A program made the translations under genes and the position numbers. Positions 1-64,000 of a stretch of 64,000 nt of DNA are shown here, piece after piece. Source of the stretch: an uncultured Gemmatimonadota bacterium (lineage in GTDB: Bacteria; Gemmatimonadota; Gemmatimonadetes; Gemmatimonadales; Gemmatimonadaceae); the NCBI GenBank assembly GCA_902826615.1, contig CADEFN010000002.1, positions 434,001 through 498,000 of the forward strand, written 5' to 3'. The notes under the pieces are model-generated. The model searched no databases, was not told the origin of the DNA, and saw only the letters and a list, made by a program, of their open reading frames with translations. Every line of letters starts with the position of its first letter. Position 1 is the first letter of the stretch.

Positions 1-591
1 TTGCAGTGTACGTGTCGTGTACACCACCTGCAACCCGGCATGGGGAAATGCGGTCGCGCTGATGTGAGCACCACGAACCCCGTATCGGCGCACGAGACGA
101 CGGTGCAGTGTGCGCGCAGTCCAGAGGGCCCCAACCTTTGTCAGCGTACTGCGCACACTGGCAGGACGCGCCCCCGCGTTCATGGCGTCGAGCGCTACCC
201 GACGATCGAGCGCAAAGATCGGGACCGACACAACGAGGGGTACATCGAGCAGTCCCGCCACCCAATATCCCCAGGGGGCCAGCAGGTCAGCGATAACGTA
301 GTCAGGCGCCCAACGTCGAAATTCATCGAGGTCGTTGGCGAGAACTGACGCCGAGAGCTCCATCATGCTGAGTGGCAATCGAGGAAGCTCCTGCGTGAGC
401 GCTGGCAACCTCCCCACATCAGCCGACCGGTACGCCGACGGCTCGGCACCCATGGCGGCGATCACGTCGTCGAGGGCAGCGCCGGCGAAGTAGCGCACCG
501 TGTGCCCACGCCGAACAAGCGCCGACACCACATCGCGTGTGGGGCGCACGTGTCCGTGAAGAGGAACCGAGAGAAAGAGGGCGCGCGCCAT
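1..591 (-). CDS. GT1-family glycosyltransferase (macrolide/UDP-glycosyltransferase type), N-terminal part
   Basis: Only the first 197 codons lie in the window; the frame is open to base 1. The ATG at 591 begins MARALFLSVPLHGHVRPT, the classic N-terminal strand and glycine/histidine loop of GT-B fold GT1 enzymes, in which the His normally acts as catalytic base. A helix and strand follow (ALVRRGHTVRYF), and near residue 100 the segment APDYVIADLLAPWG matches the usual 'pDlvvyD' strand. The C-terminal nucleotide-sugar-binding half is outside the window, so donor and acceptor cannot be predicted. It is divergent from the permease at 673 with 81 bases between the starts. Family assignment is fairly sure; substrate unknown. 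Confidence 0.8.
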   Translation of the reverse strand, partial: MARALFLSVPLHGHVRPTRDVVSALVRRGHTVRYFAGAALDDVIAAMGAEPSAYRSADVGRLPALTQELPRLPLSMMELSASVLANDLDEFRRWAPDYVIADLLAPWGYWVAGLLDVPLVVSVPIFALDRRVALDAMNAGARPASVRSTLTKVGALWTARTLHRRLVRRYGVRGAHISATAFPHAGLQVVYTTRTLQ

Positions 592-672
592 GCAGATGCC
601 GATAGCGTACGCGCTGAACATTCGGTCAGCAATGCTTTACACGTCCGGGCGTCGGGCGGCATCATACCCGAT

Positions 673-3141
673 ATGCGCCGAATCCTCCGTTCCCTCGCGC
701 GACACCCCGGCGGCAACTCGGCCGCTATCGTCATGGGGGCGATCGGCATTGGCCTCCTCACGCTCGGGCTCGCATTCACCGACGCCGCGCGCTGGCGGGC
801 ACTCCCCTTTCCGGGCGCGCGAGAAGCCCTCGTCCTCTCCTCAACTCACGGCTCCACACGGGAGACACGCGAGGGAGTGCGCTGGTCCTTCCCGCGACTC
901 CAGTACGTCCGAGACCACGCCAAAGCGCTCGCTCTGATCACGTCGTGGACTCCCACTTCTCTCAGCTTCGGCGCCCGGGAAGAACCCCTGGTGATCAGTG
1001 GTGAGTTTGTCTCGCGCCACTACTTCGCGCTCCTCGACGTGCGCCCATCGTCCGGTCGCACCTTCCTCGACGTCGAAGACACTCCGGGCGCCCCTGTACC
1101 GGTGGTGCTCGTCTCGGAGTCGTTCCGCATCGCACGGCAGCTCGCCGGCGATCCGGTCGGCATCGGCACGTCGCTCCTCCTCAACGGGCAGAACGTCACC
1201 GTCATCGGGGTGATGCCCGCGACCTTTCGTGGTCTGTCAGACGCCGCCGACCTCTGGCTCCCGGCACCCATGGCGCCCGTGCTGACCTATCCCGAGTACC
1301 TCACCACCAATCAGGACTTCATCACATTGCTCGCTCGGCCTCGCACCGGGAGCACTTTGGCCGATGCTCGGCGTGAGGCCGACGCATTGGCGACAGCGGC
1401 GTATCGGGCGATTCCATCTGACGACGTCGGACCAGAGGTGCGGGTGAGGGGCGACGCGGAATCGTTAGGTACTGCCCGGGTGAGGACCGAAGGACGGCGT
1501 GCGTCGACGCTGATCATGGCCGGGAGCAGCATTCTCTTTCTTCTCACAACCGCCAACCTGGTCGCGCTCATGCTGGGCCGCGTGCTCGCTCGTCAGCGCG
1601 AGACCGCCGTGACCATCGCGTTAGGTGCCACCGGCCACCGGGTCTGGCGCGCGCAGGTCGCCGAAGGCGTGGTACTCGTTGTGGCGGGCGCACTTCTGGC
1701 CCTGGCCGCCATGGTGCTCTGGCTACGTCTTGGAGGTGCCGCCGACCCTCTCGCCGCGGTAGGCCGCGGCGCCTTTGGGACCTTCTCGAGTCTCACCGCG
1801 GGCTGGCGGCTGATGGGCTGGTGGGCGCTGGCCACGCTGCTCACTACCGGGATGGTCGCGACAATACCTGCCTGGTGGTCCCGTCGTCACACCACACTCG
1901 AACATCTGCGCGAAGGCGCACATGGGTCGTCAGCCACGGGATTGTCTTTCAAACGCCCGGGAGCAGCTGCGGGAATTCTCGTTGCCCAGGGAACATTGGC
2001 TGTGCTCCTGCTGACTGCGGCTGCGCAGCTGCTCGAGAGTTATCGCCGGATGCAGGATGCGACGATTGGTGTGAGCCCGGCGCCAGTGCTCACCTTCGAA
2101 CTGCAGCCCCCCGAAAGCGCCGTTCCCCCAGCCGCCGCGCCGGCCTTCATCGATCGTGTGCTGGCCGCGATTCGCGACGTGCCCGGTGTGCAATCGGCCA
2201 GTGTTGATGGAGGTGCACCACTCGCCGGAAGTGCCAGCGCCGGGCTCCACATCGTTGGGCGACCCGATGACCCGGTCACGGGCCCTCCGGGCGTGCTCCG
2301 CCACTACGTTGGGCCAGAACACTTCGCCACGTTAGGCATTCCGCTCCTCGCCGGTCGCACGTTCACTGACGGCGACCACGCCGCTGCCCCGCGGGTGGTG
2401 GTGATCAGTGAGTCGGCGGCCCGCACCTGGTTCCCGAATGGCACCGCACTGGGCCAGCGGGTCTGGTTCGATGGCAGCACACTCACCTCCCCCGACAGCA
2501 GCGCCGAGGTTGTCGGCGTGGTGGGCGACGTGAAGTATCAGCCCCTGCTTGCTGAGCGTACCACGGCAAGTTTCTACACCCCGTATGCCCAGTTCACCTA
2601 CGCGTGGCGTGTGTACTTTGTGAAGGTGTCCGGCGACCCGCGTACCATGCAGCGCGTGATTGCCGACGCCGTGCATCGTGTGGCGCCCGGCCTGCCATTG
2701 CTTAACGTTCGCCCACTCGATGACATCCTGGCGCCGTCGCGCCGAATCCCGCACAACGCCGCGCGGGGGATGAGTGTGCTCGCTGTGCTGGGGCTCGCAC
2801 TCGCGGTGTGTGGCATCTGGGCCATTGTGTCTCACGCCACCACACTTCGCGCGCGCGACATGGCCATCCGCGCGGCGCATGGAGCCACCACGAGCCGCGT
2901 CATGCGCCACGTCCTGACCGAAGGACTCCTCTGGCCGCTCACGGGGCTCCTGCTGGGGGCGTTGCTCAGTGTCGGCATGTCCGGTCTGCTGCGGTCACTG
3001 CTCTACGGCATTACACCGGGTGACCCGCGGATGCTGCTTGCCGGTACCGTGGTCTTCCTTCTCTCGGCGACTGGTGCGTGCCTGGTCCCTGCGTGGCGCG
3101 CGTCGCAGGTGAGCCCAATGCTCACCCTGCGGTCGGATTGA
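673..3141 (+). CDS. ADOP-type (FtsX/MacB-like) duplicated permease
   Basis: An 822-residue inner-membrane protein with the layout of Acidobacterial duplicated orphan permeases. It has one N-terminal helix (about 15-35), a MacB-like periplasmic domain, four helices (about 277-300, 332-352, 382-401, 433-454), a second periplasmic domain, and three C-terminal FtsX helices (about 698-722, 752-773, 786-807). The motif RQRETAVTIALGAT after the first central helix and its degenerate repeat RARDMAIRAAHGAT in the C-terminal half show the internal duplication. The frame is open upstream to 502, but that part overlaps the divergent glycosyltransferase, and the ATG at 673 (MRRILRSLARHPG) starts at the expected place. 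No ATPase gene is adjacent, as is usual for this orphan family. The role is unknown; related MacB proteins drive efflux or lipoprotein-type transport. Confidence 0.85.
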   Translation: MRRILRSLARHPGGNSAAIVMGAIGIGLLTLGLAFTDAARWRALPFPGAREALVLSSTHGSTRETREGVRWSFPRLQYVRDHAKALALITSWTPTSLSFGAREEPLVISGEFVSRHYFALLDVRPSSGRTFLDVEDTPGAPVPVVLVSESFRIARQLAGDPVGIGTSLLLNGQNVTVIGVMPATFRGLSDAADLWLPAPMAPVLTYPEYLTTNQDFITLLARPRTGSTLADARREADALATAAYRAIPSDDVGPEVRVRGDAESLGTARVRTEGRRASTLIMAGSSILFLLTTANLVALMLGRVLARQRETAVTIALGATGHRVWRAQVAEGVVLVVAGALLALAAMVLWLRLGGAADPLAAVGRGAFGTFSSLTAGWRLMGWWALATLLTTGMVATIPAWWSRRHTTLEHLREGAHGSSATGLSFKRPGAAAGILVAQGTLAVLLLTAAAQLLESYRRMQDATIGVSPAPVLTFELQPPESAVPPAAAPAFIDRVLAAIRDVPGVQSASVDGGAPLAGSASAGLHIVGRPDDPVTGPPGVLRHYVGPEHFATLGIPLLAGRTFTDGDHAAAPRVVVISESAARTWFPNGTALGQRVWFDGSTLTSPDSSAEVVGVVGDVKYQPLLAERTTASFYTPYAQFTYAWRVYFVKVSGDPRTMQRVIADAVHRVAPGLPLLNVRPLDDILAPSRRIPHNAARGMSVLAVLGLALAVCGIWAIVSHATTLRARDMAIRAAHGATTSRVMRHVLTEGLLWPLTGLLLGALLSVGMSGLLRSLLYGITPGDPRMLLAGTVVFLLSATGACLVPAWRASQVSPMLTLRSD

Positions 3142-3237
3142 ACTGAACGCGGCCGCACAGCCCGACGCACGCTCGCGCAATCGCGATTTCGGTGGCATAG
3201 TCCGCGCGCTTCATCACCGCTCCTTCGCGCCCCCCAC

Positions 3238-4554
3238 ATGCCCCTCCTTCGGCTCCGCTCCGTCGTTGGCCTCCTCGTGCTCATCGGCATCTGCTGGGCA
3301 CTGAGCCGCAACCGCAAAGCCATCTCGTGGCGGCTTGTGGGCTGGGGTGTGGCGCTTCAGCTGGTCTTTGGCATGGTCGTGCTGCTCACACCGATCGGCG
3401 GCACGCTCTTCGGCGCCATCAACGAGATGCTCATGGGTGTGCTCCGCTTCTCCGAAAGCGGCTCGAGGTTCCTCTTCGGCGATCTGATCTTCAACAACAT
3501 TCCCGTCGGCACCGGTAAGGCCGGTGGCAATGGCGCGCTGGTTCTCTCCGAAACACTCACCGCCCGCACCGGGGCCTACTTTGCCTTCCACGTACTCCCG
3601 ACCATCGTCTTCTTTTCGTCGTTGATGGCGGTGCTGTATCATCTGCGGCTCATGCAGCGACTCATTCACGGAGTGGCGTGGGTGATGCAGCGCACCATGA
3701 AGACATCAGGCGCCGAGACGCTCGCGACGGCCGGGACAATTTTCGTTGGCCTGATGGAGACGCCACTGCTCGTTCGTCCCTACCTCGCCCGCATGACGCG
3801 CTCCGAGGTGTTCGCCATGATGATAGCCGCGCTGGCGACCATCAGTGGCGGCACCCTGGTCGCCTACGTGGGCATGTTATCGCAGTACTTCCCCAATATC
3901 GGTGGGCACCTCATCTCGGCGTCGGTGATGTCGGCACCCGCGGCACTCGCCGTGGCAAAACTGATGTTGCCGGAGACAGAAGCCGCCGAGACCTCGGCGT
4001 CACTCCCCGTGGAGTCTGAGCTGAACACCGATGTGAACGTGATCGACGCGGCGGGTCGCGGCGCGACAGAAGGAGCCTTCCTCGCCATCAAGGTCGGCGC
4101 CATGCTGATTGCGTTCCTGGGTTTGCTGGAGCTCGTCAATGCCTGCTTCGGTCTGGCGGGACGCCTCGCCGGCTTCGATGGTCTCACGTTGCAAGGGGTG
4201 CTCGGACAACTCCTCTCGCCCATCGCCTGGGTGATCGGTGTGCCATGGAGCGACGCCCGCACGGTGGGTGAGCTGATTGGCGTGAAAACCGTGCTCAACG
4301 AGTTTGTCGCGTTCCGGCAGCTCTCCGACAATTTGCAGGGTGCGTCCCCAATCGGTGAACGCTCGGCGGTTCTGGCGAGTTATGCCCTGGCCGGCTTTGC
4401 CAACTTTGGCTCGATTGCCATGCAGATTGCGGGCATTGGCGAGCTCGCACCCGGCAAACGAGCGATGCTGGCCGAGTTGGGGATGCGGGCGCTCATCGGT
4501 GGCGCCATTGCGGCGTTGATGACGGCGGCGGTGGCCGGCATCCTTTTGCCGTGA
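3238..4554 (+). CDS. Concentrative nucleoside transporter (NupC/CNT family)
   Basis: A 438-residue polytopic protein with the CNT domain order: N-terminal helices (about 8-50), a gate/nucleoside-recognition region in the middle, and the C-terminal transporter core with NEFVAFRQL and IAGIGELAPGKRAMLAELGMR (the hallmark of the last conserved segment). Length matches bacterial NupC proteins. CNT proteins take up nucleosides with protons or sodium. Its stop overlaps the GTG start of the downstream PfkB-family kinase by three bases, so transport and phosphorylation of a nucleoside or its ribose are probably coupled. The family is clear; the nucleoside preference is not visible. Confidence 0.9.
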   Translation: MPLLRLRSVVGLLVLIGICWALSRNRKAISWRLVGWGVALQLVFGMVVLLTPIGGTLFGAINEMLMGVLRFSESGSRFLFGDLIFNNIPVGTGKAGGNGALVLSETLTARTGAYFAFHVLPTIVFFSSLMAVLYHLRLMQRLIHGVAWVMQRTMKTSGAETLATAGTIFVGLMETPLLVRPYLARMTRSEVFAMMIAALATISGGTLVAYVGMLSQYFPNIGGHLISASVMSAPAALAVAKLMLPETEAAETSASLPVESELNTDVNVIDAAGRGATEGAFLAIKVGAMLIAFLGLLELVNACFGLAGRLAGFDGLTLQGVLGQLLSPIAWVIGVPWSDARTVGELIGVKTVLNEFVAFRQLSDNLQGASPIGERSAVLASYALAGFANFGSIAMQIAGIGELAPGKRAMLAELGMRALIGGAIAALMTAAVAGILLP

Positions 4555-5438
4555 GTGGCAGCGCGATGCTGGTGAGTGGGACGCTCACACTCGACACCAT
4601 CGAACGCGACGGCACGACCTGGACCGGCGTGCCCGGTGGCTCCGCACTCTACGCAGCGGCAGCTGCCTCTCTGCTCCTGCCGGTCACGGTCGTTGGCACA
4701 GTAGGCGGCGACTTCCCGTTTGCCGCGTTGCAGCCGATCTGGGATCGCGGCGTTGATCGTTCGGGCATCGAGGTGCTCGACGGCCCGACGTTCCGCTGGC
4801 ACGCGCGATACAATCCCGACGGCGAGACTCGGGTGACCGTCGCACGCGACGCCGGGGTGTCGGCCGATCGCCTGCCACGAGTGCTTCATGTGAACAAGGC
4901 CGTCGTGTTACTCGGAAGCACAAACCCTGATGTGCAAGCGCATGTGCTCCATGCCTGCCCCGGTGCATCGGTCGTGGGACTCGACAGCATGTCACACTGG
5001 TGGACGGAGCGCGCTGATGCCTTGCGCGCGCTCCTGCCTCGGGTGCACGTGTTGTTTGTGGATGAGGCCGAACTGGCCCTTGCCACAGGCACGGCAGACG
5101 TGGCCGCTGGTGTTGAGCAGCTCCACGCGCTCGGTGTGGAGGTGGTGGCGGTGAAGCGGGGCTCGCGAGGGGCGATGATGTCTCGACGGATGCACGCACC
5201 GGTGGAGACCCGGGCCGTGCCACTCGGCCATGCCGTGGACCCCACCGGCGCGGGCGATGCCTTTGCCGGAGCGTTCATGGCAGCACTTGCCTCGCAGCCC
5301 GCTTGGTCCGATGCGGCTGTATTGCACTTTGCTACCGCCGTTGCCTCGTATGCCGTTGAAGGGGTGGGTGTGTCAGGTCTGCTGCGCGCGGACTTGGCTG
5401 CCGTCGAGCTGCGAGTGAGAGCGTTAGGCAGCGGCTGA
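4551..5438 (+). CDS. PfkB-family carbohydrate/nucleoside kinase
   Basis: A 295-residue ribokinase-fold kinase. The N-terminal glycine pair is in VPGGSALYAAAA (about 27-38), and the C-terminal signature DPTGAGDAFAGAFMAAL (about 227-243) carries the catalytic Asp and the anion hole. The start is probably the GTG at 4551, which overlaps the transporter stop in a GTGA arrangement; an ATG at 4566 would shorten it by five residues. The pairing with a nucleoside transporter suggests phosphorylation of an imported nucleoside or of released ribose. The fold is certain; the substrate is inferred from the neighbour. Confidence 0.87.
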   Translation: MSGSAMLVSGTLTLDTIERDGTTWTGVPGGSALYAAAAASLLLPVTVVGTVGGDFPFAALQPIWDRGVDRSGIEVLDGPTFRWHARYNPDGETRVTVARDAGVSADRLPRVLHVNKAVVLLGSTNPDVQAHVLHACPGASVVGLDSMSHWWTERADALRALLPRVHVLFVDEAELALATGTADVAAGVEQLHALGVEVVAVKRGSRGAMMSRRMHAPVETRAVPLGHAVDPTGAGDAFAGAFMAALASQPAWSDAAVLHFATAVASYAVEGVGVSGLLRADLAAVELRVRALGSG

Positions 5439-5449
5439 CGTCCAGGCCC

Positions 5450-6772
5450 TTACCGGTTGTACTCCGACAACCAGTGGAACTGGCGCTCGGTCAGCTGATA
5501 GTGACGCGGCTGGCGCACCATTTCCACATACAGTGACTCGCCGCGAAACTCGGTCCACAGCCGCATCGTCGAGGTGTCGGGCGCTGCATAACGAGCGGAG
5601 AAGAGAAAGGTGCTGTCAAAGCGCCATGACGACCGCCAGAAGGTGATCCGCTGGTTTGCCGTGTCGGCGCTGAACCGGAAATGCCCGCGCCGGTAGCGTT
5701 GCCAGAAGAGGGTATCGGTGCTCCCCACACTGCCACGCCCGGCGCCATCGATGGCCACATCGCGCCAGCGTATGGTATCGGACGCCGTATACCGTACCGT
5801 ATCGCGACCTCGCACAAATGTGCGCACCTCGTACAAACCCGCGACAAAGGGCGTTGCCGGTGCCACGATCCGCTGTGCCTTGTAGCCCGTCCAACCTCGA
5901 TTGAGCGGCATCACCAAGGCCACAATGATGAACGCGGCCTTCGCCGCCCAGCTGAGGTATCGCTGCCATGGGGCCGTGAATGGCGGCTCCCAGGCCAGCG
6001 TGCGCGGGGCCCCCTGATTGTGAACAAAGAAGGCCAGCAGACGCGGCGCATCGAGGGCCACCAGGAAGAGACTCATCACAAACAGATGCGCGGAGAAGAG
6101 CTTCACCGGCACGTCGTACCCGATATTGATCATCACCACGTTGAGAAATGCGCCGGCCGCCGCGAGGACACCAAGGGTGACCGTGGGCCGGTAGAGCAGG
6201 AGCAGCCCCGCCGCCGTCTCCGCTGCCCCAGAAAAGAATTGATACGGCGCCGAGTAGCCGATGAAGTACCAGGAGAGCCGCATCGGGAGCAGGTCACCCA
6301 GTGGTGTGGCCAGCGCGCTCTCGTTCGGGAAGGTCATCTGCAGCAGGAAGAGCTTGATGATGCCGTAGCTGAGGGCGAAGGTGGCCAGGGTGTACCTCAC
6401 CACGGTACGCAGCCAGTACAACAGCCGTGGATACGCGCTCCGCTGGCGGTCGATCACACTCCACACCAGCATCCCCAGCACCGCCACAGACAACATCAGC
6501 CAGAGTTGGGTCCACGCCCACGAGGTATCGCCACTCCCGTTAGGCAACACCAACTCCGGGCGCACATGAAAGATGGTCCGGTTGGCCCACTGCACCGTGG
6601 CGTTCACCATTGTGCGGATGGGAGTGAGCACCGTCGCAACACCGGGCACCACGCCGAGCCAATTCCACGGCGCGGCATACATCACGAGATAGATGAAGAA
6701 GAACCGGAACAACACACGCTGCCACAGCGGCCACGGCTCCACGGTTTCCACCGGCATTGCTGGTGCACTCAT
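5450..6772 (-). CDS. DoxX-like multi-pass membrane protein of unknown function
   Basis: A 440-residue protein with several hydrophobic helices (including LFRFFFIYLVMYAAPWNWLG near residue 20 and runs around 100-120, 150-170, 215-265 and 310-325), then a soluble C-terminal domain of about 110 residues rich in Arg, Trp and Tyr. The middle portion (GYSAPYQFFSGAAETAAGLLL) resembles DoxX/SURF4-type four-helix proteins. The ATG at 6772 overlaps the stop of the upstream acetyltransferase (ATGA), which fixes the start although the frame is open further upstream. Function is not known, and DoxX assignment for such long proteins is loose. Confidence 0.7.
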   Translation of the reverse strand: MSAPAMPVETVEPWPLWQRVLFRFFFIYLVMYAAPWNWLGVVPGVATVLTPIRTMVNATVQWANRTIFHVRPELVLPNGSGDTSWAWTQLWLMLSVAVLGMLVWSVIDRQRSAYPRLLYWLRTVVRYTLATFALSYGIIKLFLLQMTFPNESALATPLGDLLPMRLSWYFIGYSAPYQFFSGAAETAAGLLLLYRPTVTLGVLAAAGAFLNVVMINIGYDVPVKLFSAHLFVMSLFLVALDAPRLLAFFVHNQGAPRTLAWEPPFTAPWQRYLSWAAKAAFIIVALVMPLNRGWTGYKAQRIVAPATPFVAGLYEVRTFVRGRDTVRYTASDTIRWRDVAIDGAGRGSVGSTDTLFWQRYRRGHFRFSADTANQRITFWRSSWRFDSTFLFSARYAAPDTSTMRLWTEFRGESLYVEMVRQPRHYQLTERQFHWLSEYNR

Positions 6773-7302
6773 GGGGGTGTCGTTGGAGTGAGCCACCGCG
6801 CGGCGCTGATCGCAAAACCAACACTGGGGCGCCCACTGGCATTCTTCAGCGGTCCCAAGGGTTCGGCGCCCAGCTTGAGCAGCGCCTTCTGCGATCGCAG
6901 GTTGTCCGGACCGACCAGGAAGATGACGCGCTTCACGAACCGGAAAGCGTGCCGAAGCATCACATCCTTCATCTCGCGATTGTAGCTCCCACCCCAGTGC
7001 GATCGCGCCAGAAACGACCACCCGATCTCCACCTCGTTCTTCTCGCTGTCGTAGCCGAAGTAACGCGACGACCCCACGGGCGCCCCAGTGCCTTTGTCGA
7101 TGACGAGGAACGCAGCGCCGGAGGCAATTGCCTCCGCGAAGAAGCGCTCGAACACGGCGCGAGTCCACCGATCCCGCTCAGGGTGTTGCTCCCAGATGAG
7201 CGGGTCGGCGGCGACCGCATGGAGCGCGTCGAAATCCTCGGCGCGCAGAGGGCGCAGGTGGAGCCGCGGTCCGTCGAGTGTGGGTTGGAGCTCGAAGCTC
7301 AT
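6769..7302 (-). CDS. GNAT family N-acetyltransferase (RimJ/RimL-like)
   Basis: A 177-residue acetyltransferase. The start region RLHLRPLRAEDFDALHAVAADPLIWEQHP is typical of RimJ/RimL-like enzymes, followed by GSSRYFGYDSEKNEVEIGW (strands 4-5 including the acetyl-CoA approach) and the C-terminal PDNLRSQKALLKLGAEPLG, where an Asn and a Ser of 'N.rSqkal.klGf' contact CoA. Such enzymes acetylate the N-terminal amine of proteins or small amines. It is translationally coupled to the DoxX-like gene by a four-base overlap. The acceptor substrate cannot be deduced. Confidence 0.88.
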   Translation of the reverse strand: MSFELQPTLDGPRLHLRPLRAEDFDALHAVAADPLIWEQHPERDRWTRAVFERFFAEAIASGAAFLVIDKGTGAPVGSSRYFGYDSEKNEVEIGWSFLARSHWGGSYNREMKDVMLRHAFRFVKRVIFLVGPDNLRSQKALLKLGAEPLGPLKNASGRPSVGFAISAARWLTPTTPP

Positions 7303-7362
7303 CCGTTCTCTGCCGAAGAAATCACGGCAGAGAATGGGGTGAGGTGCGCGGTCAGGTAAGGG

Positions 7363-7821
7363 CTACCCGTGGACAGGCGAAGCGCGGCGGGCCAGCAGCA
7401 CCATGCTCCCTCCGGCAACTCCGCCCATCGCGCTCACCACCGCGATGCCCATGGCGTTCGCCAGCACGAGGTGCTGCGGCATCGCGGTCCAGGTGAGGTT
7501 GAGAAGGTCGAGCAGTGCCACTGCAGGGACAGTCGCGCCGATCCAGGACGCGCGACGTGCTGTCACCTCGCGCTGAAACAACAGCGCCACCAAAGTAAAC
7601 GGCACAGAAAACAGCGCCCCCGTCACAACCCCGAAGGCGCCCGACATCGCCATCAGGCGAAGCAGGGCCTCCTCGATCGAAGGGTACGAGGGCTCCCCCC
7701 GTGCCACATCATACGCGGTAAAGGCGACGACGCCGAGCACCGCGAACACCACGCAAAACCAGAGCGCGGTACCCAGCGCGCCTCGCACCCACCGCAGTGT
7801 TCGCGTCGCCAGCTTCCACAT
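7363..7821 (-). CDS. Small four-helix membrane protein, unknown
   Basis: A 152-residue protein with four predicted membrane helices (about 15-38, 58-82, 88-112, 120-145), positive residues near the N terminus, and no recognised motif. The ATG at 7821 is preceded by AGGAGAGG at good spacing, so the in-frame codon upstream at 7857 is unlikely to be used; that one would also overlap the ExbD gene. It lies 19 bases downstream of exbD and may be co-transcribed with it. I cannot assign a function. Confidence 0.6.
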   Translation of the reverse strand: MWKLATRTLRWVRGALGTALWFCVVFAVLGVVAFTAYDVARGEPSYPSIEEALLRLMAMSGAFGVVTGALFSVPFTLVALLFQREVTARRASWIGATVPAVALLDLLNLTWTAMPQHLVLANAMGIAVVSAMGGVAGGSMVLLARRASPVHG

Positions 7822-7840
7822 GTGCACCTCTCCTTCCCTT

Positions 7841-8227
7841 CTAACGATTCGGCACAATGGCCGTCACCTTCACCCCCGCCCCCCGCACCGCGTCAAAGAC
7901 ATTCACCACCTGCTGATAGGTCAGCGTGCGATCGGCCTTGACGTACAGAATGCGCTCGGGCCGATCTCGAAAGAGCGTCTCCACGTCGCCTTGCAGCGTG
8001 GCACCCTGCAATGGCTGCCCATTCACCTCGTATTTCAATCCCGGTCCAACTGTCAGCACCATGGGCGGCGGGCCCGGCACACCAGTCGTGTGCTCCGGCA
8101 GCTGCAGGTCATACGCCCGCCGGACCATTTCGACTGCTGCCAGAAAGAAGATGATCAGCAGCACCAGCAACACATCGATCATCGGCACCATGTTCGGCTC
8201 CGTCACCATCGACACCTGCCGTCGCAT
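7841..8227 (-). CDS. exbD: ExbD/TolR family biopolymer transport protein
   Basis: A 128-residue protein: short cytoplasmic N terminus, one membrane helix containing the conserved Asp in EPNMVPMIDVLLVLLIIFFL (about 10-29), then a periplasmic domain with ILYVKADRTLTYQQVVNVFDAVRGAG, the standard ExbD/TolR C-terminal fold. ExbD with ExbB forms the proton-driven motor that energises TonB. The motor Asp is present. No exbB or tonB gene lies next to it; the TonB-dependent receptors at 11.8-14.9 kb and 23.5-25.6 kb would be possible clients. Confidence 0.88.
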   Translation of the reverse strand: MRRQVSMVTEPNMVPMIDVLLVLLIIFFLAAVEMVRRAYDLQLPEHTTGVPGPPPMVLTVGPGLKYEVNGQPLQGATLQGDVETLFRDRPERILYVKADRTLTYQQVVNVFDAVRGAGVKVTAIVPNR

Positions 8228-8327
8228 CGCTCGCTCCCGGAAGTAGGTTTGGCGAAGATGTGGGGGCCAGATTAGGCGCCGGTGATCGAAGTATGAGCGA
8301 CTCGTGAAGACGTCGTGAGGTTACGCC

Positions 8328-8909
8328 TCACTCCGCGCGCTGCACCCGGTACCGGAGGATGCACACCCCGGATTCGAACACCTGGTGTGAGACCAACCTC
8401 AGCGCACGCGGGCGCGCGCCGCCCCTAAACAACGGGATGCCCGCGCCAACTACTACCGGATTCACCTTGAGGATCAGCTCGTCGATCTCCTCACCCAATA
8501 CGCTGGCCAACTCTCCCCCTCCACACAGCCAGATCCCGAGTCCCGTCTCGGCTTTCAGCCGACGCACTGCCTCCACGGGGTCGCCCCTCACGAGCTCGAC
8601 ATCGCTCGCTGGGGCAGAAGTCAACGATCGCGACATGACATACTGCCGCAAGTGCGGATACGGACTCGTCAGGCCAAAGGCCCCTCCGACCGCCCAAGTC
8701 TTGCGCCCCATCAGCACGGTGTCGAAGTGGCGATCGGGCGCCGATATCCCGTGCGCCTCTCTGAAGGGAGCCGGGAGTGTTTCCGGATACGTTTCGGCCA
8801 AGTGCGCCAGGTGATCACCCTGCTGCAGAAATACATCGAATGCCCCATCGGGCGTGGCGATGAACCCGTCAGCGGTCGTCGCCACCAAATATGTCAGTAA
8901 ACGCATCAC
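8328..8909 (-). CDS. Dihydrofolate-reductase-fold protein (RibD C-terminal family)
   Basis: A 193-residue protein starting MMRLLTYLVATTADGFIATPDG, the N-terminal strand and SxDGfia loop of RibD C-terminal/DHFR-like reductases. It continues with DTVLMGRKTW and the NADPH-binding GIWLCGGGELASVL, and ends with LILKVNPVVVGAGIPLF, which is characteristic of this family. Many such stand-alone proteins are annotated as dihydrofolate reductase without proof; some act in riboflavin or pteridine metabolism. It starts 32 bases downstream of rtcB, so the two may share a transcript. Fold certain, substrate unknown. Confidence 0.87.
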   Translation of the reverse strand: MMRLLTYLVATTADGFIATPDGAFDVFLQQGDHLAHLAETYPETLPAPFREAHGISAPDRHFDTVLMGRKTWAVGGAFGLTSPYPHLRQYVMSRSLTSAPASDVELVRGDPVEAVRRLKAETGLGIWLCGGGELASVLGEEIDELILKVNPVVVGAGIPLFRGGARPRALRLVSHQVFESGVCILRYRVQRAE

Positions 8910-8941
8910 TACCTCCCATCAGTTGAGACCCGCCAACGAGC

Positions 8942-19160: not shown

Positions 19161-20297
19161 ATGCCGCAGACCCGTCGTGCCTTTCTCGGTACCGCTGTTG
19201 CTGGCAGCGCCAGCCTCGTCCCGCTCCTCCAGGCACGCGGCATGGAAGCCGGCGAGTGGGTGGCACTGCCGAAAGGCTTCGACGCCAACGGCGTCATCCG
19301 GCTCAACAGCAACGAGAATCCAAACGGTCCGTCGCGCATGGCGGTCGAAGCCATCACGCGCGCCTTCTCCGACGCCAATCGGTACACACAGACCAACGAC
19401 GCCGTCCTCCGCGCCGCGGTCGCCAAGCGCCACGGGGTAAAGGAAGAAAACGTCCTGCTCGGCGCCGGGTCGGGTGAAACGCTGCGTATCGCCAGCGAGG
19501 CGCTCACCTCGTCGACCGCCCACCTCGTGGCGGCGTCGCCGACCTTTGAGCAACCCGCGGCGCACATGACGCGGCTCGGGCGCGAGACTCGGGCCCCACG
19601 CGTCGACGCCATGTTGCGGCTGGACCTCGGCGCGATGGTCGCTGCGTCGACGGGAGCCGGCCTCGTCTTCCTCTGCAACCCGAACAACCCCACGGGTACC
19701 GCCTATCCGCTGAGCGACGTGATGTCGTTCATCGGCGATGTGCACAAACGATCGCCTGCAGCGTACGTCCTCGTCGACGAAGCCTACTTCGAATACTGCG
19801 ATCTCGCCGGCTACGACACGGCGATCCCCGCGGCACTCGCCGACCCGCGCATCATCGTGGCGCGCACCTTCTCCAAGGTCTTCGGACTCGCCGGGATGCG
19901 TGTGGGGTACGGCATTGCCCACGCCGATACCATCAAGAAGCTCGAGCCCTGGCGTCTGCAGAACAGCGTCAGTGCGCTGTCGTCGGCGGCGGCGGTGGTG
20001 TCGTGCGAACTGGGCGGGCATGTCAAGGAACAGCAAAAGCTCAACAACGAGGCGCGCGCCTTCACCCTCAAGGTGCTCAACGATGCGGGCTACAAGGCGC
20101 TCCCCACGTACACCAACTTCGTGATCGCCGATATTCGTCGCGACCCGAAAGCCTTCCAGGCCGAGTGCCTCAAGGCGGGCGTGGCAATCGGCCGTCCCTT
20201 CCCGCCCCTCGACACGCACGCCCGCATCTCCATCGGCACCATGGATGAGATGAAGCGCGCACTCCCGATCGTCACGGGGCTGCTGCAGAAAGCCTGA
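19161..20297 (+). CDS. Tat-signal PLP-dependent aminotransferase (histidinol-phosphate aminotransferase-like)
   Basis: A 378-residue fold-type I aminotransferase preceded by a twin-arginine signal: Arg5-Arg6 in QTRRAFLGTAVAG with a following hydrophobic stretch. Mature features include IRLNSNENPNGPS, the FLCNPNNPTG loop (about 170-180), the VDEAYFEY strand and Lys239 in RTFSKVFGLAGMRVGYG, which forms the PLP aldimine. All match HisC-type enzymes. Export of a PLP enzyme is unusual because the cofactor must be loaded before Tat transport, which folds well with the Tat route. No his genes are nearby. The reaction is not certain; related periplasmic relatives are poorly characterised. Confidence 0.82.
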   Translation: MPQTRRAFLGTAVAGSASLVPLLQARGMEAGEWVALPKGFDANGVIRLNSNENPNGPSRMAVEAITRAFSDANRYTQTNDAVLRAAVAKRHGVKEENVLLGAGSGETLRIASEALTSSTAHLVAASPTFEQPAAHMTRLGRETRAPRVDAMLRLDLGAMVAASTGAGLVFLCNPNNPTGTAYPLSDVMSFIGDVHKRSPAAYVLVDEAYFEYCDLAGYDTAIPAALADPRIIVARTFSKVFGLAGMRVGYGIAHADTIKKLEPWRLQNSVSALSSAAAVVSCELGGHVKEQQKLNNEARAFTLKVLNDAGYKALPTYTNFVIADIRRDPKAFQAECLKAGVAIGRPFPPLDTHARISIGTMDEMKRALPIVTGLLQKA

Positions 20298-20369
20298 GTT
20301 TGGCCGACCCACGGCGGGGGGTGAGACGTGTGTGGCTCACTGCCCCGCGTCTCCCTCGACCCGCTGGTC

Positions 20370-21917
20370 ATGACATCGCTGCTTTCCTCCACTGATCTCG
20401 CGTCGTCTCCGGACGACGCCGTGCCTTTCGTTCATCACTTCGTGGGTGGCGTGCGCGTGCTGGCCAGCGTGGAGCGCTGGGGCGCGGTGTACAACCCGTC
20501 GACCGGTGCCCAGTCGGGTGCCACGCCTTTTGCCACCCCCGGCGATGTCGACGAGGCGGTGCGCAATGCGCAGGCCGCCTTTGCCGGTTGGAGTTCCACG
20601 CCACCGCTGCGTCGCGCGCGGGTGATGTTCCGCTTCAAGGAACTGATCGAGACACACATCGACGAACTCGCGCGCCTCATCTCGCTCGAACATGGCAAGG
20701 TGCTCGCCGACGCCAAAGGCGAAGTACAGCGCGGACTCGAGGTGGTGGAGTTCTGCTGCGGGATTCCGCACCTGCTCAAGGGCGAGTTCAGCGAAAATGT
20801 CGGCACCAGCATCGACTCGTGGTCCCTGCGTCAACCGTTAGGCGTGTGCGCCGGGATCACCCCGTTCAACTTTCCGGTGATGGTGCCGCTCTGGATGCTG
20901 GCCCCCGCCATTGCCTGCGGTAACACCTTCGTGCTCAAGCCATCGGAGAAGGATCCGTCGAGCACGGTGCGACTCGCCGAGTTGCTGGTGGAAGCTGGCG
21001 CACCACCGGGCGTGCTCAACGTGGTGCATGGCGACAAGGTGGCGGTGGATGCCCTGCTTGTACACCCGCTCGTCCAGGCGGTGAGTTTTGTCGGCTCCAC
21101 CCCAATTGCGCGCTACATCTACGAAACAGGCGCACATCATGGAAAACGGGTGCAGGCCATGGGTGGCGCCAAGAATCACCTCATCATCATGCCCGACGCC
21201 GACCTCGATCAGGCCACAGACGGTCTGATCGGGGCCGCCTACGGCTCGGCGGGCGAACGCTGCATGGCCATTTCGGTGGCGGTGCCGGTGGGCAAGGCCA
21301 CCGCCGACGCCCTGGTGGCCAAGTTGGCCGCGCGTGTGCGCGCCCTGCACATGGGCAGCTCGTTAGGCGAGGGGATCGAAATGGGCCCCCTGGTGACCGC
21401 AGCCCATCGCGACAAGGTTGCCAGCTACGTCGATCTCGGCGTCAACGAAGGAGCAACGCTGGTGGTCGATGGGCGTGCGCAGCAGGTGCCCGGACACGAG
21501 GACGGCTTCTTCCTCGGCGGCTGTCTCTTTGATCAGGTGACCCCCGCCATGCGTATTTACCAGGAAGAGATCTTTGGCCCAGTGCTGAGTGTGGTGCGCG
21601 CTGAGTCGTTTGATGAAGCGCTGCGACTGGCCGACTCGCACCCCTTCGGCAATGGGGTCAGCATCTACACCCGCGATGGCGATGCGGCGCGCGAATTTGT
21701 GAGCCGGGTGCAGGTCGGAATGGTTGGTGTGAATGTGCCGATCCCGGTGCCCCTCGCCTTCTACTCCTTTGGCGGCTGGAAACAGAGCGCCTTTGGCGAC
21801 ATGAACCAGCATGGGATGGAGGGGGTCCGGTTCTTCACCAAACAGAAGACGGTCACCGCACGCTGGCCCACTGGCATACGGAGTGGCAGCGAGTTCACGA
21901 TGCCGGTGATGAAGTAA
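20370..21917 (+). CDS. mmsA: Methylmalonate-semialdehyde dehydrogenase (CoA-acylating)
   Basis: A 515-residue aldehyde dehydrogenase of the MmsA/IolA type, converting methylmalonate semialdehyde or malonate semialdehyde to propionyl-CoA or acetyl-CoA in valine, thymine or inositol breakdown. It has the family-specific GVCAGITPFNFPVMVPLWM, the AMGGAKNHLIIMPDAD segment, and the catalytic Cys298 in GSAGERCMA. The C-terminal GVNVPIPVPLAFYSFGGWK is diagnostic. The ATG at 20370 gives the best start, although a GTG at 20328 is in frame. Neither an mmsB nor an iol cluster is adjacent; the aminotransferase upstream ends 72 bases before it. Confidence 0.92.
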   Translation: MTSLLSSTDLASSPDDAVPFVHHFVGGVRVLASVERWGAVYNPSTGAQSGATPFATPGDVDEAVRNAQAAFAGWSSTPPLRRARVMFRFKELIETHIDELARLISLEHGKVLADAKGEVQRGLEVVEFCCGIPHLLKGEFSENVGTSIDSWSLRQPLGVCAGITPFNFPVMVPLWMLAPAIACGNTFVLKPSEKDPSSTVRLAELLVEAGAPPGVLNVVHGDKVAVDALLVHPLVQAVSFVGSTPIARYIYETGAHHGKRVQAMGGAKNHLIIMPDADLDQATDGLIGAAYGSAGERCMAISVAVPVGKATADALVAKLAARVRALHMGSSLGEGIEMGPLVTAAHRDKVASYVDLGVNEGATLVVDGRAQQVPGHEDGFFLGGCLFDQVTPAMRIYQEEIFGPVLSVVRAESFDEALRLADSHPFGNGVSIYTRDGDAAREFVSRVQVGMVGVNVPIPVPLAFYSFGGWKQSAFGDMNQHGMEGVRFFTKQKTVTARWPTGIRSGSEFTMPVMK

Positions 21918-21927
21918 CGCCGTCCGC

Positions 21928-22701
21928 TCAGATCTGCGCCGTGTGTTCACTCAGCCACGGCGCACCACGTCTGGCCAGCAACCGCAGACCCGCGCTGATC
22001 GAAACGCCAATCACGGCGATCAGCGTCAGCACCGCAAAGAGCAGGTCGACGCGAAGCGTTTGCCACGAGAGCCAGAGCTGCGCACCCAAACCGTCTGAAG
22101 CGCCCAGCATTTCCACGGCAATCGCGGTGAGAAATGCCAGGTTGGTAGCCAGCCGCAGACCGGTGAGCACCATCGGAACACTGCCGGGGAGTATGACCCG
22201 CCGAAGGATCTGCTTGTTGGTCGCGCCATAACTCCTCGCGACGTCAATGTGGACGCCGCTGATCTGCCGCACACCGGTCAGCGTGTTCAGCAACATCGGG
22301 AAAAACGCGCCCGCGGCAATCACCGTCAGCCTCGGCGCTTCGCCTATCCCGAGGAGCACCATCAGCAGTGGGAGCAGGGCAAGTTTCGGGATGGGGTGCA
22401 GCGCCGACACGAAGGGATCCACACTGCGCTGGACTGCGGGAGAAAGCCCCATCGCAAATCCCAGCAGCAATGCGGGCACGGCCCCCAGTAAGAGGCCGCC
22501 GAAGACGCGCCCCATCGTCATTGCCAGGTGCCCGACGAGCCCGCCCGCCAATTCGCGCCCCAGTGTGCCCAGCACCGTCGTTGGTGCCGGCATGAAGGTT
22601 GGCGAAAGCCCGCCACTTCTCGATGCGACCTCCCAGGCCCCGAACAACGCCACGGCCACAAAGGCCGCAGTACGCCGCCCTTCAGAGAGACGATGTGTCA
22701 T
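21928..22701 (-). CDS. ABC transporter permease (SsuC/TauC/NrtB type)
   Basis: A 257-residue inner-membrane permease with about six helices. It contains the BPD-transporter EAA-like loop DVARSYGATNKQILRRVILPGSVPMVLTGLR, which couples to the ATPase, and the N-terminal FMPAPTTVLGTLGRELAGG, typical of nitrate/sulfonate/taurine-class importers. It is the last gene of a five-gene minus-strand operon and starts three bases after the ATPase stop. Transport substrate unknown. Confidence 0.9.
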   Translation of the reverse strand: MTHRLSEGRRTAAFVAVALFGAWEVASRSGGLSPTFMPAPTTVLGTLGRELAGGLVGHLAMTMGRVFGGLLLGAVPALLLGFAMGLSPAVQRSVDPFVSALHPIPKLALLPLLMVLLGIGEAPRLTVIAAGAFFPMLLNTLTGVRQISGVHIDVARSYGATNKQILRRVILPGSVPMVLTGLRLATNLAFLTAIAVEMLGASDGLGAQLWLSWQTLRVDLLFAVLTLIAVIGVSISAGLRLLARRGAPWLSEHTAQI

Positions 22702-22704
22702 TGC

Positions 22705-23538
22705 CTAACCCTTGATGGCGAGGCCACTGCGAACGTCGGGCTCGAGCAACTGCCACATGTGCCAGGTATACTCGCGGATGGCGGCATGATCGCGACGGGA
22801 ATCACGTGGCCTTGGCAGGTCGATGCTCACGTCCTGCCGGATCGTTCCGGGCCGCCCGCTCATCACCAGCACGCGGTCGCTCAGCAGCACGGCTTCATCG
22901 AGATCGTGCGTGACGAACACCACCAGCTTGCGGCTCTCGAGCCAGATGCGCAGCAGCTCTTCCTGCAGCACCCAGCGGGTCTGTGCGTCGAGGGCACCAA
23001 AGGGTTCGTCCATCAACAGGAGTGGCGCACCCGAAAGGAAGGCTCGGCCGATATCCACCCGCTGCCGCATCCCCACCGAAAGCTCTCGAGGAAAGGCGTG
23101 CACAAACTGGCCGAGGCCTAGCCGGTTTGCGTAGTCGAGCGCGCGTGCCTGCCGTTCGTCTCGTGGCATTCCCTGCATCTCGAGCCCAAAGGCGAGATTC
23201 TCCACGACAGTCATCCACGGGAAGGTGCCGTGTTCCTGGAACACCAGCCCCGTACCCGGCCGGGAGGCTCCCCCAAATGACACACTGCCGGCCGTGGGTT
23301 GCTGGAGCCCCGCAATGATGCGCAGCAGGGTACTCTTGCCACAGCCGCTCGGCCCTACAATCGACACGAACTCGCGATCTCGTATGCTGAAACCAATGTC
23401 GCGCAACGCCTGCACATCGCCTTGTCGGCCGGGATACACGGCCGACAGGTGTGAACAGGTCAGCGCGGGGGTTTCGGTGGCGGACGCCTCCGGCGATGTC
23501 CTTCCAGCCGACGCGGTCCGCAGCGTGCCACTCACCAT
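22705..23538 (-). CDS. ABC transporter ATP-binding protein (SsuB/TauB/NrtD type)
   Basis: A 277-residue ATPase: Walker A GPSGCGKST, Q-loop VFQEHGTFPWMTV, signature LSVGMRQRVDIGRA (usually LSGGM; here Val replaces Gly), Walker B LLLMDEP with GALD, and H-loop FVTHDLDEA. The closest class is the nitrate/sulfonate/taurine group. Its start overlaps the TonB-receptor stop by seven bases and its stop is three bases before the permease start. It drives the permease at 21928-22701. Confidence 0.9.
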   Translation of the reverse strand: MVSGTLRTASAGRTSPEASATETPALTCSHLSAVYPGRQGDVQALRDIGFSIRDREFVSIVGPSGCGKSTLLRIIAGLQQPTAGSVSFGGASRPGTGLVFQEHGTFPWMTVVENLAFGLEMQGMPRDERQARALDYANRLGLGQFVHAFPRELSVGMRQRVDIGRAFLSGAPLLLMDEPFGALDAQTRWVLQEELLRIWLESRKLVVFVTHDLDEAVLLSDRVLVMSGRPGTIRQDVSIDLPRPRDSRRDHAAIREYTWHMWQLLEPDVRSGLAIKG

Positions 23539-25640
23539 GACGCCCGGATACCACCTTCGATGAGACGCGGATTGCCGGTGCGCATAAGGCCAGCAGCCGT
23601 GAGAGTCACGAGGTATGTGCGATTGAGCAGATTCTCGGCACTCACATACACCTGTGCCATCCGCGGCAGCCGGTAGTTCACCCGAGCGTCAAGCACCGCA
23701 AAGGGCGCAAGCGGAAGGGAGTTGAGGTCGTCGTCGTAGCGACGGCCAATGTACCGCACCATGACATTCCCGCCGAGTGGACGCACACTCGCGTACGTTA
23801 CACTCGCTGTGCCGCTGTTGAGTGGCGCGGAACGCACACGACGCCCGACCATCGCCGGATCGCGCGTCGACTCACTGACGCGCGTAGGGTTCCAGACGTG
23901 AGAGGCGGCAACTGTCCACGACTCCGACGCCCGCATCTCCACTTCGGACTCAATGCCGTGAACCACGACTTCGTCAAAGTAGTCGCGCTGCCGGCAGGTC
24001 CCGTTGGCCGAGACAAAACCGCACGGAGCGATGGTACGTCCCGCGGTAGTCGTCCGGCCGATGGTGCGGTCCACGATGGAGTTGTCAACTTGATTCCAGA
24101 ATGTGGTCAGACGTGTCATGACTCGAGAGCCTAACCGCAGATCAGCGCCGACTTCGGCACCGTTGAGCGTTTCCGGTCCCAGCGTCGCATTGGATTCGAT
24201 GATCGTGTTCCCGGCTTCACGCGCCGGTTTGAACAACTCATTCATCGTTGGGGCACGGTAGGAACTGTACACCGACCCACGGAGCCCCAGCGCACTCGTC
24301 GCCTGGAGCCGCAGGCCCACGTTGTAGCTGGTGTGCCCACCCGACGTCGCGGCATACGTCGAGTCGACGATGGTGGCGCCAGTCTGGATGTTACGCTCGC
24401 GTCGCATCGCGTCGGGGAAGCGGAACCGGTCACTCCGCACGCTGCCCAGAAGTTGCAGTCGATCGTTGACGCTGAACGCATCCTGGAGATAGATGCCGTG
24501 AGCACGCTGTTCACCGGACACATGACGCCGCCGTGTGAACTGATTCACCTGGAAGGCCTGATCCTCGTTCACCTCGCCGTCGATCCAGGTAGCATCCACG
24601 CCGGCAGCAATTTGATGCCGACCAAACGCACGCGCCCATTGCACCTGGACCCCCTGAGCGTTTGCCGGGACGTCGAACTGGTTGAGTGAGGGCACCTCAC
24701 TCCTGCGGTCCGCCGCCTCAGTGGTGTTGAACATGTCGAACACAGAGGCGTTGGCGTACGCGTTTGCGGTCAACACACTCCCACCCGCCGTGAGATACCG
24801 GAGTCCCGCCCGTGCGTCCTTCACAGCGGTACTGTTCTTTCGCTGGCGCGTTCCGCCATTGCGATAGTCGTCGAGGTAACTCCCCGACGCATTCAGCTGC
24901 AGCATCGGGGTCACATCCCACACACCGCGGACAAATCCCACCACACTCCGCGAGTCTACCGGTGCGTCGATGGGCCCGCGAATGGACGCCGGCACGTTGA
25001 TGAACCCGCCGGTCTCGGCGTAGTCGGCAGACACGGAGAGTCCGAGCGTACCGACACGGGTGCTCCCCGTGAAGTTCGTGCGGACCGTGTTCATGCTCCC
25101 GCCGGCCACACTCAGGGTTGCATGAGAACGTTTGGGTTGTTCGGTCACGATGTTGATCACCCCACCAAGCGCCCGGTCGCCCCACACTCCCGCCCCACCC
25201 CCACGGATCAGCTCTACTTGTCTGACCAGCTCGACAGGCACGCGCGACCAGAACACCCAGCCGGCGAAGGGCTCGTTGATCGGGACCCCATCCATGAGCA
25301 CCAGCATGCGACTCGCGGATGTGCCACCGCCCAAACCACGAATGGCCGGCGCCGACCGCGACGGATGCATGGTGAGTGCGCTCTGATAGTCGCGTGTAGA
25401 AAAACCGGGGATCACGCGCAGCAGGTCAGGCACCGACTTCGATGCCGTGGTCGACAGCGCTACCGGTCCGAGTACCGCGATGTTCACCGGGAGCTGCCCC
25501 ACTGCCTGCGAGGTGCGCGTCGCCGTGGTGACCTGCACTTGCAGCATCGTGGTCGTCCGCACCGTGCTGTCCGTTGACTGCGCCTGGGCCGCTGTGCCGA
25601 ATGCGGTCATCACCAGACCCAGTTTGAGAAGAATTTGCAT
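23532..25640 (-). CDS. TonB-dependent outer-membrane receptor
   Basis: A 702-residue receptor. Signal peptide residues 1-20 (MQILLKLGLVMTAFGTAAQA); plug domain about 45-160 with PDLLRVIPGFSTRD, the VLMDGVPINEPFAG loop and VELIRGGGAGVWGDRALGGVINIVTE; then a 22-strand-type barrel ending GGIRASW with the C-terminal aromatic. It is embedded in an operon between an NMT1-type binding lipoprotein and the ABC ATPase, so one transcript would encode the whole route from outer membrane to cytoplasm. Ligand not known; no cobalamin riboswitch was found upstream. Confidence 0.9.
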   Translation of the reverse strand: MQILLKLGLVMTAFGTAAQAQSTDSTVRTTTMLQVQVTTATRTSQAVGQLPVNIAVLGPVALSTTASKSVPDLLRVIPGFSTRDYQSALTMHPSRSAPAIRGLGGGTSASRMLVLMDGVPINEPFAGWVFWSRVPVELVRQVELIRGGGAGVWGDRALGGVINIVTEQPKRSHATLSVAGGSMNTVRTNFTGSTRVGTLGLSVSADYAETGGFINVPASIRGPIDAPVDSRSVVGFVRGVWDVTPMLQLNASGSYLDDYRNGGTRQRKNSTAVKDARAGLRYLTAGGSVLTANAYANASVFDMFNTTEAADRRSEVPSLNQFDVPANAQGVQVQWARAFGRHQIAAGVDATWIDGEVNEDQAFQVNQFTRRRHVSGEQRAHGIYLQDAFSVNDRLQLLGSVRSDRFRFPDAMRRERNIQTGATIVDSTYAATSGGHTSYNVGLRLQATSALGLRGSVYSSYRAPTMNELFKPAREAGNTIIESNATLGPETLNGAEVGADLRLGSRVMTRLTTFWNQVDNSIVDRTIGRTTTAGRTIAPCGFVSANGTCRQRDYFDEVVVHGIESEVEMRASESWTVAASHVWNPTRVSESTRDPAMVGRRVRSAPLNSGTASVTYASVRPLGGNVMVRYIGRRYDDDLNSLPLAPFAVLDARVNYRLPRMAQVYVSAENLLNRTYLVTLTAAGLMRTGNPRLIEGGIRASW

Positions 25641-25643
25641 CCC

Positions 25644-26636
25644 CTACCTCCCTTTCAGACGTTGCGCGGCCGTGTCGGCAGACACGACAAACGACGAGTC
25701 CCAGATCTGTGCGGCACTTGCCGGGCTGGTCACCAAGCCCCTGGCAACCATCCATGACTGCTGCTCAAGCACGGAGGCGAGATTGATCCGGAGTGATGGC
25801 TGGACCGGTATCCAGCACGCCGCGCGAATCACGTCAGGATCGTCGCGTGTGGCCGCGGCGACAATCGCCACATTGTGCGGCGTGGCCCCCTGGTTGTGCA
25901 CCGCCACCGCTTCGCGATACGCCGTCATGAACCGCTCGCCGAGCGCACGGTCGTCCCTGAGCAGCCGCCGCCCGAACAGCACCACCGACATCTGATGATT
26001 AGGCAGAACGTCCTGCGCCCGGACCCACACTGTTCCGGCACCCGTGCGCACATTGCGCGTGACCCACGGCTCGCCGGAAAACGACACATCGATCGAACCC
26101 TTGCTGAGCGCGTCCATTTCGGGCGCGTGTGGAATGTCGACCCGCTCGACGGTGGCGACGTCCACGCCGACCGAAGCCAGCATTGCTTCGGCCACATAGA
26201 CCATCGAAGGCCCGCGCTCGAGTGACGCACGCACACGTCCTCCGGCGCGCTTGGGCGTGCCAGCGGTGGAGCGCAACAAAGCGAGGGTAGTACAATCACC
26301 GGGCGGGAGGTACCCGCGATCGGCTACGATTCGCAAATCGTCACCGCGCGCCATGGCGTTGTACATCCCCGGCTGCAGGGACGCCGGCAAGACGTCCACG
26401 GTGCCATTCAGGAGCAACGGGAGGCTCTCGGTGGAGTTCTGTACCGGCACCCACTCCACATCAATTCCGTGGCGCTGGAAAATGGAGTCGGCTTTCCCGA
26501 TGTGGAACATGCTGAAGTTCATGTACGACTGCGTCACGATACGCAGCGTCGCGCGCTCACCGGGGCGTTGCGTCGCTTCACGCGTGCCGCAGGCCATGAC
26601 GGCCAGCAGCAATGTCAGCAGTCCGGCGCGACTCAT
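25644..26636 (-). CDS. NMT1/SsuA-like ABC substrate-binding lipoprotein
   Basis: A 330-residue periplasmic binding protein. Lipoprotein signal MSRAGLLTLLLAVMACG (lipobox around Cys16); then LRIVTQSYMNFSMFHIGKADSIFQRHGIDVEWVPV, a typical opening of nitrate/sulfonate/thiamine-precursor binding proteins, and the hinge region SGEPWVTRN. It probably captures the ligand delivered by the TonB receptor and hands it to the permease. Its ATG overlaps the upstream ligase stop by four bases (ATGA). Ligand unknown. Confidence 0.85.
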   Translation of the reverse strand: MSRAGLLTLLLAVMACGTREATQRPGERATLRIVTQSYMNFSMFHIGKADSIFQRHGIDVEWVPVQNSTESLPLLLNGTVDVLPASLQPGMYNAMARGDDLRIVADRGYLPPGDCTTLALLRSTAGTPKRAGGRVRASLERGPSMVYVAEAMLASVGVDVATVERVDIPHAPEMDALSKGSIDVSFSGEPWVTRNVRTGAGTVWVRAQDVLPNHQMSVVLFGRRLLRDDRALGERFMTAYREAVAVHNQGATPHNVAIVAAATRDDPDVIRAACWIPVQPSLRINLASVLEQQSWMVARGLVTSPASAAQIWDSSFVVSADTAAQRLKGR

Positions 26637-28243
26637 GACGACGCACCCGCTGACGCAGCAGGGACCCTGACTTTCCGCAGCGAGTGGAACTTGCCGCGCT
26701 GGGTCCAGATCGGCGCCTGGCGGCGTACCCGCAGGGTATCGGCCTGCTGCCAGATGGCGCGCGACATCTCGGCCGCTCCTCCTCGCTTTTGTAGTGCCTC
26801 GAGTACCGCCGTCACCACCAATGACTCGTCAGGCAGGGAAATCGCGGGAGCGACAAGAATAGTCAGACGCGTGAAGCCCTTGTCGTCCTCCTCTTCGACC
26901 ATCTGATAGTCGAGCGGCGAACCGCCAAACCGGGATGGCAGCACCTGTTCGAGCACATGCTCCATGTCGGACCCAACCAGTGTGACACCTTCACCGGTGA
27001 GTTTGCGGTAACTGCGGATGTCCGAGAGATGCGTGGTGAAGCCCAGCTCTTCGAAGAAACAGCCGCAACGCTTCGTGGAGACCGTGCCGTAGTCGTCCAG
27101 CTCGACGTTCAGCAGGATCTTGGGCGCGGCCGGAAGGAGTGTCGTGAAGTGAAAGGAGTCGACCGAGACATCGAACCCCGGCACCTCACGCGGCGCCTGG
27201 ATCAGTGCCAGGTGGTCGCTGAAGAAGTGCTGGTCGTTGGGATCGTTGCCATTGGGGCAACTCATCCCGATCGCGCCCGCCTCGACAAAGAAGTAGTTGG
27301 AATGGAACGTCGCCCCCGACGCGCGGATCTGCGCCACCTTGCCCGGAGTCGGGGGCTCACCACCCGCGACTACAATCGCGCCGGTGAGATCGATGCCCTC
27401 CTCCACGGCCGCGATACAAACGCGCAACATCTTGGACACATGCCCGCGGATGACGCAGCGGCCATGTTGTCTGAGTGTGTCACGCGCCCAGCGCGCAATC
27501 ACACCGGCATCCTCCAGCTTGAGGAACTCGGGGTAGGGCACCGATGCACCCGCCGCCCGCGCCACAGCGACCGAGGCCCACGTGGCCCACTTGAATCGCG
27601 ACGATGCCCCATCGTTGTTGCCAACAACAGGGGAAAACCAGCGCGCAACCGGGCTTCCGGTGGCCGCCCGCTGCAGAACGGTGCCCAGTCCATTGCCGGG
27701 AGGGATCTCGAACCATGTTGCTTGCGGGAGCCCGAAGGTGCCGTGCCCGATGTCGCCGAGGAGATTCATGGCGAGCCGGTCCTGCAGATGATCAAGATCA
27801 AGCAACACGGGACGCGACGTGCCGGTGCTTCCGCCCGTCCCCTGCTGCGTGAAGCGGCGCAGCCCGGGGTTGTCGAAATCCGCTGCTTCGGCGGGGATCA
27901 CCTGACTCCCGCGCACCAAGGGCTTCAGCCCCTTGAACTCCTCAAAGGTCGCACAAACGCCCGCAGCCCTGAGGGTGCGCAACGTGCCTTCGACGCCCTC
28001 AGTTCTCACCAGCTGCTCCACCTCGCGGAATTCCAGACCCGCCAGACGAAGCATTGCCCGATACGGACTCCGGGAGTTGCCGTAGATGGTGCGCTCGACG
28101 CTTGCCAGGAAATTCGCGTCACGACAGCGAAGGCGGTTCTGAACCGCGGCTCGGGCGGCGTCGGCCGTGTAGCGCTGCCGCACGAATCGCGGGAGCCCAT
28201 GCAGAAAGCCGGCGAAACCCTTTACCTCCCTGACAAGGCCCAT
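26633..28243 (-). CDS. Adenylate-forming ligase related to phenylacetate-CoA ligase (PaaK-like)
   Basis: A 536-residue member of the ANL superfamily. The phosphate-binding loop reads QGTGGSTGTSRPV, the adenine-site region is IVVAGGEPPTPGKV followed by a YFF.EAGAI segment in place of the usual Y-GxxE motif, and a C-terminal subdomain ends with the basic GKFHSLRKVR. PaaK and the F390-synthetase-like relatives activate carboxylates as AMP esters. The ATG at 28243 has GGGAGGGG upstream; the open frame extends to 28417 but without a better site. It is first in the operon with the binding protein, TonB receptor and ABC transporter, which implies it acts on the imported compound. No phenylacetate pathway genes are near. 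Confidence 0.75.
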   Translation of the reverse strand: MGLVREVKGFAGFLHGLPRFVRQRYTADAARAAVQNRLRCRDANFLASVERTIYGNSRSPYRAMLRLAGLEFREVEQLVRTEGVEGTLRTLRAAGVCATFEEFKGLKPLVRGSQVIPAEAADFDNPGLRRFTQQGTGGSTGTSRPVLLDLDHLQDRLAMNLLGDIGHGTFGLPQATWFEIPPGNGLGTVLQRAATGSPVARWFSPVVGNNDGASSRFKWATWASVAVARAAGASVPYPEFLKLEDAGVIARWARDTLRQHGRCVIRGHVSKMLRVCIAAVEEGIDLTGAIVVAGGEPPTPGKVAQIRASGATFHSNYFFVEAGAIGMSCPNGNDPNDQHFFSDHLALIQAPREVPGFDVSVDSFHFTTLLPAAPKILLNVELDDYGTVSTKRCGCFFEELGFTTHLSDIRSYRKLTGEGVTLVGSDMEHVLEQVLPSRFGGSPLDYQMVEEEDDKGFTRLTILVAPAISLPDESLVVTAVLEALQKRGGAAEMSRAIWQQADTLRVRRQAPIWTQRGKFHSLRKVRVPAASAGASS

Positions 28244-28576
28244 GCCCCTCCCGTGCGCTGATTGTCCCGTCGCAACCCTACCGCTGAGCCCCAGAGCAAT
28301 GGTTGCGCCCGCTCGGGGGACCAGCAGCGGGCGTGTGTGCCAGCCGATCTCGTAACCTGTTGCTGCAGTTTGTTTTACACGAGTCCCAAGAATCGGACTG
28401 TCATGCGCCAAAGCCATCGAGGCGGGCAGGCATCTCTTGCTGGCCGCGTGGTTGAGACCACCGTTCGACGAAAGTGGCGAGCTGCCGCAACACCTGCGGT
28501 GATGAGTAGGGCTACGGCTGCCGGTGGCTTAGCCCGTATCGGCCAGGCTCACTGCGTGTGGCTGCCAGCCCAAGCC
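28244..28576. other. Intergenic region upstream of the ligase operon
   Basis: 333 bases between the ligase start and the stop of the lipoprotein gene upstream. I see no convincing gene: open frames here are extensions of neighbours. No clear sigma70 boxes, terminator or riboswitch stands out; the region presumably holds the promoter of the five-gene operon. Confidence 0.5.
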
Positions 28577-29098
28577 TCAGGGAAAGCCGATTCTCACACC
28601 GAGCGGGATACGCTGCTCCGGAGGACCTCCCGGGGTTGGCGTCGACCCCGTGGAACGCCCGCCACGCTCCACCGCGATCACCACTGCGGCAACCGTCGCC
28701 AGCGACAGGGCGGTCGAGGTGAGGATCGTTCGGCGGCGATTGAGCTGCTTGAGCTGGACTTGCTGAAGGTCTGACCTCAGAAGGGCGAAGTCACTCCGCG
28801 TCGTTTTTGCGCGGACGTTCGCTTCCATCTCGATTCGCTCAACTCCAATCACCACGCTGTCTTGCGTCAGGCGCGAAACGCGACCCGCCACTGTGAACCC
28901 GCGAAGCAGCCGCGCCTGTGCCTCAGGGCCCTGCCGAATTCGGTCCGCAGCCACGGCAGACACACGCGCACGGATGTCTGCCTCGGGACGCACATCGGTC
29001 ACCGCGACAGTGCTGTACTGATAACACGCCCCTCCGCCACTCATAGCGAGCAGGGCCAGCGACGATCGGAGAACTCGGCGAACAAGACGTGGCATCAT
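28577..29098 (-). CDS. Small lipoprotein-like exported protein, unknown
   Basis: A 173-residue protein with an N-terminal signal (RSSLALLAMSGGGAC, possible lipoprotein Cys at about 25, though the lipobox is imperfect), a middle domain starting near ATVAV..VRPEADIRARVSA, and a second hydrophobic stretch near the C terminus (TILTSTALSLATVAAVVIAV). The middle resembles proteins that scaffold or regulate SusCD-type systems only weakly; I do not assign a function. A second ATG at 29095 is equally possible as start. It is followed on the same strand by the ligase operon after 333 bases. Confidence 0.6.
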   Translation of the reverse strand: MMPRLVRRVLRSSLALLAMSGGGACYQYSTVAVTDVRPEADIRARVSAVAADRIRQGPEAQARLLRGFTVAGRVSRLTQDSVVIGVERIEMEANVRAKTTRSDFALLRSDLQQVQLKQLNRRRTILTSTALSLATVAAVVIAVERGGRSTGSTPTPGGPPEQRIPLGVRIGFP

Positions 29099-29203
29099 GA
29101 AGCGGCGCTGGCGAGAGAGGGGTAAATGTGCCGGAGACAGGCGGGGGCGACAAGTTCCGCCTGAACCCCGTCATTCGCGAGACCCGACAGTTCGTCGGCA
29201 CCC

Positions 29204-31084
29204 CTATCGGGTCGCCCCTGTCAGCTCACGCACCGCCCGCCACGCCTCGTCGATGGAGGCATTGGTGTAGGCGTAGGCGGCGGCGTCACTGCTGGCAAAG
29301 GCAATCTGCCCGTGGGTGCGTCGTGCCTTTTCGTGCGGCGCCTGGCCGGGCGCCCAGACAGGATCGTAGAGGGAGTTGTACTCGTAGGTGTAGCCGTGTG
29401 ACCAGCGGTTGACCGTGATGCCGGCAATATCACGACCGGCGTCGAAGCCGCCGGGGCCAAACATGCGTTGCAGCTGGTCACGGAGCCGCGTTTCGAGCGT
29501 GGCGTACGGCGTTTCGAACAGTTCCTGACGCCCCGCGCGTTGCTGCTCCTTTGCCGGGAGCCCCGGTTTGCATGGGGTACGGAGAATGTGCAGCACCACC
29601 GGCTCACCCGGCCCGCGCGCAAAGCGATACGAGCCCATACTCACCGGAAAATCCACCGTGGCCCTGCTCCAGAACATGCCGGGGGCACGCACACTGTAGA
29701 CACCTTGCGACGCCAGGGCCCGCCAGTTGCGAATAGCAACATTGGTGTAGAGCAGCGGCACCTTCACCTGGAACTTCATCGCCTCTTTCTGCGCGGCGGA
29801 CAACTCGGGGCAGATGTGCGGAATGATGCCGTGCCAGCAGGCCATCACACATCGTGCAGCGCTCACCCGATACACCTTGCCATCGCGCACATAAGTGACC
29901 TGCACATCCCCGCGAGCCCCAGGTTGTGTGTGCCGTACATGAATGGCCGTGGAGCGAAGCCGCAAACGCACGGCGTTCCTCGCATCGTCGAGGGCGCCAT
30001 AGCGTGCACGCGCTGTCACGACATCGGTCATGGTGGTGCCGTCGAGCACACCGGGAATCAGTCTACGCACCAGCAGCCGCGCGACACTCGCGTTGCCGTC
30101 CGGAAAATGAAAGATGTACGGCTCGTCCACCGTGCTGTACGCCGAGCGCCCCACGCCCGGGCCGGGCTCTTCGCCGAGCCCGAGGCCGGCAAAGCCGTCG
30201 TAGCCGAGGCTGCGGCAGTCACCGCTGGGGACCGCGTCGATCCCGAGCCCGTAGAGATCGTGCGTGAGATTCTGCAGGTAGTCGGCCGCCGGCCCCGGGA
30301 TCTTCACATACTCCAGCAGCCAGGTGCGGTAACTCGTTTTGGCCAGCAGCTGGAGCTTTGCTTCTTTTGTCTTCCCTGCCAGATAGTCCTTCTTTTCCGT
30401 GGCGAGGCGCAGCAGTTCCTTGCGCGTCGCGTCGGTGAGCGGCGTGCGGGCCAGGAACTCGCGTTGGGCCTGCCCGCGCTTGCGCGCGACCATCACGTCA
30501 CGCCCATGACTCTCCTTGTCGAAGAAAACACCCGAGTTCAGGCCAAGGCGCTCGAAGTAGGTGCGATCAAAGTGTTTGTAGAAGGCCTGGGTATCGATCG
30601 ACAGATCTTTCAGCAGCTGCTTGGCCTCGGGGGAATACGCCCCGGGTGTATCGATCGACTGCGTGCCACCGTAGCCGAGGAGTGTTTTGCCATCGACGGT
30701 GAACTCGTTGCGACGTGCATGCCCACCGAAGTCGTCGTGGTTGTCGAGCAGGAGCACTTTGGCGTTTGGTCCGGCCTGCTGCCTGAAGAAATGGGCCGCA
30801 CTCAGCCCCGAGATTCCCGCGCCCACGATGATGAGATCGTACCGGCCATCCACGTCGGTGGGACGTCCGAAGAGATCGGCTCGGGTGCCATCGCGCATGG
30901 CATGCCCGGTTTCGAATGATCCCTCATTGCTCCCGCGCAGTCCGGTCTTTGCCGGGGGATAGTCGTCAGCCTGCTGCAGAATGCCGGCGCGCAGGAGGTC
31001 GGCGGGGGTCAGGCTGCCTAACGCGCCCAAGCCAATGGCGACACCATTGAGAAAGTCGCGTCGAGTGACGTCGTCGTGGCGCAT
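29204..31084 (-). CDS. Tat-exported FAD-dependent oxidoreductase (spermidine-dehydrogenase-like)
   Basis: A 626-residue flavoprotein with a twin-arginine signal (VTRRDFLNGVAIGLGALG, residues 6-23) and a dinucleotide-binding motif at about residue 85 (LIIVGAGISGLSAAHFF) that binds FAD. The downstream GGHARRNEFTVDGKTLLGYGGTQ resembles the flavin amine-oxidase region. Overall length and Tat start are like SpdH of Pseudomonas, which oxidises spermidine in the periplasm, but I judge the substrate by resemblance only. The P1-family peptidase gene begins just downstream. Exported flavin oxidase is a safe statement; polyamine as substrate is a hypothesis. Confidence 0.75.
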   Translation of the reverse strand: MRHDDVTRRDFLNGVAIGLGALGSLTPADLLRAGILQQADDYPPAKTGLRGSNEGSFETGHAMRDGTRADLFGRPTDVDGRYDLIIVGAGISGLSAAHFFRQQAGPNAKVLLLDNHDDFGGHARRNEFTVDGKTLLGYGGTQSIDTPGAYSPEAKQLLKDLSIDTQAFYKHFDRTYFERLGLNSGVFFDKESHGRDVMVARKRGQAQREFLARTPLTDATRKELLRLATEKKDYLAGKTKEAKLQLLAKTSYRTWLLEYVKIPGPAADYLQNLTHDLYGLGIDAVPSGDCRSLGYDGFAGLGLGEEPGPGVGRSAYSTVDEPYIFHFPDGNASVARLLVRRLIPGVLDGTTMTDVVTARARYGALDDARNAVRLRLRSTAIHVRHTQPGARGDVQVTYVRDGKVYRVSAARCVMACWHGIIPHICPELSAAQKEAMKFQVKVPLLYTNVAIRNWRALASQGVYSVRAPGMFWSRATVDFPVSMGSYRFARGPGEPVVLHILRTPCKPGLPAKEQQRAGRQELFETPYATLETRLRDQLQRMFGPGGFDAGRDIAGITVNRWSHGYTYEYNSLYDPVWAPGQAPHEKARRTHGQIAFASSDAAAYAYTNASIDEAWRAVRELTGATR

Positions 31085-31092
31085 GGGTCTGG

Positions 31093-32310
31093 CTACGGCA
31101 AGCGTCCGTACTTCTTCATGGCCGCAAGCATGCGATCGCGGGGCATGGCATACACTCGAAGGTCATTGGCGCCGGTGGTGGTTTCGGCGGCCAGGAGTGC
31201 GTTGGTGATGGCCGCCTCCGTGGCCCATGCCGTGGCCTGGAAGAGCGGGGAGATGATGGCATTGGCCAGCATCTTCACATTCGACGAATCGGGCGCCATC
31301 CCCGTTCTGGCGTTGGCCGTGGAGAAGGCGAGGAAGATGTCACCCGAGCCGTTCCCCCCAAAGCCGCCTTGCCGGCCCAGCCCAACCGCCACGCGCTTGA
31401 CCACCCGCTGCAGCTGATGCGGCAGCAGCGGCGCATCCGTGGCAACGATGACAATGATCGATCCCTGCTCGTGATTGGGATTGCTGGCGTCGTCGTTGTT
31501 GCCACCGGGCTGGTCGCACCGCCGCCGATTGGGCCCTGCCGGAATGTCTGATGTGGCAAAGCAGGAAAGGAGGTCGGAGATCTCCTCGCCAACCGGCACT
31601 CCTGCAATCCGGAGGTCACGGCGTCCACCATAGTTGCACTGCACGAGCACCCCCACGGTGTAGCCGCCCTGCTCCTTCGGCAACACACGCGATGCAGACC
31701 CGATCCCTCCCTTGAAGCCATGACACACCATGCCCGTCCCTCCACCCACCACCCCTTCCTGCACCGGTCCACCCTTGGCCCCATCGAGGGCCGCCTTCAC
31801 ATGCTCCGGCGTGACATGGAATCCATTGATGTCGTTGAGCCCGCCGTCATACGTCTCGGCGACCACCGGGAGGCCCCATGGCTGGAGCCCCGGCTTCCCG
31901 ACCTGCCACATGAGGATCGCGTCGCGCACGATACCAACCGAGTGCGTGTTGGTGATGCCTAACGGTCCTTCAAGGATGCCACCCTCCTGCAACCAGGTCG
32001 TGCCGGTCATCTCCCCGTTGCCATTGAGCGTGAACCAGGCACCGAAGACAGGGTCGGGGTTGGACTTGCCCCGGGGATGGACCACGGTGACCCCGGTGCG
32101 AACCGGTCCCTTGCCCACCACGAGTTTGCCACTCCCACTGATGAGTGTGGTGTGGCCAACCTCGACGCCGGCCACATCGGTAATGGCATTGAGGGCGCCC
32201 GGCGTGCCGCCGATAGGGAGTTTGAGGTCGTGTTCGCGAGGTTTCTGCGCGCTCACGAGGCTGGGCCCTGCAAGGCTGAGGGCCAGCGCGGCAAATCGGA
32301 GTCGGAGCAT
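31093..32310 (-). CDS. Secreted P1-family (DmpA-like) aminopeptidase
   Basis: A 405-residue enzyme of the DmpA/peptidase S58 family of N-terminal-nucleophile hydrolases. It has a signal peptide (1-21), then the family opening NAITDVAGVEVGHTTLI, the VQCNYGGRRDLRI segment with a conserved Asn, and the nucleophile motif EQGSIIVIVATDAPL, in which Gly283-Ser284 is the expected self-cleavage site. DmpA-type enzymes release D- or L-amino acids from short peptides or beta-peptides. It is eight bases upstream of the flavin oxidoreductase on the same strand, so the two may act on related periplasmic compounds. Confidence 0.9.
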   Translation of the reverse strand: MLRLRFAALALSLAGPSLVSAQKPREHDLKLPIGGTPGALNAITDVAGVEVGHTTLISGSGKLVVGKGPVRTGVTVVHPRGKSNPDPVFGAWFTLNGNGEMTGTTWLQEGGILEGPLGITNTHSVGIVRDAILMWQVGKPGLQPWGLPVVAETYDGGLNDINGFHVTPEHVKAALDGAKGGPVQEGVVGGGTGMVCHGFKGGIGSASRVLPKEQGGYTVGVLVQCNYGGRRDLRIAGVPVGEEISDLLSCFATSDIPAGPNRRRCDQPGGNNDDASNPNHEQGSIIVIVATDAPLLPHQLQRVVKRVAVGLGRQGGFGGNGSGDIFLAFSTANARTGMAPDSSNVKMLANAIISPLFQATAWATEAAITNALLAAETTTGANDLRVYAMPRDRMLAAMKKYGRLP

Positions 32311-32396
32311 CAGGCACCTGGTCTGGGAGTTTTCGAGAAGTTGCGGTGGGTGGTCCGTCGCGCAAGTCTCCGCCTGCCCATTCCTCCAAAGACAAC

Positions 32397-32422
32397 GAGA
32401 CCCCCGCGGAAGCGGGGGTCTC
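32397..32422 (-). terminator. Hairpin terminator after the class III aminotransferase
   Basis: 11-bp arms GAGACCCCCGC/GCGGGGGTCTC with a GGAA loop, 26 bases beyond the aminotransferase stop. On the minus strand the hairpin is followed by GTTGTC, so there is only a weak T tract. Confidence 0.6.
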
Positions 32423-32448
32423 GATAATGTCGGGTCGCCGGTGTCCGG

Positions 32449-33780
32449 CTACTCTACGCGGCGCAACGCCGTGCGAATCCCATCCACGATACGATCGACC
32501 TGGGGCTTCTCGATGATCAGCGGGGGCGACAGGGCGATGATGTCCCCGGTCACACGGATCAGCAGTCCGTGTTTGAAGCAGTCGACGTGAACATCCATGG
32601 CCCTCGCGCCGACCTTGCCGCCACGTGCCTCGAGTTCAATGCCCGCGACAAGGCCGAGGTTGCGAATGTCGATGACATGCGGCTCTCCCTTGAGCGAATG
32701 CACCGCGTTCTCCCAGTACGGTGCCAGCTCTGCGGCGCGTTCGAAGAGCGCCTCATCGCGATAGAGGTCGATCGTCGCGATGGCGGCGGCACAGGCCAGT
32801 GGGTGCCCGGAGTAGGTGTATCCGTGGAAGAACTCGATCCCGGCTTCGGTGGCATTCACAACCGTTTCGTAGATCTCATTGCGAGCAAAGACGGCGCCCA
32901 TCGGGACGGCGGCGTTGGTGATCCCCTTGGCCACCGTCATCATGTCGGGGGTCACCCCGAAGTAGGTCGCACCGAAGGCAGAGCCCAGGCGGCCGAAGCC
33001 GGTGATGACCTCATCGAAGATGAGGAGAATACCGTGCGCACTGCAGATCTCGCGGAGTTTCTGCAGGTATCCCTGGGGCGGCACCAGCACGCCAGCTGAA
33101 CCCGCCACCGGCTCGACGATGACGGCCGCGATGGTATCGCCGCCGTACTGCGCCACCATATCCTCGAGGGCGTTGGCCAGGTGCGCACCATGCGTCGGCT
33201 GCCCGCGTGTGAACAGGTTCTCGGCGATCCCATGGGTCTGCGGCAGATGGGCGTCGGTGTGCGGCATGAGGTGCGACGCGAAGGCCTTCTTGTTGTTCTC
33301 CAGCCCACCCACCGATATGCCGCCAAACCCTACACCGTGATAGCCGCGCACGCGTCCGATGAATCGCTTGCGCTGCGTCTCCCCTCGCGCCGTGTGATAG
33401 GCAATCGCGATCTTGAGCGCGCTGTCGACGGCCTCCGAACCCGAGTTGCCGAAGAACACGCGATCGAGATCGCCCGGGGTGATGGTTGCCAGTTTGCTCG
33501 CGAGCTGAAACTGGAGTGGGTGCCCCATGTTGAAGCCGGGGGCGTAGTCGAGCGTGGCCGCTGCCTTCTGCACTGCGGTCACGATTGGTTCACGGCAATG
33601 CCCGGCATTCACACACCACAGCCCTGCGGTCCCATCGAGAATTTCGTTCCCGTCAACATCGGTGTAGTACATGCCATGCGCCTTGGCGAGCAAACGCGGA
33701 GCACGCTTGAACGCCTTGTTGGCGGTAAAGGGCATCCACAGTTCGTCGAGGGAGAGGTCAGCGGGAGCGAGGGTGGCCAT
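32449..33780 (-). CDS. Class III aminotransferase (omega-amino acid/beta-alanine--pyruvate type)
   Basis: A 443-residue PLP enzyme. Conserved parts: the LDELWMPFTANKAFKRAPRLL start typical of omega-amino acid:pyruvate transaminases, NSGSEAVDSALKIA (phosphate binding), GYHGVGFGGISVGG, the LIFDEVITGFGRLG strand with the Asp that contacts the PLP ring N, and the Lys in TVAKGITNAAVPMG. The ATG at 33780 aligns with the family start; the frame is open upstream over the next gene. It follows the MscS-like gene by 55 bases. The amine donor cannot be fixed; beta-alanine or similar is likely. Confidence 0.88.
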   Translation of the reverse strand: MATLAPADLSLDELWMPFTANKAFKRAPRLLAKAHGMYYTDVDGNEILDGTAGLWCVNAGHCREPIVTAVQKAAATLDYAPGFNMGHPLQFQLASKLATITPGDLDRVFFGNSGSEAVDSALKIAIAYHTARGETQRKRFIGRVRGYHGVGFGGISVGGLENNKKAFASHLMPHTDAHLPQTHGIAENLFTRGQPTHGAHLANALEDMVAQYGGDTIAAVIVEPVAGSAGVLVPPQGYLQKLREICSAHGILLIFDEVITGFGRLGSAFGATYFGVTPDMMTVAKGITNAAVPMGAVFARNEIYETVVNATEAGIEFFHGYTYSGHPLACAAAIATIDLYRDEALFERAAELAPYWENAVHSLKGEPHVIDIRNLGLVAGIELEARGGKVGARAMDVHVDCFKHGLLIRVTGDIIALSPPLIIEKPQVDRIVDGIRTALRRVE

Positions 33781-33835
33781 GGGGGCGAGGGCGGTGGGGG
33801 CGTACGAGGGCAAACGGGCGGACAGGGCGATTCCC

Positions 33836-34609
33836 CTAACTATCAGAGGCTGTGACGCGTTGCTGCGCTTCGGCGTCGTCGGCAACCTCCTCGGCGGCCA
33901 GCTCCGCTTCTTCTTCCTGCTCACGCTCGGCCGTTTCGCGCTCGATGGCGTCGCGCTCGGCCTTGTAACGGGTGTACCAGTCACGCGTGACTTCGCCGGC
34001 AAGTTCGCGATTGCCGAGCCCGAAGGCCAGCGCCATCGCGAGCGCAATCGCGCCGAACAGGATCGCGAAGGCCGTGGTGACAATGTCGGTGGCAATGCCC
34101 AGCTCCTGCAGCGCCATGAAGACGGCCAGCACCACCACGCCCCAGCGACCGACGCGCGCGAGGGTTGGTCCACCCTGCACTGCACCCGCCGACGCCATGA
34201 TGAGCCCGCCGGTGAACCGGCCAAGCACGATGCCCACGATCAGAATCACGATCGCCGACATCAGACTCGGGATGTAGCCCACCAGCTCGGCAAACACCTC
34301 GGCGAGCGACTCCATGCCTAACGCATTGGCCGCCACCATGATCACGGCAAACATCACAAACCAGAAGAACAGCTTGCCGACGACCCGGGTGGGATTGAAA
34401 TGCGAGCCCGTGCGCTCCACGGCTTCCATCACCCCGCCGCGCTCGAGCAAGCTGTTCAGCCGCACCCGCCGCAGGATGCGCTCGACACCCTTCTCGAGCA
34501 GCTTGGCCAGGAGATACCCGGCAAAGAGGATGATGAGCGCGCCAGACAACGCGGGGACGATTTCCCCGAGCTGGGCAAAGCTGTCCTGCAGGCGCTGAAA
34601 AAAGGTCAC
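33836..34609 (-). CDS. MscS-related conserved-helix membrane protein
   Basis: A 257-residue inner-membrane protein with about five helices. The repeated arrangement of hydrophobic segments (SGALIILFAGYLLAKLL, KLFFWFVMFAVIMVAANAL, SLMSAIVILIVGIVLGRF, GVVVLAVFMALQELGI, AILFGAIALAMALAFGLG) matches the 'conserved TM helix' family related to small-conductance mechanosensitive channels and CmpX. The C-terminal tail is a highly charged Glu/Ala coil (RETAEREQEEEAELAAEE). It lacks a full MscS beta domain, so it is not a typical channel. Confidence 0.75.
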   Translation of the reverse strand: MTFFQRLQDSFAQLGEIVPALSGALIILFAGYLLAKLLEKGVERILRRVRLNSLLERGGVMEAVERTGSHFNPTRVVGKLFFWFVMFAVIMVAANALGMESLAEVFAELVGYIPSLMSAIVILIVGIVLGRFTGGLIMASAGAVQGGPTLARVGRWGVVVLAVFMALQELGIATDIVTTAFAILFGAIALAMALAFGLGNRELAGEVTRDWYTRYKAERDAIERETAEREQEEEAELAAEEVADDAEAQQRVTASDS

Positions 34610-34774
34610 GGTCGAGGCGAAAGCGTCGGGGTGTGAATCCAGCTGCCCAATCTAATCACTCCGCTGCACGTCTCCTCACGACTTTGACGTCTCCCACGCG
34701 AGAGCGGGGTCTTCCAATTCGCACCCAGGTCTCCACGGCGCTGGGAGGACGGCGTGCGCGGGAATGCCCGACGT

Positions 34775-35002
34775 TCAGGTGCGCGTGCCCCGAGCCGCAT
34801 CAAAGAGCACACTCCCCCGGCAGCTCGGGCAGAGGAGCCACTCCCTGCGCCGCGCATAGCCCAGACCGAACGACCCGCCACCGATACTCCGCTCCCGCAT
34901 GCGCACCTGGCAGCGGGGGCAGAGGGCGTGACCCGTCGTGCGCCATGACTCACGCACCTGTCGTTCCTCATCGGGCGTAAACGGTCGCTGATCAGCAGTC
35001 AT
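34775..35002 (-). CDS. Small zinc-ribbon protein
   Basis: A 75-residue protein with CPRCQ at about residue 28 and CPSCRG at about 58, a Cys4 zinc-ribbon arrangement with about 25 residues between the pairs. Its start lies three bases beyond the stop of the alcohol dehydrogenase gene, suggesting one transcript. No function recognised. Confidence 0.6.
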   Translation of the reverse strand: MTADQRPFTPDEERQVRESWRTTGHALCPRCQVRMRERSIGGGSFGLGYARRREWLLCPSCRGSVLFDAARGTRT

Positions 35003-35005
35003 GAT

Positions 35006-36040
35006 CTACCCCAGATCCACAACCACCTTGCCGAACTGCTCACCACTTGCCAGGCGCTCAAAGGCGCGGCGCCCCTCGGTCAGCGGGACAACGGAGTCCA
35101 CAACCGGCCGCAGATGCCCCGCCGCAAACTCCGCCGCGATCGCGGCGAATTCGCTCCGCGACCCCATGGTGGAGCCCATGATGGTCCACTGGTTCCAGAA
35201 CAACCGACGCACATCGGTTTCCAGCATCGGCCCCGACGTCCCTCCGCAGGTGACCAGCCGGCCCCGTTTGCCCAGCGCACCTAACGACTGCTTCCACGTC
35301 GCCTGCCCCACACTGTCGATCACCACGTCCACCCCCCGTTTGCGGGTGCGCGAACGCACTTCACGCCCCACATCCACCGACCGGTGGTTGATCGTTTCGT
35401 CGGCGCCAAGCGCGCGGGCTCGCTCGAGTTTTTCGTCACTCCCCGACGTGACCCACACGGTCGCTCCTCGACGTTTGCAGATCTGCAGGGCCTGCTGAGC
35501 CACCCCACCCCCAATTCCCCAGATGAGCACTGTGTCCCCGGGCTTCACCTGCGCGCGCGTCACGACCATCCGCCACGCGGTGAGGGTGGCGAGGGGAAAG
35601 GCCGCCGCCTGTGCCATCGGCACATCATCCGGGATGACCGAGACGTTGGCCGAGGGTACCACCACATATTCGGCGAGGGTGCCGGGGTGGTGCTCTCCCA
35701 GGATCCCGTAGTCGAGGCACAGGGGTTCTGCTTCGTCCGTGCAGTACTCGCAGCGGCCGCAGCTGATTCCCGGGTTCAGCATCACGCGCTCCCCGGGGCG
35801 CACGGTCGCTCCCGGACCAGCCGCGTCTACCACACCGGCGCCATCCGACCCCACAATCCAGGGGGGAGTAATGGTGATGTGGGGGAGCCCTCCTATCATG
35901 AAGAGGTCCAGATGGTTCAGAGCGCCACAGGCCAGCCGGACGCGCACATCGTCTGGGCGCTGGAGCTCAGGGAGAGCAAGGTCGTCGCGGTAGGCGAGCT
36001 GCTCCATACCGCCATGCGCCGAGATTGTAAGCGCTCGCAT
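35006..36040 (-). CDS. Zinc-type alcohol dehydrogenase/quinone-oxidoreductase family (MDR)
   Basis: A 344-residue medium-chain dehydrogenase. It has the structural-zinc cysteine cluster in GISCGRCEYCTDEAEPLC (about 94-110), an N-terminal GroES-like domain, the coenzyme-binding VLIWGIGGGVAQQALQICKRRG, and the conserved GSRSEFAAI near the C terminus. The set of structural cysteines argues for a zinc enzyme rather than a quinone oxidoreductase. It is divergent from sucB, with 89 bases between starts. Substrate unknown. Confidence 0.85.
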   Translation of the reverse strand: MRALTISAHGGMEQLAYRDDLALPELQRPDDVRVRLACGALNHLDLFMIGGLPHITITPPWIVGSDGAGVVDAAGPGATVRPGERVMLNPGISCGRCEYCTDEAEPLCLDYGILGEHHPGTLAEYVVVPSANVSVIPDDVPMAQAAAFPLATLTAWRMVVTRAQVKPGDTVLIWGIGGGVAQQALQICKRRGATVWVTSGSDEKLERARALGADETINHRSVDVGREVRSRTRKRGVDVVIDSVGQATWKQSLGALGKRGRLVTCGGTSGPMLETDVRRLFWNQWTIMGSTMGSRSEFAAIAAEFAAGHLRPVVDSVVPLTEGRRAFERLASGEQFGKVVVDLG

Positions 36041-36129
36041 GGGCTCAGTTAGGGGTTATATTTGCCAGCGGCGCAACTTGCGGCCACATCGCGAGTTGCA
36101 CACCCGACACCCGGCTCCGACATCCCTGA

Positions 36130-37404
36130 ATGCTGCCCATCATCGTTCCTCCGCTTGGTGAGTCCATCGTCGAAGCCACCATCTCCCGGTGGACGAAAAA
36201 GGCGGGGGATCGGGTCAACTCCGGCGAAACCCTGGTAGAGCTGGAGACCGACAAGGTAACCGTCGAGGTTCCAGCCCCGAAGGCAGGCGTGCTCGGCCGC
36301 ACGCTCAAGGCCGAGGGTGACGTGGTTAAGGTGGGCGATCTGCTCTGCGAGCTGGATGAAAGCGGCGCCGGTGCTGCCGCTGCTCCCGCGGCGGTTGTCG
36401 CGCCCCCCGTCGCCGCCGCTCCTGCTCCAGCCCCGGTCGCGCCTCCTGCTCCTGCTCCCACACCCGCGGCCACGGAACCCGCCCGTGTGTCACCTGCCGC
36501 CGAACGTGTGGCGAATGACTCGGGGGTTAACCTCGCCGACGTGACCGGGACGGGTCGTGGTGGCGTGATCTCCAAGCCCGACGTCATCGAACACGCGGCG
36601 CGCTCGACCACGGCTACGATGCCGGCTGCGCCGACCCCGGCTCCAGCCCCAGTTCCTGTCTCTGCACCAGCCGTCGCCGCAGCGGCGCCCGCGGCACCTG
36701 CTGAAATCGGACGCGAGACACGCGAGAAGATGACGACGCGCCGCAAGCGCATCGCCGAACACCTGCTCGAGTCACAACACGCCACCGCCCATCTCACCAC
36801 CTTCAACGAGATCGACCTCTCGGCGGTGGAAACGCTGCGCGGGCGCATCAAGGAAAGGATCGAGAAGGAGCAGGGAGTGAAGCTCTCCCTCATGCCCTTC
36901 TTCACCAAGGCGGCCTGCATGGCGCTCAAGCAGTTCCCGGTGGTGAATGCCCGCATCGATGGCGATCACATCGTGTATCACCACTATGTGAATATGGGGA
37001 TCGCGGTAGCCTCTGATGCCGGGCTCGTGGTGCCTAACGTCAAGGACGCCGACCAACTCGGCATGCTCGACATCGCGCGCGCCATCGCCGCGGTAGCCAA
37101 AAAGGCGCGTGATGGCAAACTCACCATGACCGACCTCACCGGGGGCACCTTTACCATCACCAATGGTGGAGTCTTCGGATCGCTGGTCTCCACGCCGATC
37201 ATCAACTTCCCGCAGGTTGGTATTCTCGGACTGCACAAAACGCAGGACCGCGCCGTGGTGGTGAATGGCCAGATCGTGATTCGCCCGATGATGTACGTGG
37301 CGCTCTCCTATGATCACCGGATCATTGATGGGCAGCAGGCCGTGCTCTTCCTGGTGAAGATCAAGGAGCTGATGGAAGATCCGGCACTCCTGGCGGTCGA
37401 CTAG
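36130..37404 (+). CDS. sucB: 2-oxoglutarate dehydrogenase E2 (dihydrolipoyl succinyltransferase)
   Basis: A 424-residue E2 protein. The lipoyl domain (1-76) carries the lipoyl-lysine Lys42 in [12 protein letters not shown]; a long Ala/Pro linker is followed by the peripheral-subunit-binding domain ([25 protein letters not shown], about 138-160), a second linker, and the catalytic domain (about 195-424) with His396 and Asp400 in SYDHRIIDG. The [28 protein letters not shown] start of the catalytic domain is succinyltransferase-type. E1 is not adjacent; dihydrolipoyl dehydrogenase lies 745 bases downstream. Confidence 0.93.
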
Positions 37405-37413
37405 CGAGGCAGC

Positions 37414-37453
37414 AACGAGGCGAGGAGGGCGCGGCAAACCCTTTCGCCTCGTT
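37414..37453 (+). terminator. Hairpin after sucB
   Basis: 10-bp arms AACGAGGCGA/TCGCCTCGTT with an internal AGGG/CCCT pairing, beginning nine bases after the sucB stop. The sequence after it is T-rich only briefly, so termination may be partial. Confidence 0.5.
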
Positions 37454-37534
37454 TGGCGTCCAATCCCGTGAACGTGGGGCACCCGCGAATCCGGCGGGCA
37501 CGTCGCCACGTAGGGAGGTTTGGAGGGATAGCCA

Positions 37535-37969
37535 ATGAGTCCACGTTTCGCTTTCACACCGTTACCACCGTCGCGCTCCGACGTTCGCAAACCATCAGAG
37601 CTCGCCGCACTCGCAGGCACCTGGCGGGGTGAGTTCGTCCCCGAAGGCGGTGTCGCACAGCCATTTACGCTGATACGTGACACGTCAAGCGATGCCGCGG
37701 TGGCAGGCCGCTTTCTCTTTTTTGTCACGCGCACCATCGCACCCACCGGGGTCAAGCTGCTCGAGGCCGCCAACGCCTCGTTCGTCGCCCTGATCGGCCC
37801 CTACTACGACCCCGCCGAGGACGCCGAAGTGGTGACCGTGCTCGAAGGCACGCGGTGTGAGGGCCGGATCGAGGGCACGTTCCACACCCAGCGGCATGGC
37901 TGGCGGGAGGTGGTCCATGAGGGGCGCTTTTCGGCGACCCGGGTCGACAGCGCCAACCGGGCAGCGTGA
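37535..37969 (+). CDS. Conserved-looking small protein, unknown
   Basis: A 144-residue soluble protein with a good ribosome-binding site (GGAGGG, ten bases upstream of the ATG) and coding composition like its neighbours. It starts with a Pro/Arg-rich segment and then has ELAALAGTWRGEFVPEGG (about 24-41) with strands that look like a small beta-barrel (FLFFVTRTIAPTGVKLL...GRIEGTFHTQRHGW). The opening 'G.W.G.f' is reminiscent of lipocalin-type folds but I do not assign it. It sits between sucB and lpdA and is followed by a strong terminator. Confidence 0.6.
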   Translation: MSPRFAFTPLPPSRSDVRKPSELAALAGTWRGEFVPEGGVAQPFTLIRDTSSDAAVAGRFLFFVTRTIAPTGVKLLEAANASFVALIGPYYDPAEDAEVVTVLEGTRCEGRIEGTFHTQRHGWREVVHEGRFSATRVDSANRAA

Positions 37970-38014
37970 CCACTTTTCGCGCCGGGCGTCATTGAGATAG
38001 AACAGAGAACGGGG

Positions 38015-38034
38015 CACCACGGGTAACCGTGGTG
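38015..38034 (+). repeat. Small hairpin upstream of the lpdA region terminator
   Basis: 8-bp arms CACCACGG/CCGTGGTG around GTAA, directly before the main terminator (38041-38081). Probably part of the same transcription-stop region. Confidence 0.5.
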
Positions 38035-38040
38035 TGGGGG

Positions 38041-38081
38041 GCGGGTGTGGTCGCTTCGCGCGGCCACACCCGCTTTATTTT
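38041..38081 (+). terminator. Intrinsic terminator after the 144-residue protein gene
   Basis: 10-bp arms GCGGGTGTGG/CCACACCCGC, with a UUCG-type tetraloop stem inside, followed by TTTATTTT. A classic factor-independent terminator on the plus strand, so lpdA (start 38149) is transcribed separately. Confidence 0.85.
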
Positions 38082-38148
38082 GCGCATCCATAGGGACGCG
38101 CCGGGCACACCCGGACGGGCGTTCCGGTCTCCCCCAACCACGCTCCCC

Positions 38149-39558
38149 ATGACCTCCCCGGCACTCCCCACCGACCTCGTAGTCATCGGCGGCGGCCCCG
38201 GCGGCTACGTCGCCTCCATTCGCGCGGCCCAGCTTGGTCTCTCCACCGTCTGTGTGGAATACGACAAAACTCTCGGCGGCACCTGCGTGAACGTGGGGTG
38301 CATCCCCTCCAAAGCGCTCCTCCAGTCGTCGGAGCACTACGAGTTCTCCCGGCTTCACGCCCACGAACATGGGCTCACCTTCGACGGGCTTCGCTTCGAT
38401 CTCGCCCAGATGATGAAGCGAAAGGACGAAGTGGTGAGCTCCAACACCCGCGGCGTCGAATTCCTCTTCAAGAAGAACAAGGTCACGTGGGCCAAGGGCA
38501 CCGGCACCCTGCGCCCCGGCAACCTGGTCGACGTCACCGCGGCCGACGGCTCAGTCACCACCTACCAGGCCGGCAACGTCATCATTGCCACGGGTTCGGT
38601 GCCCATCGAACTCCCCTTCCTCAAGTTCGATGAACGGCGGGTGCTTTCCAACGTCGGAGCCCTCACCATACCAGAGGTGCCGCGACACCTCGTGGTGATT
38701 GGCGGTGGTGTCATCGGCCTGGAGCTCGGGAGTGTCTGGCGGCGCCTCGGCGCGAAGGTCACCGTCGTGGAGTTGATGCCGAACATCCTCCCCGGAAACG
38801 ACGACGAGATCGTGAAGGAGGCCGACCGCATTTTCCGCCGGCAGGGCCTCGACCTCCGCGTCGGGACGAAAGTGACCGGCGCCGAGGTGCATGATGCCGG
38901 TGTGCGCGTGCACGTGGAGCGTGATGGCGCCACTGAAATCCTCGACGCCGACTATGTCCTGGTATCGGTGGGTCGCAAACCCGTTATGCATGGCATCGAT
39001 GCCGCCTCGTTAGGTCTGGCGCTTGGCAAACGCGGCGAAGTCGTCGTGAACGACCAGATGAAGACCAATCTTCCCGGCGTCTACGCCATTGGCGACGTGG
39101 TGGGAGGAAAGCTCCTCGCCCACAAGGCCGAGGAGGAAGGGGTGATTGCCGCCGAGGTCATCGCCGGCAAGCCCGTGCACATGCACTACCACTCGATGCC
39201 GGCCATCGTGTACACCTGGCCAGAAGTGGCCACGGTTGGTCTCACGGAGCAGGAAGTGAAGGCGTCGGGTCGCCAGTACAAGACGGGCAAGTTCCCCTTC
39301 TCCGCCAACGGCCGTGCCCGCACGATGGGTGAGACCAATGGCTTCGTGAAGTTCATCGCAGATGCCACCACCGACGAACTCCTTGGTTGCCACATGATCG
39401 GGCCGAATGTGTCGGATCTTCTGGCCGAGGTGGTGCTGGCCTTTGAATACCGGGGGTCGTCGGAGGACCTGGCCATCACCGTCCACTCACACCCCACTCT
39501 GTCCGAAGTCACCAAGGAAGCCGCCCTGGCCGTGCTGGGCAGAGCTATTCACATCTGA
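38149..39558 (+). CDS. lpdA: Dihydrolipoyl dehydrogenase (E3)
   Basis: A 469-residue flavoprotein disulfide reductase that reoxidises dihydrolipoamide in 2-oxoacid dehydrogenase complexes. FAD-binding VVIGGGPGGYVASIRAAQLG, redox-active Cys46 and Cys51 in GGTCVNVGCIPSK, NAD-binding HLVVIGGGVIGLELGSVWRRLG, YAIGDVVGGKLLAHKAEEEG, and the dimer-interface catalytic pair His448/Glu453 in HSHPTLSE are all present. The ATG at 38149 follows the terminator and avoids a 40-residue upstream extension. It serves the E2 at 36130 and possibly other complexes. Confidence 0.95.
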   Translation: MTSPALPTDLVVIGGGPGGYVASIRAAQLGLSTVCVEYDKTLGGTCVNVGCIPSKALLQSSEHYEFSRLHAHEHGLTFDGLRFDLAQMMKRKDEVVSSNTRGVEFLFKKNKVTWAKGTGTLRPGNLVDVTAADGSVTTYQAGNVIIATGSVPIELPFLKFDERRVLSNVGALTIPEVPRHLVVIGGGVIGLELGSVWRRLGAKVTVVELMPNILPGNDDEIVKEADRIFRRQGLDLRVGTKVTGAEVHDAGVRVHVERDGATEILDADYVLVSVGRKPVMHGIDAASLGLALGKRGEVVVNDQMKTNLPGVYAIGDVVGGKLLAHKAEEEGVIAAEVIAGKPVHMHYHSMPAIVYTWPEVATVGLTEQEVKASGRQYKTGKFPFSANGRARTMGETNGFVKFIADATTDELLGCHMIGPNVSDLLAEVVLAFEYRGSSEDLAITVHSHPTLSEVTKEAALAVLGRAIHI

Positions 39559-39568
39559 CGCCGCACGC

Positions 39569-39599
39569 GGGCCTCCCGACGACGAGCGTCAGGAGGCCC
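39569..39599 (+). terminator. Hairpin after lpdA
   Basis: 8-bp arms GGGCCTCC/GGAGGCCC, eleven bases beyond the lpdA stop, without a clear T tract. Likely a weak or Rho-assisted stop. Confidence 0.45.
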
Positions 39600-39715
39600 C
39601 TGGGTCAGGTGTTCGCTCCTTGCGGTACCGCGTCCCCTACACAGCTTCACAGCAGCCGCCCGCGTCGCACCTGTCGCTCGTAGCGCCTGCTTCGCCCCTG
39701 ACTCCCAGATCACAT

Positions 39716-40837
39716 ATGACCTCGACCCTTCCCGAAACTCCCGGCGTTCTCGCGCCCCCGTTCGGACGCTTCTTTCTCCCCGGTCCGACCGAAGTCAGGC
39801 ACGACGTTCTCCACGCCATGACGCAGCAGATGATTGCGCATCGCGGCAAAGGGATCGAAGACCTGATGGCCCGAGTGGCCCCCCGGCTCCAGTCCGTTTT
39901 TCGCACCACCCGCCCGGTTTACACCTCCACCTCGTCCGCGACCGGTCTCATGGAAGCGGGAGTGCGGAACGCCGTGCGTGAGCGAGTGCTCTGCCTGATC
40001 AACGGCTCCTTCTCCGAGCGCTTCTACAAGGCGGCCGTGAATTCGGGGATCGCTGCCGACAAACTCGAGATTCCTTTCGGCCACTACCACTCCCCCGATA
40101 TGGTGGCGGAGGCGCTGAAGAAAAACAGTTACGACGTGGTCACCGTGGTGCATAGCGAGACCTCGACCGGTGTGCTCAACCCCATCGCCGACATTGCAAA
40201 GGTGGTGCACGCCGCAGGCGACGTGGTCCTCGTGGTCGATACGGTGTCGTCGATGGCCGCTGCCGCCGTGGAGTGCGACGCCTGGGACCTCGACTACGTT
40301 CTGACTGGTTCACAGAAAGCGATGGCGCTCCCCTCGGGGCTCGCCTTCTGTACAGCGAACGATCGGGTGATGGCCCGCGCGAAGGAAAGCAAACGTCGCG
40401 GTCTCTATTTCGACCTCCTCGAGTTCGACGAGTACTACAAGAAGAATCAGTCGCCCAATACGCCCGCGGTCTCGCTCCTCTACGCCCTCGACGTGCAGTT
40501 GGCGCACATGGAACGGGAAGGGATGGCGGCCCGATGGGCGCGTCACACCGCCATGGCCGAACGGACCTGGGCATGGACTCGCGACCTCGGCGAAAAGACC
40601 GGCATTCGCCTCTTTGCCCCTGAGGGCTATCGCGCCCCGGGTGTCACCTGCATCACCGTCCCGCAAGGCAAAACCGGATCGGGGGTGGCCAGCGCCATGA
40701 AGGCAAAGGGCTTCGTGATCGCCACCGGCTACGGCAAGATGAAGGACGAGATGGTGCGGATTGGGCACATGGGAGACCACACCATGGAGGAGCTGGAGGT
40801 GTTGCTCGGTACGTTAGGCGAGGTAATGACCGCATGA
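39716..40837 (+). CDS. Class V aminotransferase (serine/alanine-glyoxylate family, likely phosphoserine aminotransferase role)
   Basis: A 373-residue PLP enzyme starting with RFFLPGPTEVRHDVLHAM, the typical opening of alanine-glyoxylate/serine-pyruvate aminotransferases. It carries VVTVVHSETSTGVLNPI, the VDTVSSMAAAAVE strand and PLP-Lys201 in TGSQKAMALPSG. Its stop overlaps the ATG of serA in an ATGA arrangement. In several phyla, class V enzymes of this type with a short SerA replace the classical SerC, transaminating 3-phosphohydroxypyruvate. That role is an inference from the coupling. The start codon at 39716 was chosen over a much longer upstream frame that overlaps lpdA. Confidence 0.85.
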   Translation: MTSTLPETPGVLAPPFGRFFLPGPTEVRHDVLHAMTQQMIAHRGKGIEDLMARVAPRLQSVFRTTRPVYTSTSSATGLMEAGVRNAVRERVLCLINGSFSERFYKAAVNSGIAADKLEIPFGHYHSPDMVAEALKKNSYDVVTVVHSETSTGVLNPIADIAKVVHAAGDVVLVVDTVSSMAAAAVECDAWDLDYVLTGSQKAMALPSGLAFCTANDRVMARAKESKRRGLYFDLLEFDEYYKKNQSPNTPAVSLLYALDVQLAHMEREGMAARWARHTAMAERTWAWTRDLGEKTGIRLFAPEGYRAPGVTCITVPQGKTGSGVASAMKAKGFVIATGYGKMKDEMVRIGHMGDHTMEELEVLLGTLGEVMTA

Positions 40838-41811
40838 GCGCACCCTGGGTGGTTCTCGTCGCTGACCAGATCGCTCCCGAAGGGCTGGCGCCACTCGCCA
40901 GTGATTCCCGCTTCACCCTGGTGAAGAAACCCGTCATCTCCGGCGATGAACTGGCGCAGGCCATTGCCACCGCCGACGCGGTGCTGGTCCGCAGTGCCAC
41001 GAAGATCACCCGCGCCTCACTTGCCCACGCCGACCGCCTGCGCTGTATTGGCCGGGCCGGTGTGGGTGTGGACACCATCGATGTCGAGGCGGCGTCGGAG
41101 CGCGGGATTGCTGTGCTTACCGCCCCGGCCGGCAACACGGTGTCGGCCGCCGAGCTGACGATGGCGTTGCTGCTCTCGCTGGCGAGAAAGATTCCGGCCG
41201 CCGATCGCTCCATGCGGGCCGGCGAGTGGGAACGCAAAGCCTTCATGGGCTTCGAACTGCACGGCAAGACCCTGGGCCTGGTGGGCGCGGGACGAATTGG
41301 CGGGCAGGTGGCCAAACGTGCCCGTGCCTTCGGCATGCACGTGATTGTCTACGACCCGTGGCTCACCGCCGCGCGCGCCCAGGAGCTGGACGTCTCCCTT
41401 GCCACACTCGACGAGGTACTCACGACGTCGCATGTGATTTCAGTGCACGTGCCGCTCACGAGCGCGACCGCCGGGCTTATTGGTGCCGAACAACTGGCAC
41501 GCACCCGCCCTGGCACCGTCTTGCTCAACGTGGCACGCGGTGGCGTGGTGAACGAGGCGGCTCTCCTCGAGGCATTGCAGAACGGGCATCTCGGGGGTGC
41601 AGCACTCGATGTCTACGAAAAGGAACCGCATCCCGCCGACAGCCCATTCCGGACGCTGCCCAACGTGGTGCTGACCCCTCACCTCGGCGCCTCCACTGCG
41701 GAAGCGCAGTTGAACGTGTCGGTCGAGATTGCAGAAGCGGTGCGCAATTTCCTGACGAGCGGCGACCTCTCCAACGCGGTGAACAAGGACCGCGTCCGGA
41801 CGCCGGCCTGA
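40834..41811 (+). CDS. serA: D-3-phosphoglycerate dehydrogenase, short form
   Basis: A 325-residue D-2-hydroxyacid dehydrogenase. Catalytic Arg in NVARGGVVNE, Glu in DVYEKEP and His in LTPHLGASTAEAQ, plus the NAD-binding LGLVGAGRIGGQVAKRARAFG, are present. It stops shortly after the nucleotide-binding domain and so lacks the ACT or ASB regulatory domains of longer SerA proteins, which suggests it is not allosterically inhibited by serine. It is translationally coupled to the class V aminotransferase, consistent with the first two steps of serine synthesis. Other D-2-hydroxyacid substrates cannot be excluded. Confidence 0.82.
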   Translation: MSAPWVVLVADQIAPEGLAPLASDSRFTLVKKPVISGDELAQAIATADAVLVRSATKITRASLAHADRLRCIGRAGVGVDTIDVEAASERGIAVLTAPAGNTVSAAELTMALLLSLARKIPAADRSMRAGEWERKAFMGFELHGKTLGLVGAGRIGGQVAKRARAFGMHVIVYDPWLTAARAQELDVSLATLDEVLTTSHVISVHVPLTSATAGLIGAEQLARTRPGTVLLNVARGGVVNEAALLEALQNGHLGGAALDVYEKEPHPADSPFRTLPNVVLTPHLGASTAEAQLNVSVEIAEAVRNFLTSGDLSNAVNKDRVRTPA

Positions 41812-41818
41812 AACACAG

Positions 41819-41848
41819 CACCCCCGGAAGCCGAAGCTCCCGGGGGTG
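41819..41848 (+). terminator. Hairpin terminator after serA
   Basis: 9-bp arms CACCCCCGG/CCGGGGGTG beginning eight bases past the serA stop. It lies between convergent genes and could act for both. The downstream sequence is GT-rich rather than a T run. Confidence 0.55.
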
Positions 41849-41916
41849 TGGTTGGACGGTTCGCTCCCCCCAGAGACGCCGTCCTGAACTGCACCTACCT
41901 GTTCTGATCCTTCCGC

Positions 41917-42696
41917 CTACCCGAGCAAAAGACGGAGCAGGCAGCGGTTGTTCCGTTGTTCTTCGGTGAGCAACGCGAGGATGGCGGCCTTGAGTTCCCG
42001 CTCGGCTTTTTGGACCGCGGTCATGGCGGCGTCTGCCCGGGCAAGGATTTTCCGGATCTCTTCGGCGCTCGCCCCGGCCGCCCGCGCGGCCCGCGCTTCC
42101 TCATGCACTTTCTTGATGGTCTCGAGATGGATTTTCACCGCTTCGGTGAATCGCGTCTTGAGCACGCGGATCTGCTCGATCTGCGCGGCCGTCAGTGACT
42201 TGGCGGCGTCGGCTCGGCATTCTCCGCCGTCGGCGCGGCGGCGGGACGTGATCCAGCTCTGCTGAGCGGGGGTGTAGACCTTCCAGATATCTGCGGCAAG
42301 TTTGGCATGCGCGGCCATGAGACGCCCGTGGATCGGCGCGGCCTTGGCAAGAATCTTTGCGACGTCCTCGCGGGACTGCCCTGCCTTGATGGCGGCCCGG
42401 ACCTCACCTTCAATCGCCTTGAGCGCCGCAAGGTCAGCCGCGTTGGCCTTTTCAAAGGCCGCGTGGAGTGCCTCGATCTGTGCCCGCTGTTCTGCCGAGA
42501 GCTTGAGGCTGTCCGGAAACTCCACACCTCCAATGCCTGCCTTGTCGACCGCGCCCCCGCGGGTATCCGCAAACTGCGAGGCGAGGTCCACTGACAGCTG
42601 ATCGACGTCGCTGACTGCGGCGGGCGCCGTGGGCTCCGAGCTGCAGGCAGCGACGAGCATCAGCGAAACGGCGGCAAGGCTTTTCATCACGCGCAT
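41917..42696 (-). CDS. Spy/CpxP-like periplasmic lipoprotein
   Basis: A 259-residue lipoprotein. Signal with lipobox VAAC (Cys at about 18), followed by a helical, Ala/Lys/Glu-rich protein with repeated LTxxQ-type motifs: LSAEQRAQIEALHAAFEKA (about 73) and LTAAQIEQIRVLKTRF (about 175). These are the signature of Spy/CpxP-family periplasmic chaperone-like proteins, though here the protein is longer and duplicated. AGGAGA lies eight bases before the ATG at 42696, which supports this start. A palindrome-rich region lies upstream (42852-42910). Confidence 0.7.
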   Translation of the reverse strand: MRVMKSLAAVSLMLVAACSSEPTAPAAVSDVDQLSVDLASQFADTRGGAVDKAGIGGVEFPDSLKLSAEQRAQIEALHAAFEKANAADLAALKAIEGEVRAAIKAGQSREDVAKILAKAAPIHGRLMAAHAKLAADIWKVYTPAQQSWITSRRRADGGECRADAAKSLTAAQIEQIRVLKTRFTEAVKIHLETIKKVHEEARAARAAGASAEEIRKILARADAAMTAVQKAERELKAAILALLTEEQRNNRCLLRLLLG

Positions 42697-42851
42697 GAAC
42701 GATCTCTCCTGCGGCACACGGGGGTGGAGCCGTGTACGCGCTCTGGGTCAGACGTGGGTGTTCGCGTTTCGTTAAGGCCATCCCGAAATCGCGCAGTGTC
42801 CTTGTGACACCGCCATGCCGCGCCCCCCCTGACAGCCGTAATGACGGCATT

Positions 42852-42885
42852 CCGGGGACGGACAAAACGACATGTCGTTCCCCGG
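42852..42885. repeat. Nested palindrome upstream of the Spy-like lipoprotein gene
   Basis: An outer inverted repeat CCGGGGA/TCCCCGG (42852-42858 and 42879-42885) encloses the perfect 14-bp palindrome AACGACATGTCGTT at 42866-42879 (one base shared). Possible operator or transcription-stop structure; it lies about 160 bases upstream of the lipoprotein start. Confidence 0.4.
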
Positions 42886-42892
42886 GCACACA

Positions 42893-42910
42893 CCCCCGCG
42901 TTGGCGGGGG
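42893..42910 (-). terminator. Hairpin after the PEP-mutase-family gene
   Basis: 7-bp arms CCCCCGC/GCGGGGG with loop GTTG, 15 bases beyond the stop at 42925. No T tract on the minus strand (GTGTGTGCCC), so termination is uncertain. Confidence 0.4.
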
Positions 42911-42924
42911 AGACGGCGCAGTGA

Positions 42925-43746
42925 TCAGTGCAACCCGAAGAAGTCGTCCATGCCCGTGGCCGCATCAGCAAAGCCATCGAACGTCCCTTGGGCCGCCAAC
43001 ATACGCGCAGCGCGAAAGAAGCCTCCCCACGCCGCACGGGCCAGCGCACCACCCACACTCACCCGGCGCACACCAAGCGCGGCCGCCTCGGCGATACTCA
43101 TGCTCCGGTGCGAAGCAAGCAGGAGGTTCACCGGCTTTGGGGCCACCGCATCAACCACGGTCCGGATCTGTTCAGGCGTCGTTAGGCCCGGCGCGTACAG
43201 ACAATCGGCACCGGCCTCGGCATACGCGCGCAACCGCCGCACCGTCTCATCGAGGTCGTTCACGCCGACAATGAAACATTCGGCGCGCCCAACAAGCAGT
43301 GTATCTCCTCCGGCCCTGTCGATGGCCTCGCGTGCCGCGCGCAGCCGCGCGACCGACTCGTCCATGGGAAACAGGGGACGCGACGCGTCGCCAGTGGAGT
43401 CTTCTATTGAAAGACCCGCCACACCCGTTTCCACGGCGAGTCGCACACTCTCCGCCACCGCTTCGGGAGTGGCGCCAAAGCCATTCTCAAAGTCCGCGTT
43501 GACGGGAATTGTGGTGGCACTCACCAGCTGCCGCAGATGATCGAGCACCGCGTCGCGCGCCATCGTATTGTCGGGGCGACCGCGGGACCAGGCAAATCCG
43601 GAGCTCGTGCTGGCCAGCGCCTTGAAGCCAAGTCGTTCCAGCGCCGTCGCGCTCCCCACATCCCATGGATTGGGAATGACAAAGCAACCGGACTCGTGCA
43701 GCTGCCGAAAGGTTGCTCGTCGCGCGGCAATGGTCGGAGAAGTCAT
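42925..43746 (-). CDS. Isocitrate lyase/PEP mutase family protein (methylisocitrate-lyase-like)
   Basis: A 273-residue (beta/alpha)8 enzyme of the ICL/PEPM superfamily. Conserved parts: CFVIPNPWDVGSATALERLGFKALASTSSG near the N terminus, the metal/substrate region IPVNADFENGFG (family 'DxDxGyG' equivalent with Asp and Glu), GLSIEDSTG, and LVGRAECFIVG, which corresponds to the segment after the catalytic Cys of lyases. It lacks the KKCGH-type catalytic Cys loop of true isocitrate lyases, so it belongs to the smaller carbon-carbon/phosphonate hydrolase branch. Reaction unknown. ATG at 43746 is followed by MTSPTIAARR. Confidence 0.8.
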   Translation of the reverse strand: MTSPTIAARRATFRQLHESGCFVIPNPWDVGSATALERLGFKALASTSSGFAWSRGRPDNTMARDAVLDHLRQLVSATTIPVNADFENGFGATPEAVAESVRLAVETGVAGLSIEDSTGDASRPLFPMDESVARLRAAREAIDRAGGDTLLVGRAECFIVGVNDLDETVRRLRAYAEAGADCLYAPGLTTPEQIRTVVDAVAPKPVNLLLASHRSMSIAEAAALGVRRVSVGGALARAAWGGFFRAARMLAAQGTFDGFADAATGMDDFFGLH

Positions 43747-43829
43747 GATTTGATCGGAGCGCTGGTGGTGGACCTCAAGTATGGCGGGCCGCGACCCCGA
43801 ATTGCGCGGGTGGGACCAATCGTGCGCGT

Positions 43830-46502
43830 TTATGCCCCCATCACCAGGCGCAGCGTGACATACTCGTCGCTGTCGCTCCCTGTCGCAGGCATCGTGAGAC
43901 GTAGCACCTGCCACCCTGCCGGATCACGGTCGCCCAGCTGCAAGCCAGGCATCACCACTTCACTCGGCTCCACGGTCACCGCCGAGATGGTCGAGGGACC
44001 ACGCAGCCGCAGCAGGTACGAATGCCGGGCTCGCCCCTGCAGGGTGACGACAAAACGCCCATCGATCATGCGTTCGCTCAGGACACGGAGAGCCGTCGAA
44101 CGATCGCCGATGCGTGCGGCCGGCTCGAGCGCCACCGACTCCCATCCACCCGTCCAGTTGATCCCCATCCGTACCCGCTCACGCATGCGGGTGGTCTGCG
44201 GCACCACCATCGCTCCTGGGTATCGGAGTGTGTCCGGAGCAGCCGCCATGGTCACCACGCCAGTCGCGCCTAACGGGAGTGCCGGAGCAAAGGTCACATC
44301 GATCGGGTGCCCGGCATCGCCACTGCTGCGCCATACCTCTGCCAGATAACTCCCAGCCTTGCGACGGATCACCGCGTTCACCCGTTCCTTCCCGACCGCA
44401 ATGCCATCGACGCGCACCGAATCCCAGTCGGCGGGCAGCCGCGGGGCGAGGATGAGCTTGCCCGCGGGCGCATCGACATCGATGCCTAACAAGCCTCGGA
44501 CCAGCGGGGTGATCACCATCGACGTCGCAAAAAACTGATGCGGCACGGCGGTATCCAGCGGCTTGTACACCCGGCCGGAGATCACCTCGGGGTTGCGTCC
44601 CATGGCCTCGTCGAATCCCGTGCGGGCGATCGCCTCGAGCGCAAAACGTCCGGCCGACGCATTGAAGTATCGATACTGCGCGAGCGCCACCCATCCCGTG
44701 ACAAAGGGCCAGACCGCACCATTGTTGTAGTGCAACGGATCAAAGAGCGAGCTGCTGGCCGCGAGGGGGCGCGCGCCCCAGTCGGTCATGATCGCGGCGC
44801 CCGCCAGCCGCTCGGCCATGGCGGCGCCTTTCACCGGATCAAAGGAGTCAAAGCTCATCGCGGTCGCCGGCCACGCGGTGAGATTCTCGTTCACGGCACC
44901 CTTCTCCAGCAGGGCAAAGGCGTACTGCTGCTGCGCGGGCATCCAGAACCGTGACTCGATGGTCCGCTGTGCCTTCTGTCGTGTGCTCCGGGCCTCGGCG
45001 GCCATCGCCGGCTCGCGCATCACCTCGGCCATTCGCGCAAATCGCTCCAGTGCGGCAATCCAGACGCCGCTCAGGTATACGTCCGACACAATGCCGGCCT
45101 GCAAGTCGCCCACCTCGAGCGCCCCGGCACCAGCAATGGTGTTTTCCATGAGTCCGTCACCGTCGCTATCCGCCTTGCGTGACCAGTCGTACGCTTTGCG
45201 GATGTTGGGCCACAACTCACGCACCAGCGCGGTGTCGGCGGTCTGTTTCCAGTATTCCCCAAACGCCAGCAGCCAGAACGGTGTGGTGTCTCCATGATAA
45301 AACGCGTAGGGGTACGCCCCGAACCAGTCGATTTTTGCGGCGCCCTGGGAGATTTCGTGGGTAATCTTGCCATCGGCGCGCTGATACTTCGCGAAGAAGC
45401 GAAAGACCCCGTCACGCACGAGATCACTCTGGCCTATCGCGCTCATGGCGAAGGAGTTGATGGCGGCATCGCCACCAAAGAACCAGCCGAAACCGGGCCG
45501 ATCACTGGCACTGCCCGACAACCCGTACCCGGCCACCAGCCCGCACCCCAAATCGGGATTGCACACCATCGACTCGTCGAGATTCACCTTGGCCCAGTCA
45601 TACGCCGAGTTGAGCAGGGGGCTCGGTGTCCAGATCCGCATGGTGGTGGCACGAATGGCCGCAGCATGATCGAGCCGCTTGCGCCATTCGTCCTGAATGC
45701 CCTGGGGCGTGAGCAGCCGGTCGTACAACGCTCTGGCCGAGTCACGTGGCATCTCACCGCCGGCCAGCACGATGGGGATGTAGGCCTGATGCACGTTGAT
45801 GTTGCCACCCGGCGGCTCGCCAAGCCGCGGCTCGGTGTACCGCTGACCGGCATCGCCGACGGCAATGGCAAATTGCGGTGGGGCGGCGGCCAGCATGTGG
45901 GCCGGCACGTCCGAGGCGCGGGTGACGGCCGGTGAGCCCAGGAAAGCGTTGACCTTTCGGCGGCTTTCGGAAAAGAGAAAGGCCTTGGCGCTTGCGTTCC
46001 AGGCGACGTACTGTCCACCTAACGATGCCGGCCACGCCAGATGGATGTCGGGCCGGAACGAGGCGATGATCTCCATGGGCCGCACGGCGTCGACCTCGAG
46101 CAGCATGATCACCGCCGGCTGATCGAGGCTGCTGAAAATCGTCTGCCGGACGGTGAACGTTTCGTACGCGTACTCGATGGTCACCCCTTCCGGGCGCACC
46201 GAGACCGAGCGCGCGACATCACGCGCCGGAATGGGCTGGGTGTACTTTGGCACCCGGAATTCGAGCTGGAAGTCGTGCAGCCACTTGTAGGGCCACGACC
46301 AGAGTTCGAGTCTGCCATCCTCCGTGCCCATGGCGATGGCGCGCCGGCCCGCCGACGCCAGATAGGCGTTAGGTCTGGCGTCGCCGCGGAGCACCAAGGG
46401 AGACTGCCCGAGCGGAAACCAGGGCACCGTCTGGGCCACGGTGGGGCTGGGCGCCAGGAGCGCGATCACCGCGAGAGTGACAGTTGGGACGAGCCGCTGC
46501 AT
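43830..46502 (-). CDS. Secreted (alpha/alpha)6-barrel glycosidase-like protein
   Basis: An 890-residue protein with a signal peptide (1-23, ending SPTVAQ). Residues 30-250 form a beta-rich N-terminal domain; residues about 280-660 form an (alpha/alpha)6 barrel with SAYDWAKVNLDES, PGFGWFFGGDAAINSFAMSAIG, RKADSDGDGLMENTIAG and YNNGAVWPFVTGWVALAQ, similar to glycogen-debranching/GH63/GH15-type enzymes. A C-terminal beta domain closes the molecule. Asp in GGDAAIN and Glu around LEVGDLQ are candidate catalytic acids, but I cannot be sure which family. It is divergent from the serine hydrolase at 46589 (86 bases apart). Confidence 0.75.
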   Translation of the reverse strand: MQRLVPTVTLAVIALLAPSPTVAQTVPWFPLGQSPLVLRGDARPNAYLASAGRRAIAMGTEDGRLELWSWPYKWLHDFQLEFRVPKYTQPIPARDVARSVSVRPEGVTIEYAYETFTVRQTIFSSLDQPAVIMLLEVDAVRPMEIIASFRPDIHLAWPASLGGQYVAWNASAKAFLFSESRRKVNAFLGSPAVTRASDVPAHMLAAAPPQFAIAVGDAGQRYTEPRLGEPPGGNINVHQAYIPIVLAGGEMPRDSARALYDRLLTPQGIQDEWRKRLDHAAAIRATTMRIWTPSPLLNSAYDWAKVNLDESMVCNPDLGCGLVAGYGLSGSASDRPGFGWFFGGDAAINSFAMSAIGQSDLVRDGVFRFFAKYQRADGKITHEISQGAAKIDWFGAYPYAFYHGDTTPFWLLAFGEYWKQTADTALVRELWPNIRKAYDWSRKADSDGDGLMENTIAGAGALEVGDLQAGIVSDVYLSGVWIAALERFARMAEVMREPAMAAEARSTRQKAQRTIESRFWMPAQQQYAFALLEKGAVNENLTAWPATAMSFDSFDPVKGAAMAERLAGAAIMTDWGARPLAASSSLFDPLHYNNGAVWPFVTGWVALAQYRYFNASAGRFALEAIARTGFDEAMGRNPEVISGRVYKPLDTAVPHQFFATSMVITPLVRGLLGIDVDAPAGKLILAPRLPADWDSVRVDGIAVGKERVNAVIRRKAGSYLAEVWRSSGDAGHPIDVTFAPALPLGATGVVTMAAAPDTLRYPGAMVVPQTTRMRERVRMGINWTGGWESVALEPAARIGDRSTALRVLSERMIDGRFVVTLQGRARHSYLLRLRGPSTISAVTVEPSEVVMPGLQLGDRDPAGWQVLRLTMPATGSDSDEYVTLRLVMGA

Positions 46503-46588
46503 GCTGAACCGGGAGACAGAGCCCGGAATGTGGATGCCGCGCCTTCCGGCGTCTATCCTTCACCCCACCCACCCTCCTCGAACTTCCT

Positions 46589-48223
46589 ATGCGATTGCGC
46601 GCCCTTTGTATCCTGGTCGCCTCACTCCCGGCGGCCGTCGGAGCCCAGGCACCCGCCGGCTTTGAGCAGGCAGTCGACTCGCTGTTTCGGCGCTGGAGCA
46701 CCACCACGCCGGGCTGTGCAGTGGGTGTGGCGCGGAACGGTCAGCCCATTCTGGTGAAGGGCTACGGCATGTCGAACCTCGAGTACGGCATCCCGTTAGG
46801 CGCGCAGAGCGTGATGGAGTCGGGGTCAGTGGCCAAGCAGTTCACGGCGGCCGCGGTAGCCCTGCTTCAGGTCGACGGCAAACTGTCCATCGACGACGAC
46901 ATCCGCCGGCACCTCCCCGAAGTCCCCGATTTCGGCGCCCCAATCACCATCCGGCACCTCCTCACGCACACCAGCGGACTGCGTGATCAGTGGGGACTGC
47001 TCATGCTCACCGGCAACCCGCCTGGCATGCAGGTGCACACCCTTCCGCTCATTCTCCACCTCGTCACCAAGCAGCAGGAGCTGAATTTTCCTGTCGGGTC
47101 GGAATATCTCTACAGCAATACCGGATACGCCCTTGCTGCCATCATCGTGCACCGTGTCAGTGGGCAGTCCCTCGCGGACTTCTCACGCGAGCGCCTCTTC
47201 AAGCCCCTTGGCATGCTGCAAACCCAATGGCGCGACGACTACAAGCGAGTGGTGAAGGACCGCGCCACCGCCTACGAACGGCGCCCCGATGGCAGCTACG
47301 CGCAGTTCATGCCTTTCACCAACGTCTACGGCAATGGCGGGCTCCTGACGACCATGGGGGATATGCTCAAGTGGAATGAGGCGCTCTCCAATGGCACCAT
47401 TCCCGGTGGCAAGGCACTTGTGACCATCCTCGAAACGCGTCAGCGCCTGACGAGTGGTGTGACCATTCCCTACGCACTCGGCCTGCGACACGACGAGTGG
47501 AATGGGCAGCGGGAAGTTGCCCACAGCGGCTCGACGGCCGGCTACTCGACCTTCCTGACCCGACTCCCCGACGCGAAGGTCTCGGTGTCGGTGTTCTGCA
47601 ACGCCAGCGACGGCAACCCCACGCAGGCCGCGCATCGCATCGCCGACCTTCTCCTGCCACAACGCGCGGCGGCCCCGGCTCGTGTGAACGCCAGCGCCGC
47701 AACGGCGACGCCGTGGATCGGCCGATATCGCAACGAAAAGACCGACGACACCTTCGACGTGCTGGCCCAGGGCACGACGATGAACATCCGCATGCCGGGC
47801 GGGATGAGTCCGGCCGAATCGCTCGGAACAAACACCTTCCGTACCACCAACGGATACCGGTTCACCTTCAGCGGCCGCGACAACACACGCGAAGCGCAAG
47901 TATCCGATGAAGATGGTGTGACGTCGCGGTTTACGGTCTTTCAGCCGCCGGCCGCCACGACCCTTTCCCTCCGTGACTATGCCGGCACCTACGAAAGCCC
48001 CGAAGTGGGGGCGCGGTACGTGGTGCGCGAGGAAAGCGGCCGGCTCATGCTGGCCTTTCCCCCAACGGCGGACGAACTCCTCTCCCCCGTGTATACCGAC
48101 GGCTTTTCGGGACGAGGGCGCACCATTCGGTTTGTGCGTGATGGCAGCGGACGGGTGACCGAGCTGCGGATCTTTGCCGGCCGGGTGCGCAACGTGAAGT
48201 TTGTGCGGATCACGGGTGGCTGA
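46589..48223 (+). CDS. Secreted serine hydrolase (class C beta-lactamase/penicillin-binding-protein family)
   Basis: A 544-residue protein with a signal peptide (1-20, MRLRALCILVASLPAAVGAQ) and the serine-beta-lactamase-like fold. Catalytic Ser80 and Lys83 lie in SGSVAKQF (SxxK); the second motif is the Tyr in YLYSNTGYAL (YxN, about 174), and the third the HSGSTAGYS segment. The C-terminal part (about 370-544) is a lipocalin-like domain often found in this group. Such enzymes hydrolyse D-amino-acid peptides or esters; resistance to beta-lactams is not implied. Confidence 0.88.
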   Translation: MRLRALCILVASLPAAVGAQAPAGFEQAVDSLFRRWSTTTPGCAVGVARNGQPILVKGYGMSNLEYGIPLGAQSVMESGSVAKQFTAAAVALLQVDGKLSIDDDIRRHLPEVPDFGAPITIRHLLTHTSGLRDQWGLLMLTGNPPGMQVHTLPLILHLVTKQQELNFPVGSEYLYSNTGYALAAIIVHRVSGQSLADFSRERLFKPLGMLQTQWRDDYKRVVKDRATAYERRPDGSYAQFMPFTNVYGNGGLLTTMGDMLKWNEALSNGTIPGGKALVTILETRQRLTSGVTIPYALGLRHDEWNGQREVAHSGSTAGYSTFLTRLPDAKVSVSVFCNASDGNPTQAAHRIADLLLPQRAAAPARVNASAATATPWIGRYRNEKTDDTFDVLAQGTTMNIRMPGGMSPAESLGTNTFRTTNGYRFTFSGRDNTREAQVSDEDGVTSRFTVFQPPAATTLSLRDYAGTYESPEVGARYVVREESGRLMLAFPPTADELLSPVYTDGFSGRGRTIRFVRDGSGRVTELRIFAGRVRNVKFVRITGG

Positions 48224-49106
48224 TCGCGCCCTCTCGGGGAGCGCCGTTGCCCTCGTACTGACGTCGGCAACACTCCACGCGGGATGGAACCTCCTCCTCA
48301 AACGAGCGGGGGGCAGCCAGATCGTGGTGGCGTATTCCAAAGCGGCGGAGATGCTGCTCTTTCTGCCGCTCTTTCTGCTGGGATTCCTGAACGGGTTACC
48401 CGCGCCGGGCCGTGTCCTGCTCTTTGTGACCGTGGCCGCGGCCGGTGTACTGGCAAACTACATGGCACTTGCAGCCGCATACCGCCGGGCTGACCTGGGA
48501 GTGGTGTATCCCGTGTCGCGCGGGGCAGCCCTGGTGTTTCTCCCGATTCTTGGTGCGCTCTTTCTGGGAGAACGGCTCGGGCTTCGCGCGCTGGGCGGGC
48601 TGGTGCTCATCGTGGGCGGCATCCTCGTCCTGCAGCTCTCCGATCTCTCCAGCGCCGCCGTCACCAAAGCGGCACGCGAGCTCCGGCGTCCGGCCATGGG
48701 CTTTGCAGTCTTTGCCGCCTTTCTGACGGCGACCTACACCGTGTGGGACAAAGCCGCGGTGCGGGAGATGCATCCCTTTGCCTACATGTATCTCTACACC
48801 GTGTTTGTCGCGGCCGCCTACCTGGTGTGGGCACAACGCCGTGTTCCTGCGGAGGAGCGTCGCGCCGCGTGGAGCGGGCACAAGTGGCCCATTGTGGGTA
48901 TCGGCGTCATGAACATGGGGTCGTATTACCTCACCCTGGTGGCCTTGCAAACCGATGTGTCGAGTCTGGTAATCGGGTTGCGGCAACTCAGCATTGTGGT
49001 GGGCGTATTGCTGGGCTGGCGAGTGCTCGGCGAGCAAATGACGCGACCGCGCATGCTGGGAGTGTCGCTGATCGCGAGCGGGTGCCTGGTGGTCGCCTCA
49101 CGGTAG
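48216..49106 (+). CDS. EamA/DMT-family transporter
   Basis: A 296-residue inner-membrane protein with about ten helices arranged as two EamA repeats. The first repeat starts ATLHAGWNLLLKRAGGSQIVVAYSK and includes ADLGVVYPVSRGAALVFLP; the second begins near residue 150 and ends GWRVLGEQMTRPRMLGVSLIASGCLVVA. The likely start is the GTG at 48216, overlapping the hydrolase stop by eight bases; a TTG at 48201 is in frame. DMT proteins export or import metabolites such as amino acids or nucleotide sugars; the substrate is unknown. Confidence 0.85.
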   Translation: MADRALSGSAVALVLTSATLHAGWNLLLKRAGGSQIVVAYSKAAEMLLFLPLFLLGFLNGLPAPGRVLLFVTVAAAGVLANYMALAAAYRRADLGVVYPVSRGAALVFLPILGALFLGERLGLRALGGLVLIVGGILVLQLSDLSSAAVTKAARELRRPAMGFAVFAAFLTATYTVWDKAAVREMHPFAYMYLYTVFVAAAYLVWAQRRVPAEERRAAWSGHKWPIVGIGVMNMGSYYLTLVALQTDVSSLVIGLRQLSIVVGVLLGWRVLGEQMTRPRMLGVSLIASGCLVVASR

Positions 49107-49153
49107 AAGGCCCGGAGCCAAATACCTCGCGTCGGCGTTGGCCAGGGCGCAAA

Positions 49154-49181
49154 AAAGGCCGACCCCTTTCGGAGCCGGCCT
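49154..49181 (-). terminator. Intrinsic terminator after the anti-sigma gene
   Basis: Arms AAGGCCG/CGGCCTT with a 14-base inner loop, followed on the minus strand by TTTTTTGCGCC. It ends the sigma/anti-sigma transcript 23 bases beyond the stop at 49204 and may also stop plus-strand transcription from the EamA gene. Confidence 0.8.
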
Positions 49182-49203
49182 TCAATGCATCAGATCGAAT
49201 CGA

Positions 49204-49617
49204 TCAGCCGAGCAAGCGGGCAATGATGGCGCCGAGCGCCACGAGACCTAACGCGCCACCAAACAACATGGCGTTGGACAGCTTGGTCTCCTGCCGGTGC
49301 CACGGAGCCACCTCGCCACGTGTTGCCACGGGGGGAAGGGCCGCCATGATCGCTGCCGGAATGTGCGCCGGTGTGACCATGCGGCGACGCTGATCGGTCT
49401 CTTCACCAAGACGGCGCCAGAATTCCACGGAGCGCGCGGCATCGGCGCTGAGCTTGGACGGATCGGACATCTCACCGTCGAGCCAGCGGTTCACCATGTC
49501 ACTGGTGGCCACCGGAGCCAGGGGCACTTCACGATCGCCCACTGCCCCAAGATCATCGGTGCGGTTGGGACGCTCGCGCTCCGAGCGGCCTTCGCGTTCA
49601 AAGTTGTTATCGAGCAT
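49204..49617 (-). CDS. Putative membrane-bound anti-sigma factor
   Basis: A 137-residue protein with one C-terminal membrane helix (about 115-135, SNAMLFGGALGLVALGAIIARLLG) and a cytoplasmic N-terminal part (1-110) containing VNRWLDGEMSDPSKLSADAARSVEFWRRLGEE, the size and layout of anti-sigma domains. Unlike classical zinc anti-sigma (ZAS) proteins there is no His-x3-Cys-x2-Cys motif. Its ATG overlaps the sigma-factor stop by one base, so the pairing is by position. I infer that it holds the ECF sigma factor at the membrane until a signal arrives. Confidence 0.7.
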   Translation of the reverse strand: MLDNNFEREGRSERERPNRTDDLGAVGDREVPLAPVATSDMVNRWLDGEMSDPSKLSADAARSVEFWRRLGEETDQRRRMVTPAHIPAAIMAALPPVATRGEVAPWHRQETKLSNAMLFGGALGLVALGAIIARLLG

Positions 49618-50183
49618 CAGGCGTACTTCTCCTCCAGAAGTGCCTGGAGCGCCTCGCGCGCGCGATGTACGCGCATCTTCAGCGCTCCGACCGTGGTTGC
49701 CAAGAGATCTGCCATCTCCTCATACGAGCGGCCTTCGACGTGTTTCATCACGAAGGCTTCGCGCAGCGAAGCGGGCAGTTGTGACAACGCGCCATCCAGA
49801 TCCGTTCGCAGCTCCGTCCGGTCCAGCTCTTCTTCCGGCGTCGCGTACGAGGTCGGCTGATCGTCCTCTTCGTAGCTCAGATGGGTCCGGCGAATGTTCT
49901 TCAGCCAGTCTTTGCATCCGTTGGCTACAATGCGGAACACCCAGGCATCAAAACGGCCACGCACCTCTGCGAGGTGGTGAAACGCCTTGATGAACGACGT
50001 CTGCAGGATGTCCTCTGCTACATCGGGGCTCCCCGTCATGCCGAGAGCATGCCGATAGAGCGGATCGCTGTAACGCTGAATGAGGACCCCGAAGGCGTCG
50101 CGGTTGCCAGCAAGGACTTTCGAGATGACTTCCTGGTCGGCCTCAACAGGGTCAACCAGTGCGGCAGGCACCGTGTTTTTCAC
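49617..50183 (-). CDS. ECF-family RNA polymerase sigma factor
   Basis: A 188-residue sigma70-family protein. Region 2 contains RDAFGVLIQRYSDPLYRHALGMTGSPDVAEDILQTSFIKAFHHL and the -10-recognition WVFRIVANGCKDWLKNIRR; region 4 contains LSQLPASLREAFVMKHVEGRSYEEMADLLATTVGALKMRVHRAREAL, a helix-turn-helix. The frame is open upstream to 50300, but the GTG at 50183 gives a protein of the usual length for an ECF factor; there is no strong ribosome-binding site at either position. It is coupled to a membrane protein that is probably its anti-sigma factor. Confidence 0.9.
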   Translation of the reverse strand: MKNTVPAALVDPVEADQEVISKVLAGNRDAFGVLIQRYSDPLYRHALGMTGSPDVAEDILQTSFIKAFHHLAEVRGRFDAWVFRIVANGCKDWLKNIRRTHLSYEEDDQPTSYATPEEELDRTELRTDLDGALSQLPASLREAFVMKHVEGRSYEEMADLLATTVGALKMRVHRAREALQALLEEKYA

Positions 50184-50257
50184 GGCGCTAGCATAACCGC
50201 TTTCACGCGGTCTCGACAGTCCCGCTACAGGGATGGGTCCGAGGGCGATGGTCGTCA

Positions 50258-50278
50258 CACTGGTTTGACGCACCAGTG
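50258..50278. repeat. Inverted repeat upstream of the sigma gene
   Basis: 7-bp arms CACTGGT/ACCAGTG with a seven-base spacer, 75 bases upstream of the sigma start and 39 bases beyond the CoA-transferase stop. It could be a terminator stem for the CoA-transferase or an operator for the sigma operon. Confidence 0.35.
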
Positions 50279-50316
50279 AAACGAGCGTAACACCTCCCAC
50301 TCAACTGCGTACAGGC

Positions 50317-51426
50317 TCAGCCGATACTGGTCACTTCTGCAAAAGCGTTCCACCCGGTGCGCCGGATAAGTGCACCATGTTCGTCGAGTTTTGGCGGGGC
50401 AAGACGGACCGTGCCGGGAGCCTGTGGCGCCACCCCCGTGCGCGCAGACGCAGAGAGGTCGGCGAGTGCTTCGATGGGTGTGCGTATCACACCGCACGGC
50501 ACGCCCGCGGCGGTCAATTTGGCAATCCAGGCTGATGCGCTGTCTTGCGCCAGGCGGTCACTCAGCTCACGCACCACATGCTGTCGGTTGGCGAGCCTTC
50601 CCGAGTTGGTCGCGAGACGAGGATCATCACGTAAGGCAGGGAGCCCCAGGGCCTCACAGCAGGCGCGCCACTGCCCATCACTTCCCACCGCCACCACGAG
50701 GTGCCGGTCGGAGGCGCGGAAGAGCTGGTAGGGCACCAGGTTGGCGTGTGCGTTGCCCCAGCGCCGCGACTCGGCGCCGCTAACGAGGGCGTTCTGGGCG
50801 ACGTTCACAAGCGCGGAGGTCGCCGAATGGGCAAGCGAAACGGAAAGCCGACGGTCGGCAGCCGTGAGTGGTCGCATGGCGCGAGCGGCCAGCGCGGCAA
50901 GAATGCTGATGGTGGCGTCCTTTCCGGCCAGCACATCGGCCAGCGCGACGCCCGCCTTCATGGGTTCGCCATCGGGTTCACCGGTGATGGCCATCCACCC
51001 CGACTCGCCCTGCACCACAAAGTCGTACCCGGGGCGGGTGGAGGCCATGCCAAAGCCGGTGATGGTGCACCAGATCAGGATTGGCGACTCCTCGAGGAGG
51101 GCGATCGGGTTGAGCCCGCGCCGCTCGAGAGTTCCAGGGCGGAAGTTGTCGAGGACGACATCGGCCTGAAGTACGAGGGTCCGGAGCAGAGCCTGATCGG
51201 CCGGATTTTCGAGGTCGACCGCCAGGCTGAGCTTGTTCCTGTTGCAGCACAGGTAGTAGGCACTTTCGCCATCAGAATCGAACGGAGGACCCCAACCGCG
51301 GGACTCATCCCCGGTTCCGTGACGTTCGACTTTGACGACGTCGGCACCGAGGTCGCCGAGCATCATTCCACATAGCGGGCCTGCGAGGACGCGGCTGAGG
51401 TCGAGCACCTTAACGCCGTGGATCAT
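50317..51426 (-). CDS. CaiB/BaiF family (type III) CoA-transferase
   Basis: A 369-residue family III CoA-transferase. The opening VKVLDLSRVLAGPLCGMMLGDLGADVVKVER is diagnostic; NRNKLSLAVDL and RPGYDFVVQGESGWMAITG carry the nucleotide-like loop and the conserved Asp that forms the acyl-anhydride intermediate. These enzymes exchange CoA between carboxylic acids (e.g. crotonobetaine, formyl, benzylsuccinate). No pathway partner is adjacent: the next gene upstream encodes a phasin-like protein. Substrate unknown. Confidence 0.88.
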   Translation of the reverse strand: MIHGVKVLDLSRVLAGPLCGMMLGDLGADVVKVERHGTGDESRGWGPPFDSDGESAYYLCCNRNKLSLAVDLENPADQALLRTLVLQADVVLDNFRPGTLERRGLNPIALLEESPILIWCTITGFGMASTRPGYDFVVQGESGWMAITGEPDGEPMKAGVALADVLAGKDATISILAALAARAMRPLTAADRRLSVSLAHSATSALVNVAQNALVSGAESRRWGNAHANLVPYQLFRASDRHLVVAVGSDGQWRACCEALGLPALRDDPRLATNSGRLANRQHVVRELSDRLAQDSASAWIAKLTAAGVPCGVIRTPIEALADLSASARTGVAPQAPGTVRLAPPKLDEHGALIRRTGWNAFAEVTSIG

Positions 51427-51522
51427 TACTGTCCCTCATATGTCGTGATGCTGATGTGTTTTGGCGATAGTTTCCGTCATACTGGCGTCTTGGCTTTTGG
51501 CACCGACAGTGGGCTTCGCGCC

Positions 51523-51550
51523 TTGCGTAGACGCCGAAAAATCATATACT
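51523..51550 (+). promoter_or_regulatory. Sigma70-like promoter for the phasin-like gene
   Basis: TTGCGT at 51523-51528 and TATACT at 51545-51550 with a 16-base spacer, about 120 bases before the ATG at 51672. The stretch from 51427 to 51671 contains no gene on either strand that I would support. Confidence 0.55.
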
Positions 51551-51671
51551 TACGGCGCTTCGCGGGCCTAAAGAGCTGACGGATGTCTGGCCGCCCGACG
51601 CCCCAAGCGCCTCACCCCACCCCGAAACTCGTGACACGTCTCTCAAACGGACGGGTCGGAGCCAATTCTAG

Positions 51672-52283
51672 ATGTCTGAAAACTTGACGCCCGACCTTGC
51701 CTCGGGCGAGCCCCTCGACGCTCCCCCATCCGCGCCGCCGCCGCCAAAGCGCGGGCCCGGGCACCGCGGACAGGACATCCGCGACACCGTCGCGGAGATG
51801 GCCGCCAAGGCCCATGAGATCAGCCTCGAGGCAGGGTCCAAAATGGCCTCGGCCATGCGCGACGTGGTCGGTGCAGCGGCCGGTATCTCTGCCTTTGCCA
51901 TCGAGAGCGCCCGTGACCTGGTGAACTACATGGTGCGGCGCGGCCAGATGTCACAGGAGGAGGCCACAAAGCTTCTCAAGGAAGTCGAAGAGGCTCATGC
52001 CAAGCGCCCCAAGACCGATCTCCCCAAAAAGGTCGAAAAGGCGGAGAAGGTTGAGGTCGCCCCAAAGGCCGCCGCTCCCAAGCCCAAGGAAGTAGAAAAG
52101 CCAGCTGAAAAGCCCGCCGAGAAGCCGGTGGTGGTCAAGGCGGCCGCACCTGCACCGGCACCCGCCAAGGCACCTGCAGCCAAGTCTGCGGAAAAGGCCC
52201 CTGCCGAAAAGGCTGCAGAAAAGGCAAAGCCCGCTGCCAAGGCAGCACCAAAGGCAGCAGCCAAGACCGCCAAAAAGAAGTAG
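51672..52283 (+). CDS. Phasin-like protein with histone-H1-like Lys/Ala/Pro tail
   Basis: A 203-residue protein. The N-terminal part (about 30-110) is helical and matches phasin-type proteins: MASAMRDVVGAAAGISAFAIESARDLVNYMVRRGQMSQEEATKLLKEVEEA, with the 'RGxMSxEEAxxLLxE' signature seen in PhaF/PhaI-related proteins. The C-terminal 90 residues are a low-complexity run of K, A, P and E (KPAEKPAEKPV, AAKTAKKK) that resembles the DNA-binding tails of PhaF and histone H1. Phasins with such tails link polyhydroxyalkanoate granules to the chromosome; no PHA synthase is in the window, so the granule role is a hypothesis. Confidence 0.6.
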   Translation: MSENLTPDLASGEPLDAPPSAPPPPKRGPGHRGQDIRDTVAEMAAKAHEISLEAGSKMASAMRDVVGAAAGISAFAIESARDLVNYMVRRGQMSQEEATKLLKEVEEAHAKRPKTDLPKKVEKAEKVEVAPKAAAPKPKEVEKPAEKPAEKPVVVKAAAPAPAPAKAPAAKSAEKAPAEKAAEKAKPAAKAAPKAAAKTAKKK

Positions 52284-52300
52284 AGGCCAGACGCAGGCAC

Positions 52301-52342
52301 AGGTGGCGGCACGTCGCGTGACGTGTCGCCACCTGTTTGTTT
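52301..52342 (+). terminator. Intrinsic terminator after the phasin-like gene
   Basis: 15-bp arms AGGTGGCGGCACGTC/GACGTGTCGCCACCT (one G-T pair) with a GCGT loop, then GTTTGTTTT. It ends the transcript 17 bases past the phasin stop and overlaps the start of the next operon's leader. Confidence 0.8.
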
Positions 52343-52349
52343 TCGCGCC

Positions 52350-53306
52350 ATGCCGAGCATAATCGCCACCGCTCCCACCCGGATCGATTTTGGTGGTGGA
52401 TGGACCGATGTACCACCGTATCCCGAAGAAATGGGAGGGCGGGTCTGCAACGTTGCTATCACGCGATACGCGGAAGTGCGTCTCGACCCGCTCCCCGTTT
52501 CCGTGTCACGGGACAGCGCCGTGCTCAGCGCCGACGGACCGCTCGCAGCGTCGGCTTTCAGACGGGCCGCCGTGCGCAACGCCAGCCCAACCATTCGCAG
52601 CGACTTCCCTACCGGGGCCGGGCTTGGCGGTTCGTCGGCTGTTGGCGTGGCACTCGCCGCCGCCCTGCACCAATGGCGTGAGCTCCCCATCGACGACCGC
52701 GCGGCGCTGGCCGAGTGGAGTCGCGCGGTAGAAGTGGAGGACGCGGGCCTCGCCGGAGGCCGTCAGGACCACTACGCGGCGGCCTTTGGCGGCGCCCTCG
52801 ATCTGGTCTTCGGCACGTCGACCACGGTGACCCCGTTACCGTTAGGCGAGATGGTGCGCAGCGCACTGGCGCAGCGCTGCATCGTGGCCTACACGGGGCA
52901 ATCGCGCGTGTCAGGAGACACCATCACGGCCGTGCTGAGCGCCTATGCCTCACGAGAAGCGCGGGTGGTGCATGCGCTGGCTTCCATGCGCGACCTGGCC
53001 GGGGAGATGGCAACACTCCTCGCGTCGGGCGACCTGGATGGTTTGGGTGAGGCCCTGGCGGAGCACTGGGCACACCAACGCTCCCTGCATCCGTCCATCA
53101 GTACCGAACGCATCGAGGCTGTGTTGTCCGCCGCAGTGGCGGCTGGTGCGATTGGCGGGAAGGCACTGGGCGCGTCGGGTGGCGGATGTGTGGCGGTGAT
53201 CGCCGCCAGCGGGCAGGAAGAGGCGGTGCGCGATGCGATGAGCGCCCTCGCGCTGCCACTCGCCTACGCGATCGACACCAAGGGTGTTACTGTGCGAGCG
53301 GCATGA
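52350..53306 (+). CDS. GHMP-family sugar kinase (D-glycero-D-manno-heptose 7-phosphate kinase-like)
   Basis: A 318-residue GHMP kinase. The N-terminal TRIDFGGGWTDVPPYPEEMGG motif, the glycine-rich ATP loop PTGAGLGGSSAVGVALAAAL (motif 2), and the LAGGRQDHYAAAFGG segment are typical of HddA-type heptose kinases and related fucokinases. HddA makes D-glycero-D-manno-heptose-1,7-bisphosphate for GDP-heptose, used in surface glycans. The ATG at 52350 is preceded by the terminator hairpin. Stop overlaps the ATG of the M20 hydrolase (ATGA), so it begins an operon. Heptose as substrate is the best guess, not proven. Confidence 0.75.
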   Translation: MPSIIATAPTRIDFGGGWTDVPPYPEEMGGRVCNVAITRYAEVRLDPLPVSVSRDSAVLSADGPLAASAFRRAAVRNASPTIRSDFPTGAGLGGSSAVGVALAAALHQWRELPIDDRAALAEWSRAVEVEDAGLAGGRQDHYAAAFGGALDLVFGTSTTVTPLPLGEMVRSALAQRCIVAYTGQSRVSGDTITAVLSAYASREARVVHALASMRDLAGEMATLLASGDLDGLGEALAEHWAHQRSLHPSISTERIEAVLSAAVAAGAIGGKALGASGGGCVAVIAASGQEEAVRDAMSALALPLAYAIDTKGVTVRAA

Positions 53307-54460
53307 CCACCATATCCCGCGGAGACGTCACAGGTCTCCTTGCATCGTTAGTGCGCGCCGACTCGCGCAACCCGTCGCTCTGTCCCGATGGCCCGGGTGA
53401 AGGGCAAGTGGCCGCGCTCCTCGGGGACGTGCTGCGCGACTGGGGGTTCCGGGTGACACTGGACGAAGTGGCGCCGGGCCGGCCTAACGTGATCGCACGC
53501 ATCGGACCGACCGGTGGCCGCGCCCTGATGTTCAACGGCCACATCGATGTGGTGGGCGTCGACACCATGACGCACGCACCGTTTGGCGCCGAGATCTCGG
53601 GCAACCGGCTCTACGGGCGCGGCAGCAGCGACATGAAGGGTGGGGTGGCCGCGATGTGTGCCGCTGCGGCGCGTGCCGCGGGCGCCCTGCAGTGCGAAGT
53701 GATTGTGGCGGGAGTGGTTGACGAGGAGTACGCGAGCATCGGGACACGCGCGCTCATTGCCAGCGGGGTGCGCGCCGACGCCGCGATTGTGACTGAACCG
53801 ACGCGGCTGGCCATCGGACCCGCCCATCGGGGCTTTGTGTGGGTGGAGATCACCGCCCACGGCCGCGCCGCCCACGGGAGCCGATATGACCTGGGTGTGG
53901 ACGCCATTGCCGGCATGGCGGCCGTGATTCACGAACTGGAGCAGCTGGAACAGACGGTGCTCGTCACCCGCACCCATCCGCTGCTGGGTCGCGCCTCACT
54001 GCATGCCTCCACCATCGGTGGCGGCACTGGATGGTCTACATATCCAGAGCAGTGCCTGCTGCAGGTGGAGCGACGCACACTCCCCGGTGAGCCCCCTGAT
54101 GCGGTGCTCGAAGAGATGCGGGCCTGCTGCGAGCGTGTTGCCGCGGCTCGCCCCGGACTTCGGGTCGCGCTGCACCACTCGCTGACCCAGGCGCCGAGTG
54201 ATGTGCCCGAGTCGGCTCCGGTGGTTCGCGCGCTGGAGCGTGCGTTGGCCGGTGCTGGTGAGCCACGACGGGTGGAAGGCGTGACGGCATGGACCGACGC
54301 CGCCTTGCTGAATGAGGCCGGGATTCCGGCGATTTGCTTCGGGCCCGGCGACATGGGCCTCGCTCATGCGGACGAGGAGTGGATTGCCCTCGATGAAGTG
54401 GAACGCGCCACGGACGTGCTCGCGCAGCTCGCGCTCCGGTGGCACGAGGTGGACGCATAA
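53303..54460 (+). CDS. M20-family metallohydrolase (ArgE/DapE-like)
   Basis: A 385-residue zinc hydrolase. Metal-binding and catalytic residues are visible: His in MFNGHIDVVGVDTM, Asp in GRGSSDMKGG, Glu-Glu in VDEEYASIGT, then a dimerisation domain (about 170-285) and a last His/Asp region (ICFGPGDMGLAHADEE). Acetylornithine deacetylase and succinyl-diaminopimelate desuccinylase are the closest known functions; other amidohydrolases share these features. It overlaps the GHMP kinase by four bases and is immediately followed by a 71-residue protein. Confidence 0.85.
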   Translation: MTTISRGDVTGLLASLVRADSRNPSLCPDGPGEGQVAALLGDVLRDWGFRVTLDEVAPGRPNVIARIGPTGGRALMFNGHIDVVGVDTMTHAPFGAEISGNRLYGRGSSDMKGGVAAMCAAAARAAGALQCEVIVAGVVDEEYASIGTRALIASGVRADAAIVTEPTRLAIGPAHRGFVWVEITAHGRAAHGSRYDLGVDAIAGMAAVIHELEQLEQTVLVTRTHPLLGRASLHASTIGGGTGWSTYPEQCLLQVERRTLPGEPPDAVLEEMRACCERVAAARPGLRVALHHSLTQAPSDVPESAPVVRALERALAGAGEPRRVEGVTAWTDAALLNEAGIPAICFGPGDMGLAHADEEWIALDEVERATDVLAQLALRWHEVDA

Positions 54461-54676
54461 ATGGCGTTGTCGGTGGCGCAGTACGATCTGCTCGAACGGG
54501 CGGTAACTCGCGGCTCCAGGCTCGGCATCACGCGCAAGGGGCGACAGCTCATCGTGGTGGCCGAGCGCCTGGTGATTCGAGGTGGGCATGAAACGCTGGT
54601 GGGACGTCACCCATCAACTGGTGATGCGCTGGTCATCAGCGTCGACGAGATCGAACGCCTGGAGCTGGTGCGATGA
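54461..54676 (+). CDS. Small unknown protein in the GHMP-kinase operon
   Basis: A 71-residue protein starting directly after the M20 hydrolase stop and overlapping the RNase H start by four bases. It has no membrane helix; the sequence SVAQYDLLERAVTRGSRLGITRKGRQLIVVAERL is basic at the N terminus, and GGHETLVGRHPSTGDALVIS suggests a short beta-rich C-terminal half. I do not recognise a family. The spacing argues for a real gene. Confidence 0.6.
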   Translation: MALSVAQYDLLERAVTRGSRLGITRKGRQLIVVAERLVIRGGHETLVGRHPSTGDALVISVDEIERLELVR

Positions 54677-55296
54677 GTACGCCCCCCCTTGTTGCAGTGT
54701 ATGCCGACGAATCGTGCCTCGGGAACGGCAAGGAAGGGGAAAACCCCGGGGGAGCGGGCGTTCTCGTGGAGTATCTGCACAAGGGTGAGCTGGTGCGGCG
54801 TGCCCTCTGGGTAGCCGAGCCGGCGACCACCAACAACCGGATGGCGCTCCGTTCGGTGATCGAGGCGCTGACGGCCCTCTCAGCCAAGGGCCATCGCTTT
54901 CGCGTGGTATTCACCACCGACAGCCGCTACATCGTGGACGGCATGACGAGCTGGGTGCATGACTGGGCTCGACGTGGCTGGAAGCGGAAGGCGGGGGCGA
55001 TCGAGAACCTGGACCTTTGGCTGGAGGCGGTTCGCGCAGCCCGGGGCCATGACGTCTCCTTTCGCTGGGTCAGGGGACACAATGGGCACGCCCAGAACGA
55101 GTTTGCCAACGACATCGCCGTGAAGGCGGCGGAAACGCAGCAGGGATCGGGGGGCCTTGTTGAGGCCGGTTTTGACGAGTGGCTCGCCGGAAAAACCGCC
55201 AAATCGCCTCATCGGCTCGAGCCATTCCCCGATCCGGGCACCCTCCCCAAGGCCACCTCGTTACCCCCTGCCCCCAGCGCCGTCAATCTCCCGTAG
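54673..55296 (+). CDS. Ribonuclease HI-like protein with an altered active site
   Basis: A 207-residue RNase H-fold protein. Three of the four catalytic carboxylates are recognisable: Asp12 in YADESCLGN, Asp83 in FTTDSRYIVDG, and Asp147 in NEFANDIAVKAA; the GHNGH segment with a histidine also fits. The second position, normally Glu in TNNRMELxA, reads TNNRMALRS, so it is Ala58 (codon GCG, 54844-54846). A Glu six residues later (Glu64) might or might not compensate. The C-terminal 50 residues (from about 160) are an extra tail. RNase H removes RNA from RNA/DNA hybrids; this one may be impaired or altered. It overlaps the previous gene by four bases. Confidence 0.75.
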   Translation: MSTPPLVAVYADESCLGNGKEGENPGGAGVLVEYLHKGELVRRALWVAEPATTNNRMALRSVIEALTALSAKGHRFRVVFTTDSRYIVDGMTSWVHDWARRGWKRKAGAIENLDLWLEAVRAARGHDVSFRWVRGHNGHAQNEFANDIAVKAAETQQGSGGLVEAGFDEWLAGKTAKSPHRLEPFPDPGTLPKATSLPPAPSAVNLP

Positions 55297-55313
55297 ATCT
55301 TCAACGAGGCACC

Positions 55314-55496
55314 ATGAAGAAGGGATTGCTGCTGCTGATGCTGGGGGTGGCGGCGGGATATCAGGTTGGCTGGACGGACGCGCAGAAGAATTCCGAATCG
55401 GTGGTCGAGCGGGTGATCGCCAAGGTGCGTGGTTCCGATCCCGACCGGTATCGCAACGACGTGGATGCCCAGTTTGACCGTCTGGAGAAGCGCTAA
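55314..55496 (+). CDS. Small membrane-anchored protein
   Basis: A 60-residue protein: MKKGLLLLMLGVAAGYQVGW, a single N-terminal membrane helix, then a short charged tail (RDPDRYRNDVDAQFDRLEKR-type). GAGG seven bases upstream supports the ATG at 55314. It lies 17 bases after the RNase H stop and one base before the zinc-ribbon gene. Function unknown. Confidence 0.6.
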   Translation: MKKGLLLLMLGVAAGYQVGWTDAQKNSESVVERVIAKVRGSDPDRYRNDVDAQFDRLEKR

Positions 55497-55497
55497 C

Positions 55498-56298
55498 ATG
55501 CGTTACGACGCCAGCTTTACCGAGCTGCTGCAGCAACAGCAGGGCACCGGGGTGATGGACGACTGCGAACGGTTGTACCGGCGCCTCGTGCATCAGGTGC
55601 GCACCAATGCCCCCGAACTCCTCGCGCGCTCGTTCGAGGTGTCGCGCATCTACCAGCAGCTCGTACCGTATCGCACCATGCGGTCGACGTTAGGCATGCA
55701 GACCAACGACGACTACGAACTGGCGCTCTGTCAGCTGCTGAGCGGGTCCCGCGGGCTCCTCACGGGTGAGCGGGAGATGCAGGAGGCGCTGCGGCATGAA
55801 CTCGATTCTCCCAATCCTGACTTGTCCGTGTATCGGGCCTGGGCGACAGCCAGCGTGGCCTTTACGCCAGAGCCGCTGAGGGACGCCATGCTGCGGCCGA
55901 CCCCGGAACGCACTGACGCCATCGAGGACCATGGCCGGCACTCGCCGGTGCAGCAGATGGTGATTGCGGCGCGTCCAACCCTCGAACTCCTCTCACCCGA
56001 AGAAGCCGCCGCCGCGCTCCCCGAGGCCGTGACGGCCAAGGCCGAATCGCCGGCTGTCTCCGCTCTTGAACCCCTTCCTGCGCCTCAAGCTGATATGCCG
56101 GCGATTCGTCCCGCTCCCGTGAAGGTCAACCTCGGTGATTCCTGCCGATATTGCGCGAACAGCCTTCCCGAAGGGCGAAGTGTGGTGTTCTGCCCCGGCT
56201 GCGGCCACAACCTGACCGTGAAGCACTGCGCGGCGTGCAGCACCGAGCTCGAGGTGGGGTGGAAGTTCTGTATCACGTGCGGGCGGGAGAACCAGTAG
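55498..56298 (+). CDS. Zinc-ribbon protein with helical N-terminal domain
   Basis: A 266-residue protein. The N-terminal 170 residues are helical (RYDASFTELLQQQQGTGVMD..., with LYRRLVHQVRTNAPELLARSFEVSRI), then a Pro/Ala-rich linker, and the C-terminal 60 residues carry two zinc-ribbon modules: CRYCANSLPEGRSVVFCPGCG and CAACSTELEVGWKFCITCG. Double zinc ribbons of this kind are common in bacterial proteins that bind other proteins or nucleic acids. It is the last gene of the operon that starts with the GHMP kinase. Role unknown. Confidence 0.7.
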   Translation: MRYDASFTELLQQQQGTGVMDDCERLYRRLVHQVRTNAPELLARSFEVSRIYQQLVPYRTMRSTLGMQTNDDYELALCQLLSGSRGLLTGEREMQEALRHELDSPNPDLSVYRAWATASVAFTPEPLRDAMLRPTPERTDAIEDHGRHSPVQQMVIAARPTLELLSPEEAAAALPEAVTAKAESPAVSALEPLPAPQADMPAIRPAPVKVNLGDSCRYCANSLPEGRSVVFCPGCGHNLTVKHCAACSTELEVGWKFCITCGRENQ

Positions 56299-56377
56299 GG
56301 CACGGGCCTCACGGCGCGGGGTAGGATGCCAGCCAGAGTGCTGACACTTCCCTCCCCGAACGACCGTAGTCGAACCC

Positions 56378-57541
56378 ATGAACGCCGCACGTCTGCGAAC
56401 CACACGCCCTCGCCTCCTGGCGGGGGCACTGTCGTTAGGCGTGCTGCTCGGCGCCGCCTGCCGACCCGCTACCGTGGTGGTCACCAGTGTCCCGTCCACT
56501 GCCACGGCACCAGCCGCGTCCGCGACCACGGGTGATCCAGGCTCCCGGACCACCGCGGCCGCCAGTGGCTGGCGGATTACCGCGCGCGAGGACGTGGATC
56601 TCTGGCTGCACGGCTTTGCCATGCTCCAGAACGATTCGTCACTCGTGCCGACCTTTCGGCTGGGATACCGGCAGGAACTATCGGCAGCGCGGCGCGCGGC
56701 GGGCGCCACCTCGCTGCTCGACGGCAACGCCATGGTTCTCTCGCGGCGTATCGCCCAGAATCCGGCGCTGGCGTCATCGCATTTTCTCGCACTCTACTTC
56801 GCGTCGTGGGACGACCTGCGTCGCGGGGTGCAGCGATTTCTTCGTGACAATGGCGATGTCCGGGCCGCGACATCGGATGAAACGCTGCGGATGTACGCCA
56901 CCCTGCGGACCTATTTCCCCTCGGCAGCCGACCGCGACTGGCTCCGGCTCTTTGTGGAATCACTGGACGATGAGCGACGGGTCTTTTTCACCAGCTGGTG
57001 GCGTCGCGATCAGGCGACGCGTGCGGGGACCCGCTCGCAGATCGAAACGCTCTGGACCACTCGTCAGGCTGCGGCCTTCGCCCGCTTCATGCACGGCACC
57101 AATCAGCGGCAGGGCACCATCGTGTTGTCGCCCACGTTAGGCGGTGAAGGCCGGTCGATTGACGTCGGGCGGCGCGACAACTTCATCGCGGTGACCTTTC
57201 CGGCCGCAGGCGCCGAACCCGCGGAAGCGTTGTACGTCGTGGCGCACGAAGCCGTGGGTTCGGTGTCCAACGCGGTGGTGCGGGACAACACCTCACCGGC
57301 CGACGAGGCGTCGGGCGAGACGGGACGGCTCTTGACCCTTGCCGCCGTGCGCGGTGGTGCGCTGTTGCTCGAACGTGTCGCTCCCGAACTCGCCGATGGC
57401 TATCGCACGTATTACCTGCGCGGGGCGCGTCAGCCGATTTCGGCCGACGCCAAGGCCCAGTTCGAGCGCATCTTTGCACTCCCCCCGGCGCTGTACGCCG
57501 CACTGCAGAAGCAGGTAGACCTGGTGCTCAACGGTATCTGA
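56378..57541 (+). CDS. Predicted lipoprotein, unknown
   Basis: A 387-residue lipoprotein: Arg-rich start, hydrophobic stretch and lipobox LLGAACR (Cys at about 28), then a Thr/Ala-rich linker (about 30-65). The remainder is a helical domain with DLWLHGFAMLQNDSS, many Arg/Asp residues and ALYVVAHEAVGSVSN, a 'HE' pair that might bind metal but lacks a clear protease signature (no HExxH). No family recognised. It precedes a membrane protein by ten bases, which suggests a shared transcript. Confidence 0.65.
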   Translation: MNAARLRTTRPRLLAGALSLGVLLGAACRPATVVVTSVPSTATAPAASATTGDPGSRTTAAASGWRITAREDVDLWLHGFAMLQNDSSLVPTFRLGYRQELSAARRAAGATSLLDGNAMVLSRRIAQNPALASSHFLALYFASWDDLRRGVQRFLRDNGDVRAATSDETLRMYATLRTYFPSAADRDWLRLFVESLDDERRVFFTSWWRRDQATRAGTRSQIETLWTTRQAAAFARFMHGTNQRQGTIVLSPTLGGEGRSIDVGRRDNFIAVTFPAAGAEPAEALYVVAHEAVGSVSNAVVRDNTSPADEASGETGRLLTLAAVRGGALLLERVAPELADGYRTYYLRGARQPISADAKAQFERIFALPPALYAALQKQVDLVLNGI

Positions 57542-57551
57542 TATTTCCCCC

Positions 57552-58403
57552 ATGGCCGACGACACGCGCGACTCCTCTCGCACCTCCACCGCACTCACCC
57601 CCGGCGCCCTCGACCGGGGCGCGCTGGAACGCGTGCTGGCTCGCGCCGCCGAGCTCAATGCTGGGGTGCTGGAGCCCTCCGAGGGGATGTCGGAGACTCA
57701 GCTGGTCGAGCTCGGGAAAGAGGTGGGGATCAGCGCCGAGCACATTCGTCAGGCGCTGGCCGAGGAGCGAACCCGTGTCACACTCCCCGAAGCCGCCGGC
57801 TTCATGGGCATGTTGTACGGGGGCACGTCGGCGCAGGCCTCGCGCATCGTGCAGGGCACACCAGCCACTGTGCTGGCCCAGCTCGATCAGTGGATGCAGC
57901 GCGAGGAAATGTTGCGCCCCAAACGACGTTTTGCCGATCGGCTGACCTGGGAAGGACGCCGGGACTTTGTGGGCTCGCTTCAGGTGGGACTCAATTTTTC
58001 GGGACGTCCGTACGCGCTGAACGGCGCGTCTGATGTGGGGGCCACTGTGGTGGCGGTGGACGCGCAGCGCAGCCTGGTGCGGCTCGACGCAGACTTCGGT
58101 GACAGCCGACGCCGCACCGCCTGGTGGAGCGGAAGCTTTGGGGCGCTGGGCCTCGCAGGTGGCGGCGGACTGGTCGCGGTGGCGGCCTCGATACCCGGGG
58201 CTTCGGCCATGGTCGCCGGGCTCGTAGGTGGTGCGATCGGGCTGGCTGGCACGAGTGTGACCGTGATCGCGGGGCGGGTGCACGCCAAACGAGTGATCCG
58301 CGCCCAGCTGGCGCTGGAGCAGGTGCTTGACCGGCTGGAGCACAACGACATGCCCAAGCGGACCAACCCGCTCAACGAGATCCTGAACACGCTCACTCGC
58401 TGA
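57552..58403 (+). CDS. Membrane protein with two adjacent helices, unknown
   Basis: A 283-residue protein. The first 160 residues are soluble and charged (GALERVLARAAELNAGVLEPSEGMSETQLVELGKEVGIS, resembling a short helical 'FAS1-like regulator' start), then a pair of Gly/Ala-rich hydrophobic stretches (GSFGALGLAGGGGLVAVAAS, GASAMVAGLVGGAIGLAGTSVTVIAG; about 197-245) and a short charged tail. The arrangement resembles proteins that bring a regulatory domain to the membrane. Not recognised. Confidence 0.6.
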   Translation: MADDTRDSSRTSTALTPGALDRGALERVLARAAELNAGVLEPSEGMSETQLVELGKEVGISAEHIRQALAEERTRVTLPEAAGFMGMLYGGTSAQASRIVQGTPATVLAQLDQWMQREEMLRPKRRFADRLTWEGRRDFVGSLQVGLNFSGRPYALNGASDVGATVVAVDAQRSLVRLDADFGDSRRRTAWWSGSFGALGLAGGGGLVAVAASIPGASAMVAGLVGGAIGLAGTSVTVIAGRVHAKRVIRAQLALEQVLDRLEHNDMPKRTNPLNEILNTLTR

Positions 58404-58423
58404 GGCCGGTTCGTCCCACCACT

Positions 58424-58444
58424 CTCCCGGCCACGCGCCGGGAG
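58424..58444 (+). terminator. Hairpin between the membrane-protein gene and the dehydrogenase gene
   Basis: 8-bp arms CTCCCGGC/GCCGGGAG around five bases, followed by CCGCATTTTAGGG. A short T run follows, and the next gene starts 15 bases later. Confidence 0.55.
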
Positions 58445-58458
58445 CCGCATTTTAGGGC

Positions 58459-59346
58459 ATGACAGAGACACTCACGCTGGGCGTGGTCGGTGGCGGGCTC
58501 ATGGGAAGCGGCATTGCCCAGGTCGCGGCGGTGGCCGGTATCGACACCGTGGTGTGCGAAGTCGAGGCTGCCGCAGCCGATCGTGCTGGCGCCCTGATCG
58601 ACAAAACACTGGCCCGCGGTGTGGAACGCGGCAAATTATCTGAAGCAGATGCGCAGGCTGCTCGATCCCGCATTCGGGTGACGCATCATCTGGAGAAGCT
58701 CTCGGAGCGACACCTGATCATCGAAGCGGTCGTCGAATCGCTGGATGCCAAACGCGCGGTGTGGTCTGCCCTCGACCGGATTGCCGCGCCCGAGTGTGTC
58801 TTTGCGTCGAACACCTCCAGTCTGTCCATCGCCGACCAGGCGGCTGCCACCAGCCGCGGTGATCGCTTTGTGGGACTGCATTTCTTCAGTCCGGTGCCGG
58901 CCATGCCACTGGTGGAAGTGGTGCGCACCGTGACCACGAGTGATGCCACGATGACCGCCGCCCTCGCCTTTGTGGCGAAGATCGGCAAGCAGGCGATCGT
59001 GGCGCGTGACACACCGGGGTTTGTCGTGAACCTCCTCCTTGTCCCCTACATGCTCGATGCCATCAGGGCTTTCGAGTCCGGTGTGGCGTCGGTTCGCGAC
59101 ATCGACATGGGGATGCAGCTGGGAGCCGGGCATCCCACGGGGCCCCTGGCGTTGTGTGACTATGTCGGGCTCGACACGCTCGAACGGGTGGGTGGCGTGA
59201 TGTATGAGGCGTTCAAGGAGCGTCGTTATGCACCCCCACCCCTGCTCCACCGCATGGTGGTGAGTGGATGGCTGGGTCGCAAAAGCCGGCAGGGATTTTA
59301 TGACTACCGCGTGGACCCGCCGGTGCCGCGGGACTTCGCGGGGTAA
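58459..59346 (+). CDS. 3-hydroxyacyl-CoA dehydrogenase (3-hydroxybutyryl-CoA dehydrogenase type)
   Basis: A 295-residue NAD-dependent enzyme of fatty-acid or butanoate metabolism. The NAD site is LGVVGGGLMGSGIAQVAAVAG (about 6-26), the catalytic dyad includes His in VGLHFFSPVP and Glu in the LVEVVRT segment, Ser/Asn in SNTSSLSI and Asn in DTPGFVVNLLLVPYMLDAI, followed by the C-terminal helical domain GMQLGAGHPTGPLALCDYVGLDT. A short-chain substrate is likely from the size. No thiolase or enoyl-CoA hydratase is adjacent. Confidence 0.9.
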   Translation: MTETLTLGVVGGGLMGSGIAQVAAVAGIDTVVCEVEAAAADRAGALIDKTLARGVERGKLSEADAQAARSRIRVTHHLEKLSERHLIIEAVVESLDAKRAVWSALDRIAAPECVFASNTSSLSIADQAAATSRGDRFVGLHFFSPVPAMPLVEVVRTVTTSDATMTAALAFVAKIGKQAIVARDTPGFVVNLLLVPYMLDAIRAFESGVASVRDIDMGMQLGAGHPTGPLALCDYVGLDTLERVGGVMYEAFKERRYAPPPLLHRMVVSGWLGRKSRQGFYDYRVDPPVPRDFAG

Positions 59347-59353
59347 GCGGCCC

Positions 59354-60757
59354 ATGCGGCTGGCCTGCACCTCTCAGCTCCTTGTGGCCGGGTGTCTGGC
59401 TGCATGGCCCCTGCCTGCCCAGCACATCGGAGGGGTGGTGTACGACAGCCTGGCGCGCGCGCCTGTGGCTGGCGCCACGGTGCAAGTCGTGCCGGTGGAT
59501 GCCACGCTGCTGGCCGTTGCTCGCCGTACTGTGACCAGCGACGCCGCGGGGAACTTCACGACCGACGCACTTCCACCAGGACGCTACCTGGTGGGGTTTT
59601 TTCATGCCCGGCTCGACTCGTTAGGTCTGGATGCGCCAGTGCGCCGAGTGGAGCTGCGGCCGGGCGCCCCGCTGATGCTGGAACTGACGGTACCCTCTGC
59701 CACCTCCATCATCCGGCTCTGGTGTGGGGCCGGCTCCGTGCGCGACTCGACCGGAGTCATTCTTGGCCATGTGCGCGACGCCAGCACACGGGGCACCGTG
59801 AGCGACGGCGAACTCCATGCGCAGTGGAGCGCGATCACCCTCTCCGCTGGGGGGGCGAGGGCGTCGGTTCAGAGCTCGTCAGCGCGCACGTCACCGTTGG
59901 GGTGGTTTGGTGTGTGCGGAGTCCCCCGTGGTGGAGTGCTCGCACTGCGGGCCATGGCGGGCGCCGATTCGAGTCCGGTGCTGGAGATCGACGTCCCTGA
60001 TGACGGCGTGCTGCTGCACGACTTCTCCCTGCCGCGTGGCGCCGCTCGCACACCGCAGAGTGCCACGCTGGTACGCGGAGTGGTGCGCGACCCGACGGGG
60101 TCACCGCTGGCGGGCGCGCGTATCCGGCTCTCCGGCGCCGAGGACGAGGTGCGCGCCGACGCCCGGGGCGCGTTCCAGATTCCGGCCCGTGCCCTCGGCT
60201 CCCAGCTTATCGACGTGCGCATGATCGGGTTTGTGCCCATGCGTCGTGTGGTGGATGTCGAACCGGGAACGGGGACGGACGTGGACCTGACGATGAGCGA
60301 CTTTCCGATGGAGATCGATACGGTCCGGGTGCTCGCCCGCCGGCCGGCGCGACGCGAGGCCGAGGCAGGGTTTGAATCGCGCCGTCGGCTGGGGCACGGG
60401 GAGTTTCTGGACGCCGAAACCATCGAACGTCGCCGGCCCCTGGTGTTCTCGGACCTGTTGCGAGGCATGCCGGGTACCGAGATTCGTTCGGTGGACATGA
60501 TGACCAGGGTGGTGCAGATGCGCGCGTCTGACGGACGAGGGTCCTGTGTGCCGGTCATTATTGTCGACGGGGTACGGCTCAATCACGTGGAGATGAACAT
60601 CGACGACGCCATCCCGGCCGAAATGGTGCGTGCGATCGAGGTCTATCCGAGACGCATTCAGGCTCCCCCCGAGTTCCAGACCCCCGACTGCGGCAGTGTC
60701 GTGGTCTGGACCGGAGCGCGCGGATGGCTGGCGCGTCCACGACGGAGCAATCGTTAG
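59354..60757 (+). CDS. Barrel-less TonB-receptor-like protein 1 (regulatory domains plus plug)
   Basis: A 467-residue exported protein. Signal peptide (1-22); CarboxypepD-regulatory-like domain (about 25-105, with GGVVYDSLARAPVAGATVQVV); a middle beta domain (about 115-235) with LWCGAGSVRDS and FGVCGVPRGGVLAL cysteines; a second regulatory domain (about 238-325, RGVVRDPTGSPLAGARIRLSG); and a plug-like domain (about 335-467) with IDTVRVLARRPARREAEAGFE, FSDLLRGMPGTEI, CVPVIIVDGVRLN and PDCGSVVVWTG. A TonB receptor should have a barrel of several hundred residues after the plug; this one ends. First of three tandem paralogues. Confidence 0.75.
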   Translation: MRLACTSQLLVAGCLAAWPLPAQHIGGVVYDSLARAPVAGATVQVVPVDATLLAVARRTVTSDAAGNFTTDALPPGRYLVGFFHARLDSLGLDAPVRRVELRPGAPLMLELTVPSATSIIRLWCGAGSVRDSTGVILGHVRDASTRGTVSDGELHAQWSAITLSAGGARASVQSSSARTSPLGWFGVCGVPRGGVLALRAMAGADSSPVLEIDVPDDGVLLHDFSLPRGAARTPQSATLVRGVVRDPTGSPLAGARIRLSGAEDEVRADARGAFQIPARALGSQLIDVRMIGFVPMRRVVDVEPGTGTDVDLTMSDFPMEIDTVRVLARRPARREAEAGFESRRRLGHGEFLDAETIERRRPLVFSDLLRGMPGTEIRSVDMMTRVVQMRASDGRGSCVPVIIVDGVRLNHVEMNIDDAIPAEMVRAIEVYPRRIQAPPEFQTPDCGSVVVWTGARGWLARPRRSNR

Positions 60758-62169
60758 GCGTGCGCCGGCTCCTGCTCCTGCTCCTGCTCCTGCTCACCGG
60801 GCTGACGCGTAGCGCGTCGGCCCAGCCTGGCTCGCTGGTGACGGGGGTCGTCTTTGACAGCGTGGCCGGGCGCCCGCTGGCCGGGGCGGCTGTGCAGCTG
60901 CTTCTCGCCAGCAATCCGGCCGCACTCCAGCCGTTCAAGTCCGTTTATGCCGACGCCGAGGGACGGTACTACTTCGACACGGTGCCTCGCGGACGGTATG
61001 CGGTCGGCTTCCTGCATCCGCGAGTGGACTCCCTGCAGATCGAAACCCCGCTCGTGCCCGTCGCGGTTCCCGATTCGGGTTCCGTCGTGGCAATGCTGGG
61101 GATTCCAACGGCGGGCAGCATCATCAAGGCCTCGTGCAAGTCTACGGACGGCGAAACCGGGTTGCTGGTCGGCCGCGCACGCTCTGCCACCTCGCTCCTT
61201 CCGGCCGCAGGCGGGAGTGTGCGTGTGGAGTGGGAAAACTTCACGCTGAACAACCGCGCAGTGCAGCGACTCACGCGGGGGGCGACGGTCCGTACTGCTG
61301 AGGATGGTGCCTTTCAGCTGTGCGGGGTTCCGCGCGGCGGCCTGGTCCGCGTGCGCCTCACGCATGGACTGGAAGCGTCGGGTGTGGTGACCCTGATGGT
61401 GCCCGAACAGGGGTTGCTGCAGCGCGACCTCTTTGCGTCGGCTGAGCAGGACACATCGCTCACTCCCGTCACCACAACCCGGGGCGACTATCGTGGCGTG
61501 ATTCGCGGGCGCACGATGCATGGGGAAGGATTCCCTGTGCCACGCGTTCGTGTGCGCTTTGCCGATGGTGTGGCGGAGGCCACCAGCAATGACGAGGGCT
61601 ATTTCACCCTTCGGGGCGTGCCACTCGGCTCGGCCACGCTCGACCTGCGCGCCGTGGGATATCTCCCCGTCATCATGCCGGTGGATGTCCTGGGCGATGA
61701 GCCAGGTACTCCCAGCTACGTCATGCAGACTCGCGCGGAATATCTGGACACCGTGAAGGTGATCGCCAAGGACGTCCGGGATTTCAACACCGGGATTGCC
61801 GGGTTCGAACAACGCCGCATGCGTGGCATCGGTCACTACTTCAGCAAGGCGTCCATTGACAGCATTGCCCCGCAGGTGTTCACCGACATCCTGCGGCGCG
61901 TGACGGGGTTCACCCTGCTCCCATCGCGCAACGGCCCGAGACTCGTTATGCACGGTATGGGCTTGCAGATGTTCTGCGCTCCGGCGGTGTTTGTGAATGG
62001 CAGCCGCGCCTCCGAGCTGGATGGCACGGGACTCGACGCACTCGTGAACGTGCAGGATCTCGAGGCGGTGGAAGCCTACACACGGACAGGATCGATGCCC
62101 GCGCAGTTCCAGACGCTGGATGGCTGTGGTGCCCTGGCGATCTGGACCAAGGCCAAGCGGGGCACATGA
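60724..62169 (+). CDS. Barrel-less TonB-receptor-like protein 2
   Basis: A 481-residue paralogue with the same order: Leu-rich signal peptide encoded by a CTCCTG repeat (60769-60792), regulatory domain (about 40-115, TGVVFDSVAGRPLAGAAVQLL), middle domain with SIIKASCKSTDG and LCGVPRGGLVRV, second regulatory domain (about 255-340, RGRTMHGEGFPVPRVRVRF), and plug-like C terminus with EYLDTVKVIAKDVRDFNTG, FTDILRRVTGFTLLP, FCAPAVFVNGSRA and LDGCGALAIWT. The ATG at 60724 overlaps the preceding gene by 34 bases; a GTG at 60760 would remove 12 residues and is possible. Paired cysteines recur at equal places in all three copies. Confidence 0.75.
   Translation: MAGASTTEQSLGVRRLLLLLLLLLTGLTRSASAQPGSLVTGVVFDSVAGRPLAGAAVQLLLASNPAALQPFKSVYADAEGRYYFDTVPRGRYAVGFLHPRVDSLQIETPLVPVAVPDSGSVVAMLGIPTAGSIIKASCKSTDGETGLLVGRARSATSLLPAAGGSVRVEWENFTLNNRAVQRLTRGATVRTAEDGAFQLCGVPRGGLVRVRLTHGLEASGVVTLMVPEQGLLQRDLFASAEQDTSLTPVTTTRGDYRGVIRGRTMHGEGFPVPRVRVRFADGVAEATSNDEGYFTLRGVPLGSATLDLRAVGYLPVIMPVDVLGDEPGTPSYVMQTRAEYLDTVKVIAKDVRDFNTGIAGFEQRRMRGIGHYFSKASIDSIAPQVFTDILRRVTGFTLLPSRNGPRLVMHGMGLQMFCAPAVFVNGSRASELDGTGLDALVNVQDLEAVEAYTRTGSMPAQFQTLDGCGALAIWTKAKRGT
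60769..60792 (+). repeat. Hexanucleotide repeat in the signal peptide of receptor-like protein 2
   Basis: Four tandem CTCCTG units encode a run of leucines in the hydrophobic core of the signal peptide. Each unit adds two Leu residues without changing the frame, so copy-number changes would alter only the signal length. Confidence 0.75.
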
Positions 62170-63593
62170 AAGCGCTGCTGCTCGTGGGCGCCCTGCTGAC
62201 GGCGTTCGCGCCGTGCGCACACGGGCAGGTGACATCCCGCATCACCGGGACGGTGTACGACAGCATCGGAAGCCGGCACCTCTCCGACGCGCTGATCCAG
62301 CTGGTGCGGGGAGACAACCCGGCGGCCACCCTGAGCACCCGCTCGGACGCCGAGGGCCGCTACGCCTTCGACAGCGTCAGCGCCGGCACCTGGCTCATCG
62401 GCTTTTATCACCCGATGGTCGACTCGTTAGGGCTGGACATGCCCACGCTGCGGATAGACATCAACCGGGCCGATCCGGTCCGCGCGATGCTGACCATCCC
62501 ATCGGCGGCCACGGTAGTCCGGAATACCTGCGGCCCACTGCCGAAGGGCCACGGGTTGTGGTACGGCAGGGTCAAAAACGCCGCAACCGGAGGCCTCGCC
62601 GCTGGGGCTACTGTGCTGGCCCAGTGGAGCACCCTGGTGGTGCAAGGCACCAGCATCTCGCGTCAACTCGGTACGGTGGAAGACACCGCACGCGACGATG
62701 GTCTCTTTGCGATGTGCGGTGTTGGCACCGACGAGATTGTCGTAGCCCGCTCGTGGCTTGGCCCCGACTCCTCCGGTGTGGCGACCCTCTCCGTGCCCAG
62801 CAGCGGCTTGCTCTACCGGGACCTCTGGATCGCTCCGGTTATCATGGCGCAACGACGTGTGGCCGACGATTCTCTGAGCAGCGACTCCCTGAAAGTCCCG
62901 GTCCGTGTCGGCGACCGCAGCCTGCGAGGTCGCGTCGCGCGGGTCAATGGCAGCCCCGTCGAGGGTGCCCGCCTGCGCGTGCCAGACAGTGGGGTGGAAG
63001 TGGTCACCAACAGCAACGGATTTTTCACAGTCGACTCACTCCCCGCCGGGACACAAACCGTGGACCTGAGGGCGCTCGGCTTTCTGCCGGTGACGCAGAC
63101 GGTGGATCTCGCTGCCCCCGTGGTCACGCAAGACTTTGTCCTCGAATCGCGCACCACCTACCTCGACACCGTCAAGGTGATCGGGCAGCGCATAATGGAG
63201 AACCCGCGGTACCTCGATTTTCTCCAGCGCAAGAAAAGTGGCTTTGGCTATTTCCTGGACGAAGACCAGATTGAGCGACGACAACCCGTTTTTCTTGCCG
63301 ACCTCCTGCGCCTCACCCCAGGGATCATGGTCATGCCTTCCACCTTCGGCGGCGGCTCCATTCGCATGCGCGGCAGCAGCTTCACGGCGACCTGTTCCCC
63401 TGCGGTTTTTGTCGATGGGATGCTCATGGCACAGCTCGAGGGCGTCGACATCGAATCGTTCATCAACGTGCAGGACGTACGCGCCGTGGAAGTCTACGCG
63501 CGGACGGCATCCATTCCATCCCAATTCATGACGCTCACGGGCTGCGGATCGATAGTCATCACCACGGGAGCCCGGCGGAAGCGCCCGTCATGA
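62166..63593 (+). CDS. Barrel-less TonB-receptor-like protein 3
   Basis: A 475-residue paralogue with signal peptide (1-20), regulatory domain (about 22-95, SRITGTVYDSIGSRHLSDALI), middle domain with VRNTCGPLPKG and AMCGVGTDEIVV, second regulatory domain (about 255-335, RGRVARVNGSPVEGARLRV) and plug-like C terminus with TYLDTVKVIGQRIMENPRY, LADLLRLTPGIMVMPS, TCSPAVFVDGMLM and LTGCGSIVITTG. Its start overlaps the previous gene by four bases, and its stop overlaps the lipoprotein start (ATGA), so all four are probably one transcript. Confidence 0.75.
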   Translation: MKALLLVGALLTAFAPCAHGQVTSRITGTVYDSIGSRHLSDALIQLVRGDNPAATLSTRSDAEGRYAFDSVSAGTWLIGFYHPMVDSLGLDMPTLRIDINRADPVRAMLTIPSAATVVRNTCGPLPKGHGLWYGRVKNAATGGLAAGATVLAQWSTLVVQGTSISRQLGTVEDTARDDGLFAMCGVGTDEIVVARSWLGPDSSGVATLSVPSSGLLYRDLWIAPVIMAQRRVADDSLSSDSLKVPVRVGDRSLRGRVARVNGSPVEGARLRVPDSGVEVVTNSNGFFTVDSLPAGTQTVDLRALGFLPVTQTVDLAAPVVTQDFVLESRTTYLDTVKVIGQRIMENPRYLDFLQRKKSGFGYFLDEDQIERRQPVFLADLLRLTPGIMVMPSTFGGGSIRMRGSSFTATCSPAVFVDGMLMAQLEGVDIESFINVQDVRAVEVYARTASIPSQFMTLTGCGSIVITTGARRKRPS

Positions 63594-64000
63594 TGCGCCG
63601 GCTTTTTGGTCTACTGCTCGCGCTTACCGGCTGCGGTGAAGTACGCGAGGCCCCCCAGCCACCGGCCATAGTTCCTGCCGCCGAGGCCCCAGCGCTTTCG
63701 CGCGAAGCACCGGTATCGTCCAAAGCCTTCGGTCCGGAAATAGGATTTCGCTCTCGCCGGCTCCTCACCGAACACGTCGAGAAACATGGCGCTGAGTTCG
63801 GCGGTGTCTCCACTGCCGTGTACCTGAGGCTGGCGCAGCAGCTCCGTGATGCCGAACCAGGCGGCGACATTATCGAAGTCACGCGTGCGGACGGAACGAT
63901 CTCCAGATTCCAGCGCTCCACGGGTGCCTTCATCGCCTTTAACGGCGACGGCACCATCCGCACCTTCTTCAAGCCAAATGACGGCGAGAAGTACTTCCAG
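63590..64000 (+). CDS. Lipoprotein with contact-toxin-like domain, C-terminally cut by the window
   Basis: 137 codons are visible and the frame is open at the window end. Start MMRRLFGLLLALTGCGEV gives a lipoprotein signal (lipobox LTGC, Cys at about 15), then a Pro/Ala linker (about 20-45), then a domain beginning FGPEIGFRSRRLLTEHVEKHG and continuing GGDIIEVTRADGTISRFQR and GDGTIRTFFKPNDGEKYF. The 'HxxKHGxEF' and 'DGTIRTFFKP' segments resemble the C-terminal nuclease domains of contact-dependent or polymorphic toxins (RelE/BECR-type fold), from memory of such sequences rather than a search. No immunity gene is in view. Function uncertain. Confidence 0.5.
   Translation, partial: MMRRLFGLLLALTGCGEVREAPQPPAIVPAAEAPALSREAPVSSKAFGPEIGFRSRRLLTEHVEKHGAEFGGVSTAVYLRLAQQLRDAEPGGDIIEVTRADGTISRFQRSTGAFIAFNGDGTIRTFFKPNDGEKYFQ

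Follow-up and report, generated by a model that had tools for sequence, protein, structure and literature searches.

TonB-receptor-like proteins that end after the plug: three tandem genes and their family in Gemmatimonadota

Results

Three adjacent genes in DNA of an uncultured Gemmatimonadota bacterium were found to encode proteins that carry a signal peptide and end after a predicted TonB-receptor plug; the whole stretch analysed, 64,000 nucleotides long, is referred to as the window. Such plug-only proteins are a common and conserved family in Gemmatimonadota. Their binding of TonB and their function are putative.

Three adjacent genes for plug-only proteins

59354-60757, + strand: P0001, plug-only protein, 467 aa (open reading frame list, translation, family plug profile)
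60724-62169, + strand: P0002, plug-only protein, 481 aa, alternative GTG start at 60760 (open reading frame list, translation, family plug profile)
62166-63593, + strand: P0003, plug-only protein, 475 aa (open reading frame list, translation, Pfam, AlphaFold)

The open reading frames, all on the + strand, confirmed the three adjacent paralogues of 467-481 aa with a plug-like end that had been described in the first-pass annotation; their pairwise identity was 32-39%. The translational coupling proposed there held for P0002 and P0003, the reading frames of which share 4 bases, and the same overlap was seen between P0003 and the next gene. The coupling of P0001 and P0002 is not certain because the overlap depends on the start chosen: 34 bases are shared with ATG 60724, and a 2-base gap is left if GTG 60760 is the start. 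P0003 is followed by a 146-aa lipoprotein-like open reading frame and then by a 140-aa one. A continuation into a barrel by frameshift, regarded beforehand as a finding that would speak against plug-only proteins, was looked for and was absent 3' of P0001, P0002 and P0003 in the window, because the next gene starts directly at each stop.

Domain layout and plug fold

In each paralogue, a signal peptide was followed by three beta-sandwich domains, and a linker with a TonB-box-like sequence (LDTVKV) then led to the TonB-receptor plug. The domains were located as follows.

60071-60298, + strand: P0001 third domain, CarboxypepD_reg (residues 240-315, Pfam)
60353-60718, + strand, approximate limits: P0001 plug domain with Cys398 and Cys446 (Pfam, family profile, end signature)
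61783-62151, + strand, approximate limits: P0002 plug domain with Cys418 and Cys468 (alignment to P0003, family profile)
62226-62504, + strand: P0003 first domain, transthyretin-like / CarboxypepD_reg (Pfam, AlphaFold, structure search)
62505-62858, + strand: P0003 middle beta-sandwich domain with Cys122 and Cys184 (AlphaFold, sequence)
62910-63149, + strand: P0003 third domain, SusC N-terminal extension fold (9hfj: Z 13.2, 1.8 A over 80 residues)
63198-63575, + strand: P0003 plug domain with Cys410 and Cys460 (Pfam, AlphaFold, Foldseek)

CarboxypepD_reg (PF13620) matched two stretches per paralogue, with whole-protein scores of 69.2-95.1 bits against a cut-off of 32.3. The middle beta domain of each paralogue contained two cysteines at matched positions, and the C-terminal motif, CGSVVVWT, CGALAIWT or CGSIVITT, was followed by 14, 6 or 8 residues to the end. 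The CarboxypepD_reg stretches, the middle beta domain and the Cys-Gly end, previously noted as shared features, were all found in the three paralogues. In the first domain, H82 and D86 were invariant in 40/40 long members of the family, suggesting another functional site there.

The C-terminal domain of P0001-P0003 is a predicted TonB-receptor plug fold, the assignment of P0002 coming from the family profile only. With Pfam Plug (PF07715), P0003 passed with 31.3 bits and P0001, with 21.8 bits, fell just short of the cut-off of 23.9. No Pfam Plug match was obtained in P0002, which was found at 9e-47 by the family plug profile, itself built from 40 members with P0002 among them. The AlphaFold models were confident, with a pLDDT of 89.1 for whole P0003 and 84.6 for its plug folded alone. 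In Foldseek, 28 matches with E <= 0.001 were obtained for the plug alone; the 50 matches listed were without exception TonB-dependent receptors. Its best VIA match was SusC BT1763 (6z9a; Z 9.8, 3.7 A over 111 residues), and a profile match with an E value of 1.9e-15 spanned the extension and plug of XusA (9gbc). For this search it was necessary to fold the plug by itself, and weak or missing matches of the whole model are uninformative: the 50 Foldseek matches listed for whole P0003 were mostly pilin and CnaB strings with no TonB receptor among them, and the 50 VIA matches listed contained no receptor barrel or plug, the SusC extension aside.

The recurrence of cysteines at matching positions, from which disulfides had been proposed, was seen across the family for the two plug cysteines, which are near-invariant. 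They were present in 90/92 and 91/92 full plugs; one exception has its Cys shifted, and both are missing in the member that has no Cys at either place. The plug cysteines are not required in every relative because L017 has none. The conservation, together with the one joint loss, suggests that a disulfide may link the two residues.

Distribution and common end point of the family

The same architecture was found in related genomes, as had been suggested for the search: the family profile matched 249/298 Gemmatimonadota genomes drawn from a larger group, a number of genomes and not of copies, as the best five candidates per genome were scored. Up to 17 plug matches were counted per genome, with at most 32 candidates scored in each. 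In Bacteroidota, the only other phylum sampled, 2/198 genomes matched. Of their short relatives, L139 has the cysteine pair and keeps a box, MDAIVVEG, whereas L140 has neither the pair nor a clear box.

The end could be read in 96 members. This number was obtained from 101 rows of 100 open reading frames (L107-2_63 appearing twice) by leaving out five rows, namely the open-ended L060, L151, L152 and L068, and one of the two pieces of L107-2_63, the first, the second being counted. The chain ended not more than 30 residues past the plug in 93 members and ran into a TonB C-terminal domain (PF03544) in the remaining three, one of which, L017, belongs to this genome; a barrel after the plug was seen in 0/96, and none lay downstream in the window. 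In all, six TonB C-terminal domain matches of this genome were above the Pfam cut-off, one of them being the plug fusion, and a seventh was slightly below it. Plug PF07715 matched 77/96 members at E <= 0.001. The members are distinct by plug sequence, many being close orthologues. Members that had gone into profiles A4 and A5 were counted as well, which makes some of the agreement a matter of construction.

The strict end signature was present in 74/92 full plugs and in 0/1840 shuffles, which served as the chance control. The family signature P-x-[QE]-F ... CGxxxxWT was absent from 27 receptor-size open reading frames of this genome, a set in which some genes occur twice (L001/L022, L007/L020, L006/L021) and some are cut at locus ends. 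Both patterns were drawn up after the members had been inspected. No literature on plug-only proteins of this kind was found in a search that left most subscription journals and preprints outside; sequence databases may carry labels for such proteins.

Selection on the plug and search for a separate barrel

Purifying selection on the plug is strong: its dN/dS was 0.01-0.12 in nine of ten orthologue pairs, a small number on which to base the estimate. The outlier, L069/L067, had a plug dN/dS of 0.47. In 8/10 pairs the value of the plug was below those of the other domains. That P0001-P0003 are homologous to the N-terminal half of receptors of the Oar/SusC type would be expected if they were decaying or truncated receptors. 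Such an origin is scarcely credible in view of the end point common to 93/96 members, the purifying selection in 9/10 pairs and the missing family signature in the receptor-size open reading frames of this genome. Frameshifted or truncated receptors were rejected on the grounds of the next gene at each stop, the shared end point and the selection. Accidental truncation had already been considered improbable in the first-pass annotation, and the same two results, end point and selection, bear this out.

The same annotation had named adaptors for a separate barrel among the possible roles, i.e. the plug-only proteins would be plugs in trans in split receptors. A barrel can exist when its plug is missing or has been ejected in vitro, as described for BT1763 in the available part of PMC7782687, and a Pfam Plug match is lacking in three long barrel open reading frames of this genome (two PF00593, one PF25183; 1058, 1129 and 1427 aa). 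However, these three are long enough to contain a plug, and the 1129-aa one aligned to P0003 residues 250-404, reaching into the plug. An own Plug match was found in 41/43 PF00593 open reading frames, PF14905 matches were all in open reading frames of at least 665 aa, and with these three Pfam barrel models (PF00593, PF25183, PF14905) no clear plugless barrel was detected in this genome. The Plug matches, 57 in all, and the barrel matches were compared by position, by eye.

A barrel protein encoded nearby was likewise not found downstream in the window. Receptor-size open reading frames were present in at least 6/32 loci (L070, L074, L082, L104, L108, L111), which would favour split receptors; against them, no barrel family occurred among the most frequent 25 of 130 families in 100 neighbour proteins, and no family of these 25 was present in more than 4/100. 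The 100 proteins were 98 scanned ones and two hand-read open reading frames put in place of two erroneous gene calls; of the 125 neighbour proteins at the 32 loci 27 were left out, some of them longer than 1,200 aa. The commonest neighbour families came partly from orthologous loci, and the genes were called by a home-made codon-usage caller, the strand assignment of which was judged to be wrong at L009 13611-14048. Taken together, the adaptor role for a separate barrel was unsupported in this genome, and split receptors are considered very improbable.

When read by eye, L070 contained a member gene with cytochromes c and a pair of the SusC/D type behind it; L072 and L074 resembled it in gene sizes only.

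TonB-box-like motif

60314-60337, + strand: P0001 TonB-box-like motif IDTVRVLA (sequence; putative function)
61744-61767, + strand: P0002 TonB-box-like motif LDTVKVIA (sequence; putative function)
63162-63185, + strand: P0003 TonB-box-like motif LDTVKVIG in a low-confidence linker (sequence, AlphaFold; putative function)

The conservation of the box was 2.75 bits per column compared with 1.68 and 1.09 in the flanks. Among 92 sequences, D was found in 74; all 92 had a hydrophobic residue at the first V, and 88 had one at the second V. The D-T pair was present in only 64/92. Residues 332-344 of P0003, the box linker, had a pLDDT below 50 in the whole-protein model. The disorder of the linker is a prediction from one of the two models, because the plug-alone model shows a helix there with pLDDT 54-59.

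The box, LDTVRVxA, differs from the LDEVVVTG-like boxes of this genome's own receptors, and the motif could be a leftover. On the other hand, conservation above that of the flanks despite the low pLDDT of the linker is the behaviour of a binding motif, unlike that of a leftover. BT1763 has DEVVVTG at the matching place, and deletion of its box or an all-Ala box resulted in a growth defect, according to the available part of PMC7782687. In a two-hybrid test described in the accessible text of PMC6434023, the N-terminal part of Oar without the barrel, consisting of extension and plug, bound the TonB C-terminal domain.

Discussion

The plug is usually regarded as a part of a transporter. The reading preferred here, plausible although tentative, is that P0001-P0003 are an exported, barrel-less reuse of the N-terminal half of an Oar/SusC-type receptor. 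A putative disulfide linking the plug cysteines would, together with the Trp of the CGxxxxWT motif, hold the plug folded without a surrounding barrel, and the box would be bound by the TonB C-terminal domain in the periplasm. The pull, or the docking, would be relayed to the partner held by the transthyretin-like domains and the plug; candidates are a ligand, another protein of the envelope or the cell wall. Rather than transporting, the proteins would serve in the periplasm as an adaptor or sensor that is driven or gated by TonB. 'Receptors for TonB without transport', another role suggested at the outset, agrees with the conservation of the TonB-box-like motif and the predicted disorder of the linker around it. 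The remaining role named there, a plug-only sensor, would be conceivable as well. A wider proposal, rather unlikely at present, is that of a widely distributed class of barrel-less TonB clients, machines of the periplasm in which TonB pulls a disulfide-stapled plug and sends proton-motive-force energy or a signal to an envelope partner, the Ton system thereby doing work beyond outer-membrane transport.

It is possible, if somewhat doubtful, that the plug serves as an ordinary module for binding or interaction in the periplasm, TonB being uninvolved and the box a structural leftover. Transthyretin-like strings are frequent in binding and surface proteins, the invariance of H82 and D86 agrees with such a module, and the lack of a clear box in L140 points the same way, L139 having kept its own. 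The conservation of the box columns in the low-pLDDT linker argues against this. The proteins might also buffer or regulate the Ton system as soluble box carriers competing with the receptors for TonB, and the high number of matches in some genomes, the dozens of receptors of the window's genome and the three members in which plug and TonB C-terminal domain are fused are in line with it. A decoy, however, needs neither a strongly conserved plug nor three further domains, and buffering is regarded as improbable.

Returning to the adaptor or sensor reading, a plug and a TonB-box-like motif kept without a barrel across much of the phylum indicate that the plug can work as a protein alone. The family would offer a soluble, detergent-free system for studying TonB binding and pulling. 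If TonB does bind, the Ton system would have a wider purpose.

Comparison with known systems

The order of CarboxypepD_reg extension, TonB box and plug is common to the family and to Oar of Myxococcus xanthus, as given in the available part of PMC6434023. According to the same text, Oar continues into a barrel of 22 predicted strands, whereas the family chain stops at the plug; the long family members have two extra beta-sandwich domains ahead of the extension. The likeness to SusC/RagA (BT1763, XusA, RagA) lies in the folds of the N-terminal extension (Z 13.2) and the plug (Z 9.8). TIGR04056 of SusC/RagA matched 53/96 members partially, and the scores of P0003 (33.2 bits) and P0001 (23.2 bits) were below its cut-off of 368.25 bits, no match being listed for P0002. 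In contrast to SusC/RagA, the family has no barrel, and no conserved neighbour was seen. From PF07715 plugs it differs by its own signature, P-x-[QE]-F ... CGxxxxWT, and by the cysteine pair. Three family members end in TonB_C as do the TonB C-terminal proteins (PF03544). Judged by its sequence, L017 starts with a signal-peptide-like stretch followed by the extension and the plug, whereas the usual PF03544 proteins start with a membrane anchor.

Architecture of the tandem plug-only proteins

Three adjacent plug-only paralogues were delineated, listed in their order along the window.

59354-60757, + strand: P0001, ORF of 467 residues
60724-62169, + strand: P0002, ORF of 481 residues
62166-63593, + strand: P0003, ORF of 475 residues

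The pairwise identities were 32-39%. In each protein, a signal-peptide-like start is followed by a middle beta domain flanked by a CarboxypepD_reg-type domain in front and another CarboxypepD_reg domain behind, and then by a plug-like end. With Pfam Plug, P0003 and P0001 scored 31.3 and 21.8 bits, respectively (cut-off 23.9), and no Plug match was listed for P0002, which was found at 9e-47 by a family plug profile that has P0002 among its own members. The chains ended 14, 6 and 8 residues after CGSVVVWT (P0001), CGALAIWT (P0002) and CGSIVITT (P0003), respectively. A barrel hidden downstream was ruled out, since the next gene starts directly at each stop. The ORFs, their plug-like ends and the directly adjoining genes bear out the first-pass annotation that three paralogues end after the plug without a barrel. 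The translational coupling claimed there can be kept for P0002/P0003; its P0001/P0002 part hinges on the start codon chosen, ATG 60724 or GTG 60760.

Predicted fold

The AlphaFold prediction with P0003 and 39 relatives resulted in a mean pLDDT of 89.1 for P0003, the order being three beta sandwiches, a linker (332-344, pLDDT under 50) and the plug. Domain 3 folds like the N-terminal extension of SusC (9hfj; Z 13.2 and 1.8 A over 80 residues). The plug modelled alone had a pLDDT of 84.6 and gave 28 Foldseek matches at E <= 0.001; the best 50 matches listed were all TonB-dependent receptors. In the VIA comparison of this model, the top row was BT1763 (6z9a) with Z 9.8 and 3.7 A over 111 residues, and Z 8 was attained by 5 of 467 chains. 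At the sequence level, a profile of 40 members spanned the extension and plug of 9gbc (XusA) with E 1.9e-15.

Family distribution and end point

Relatives were found in 249/298 Gemmatimonadota genomes at E <= 1e-20 with a profile built from seven long paralogues of the host genome. The related loci were from Gemmatimonadota in 27 of 29 cases (named Gemmatimonadetes, Gemmatimonadota, Gemmatimonadales, Gemmatimonadaceae or Gemmatimonas); the other two were L095, named only as bacterium, and L098, a weak match from Saprospirales. In Bacteroidota, the phylum of a Saprospirales genome, only 2/198 genomes matched at E <= 1e-10. At E <= 1e-12, the plug profile was positive in 90/121 Gemmatimonadota genomes, a single genome having as many as 17 matches. 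Ten of the twelve host matches were family-like (E <= 4e-7), including the partial pair of L019, and the other two were receptors at 25 bits or less.

The plug set contained 100 ORFs in 101 rows, 96 of them with a closed ORF and the profile end reached. The chain stopped within 30 residues past the plug (27 at most) in 93/96 members, and 3/96 continued for 119-130 residues into a TonB C-terminal domain. CarboxypepD_reg, Plug and TonB_C were matched by 90, 77 and 3 of the 96 members, respectively, and no barrel family occurred among all 17 Pfam families matched. A family of the same architecture in related genomes, sought as a check on the first reading, was thus recovered. In NCBIfam, an S-layer model, matched in part (84/96), and SusC/RagA (53/96) were commonest; none of the 18 NCBIfam families matched carried a family-specific name.

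In the tree of 80 long members, P0001 grouped with a same-genus copy (100/97) and also with copies from two other genera (100/99), and P0002 and P0003 were sisters (100/93), which indicates that the tandem is partly old.

Conserved residues

The first-pass annotation noted cysteines at matching positions, and this was borne out: Cys122 and Cys184 of the middle domain were invariant in 40 long members, and the plug pair Cys410 and Cys460 occurred in 39/40 and 40/40. Across 92 full plugs, the pair was present in 90/92 and 91/92; L016 has a shifted Cys and the fusion L017 lacks both. The Trp of CGxxxxWT was found in 91/92, the exception having Thr, as in P0003. A loose end signature fitted 92/92 members and a strict one 74/92, both composed after the members had been seen; neither matched any of 27 receptor-size ORFs of the host genome, and the strict one occurred in 0/1840 shuffles. 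The plug dN/dS of ten close pairs was 0.01-0.12 in nine and 0.47 in L069/L067, being below the rest of the protein in 8/10. A further motif lies in the first domain, with H82 and D86 in 40/40 long members.

62400-62432 (P0003 residues 79-89) and equivalents: GFxHPxxDSLG motif

The linker preceding the plug carries the candidate TonB box L-D-T-V-[RK]-V-x-A, whose eight columns had a mean of 2.75 bits vs 1.68 before and 1.09 after. D was present in 74/92 plugs and D-T together in 64/92; the first and second V positions were hydrophobic in 92/92 and 88/92, respectively.

Search for a barrel or gene partner

When the PF00593 and Plug lists of the host genome were matched up by position, 41/43 PF00593 barrel ORFs had their own Plug match. 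Barrel ORFs without one were two PF00593 and one further PF25183 ORF (1058, 1129 and 1427 aa), long enough for a plug missed by Pfam; the 1129-aa ORF aligns to P0003 residues 250-404. No ORF with a PF14905 match was shorter than 665 aa. No Pfam family occurred more than 4 times among 100 neighbour proteins. As a raw count, receptor-size ORFs were present in at least 6/32 loci.

Neighbouring genes and related ORFs

58459-59346: 3-hydroxyacyl-CoA dehydrogenase gene, upstream of the cluster at a distance of 7 bases
63590-64000 (extends beyond the window; L009:13590-14030): lipoprotein-like ORF, 146 aa, directly downstream of P0003
L009:14027-14449: 140-aa ORF, next after the lipoprotein-like ORF
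L017:1051-2202 (host contig, G000:C1, near 907,800), - strand: plug-TonB_C fusion by Pfam matches, 383 aa
G000:C1 near 851,000: L019, two short tandem family ORFs

Dehydrogenase homologues also adjoin plug-only genes in L099, L100 and L101, and in L100 a putative M61-like peptidase gene, by our own reading, comes after the cluster. The 146-aa ORF overlaps P0003, and the 140-aa ORF the 146-aa ORF, by 4 bases each. Both of these ORFs are conserved as a pair in L100 and L101 (identities 57% and 54%, 46% and 47%); Pfam gave nothing better than E 0.2. Because residues 90-167 of the L100 lipoprotein match 8ey4_A ('PT-VENN domain-containing protein', E 9e-4), the pair suggests a competition toxin domain with a candidate immunity protein.

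Besides its signal-peptide-like start, the L017 fusion contains CarboxypepD_reg, Plug at 54.6 bits and, at 44.5 bits, a TonB C-terminal domain that outscores all other TonB_C matches in the host genome; it has no barrel, and two similar fusions occur in L161 and L165. In L019, the second ORF scored 30.9 bits with Plug and the first is weakly and partially related to the family; a single genome match covering both runs across stop codons.

In L070 (7959-17287), the plug-only gene overlaps a two-haem-motif cytochrome c by one base, followed by a multihaem cytochrome c, a SusC-like receptor and a SusD-like protein (read by eye). Similarly sized genes follow the plug-only genes of L072 and L074, and this subgroup may be linked to electron transfer.

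Proposed function and comparison with known receptors

The plug-only proteins are tentatively regarded as a TonB-linked adaptor or sensor, a reading that falls somewhat short of an even chance. TonB would bind the box and then dock or pull. The isolated FepA plug was unfolded, in the account of Usher et al. 2001 given in PMC11658791, and in the FpvA simulations described in PMC10994204 one plug half yields to force and the other resists. Because both family cysteines sit in the C-terminal half of the plug, a Cys-Cys bond there would act as a staple on the resistant half and could stand in for the barrel's support.

The GFxHPxxDSLG motif could be a binding site, and a binding module working without TonB is possible, if doubtful; a TonB buffer or regulator is improbable. 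Own Plug matches, the length of the three ORFs without a Pfam Plug match and the lack of a recurring neighbour gave, in this limited test, no sign of a dedicated barrel, which the first-pass annotation had proposed to seek nearby, or of a conserved operon partner; a plug acting in trans is very unlikely. The low plug dN/dS and the conserved end mean that the plug is not a remnant, and decaying receptors are scarcely credible.

A literature search found no paper on the family, which is no proof that none exists. The experiment nearest to the TonB-box role of the proposed adaptor or sensor was done on another protein, outside the family: as reported in PMC7782687, the box DEVVVTG of BT1763 follows the extension and precedes the plug, and removing or replacing it caused a growth defect on levan. 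The host genome's own receptors carry an LDEVVVTG-like box at the place where the family has LDTV[RK]VxA. Since a barrel was sought and is absent, the family is not one of TonB-dependent receptors, whereas by sequence and predicted fold it resembles the front half of Oar/SusC receptors.
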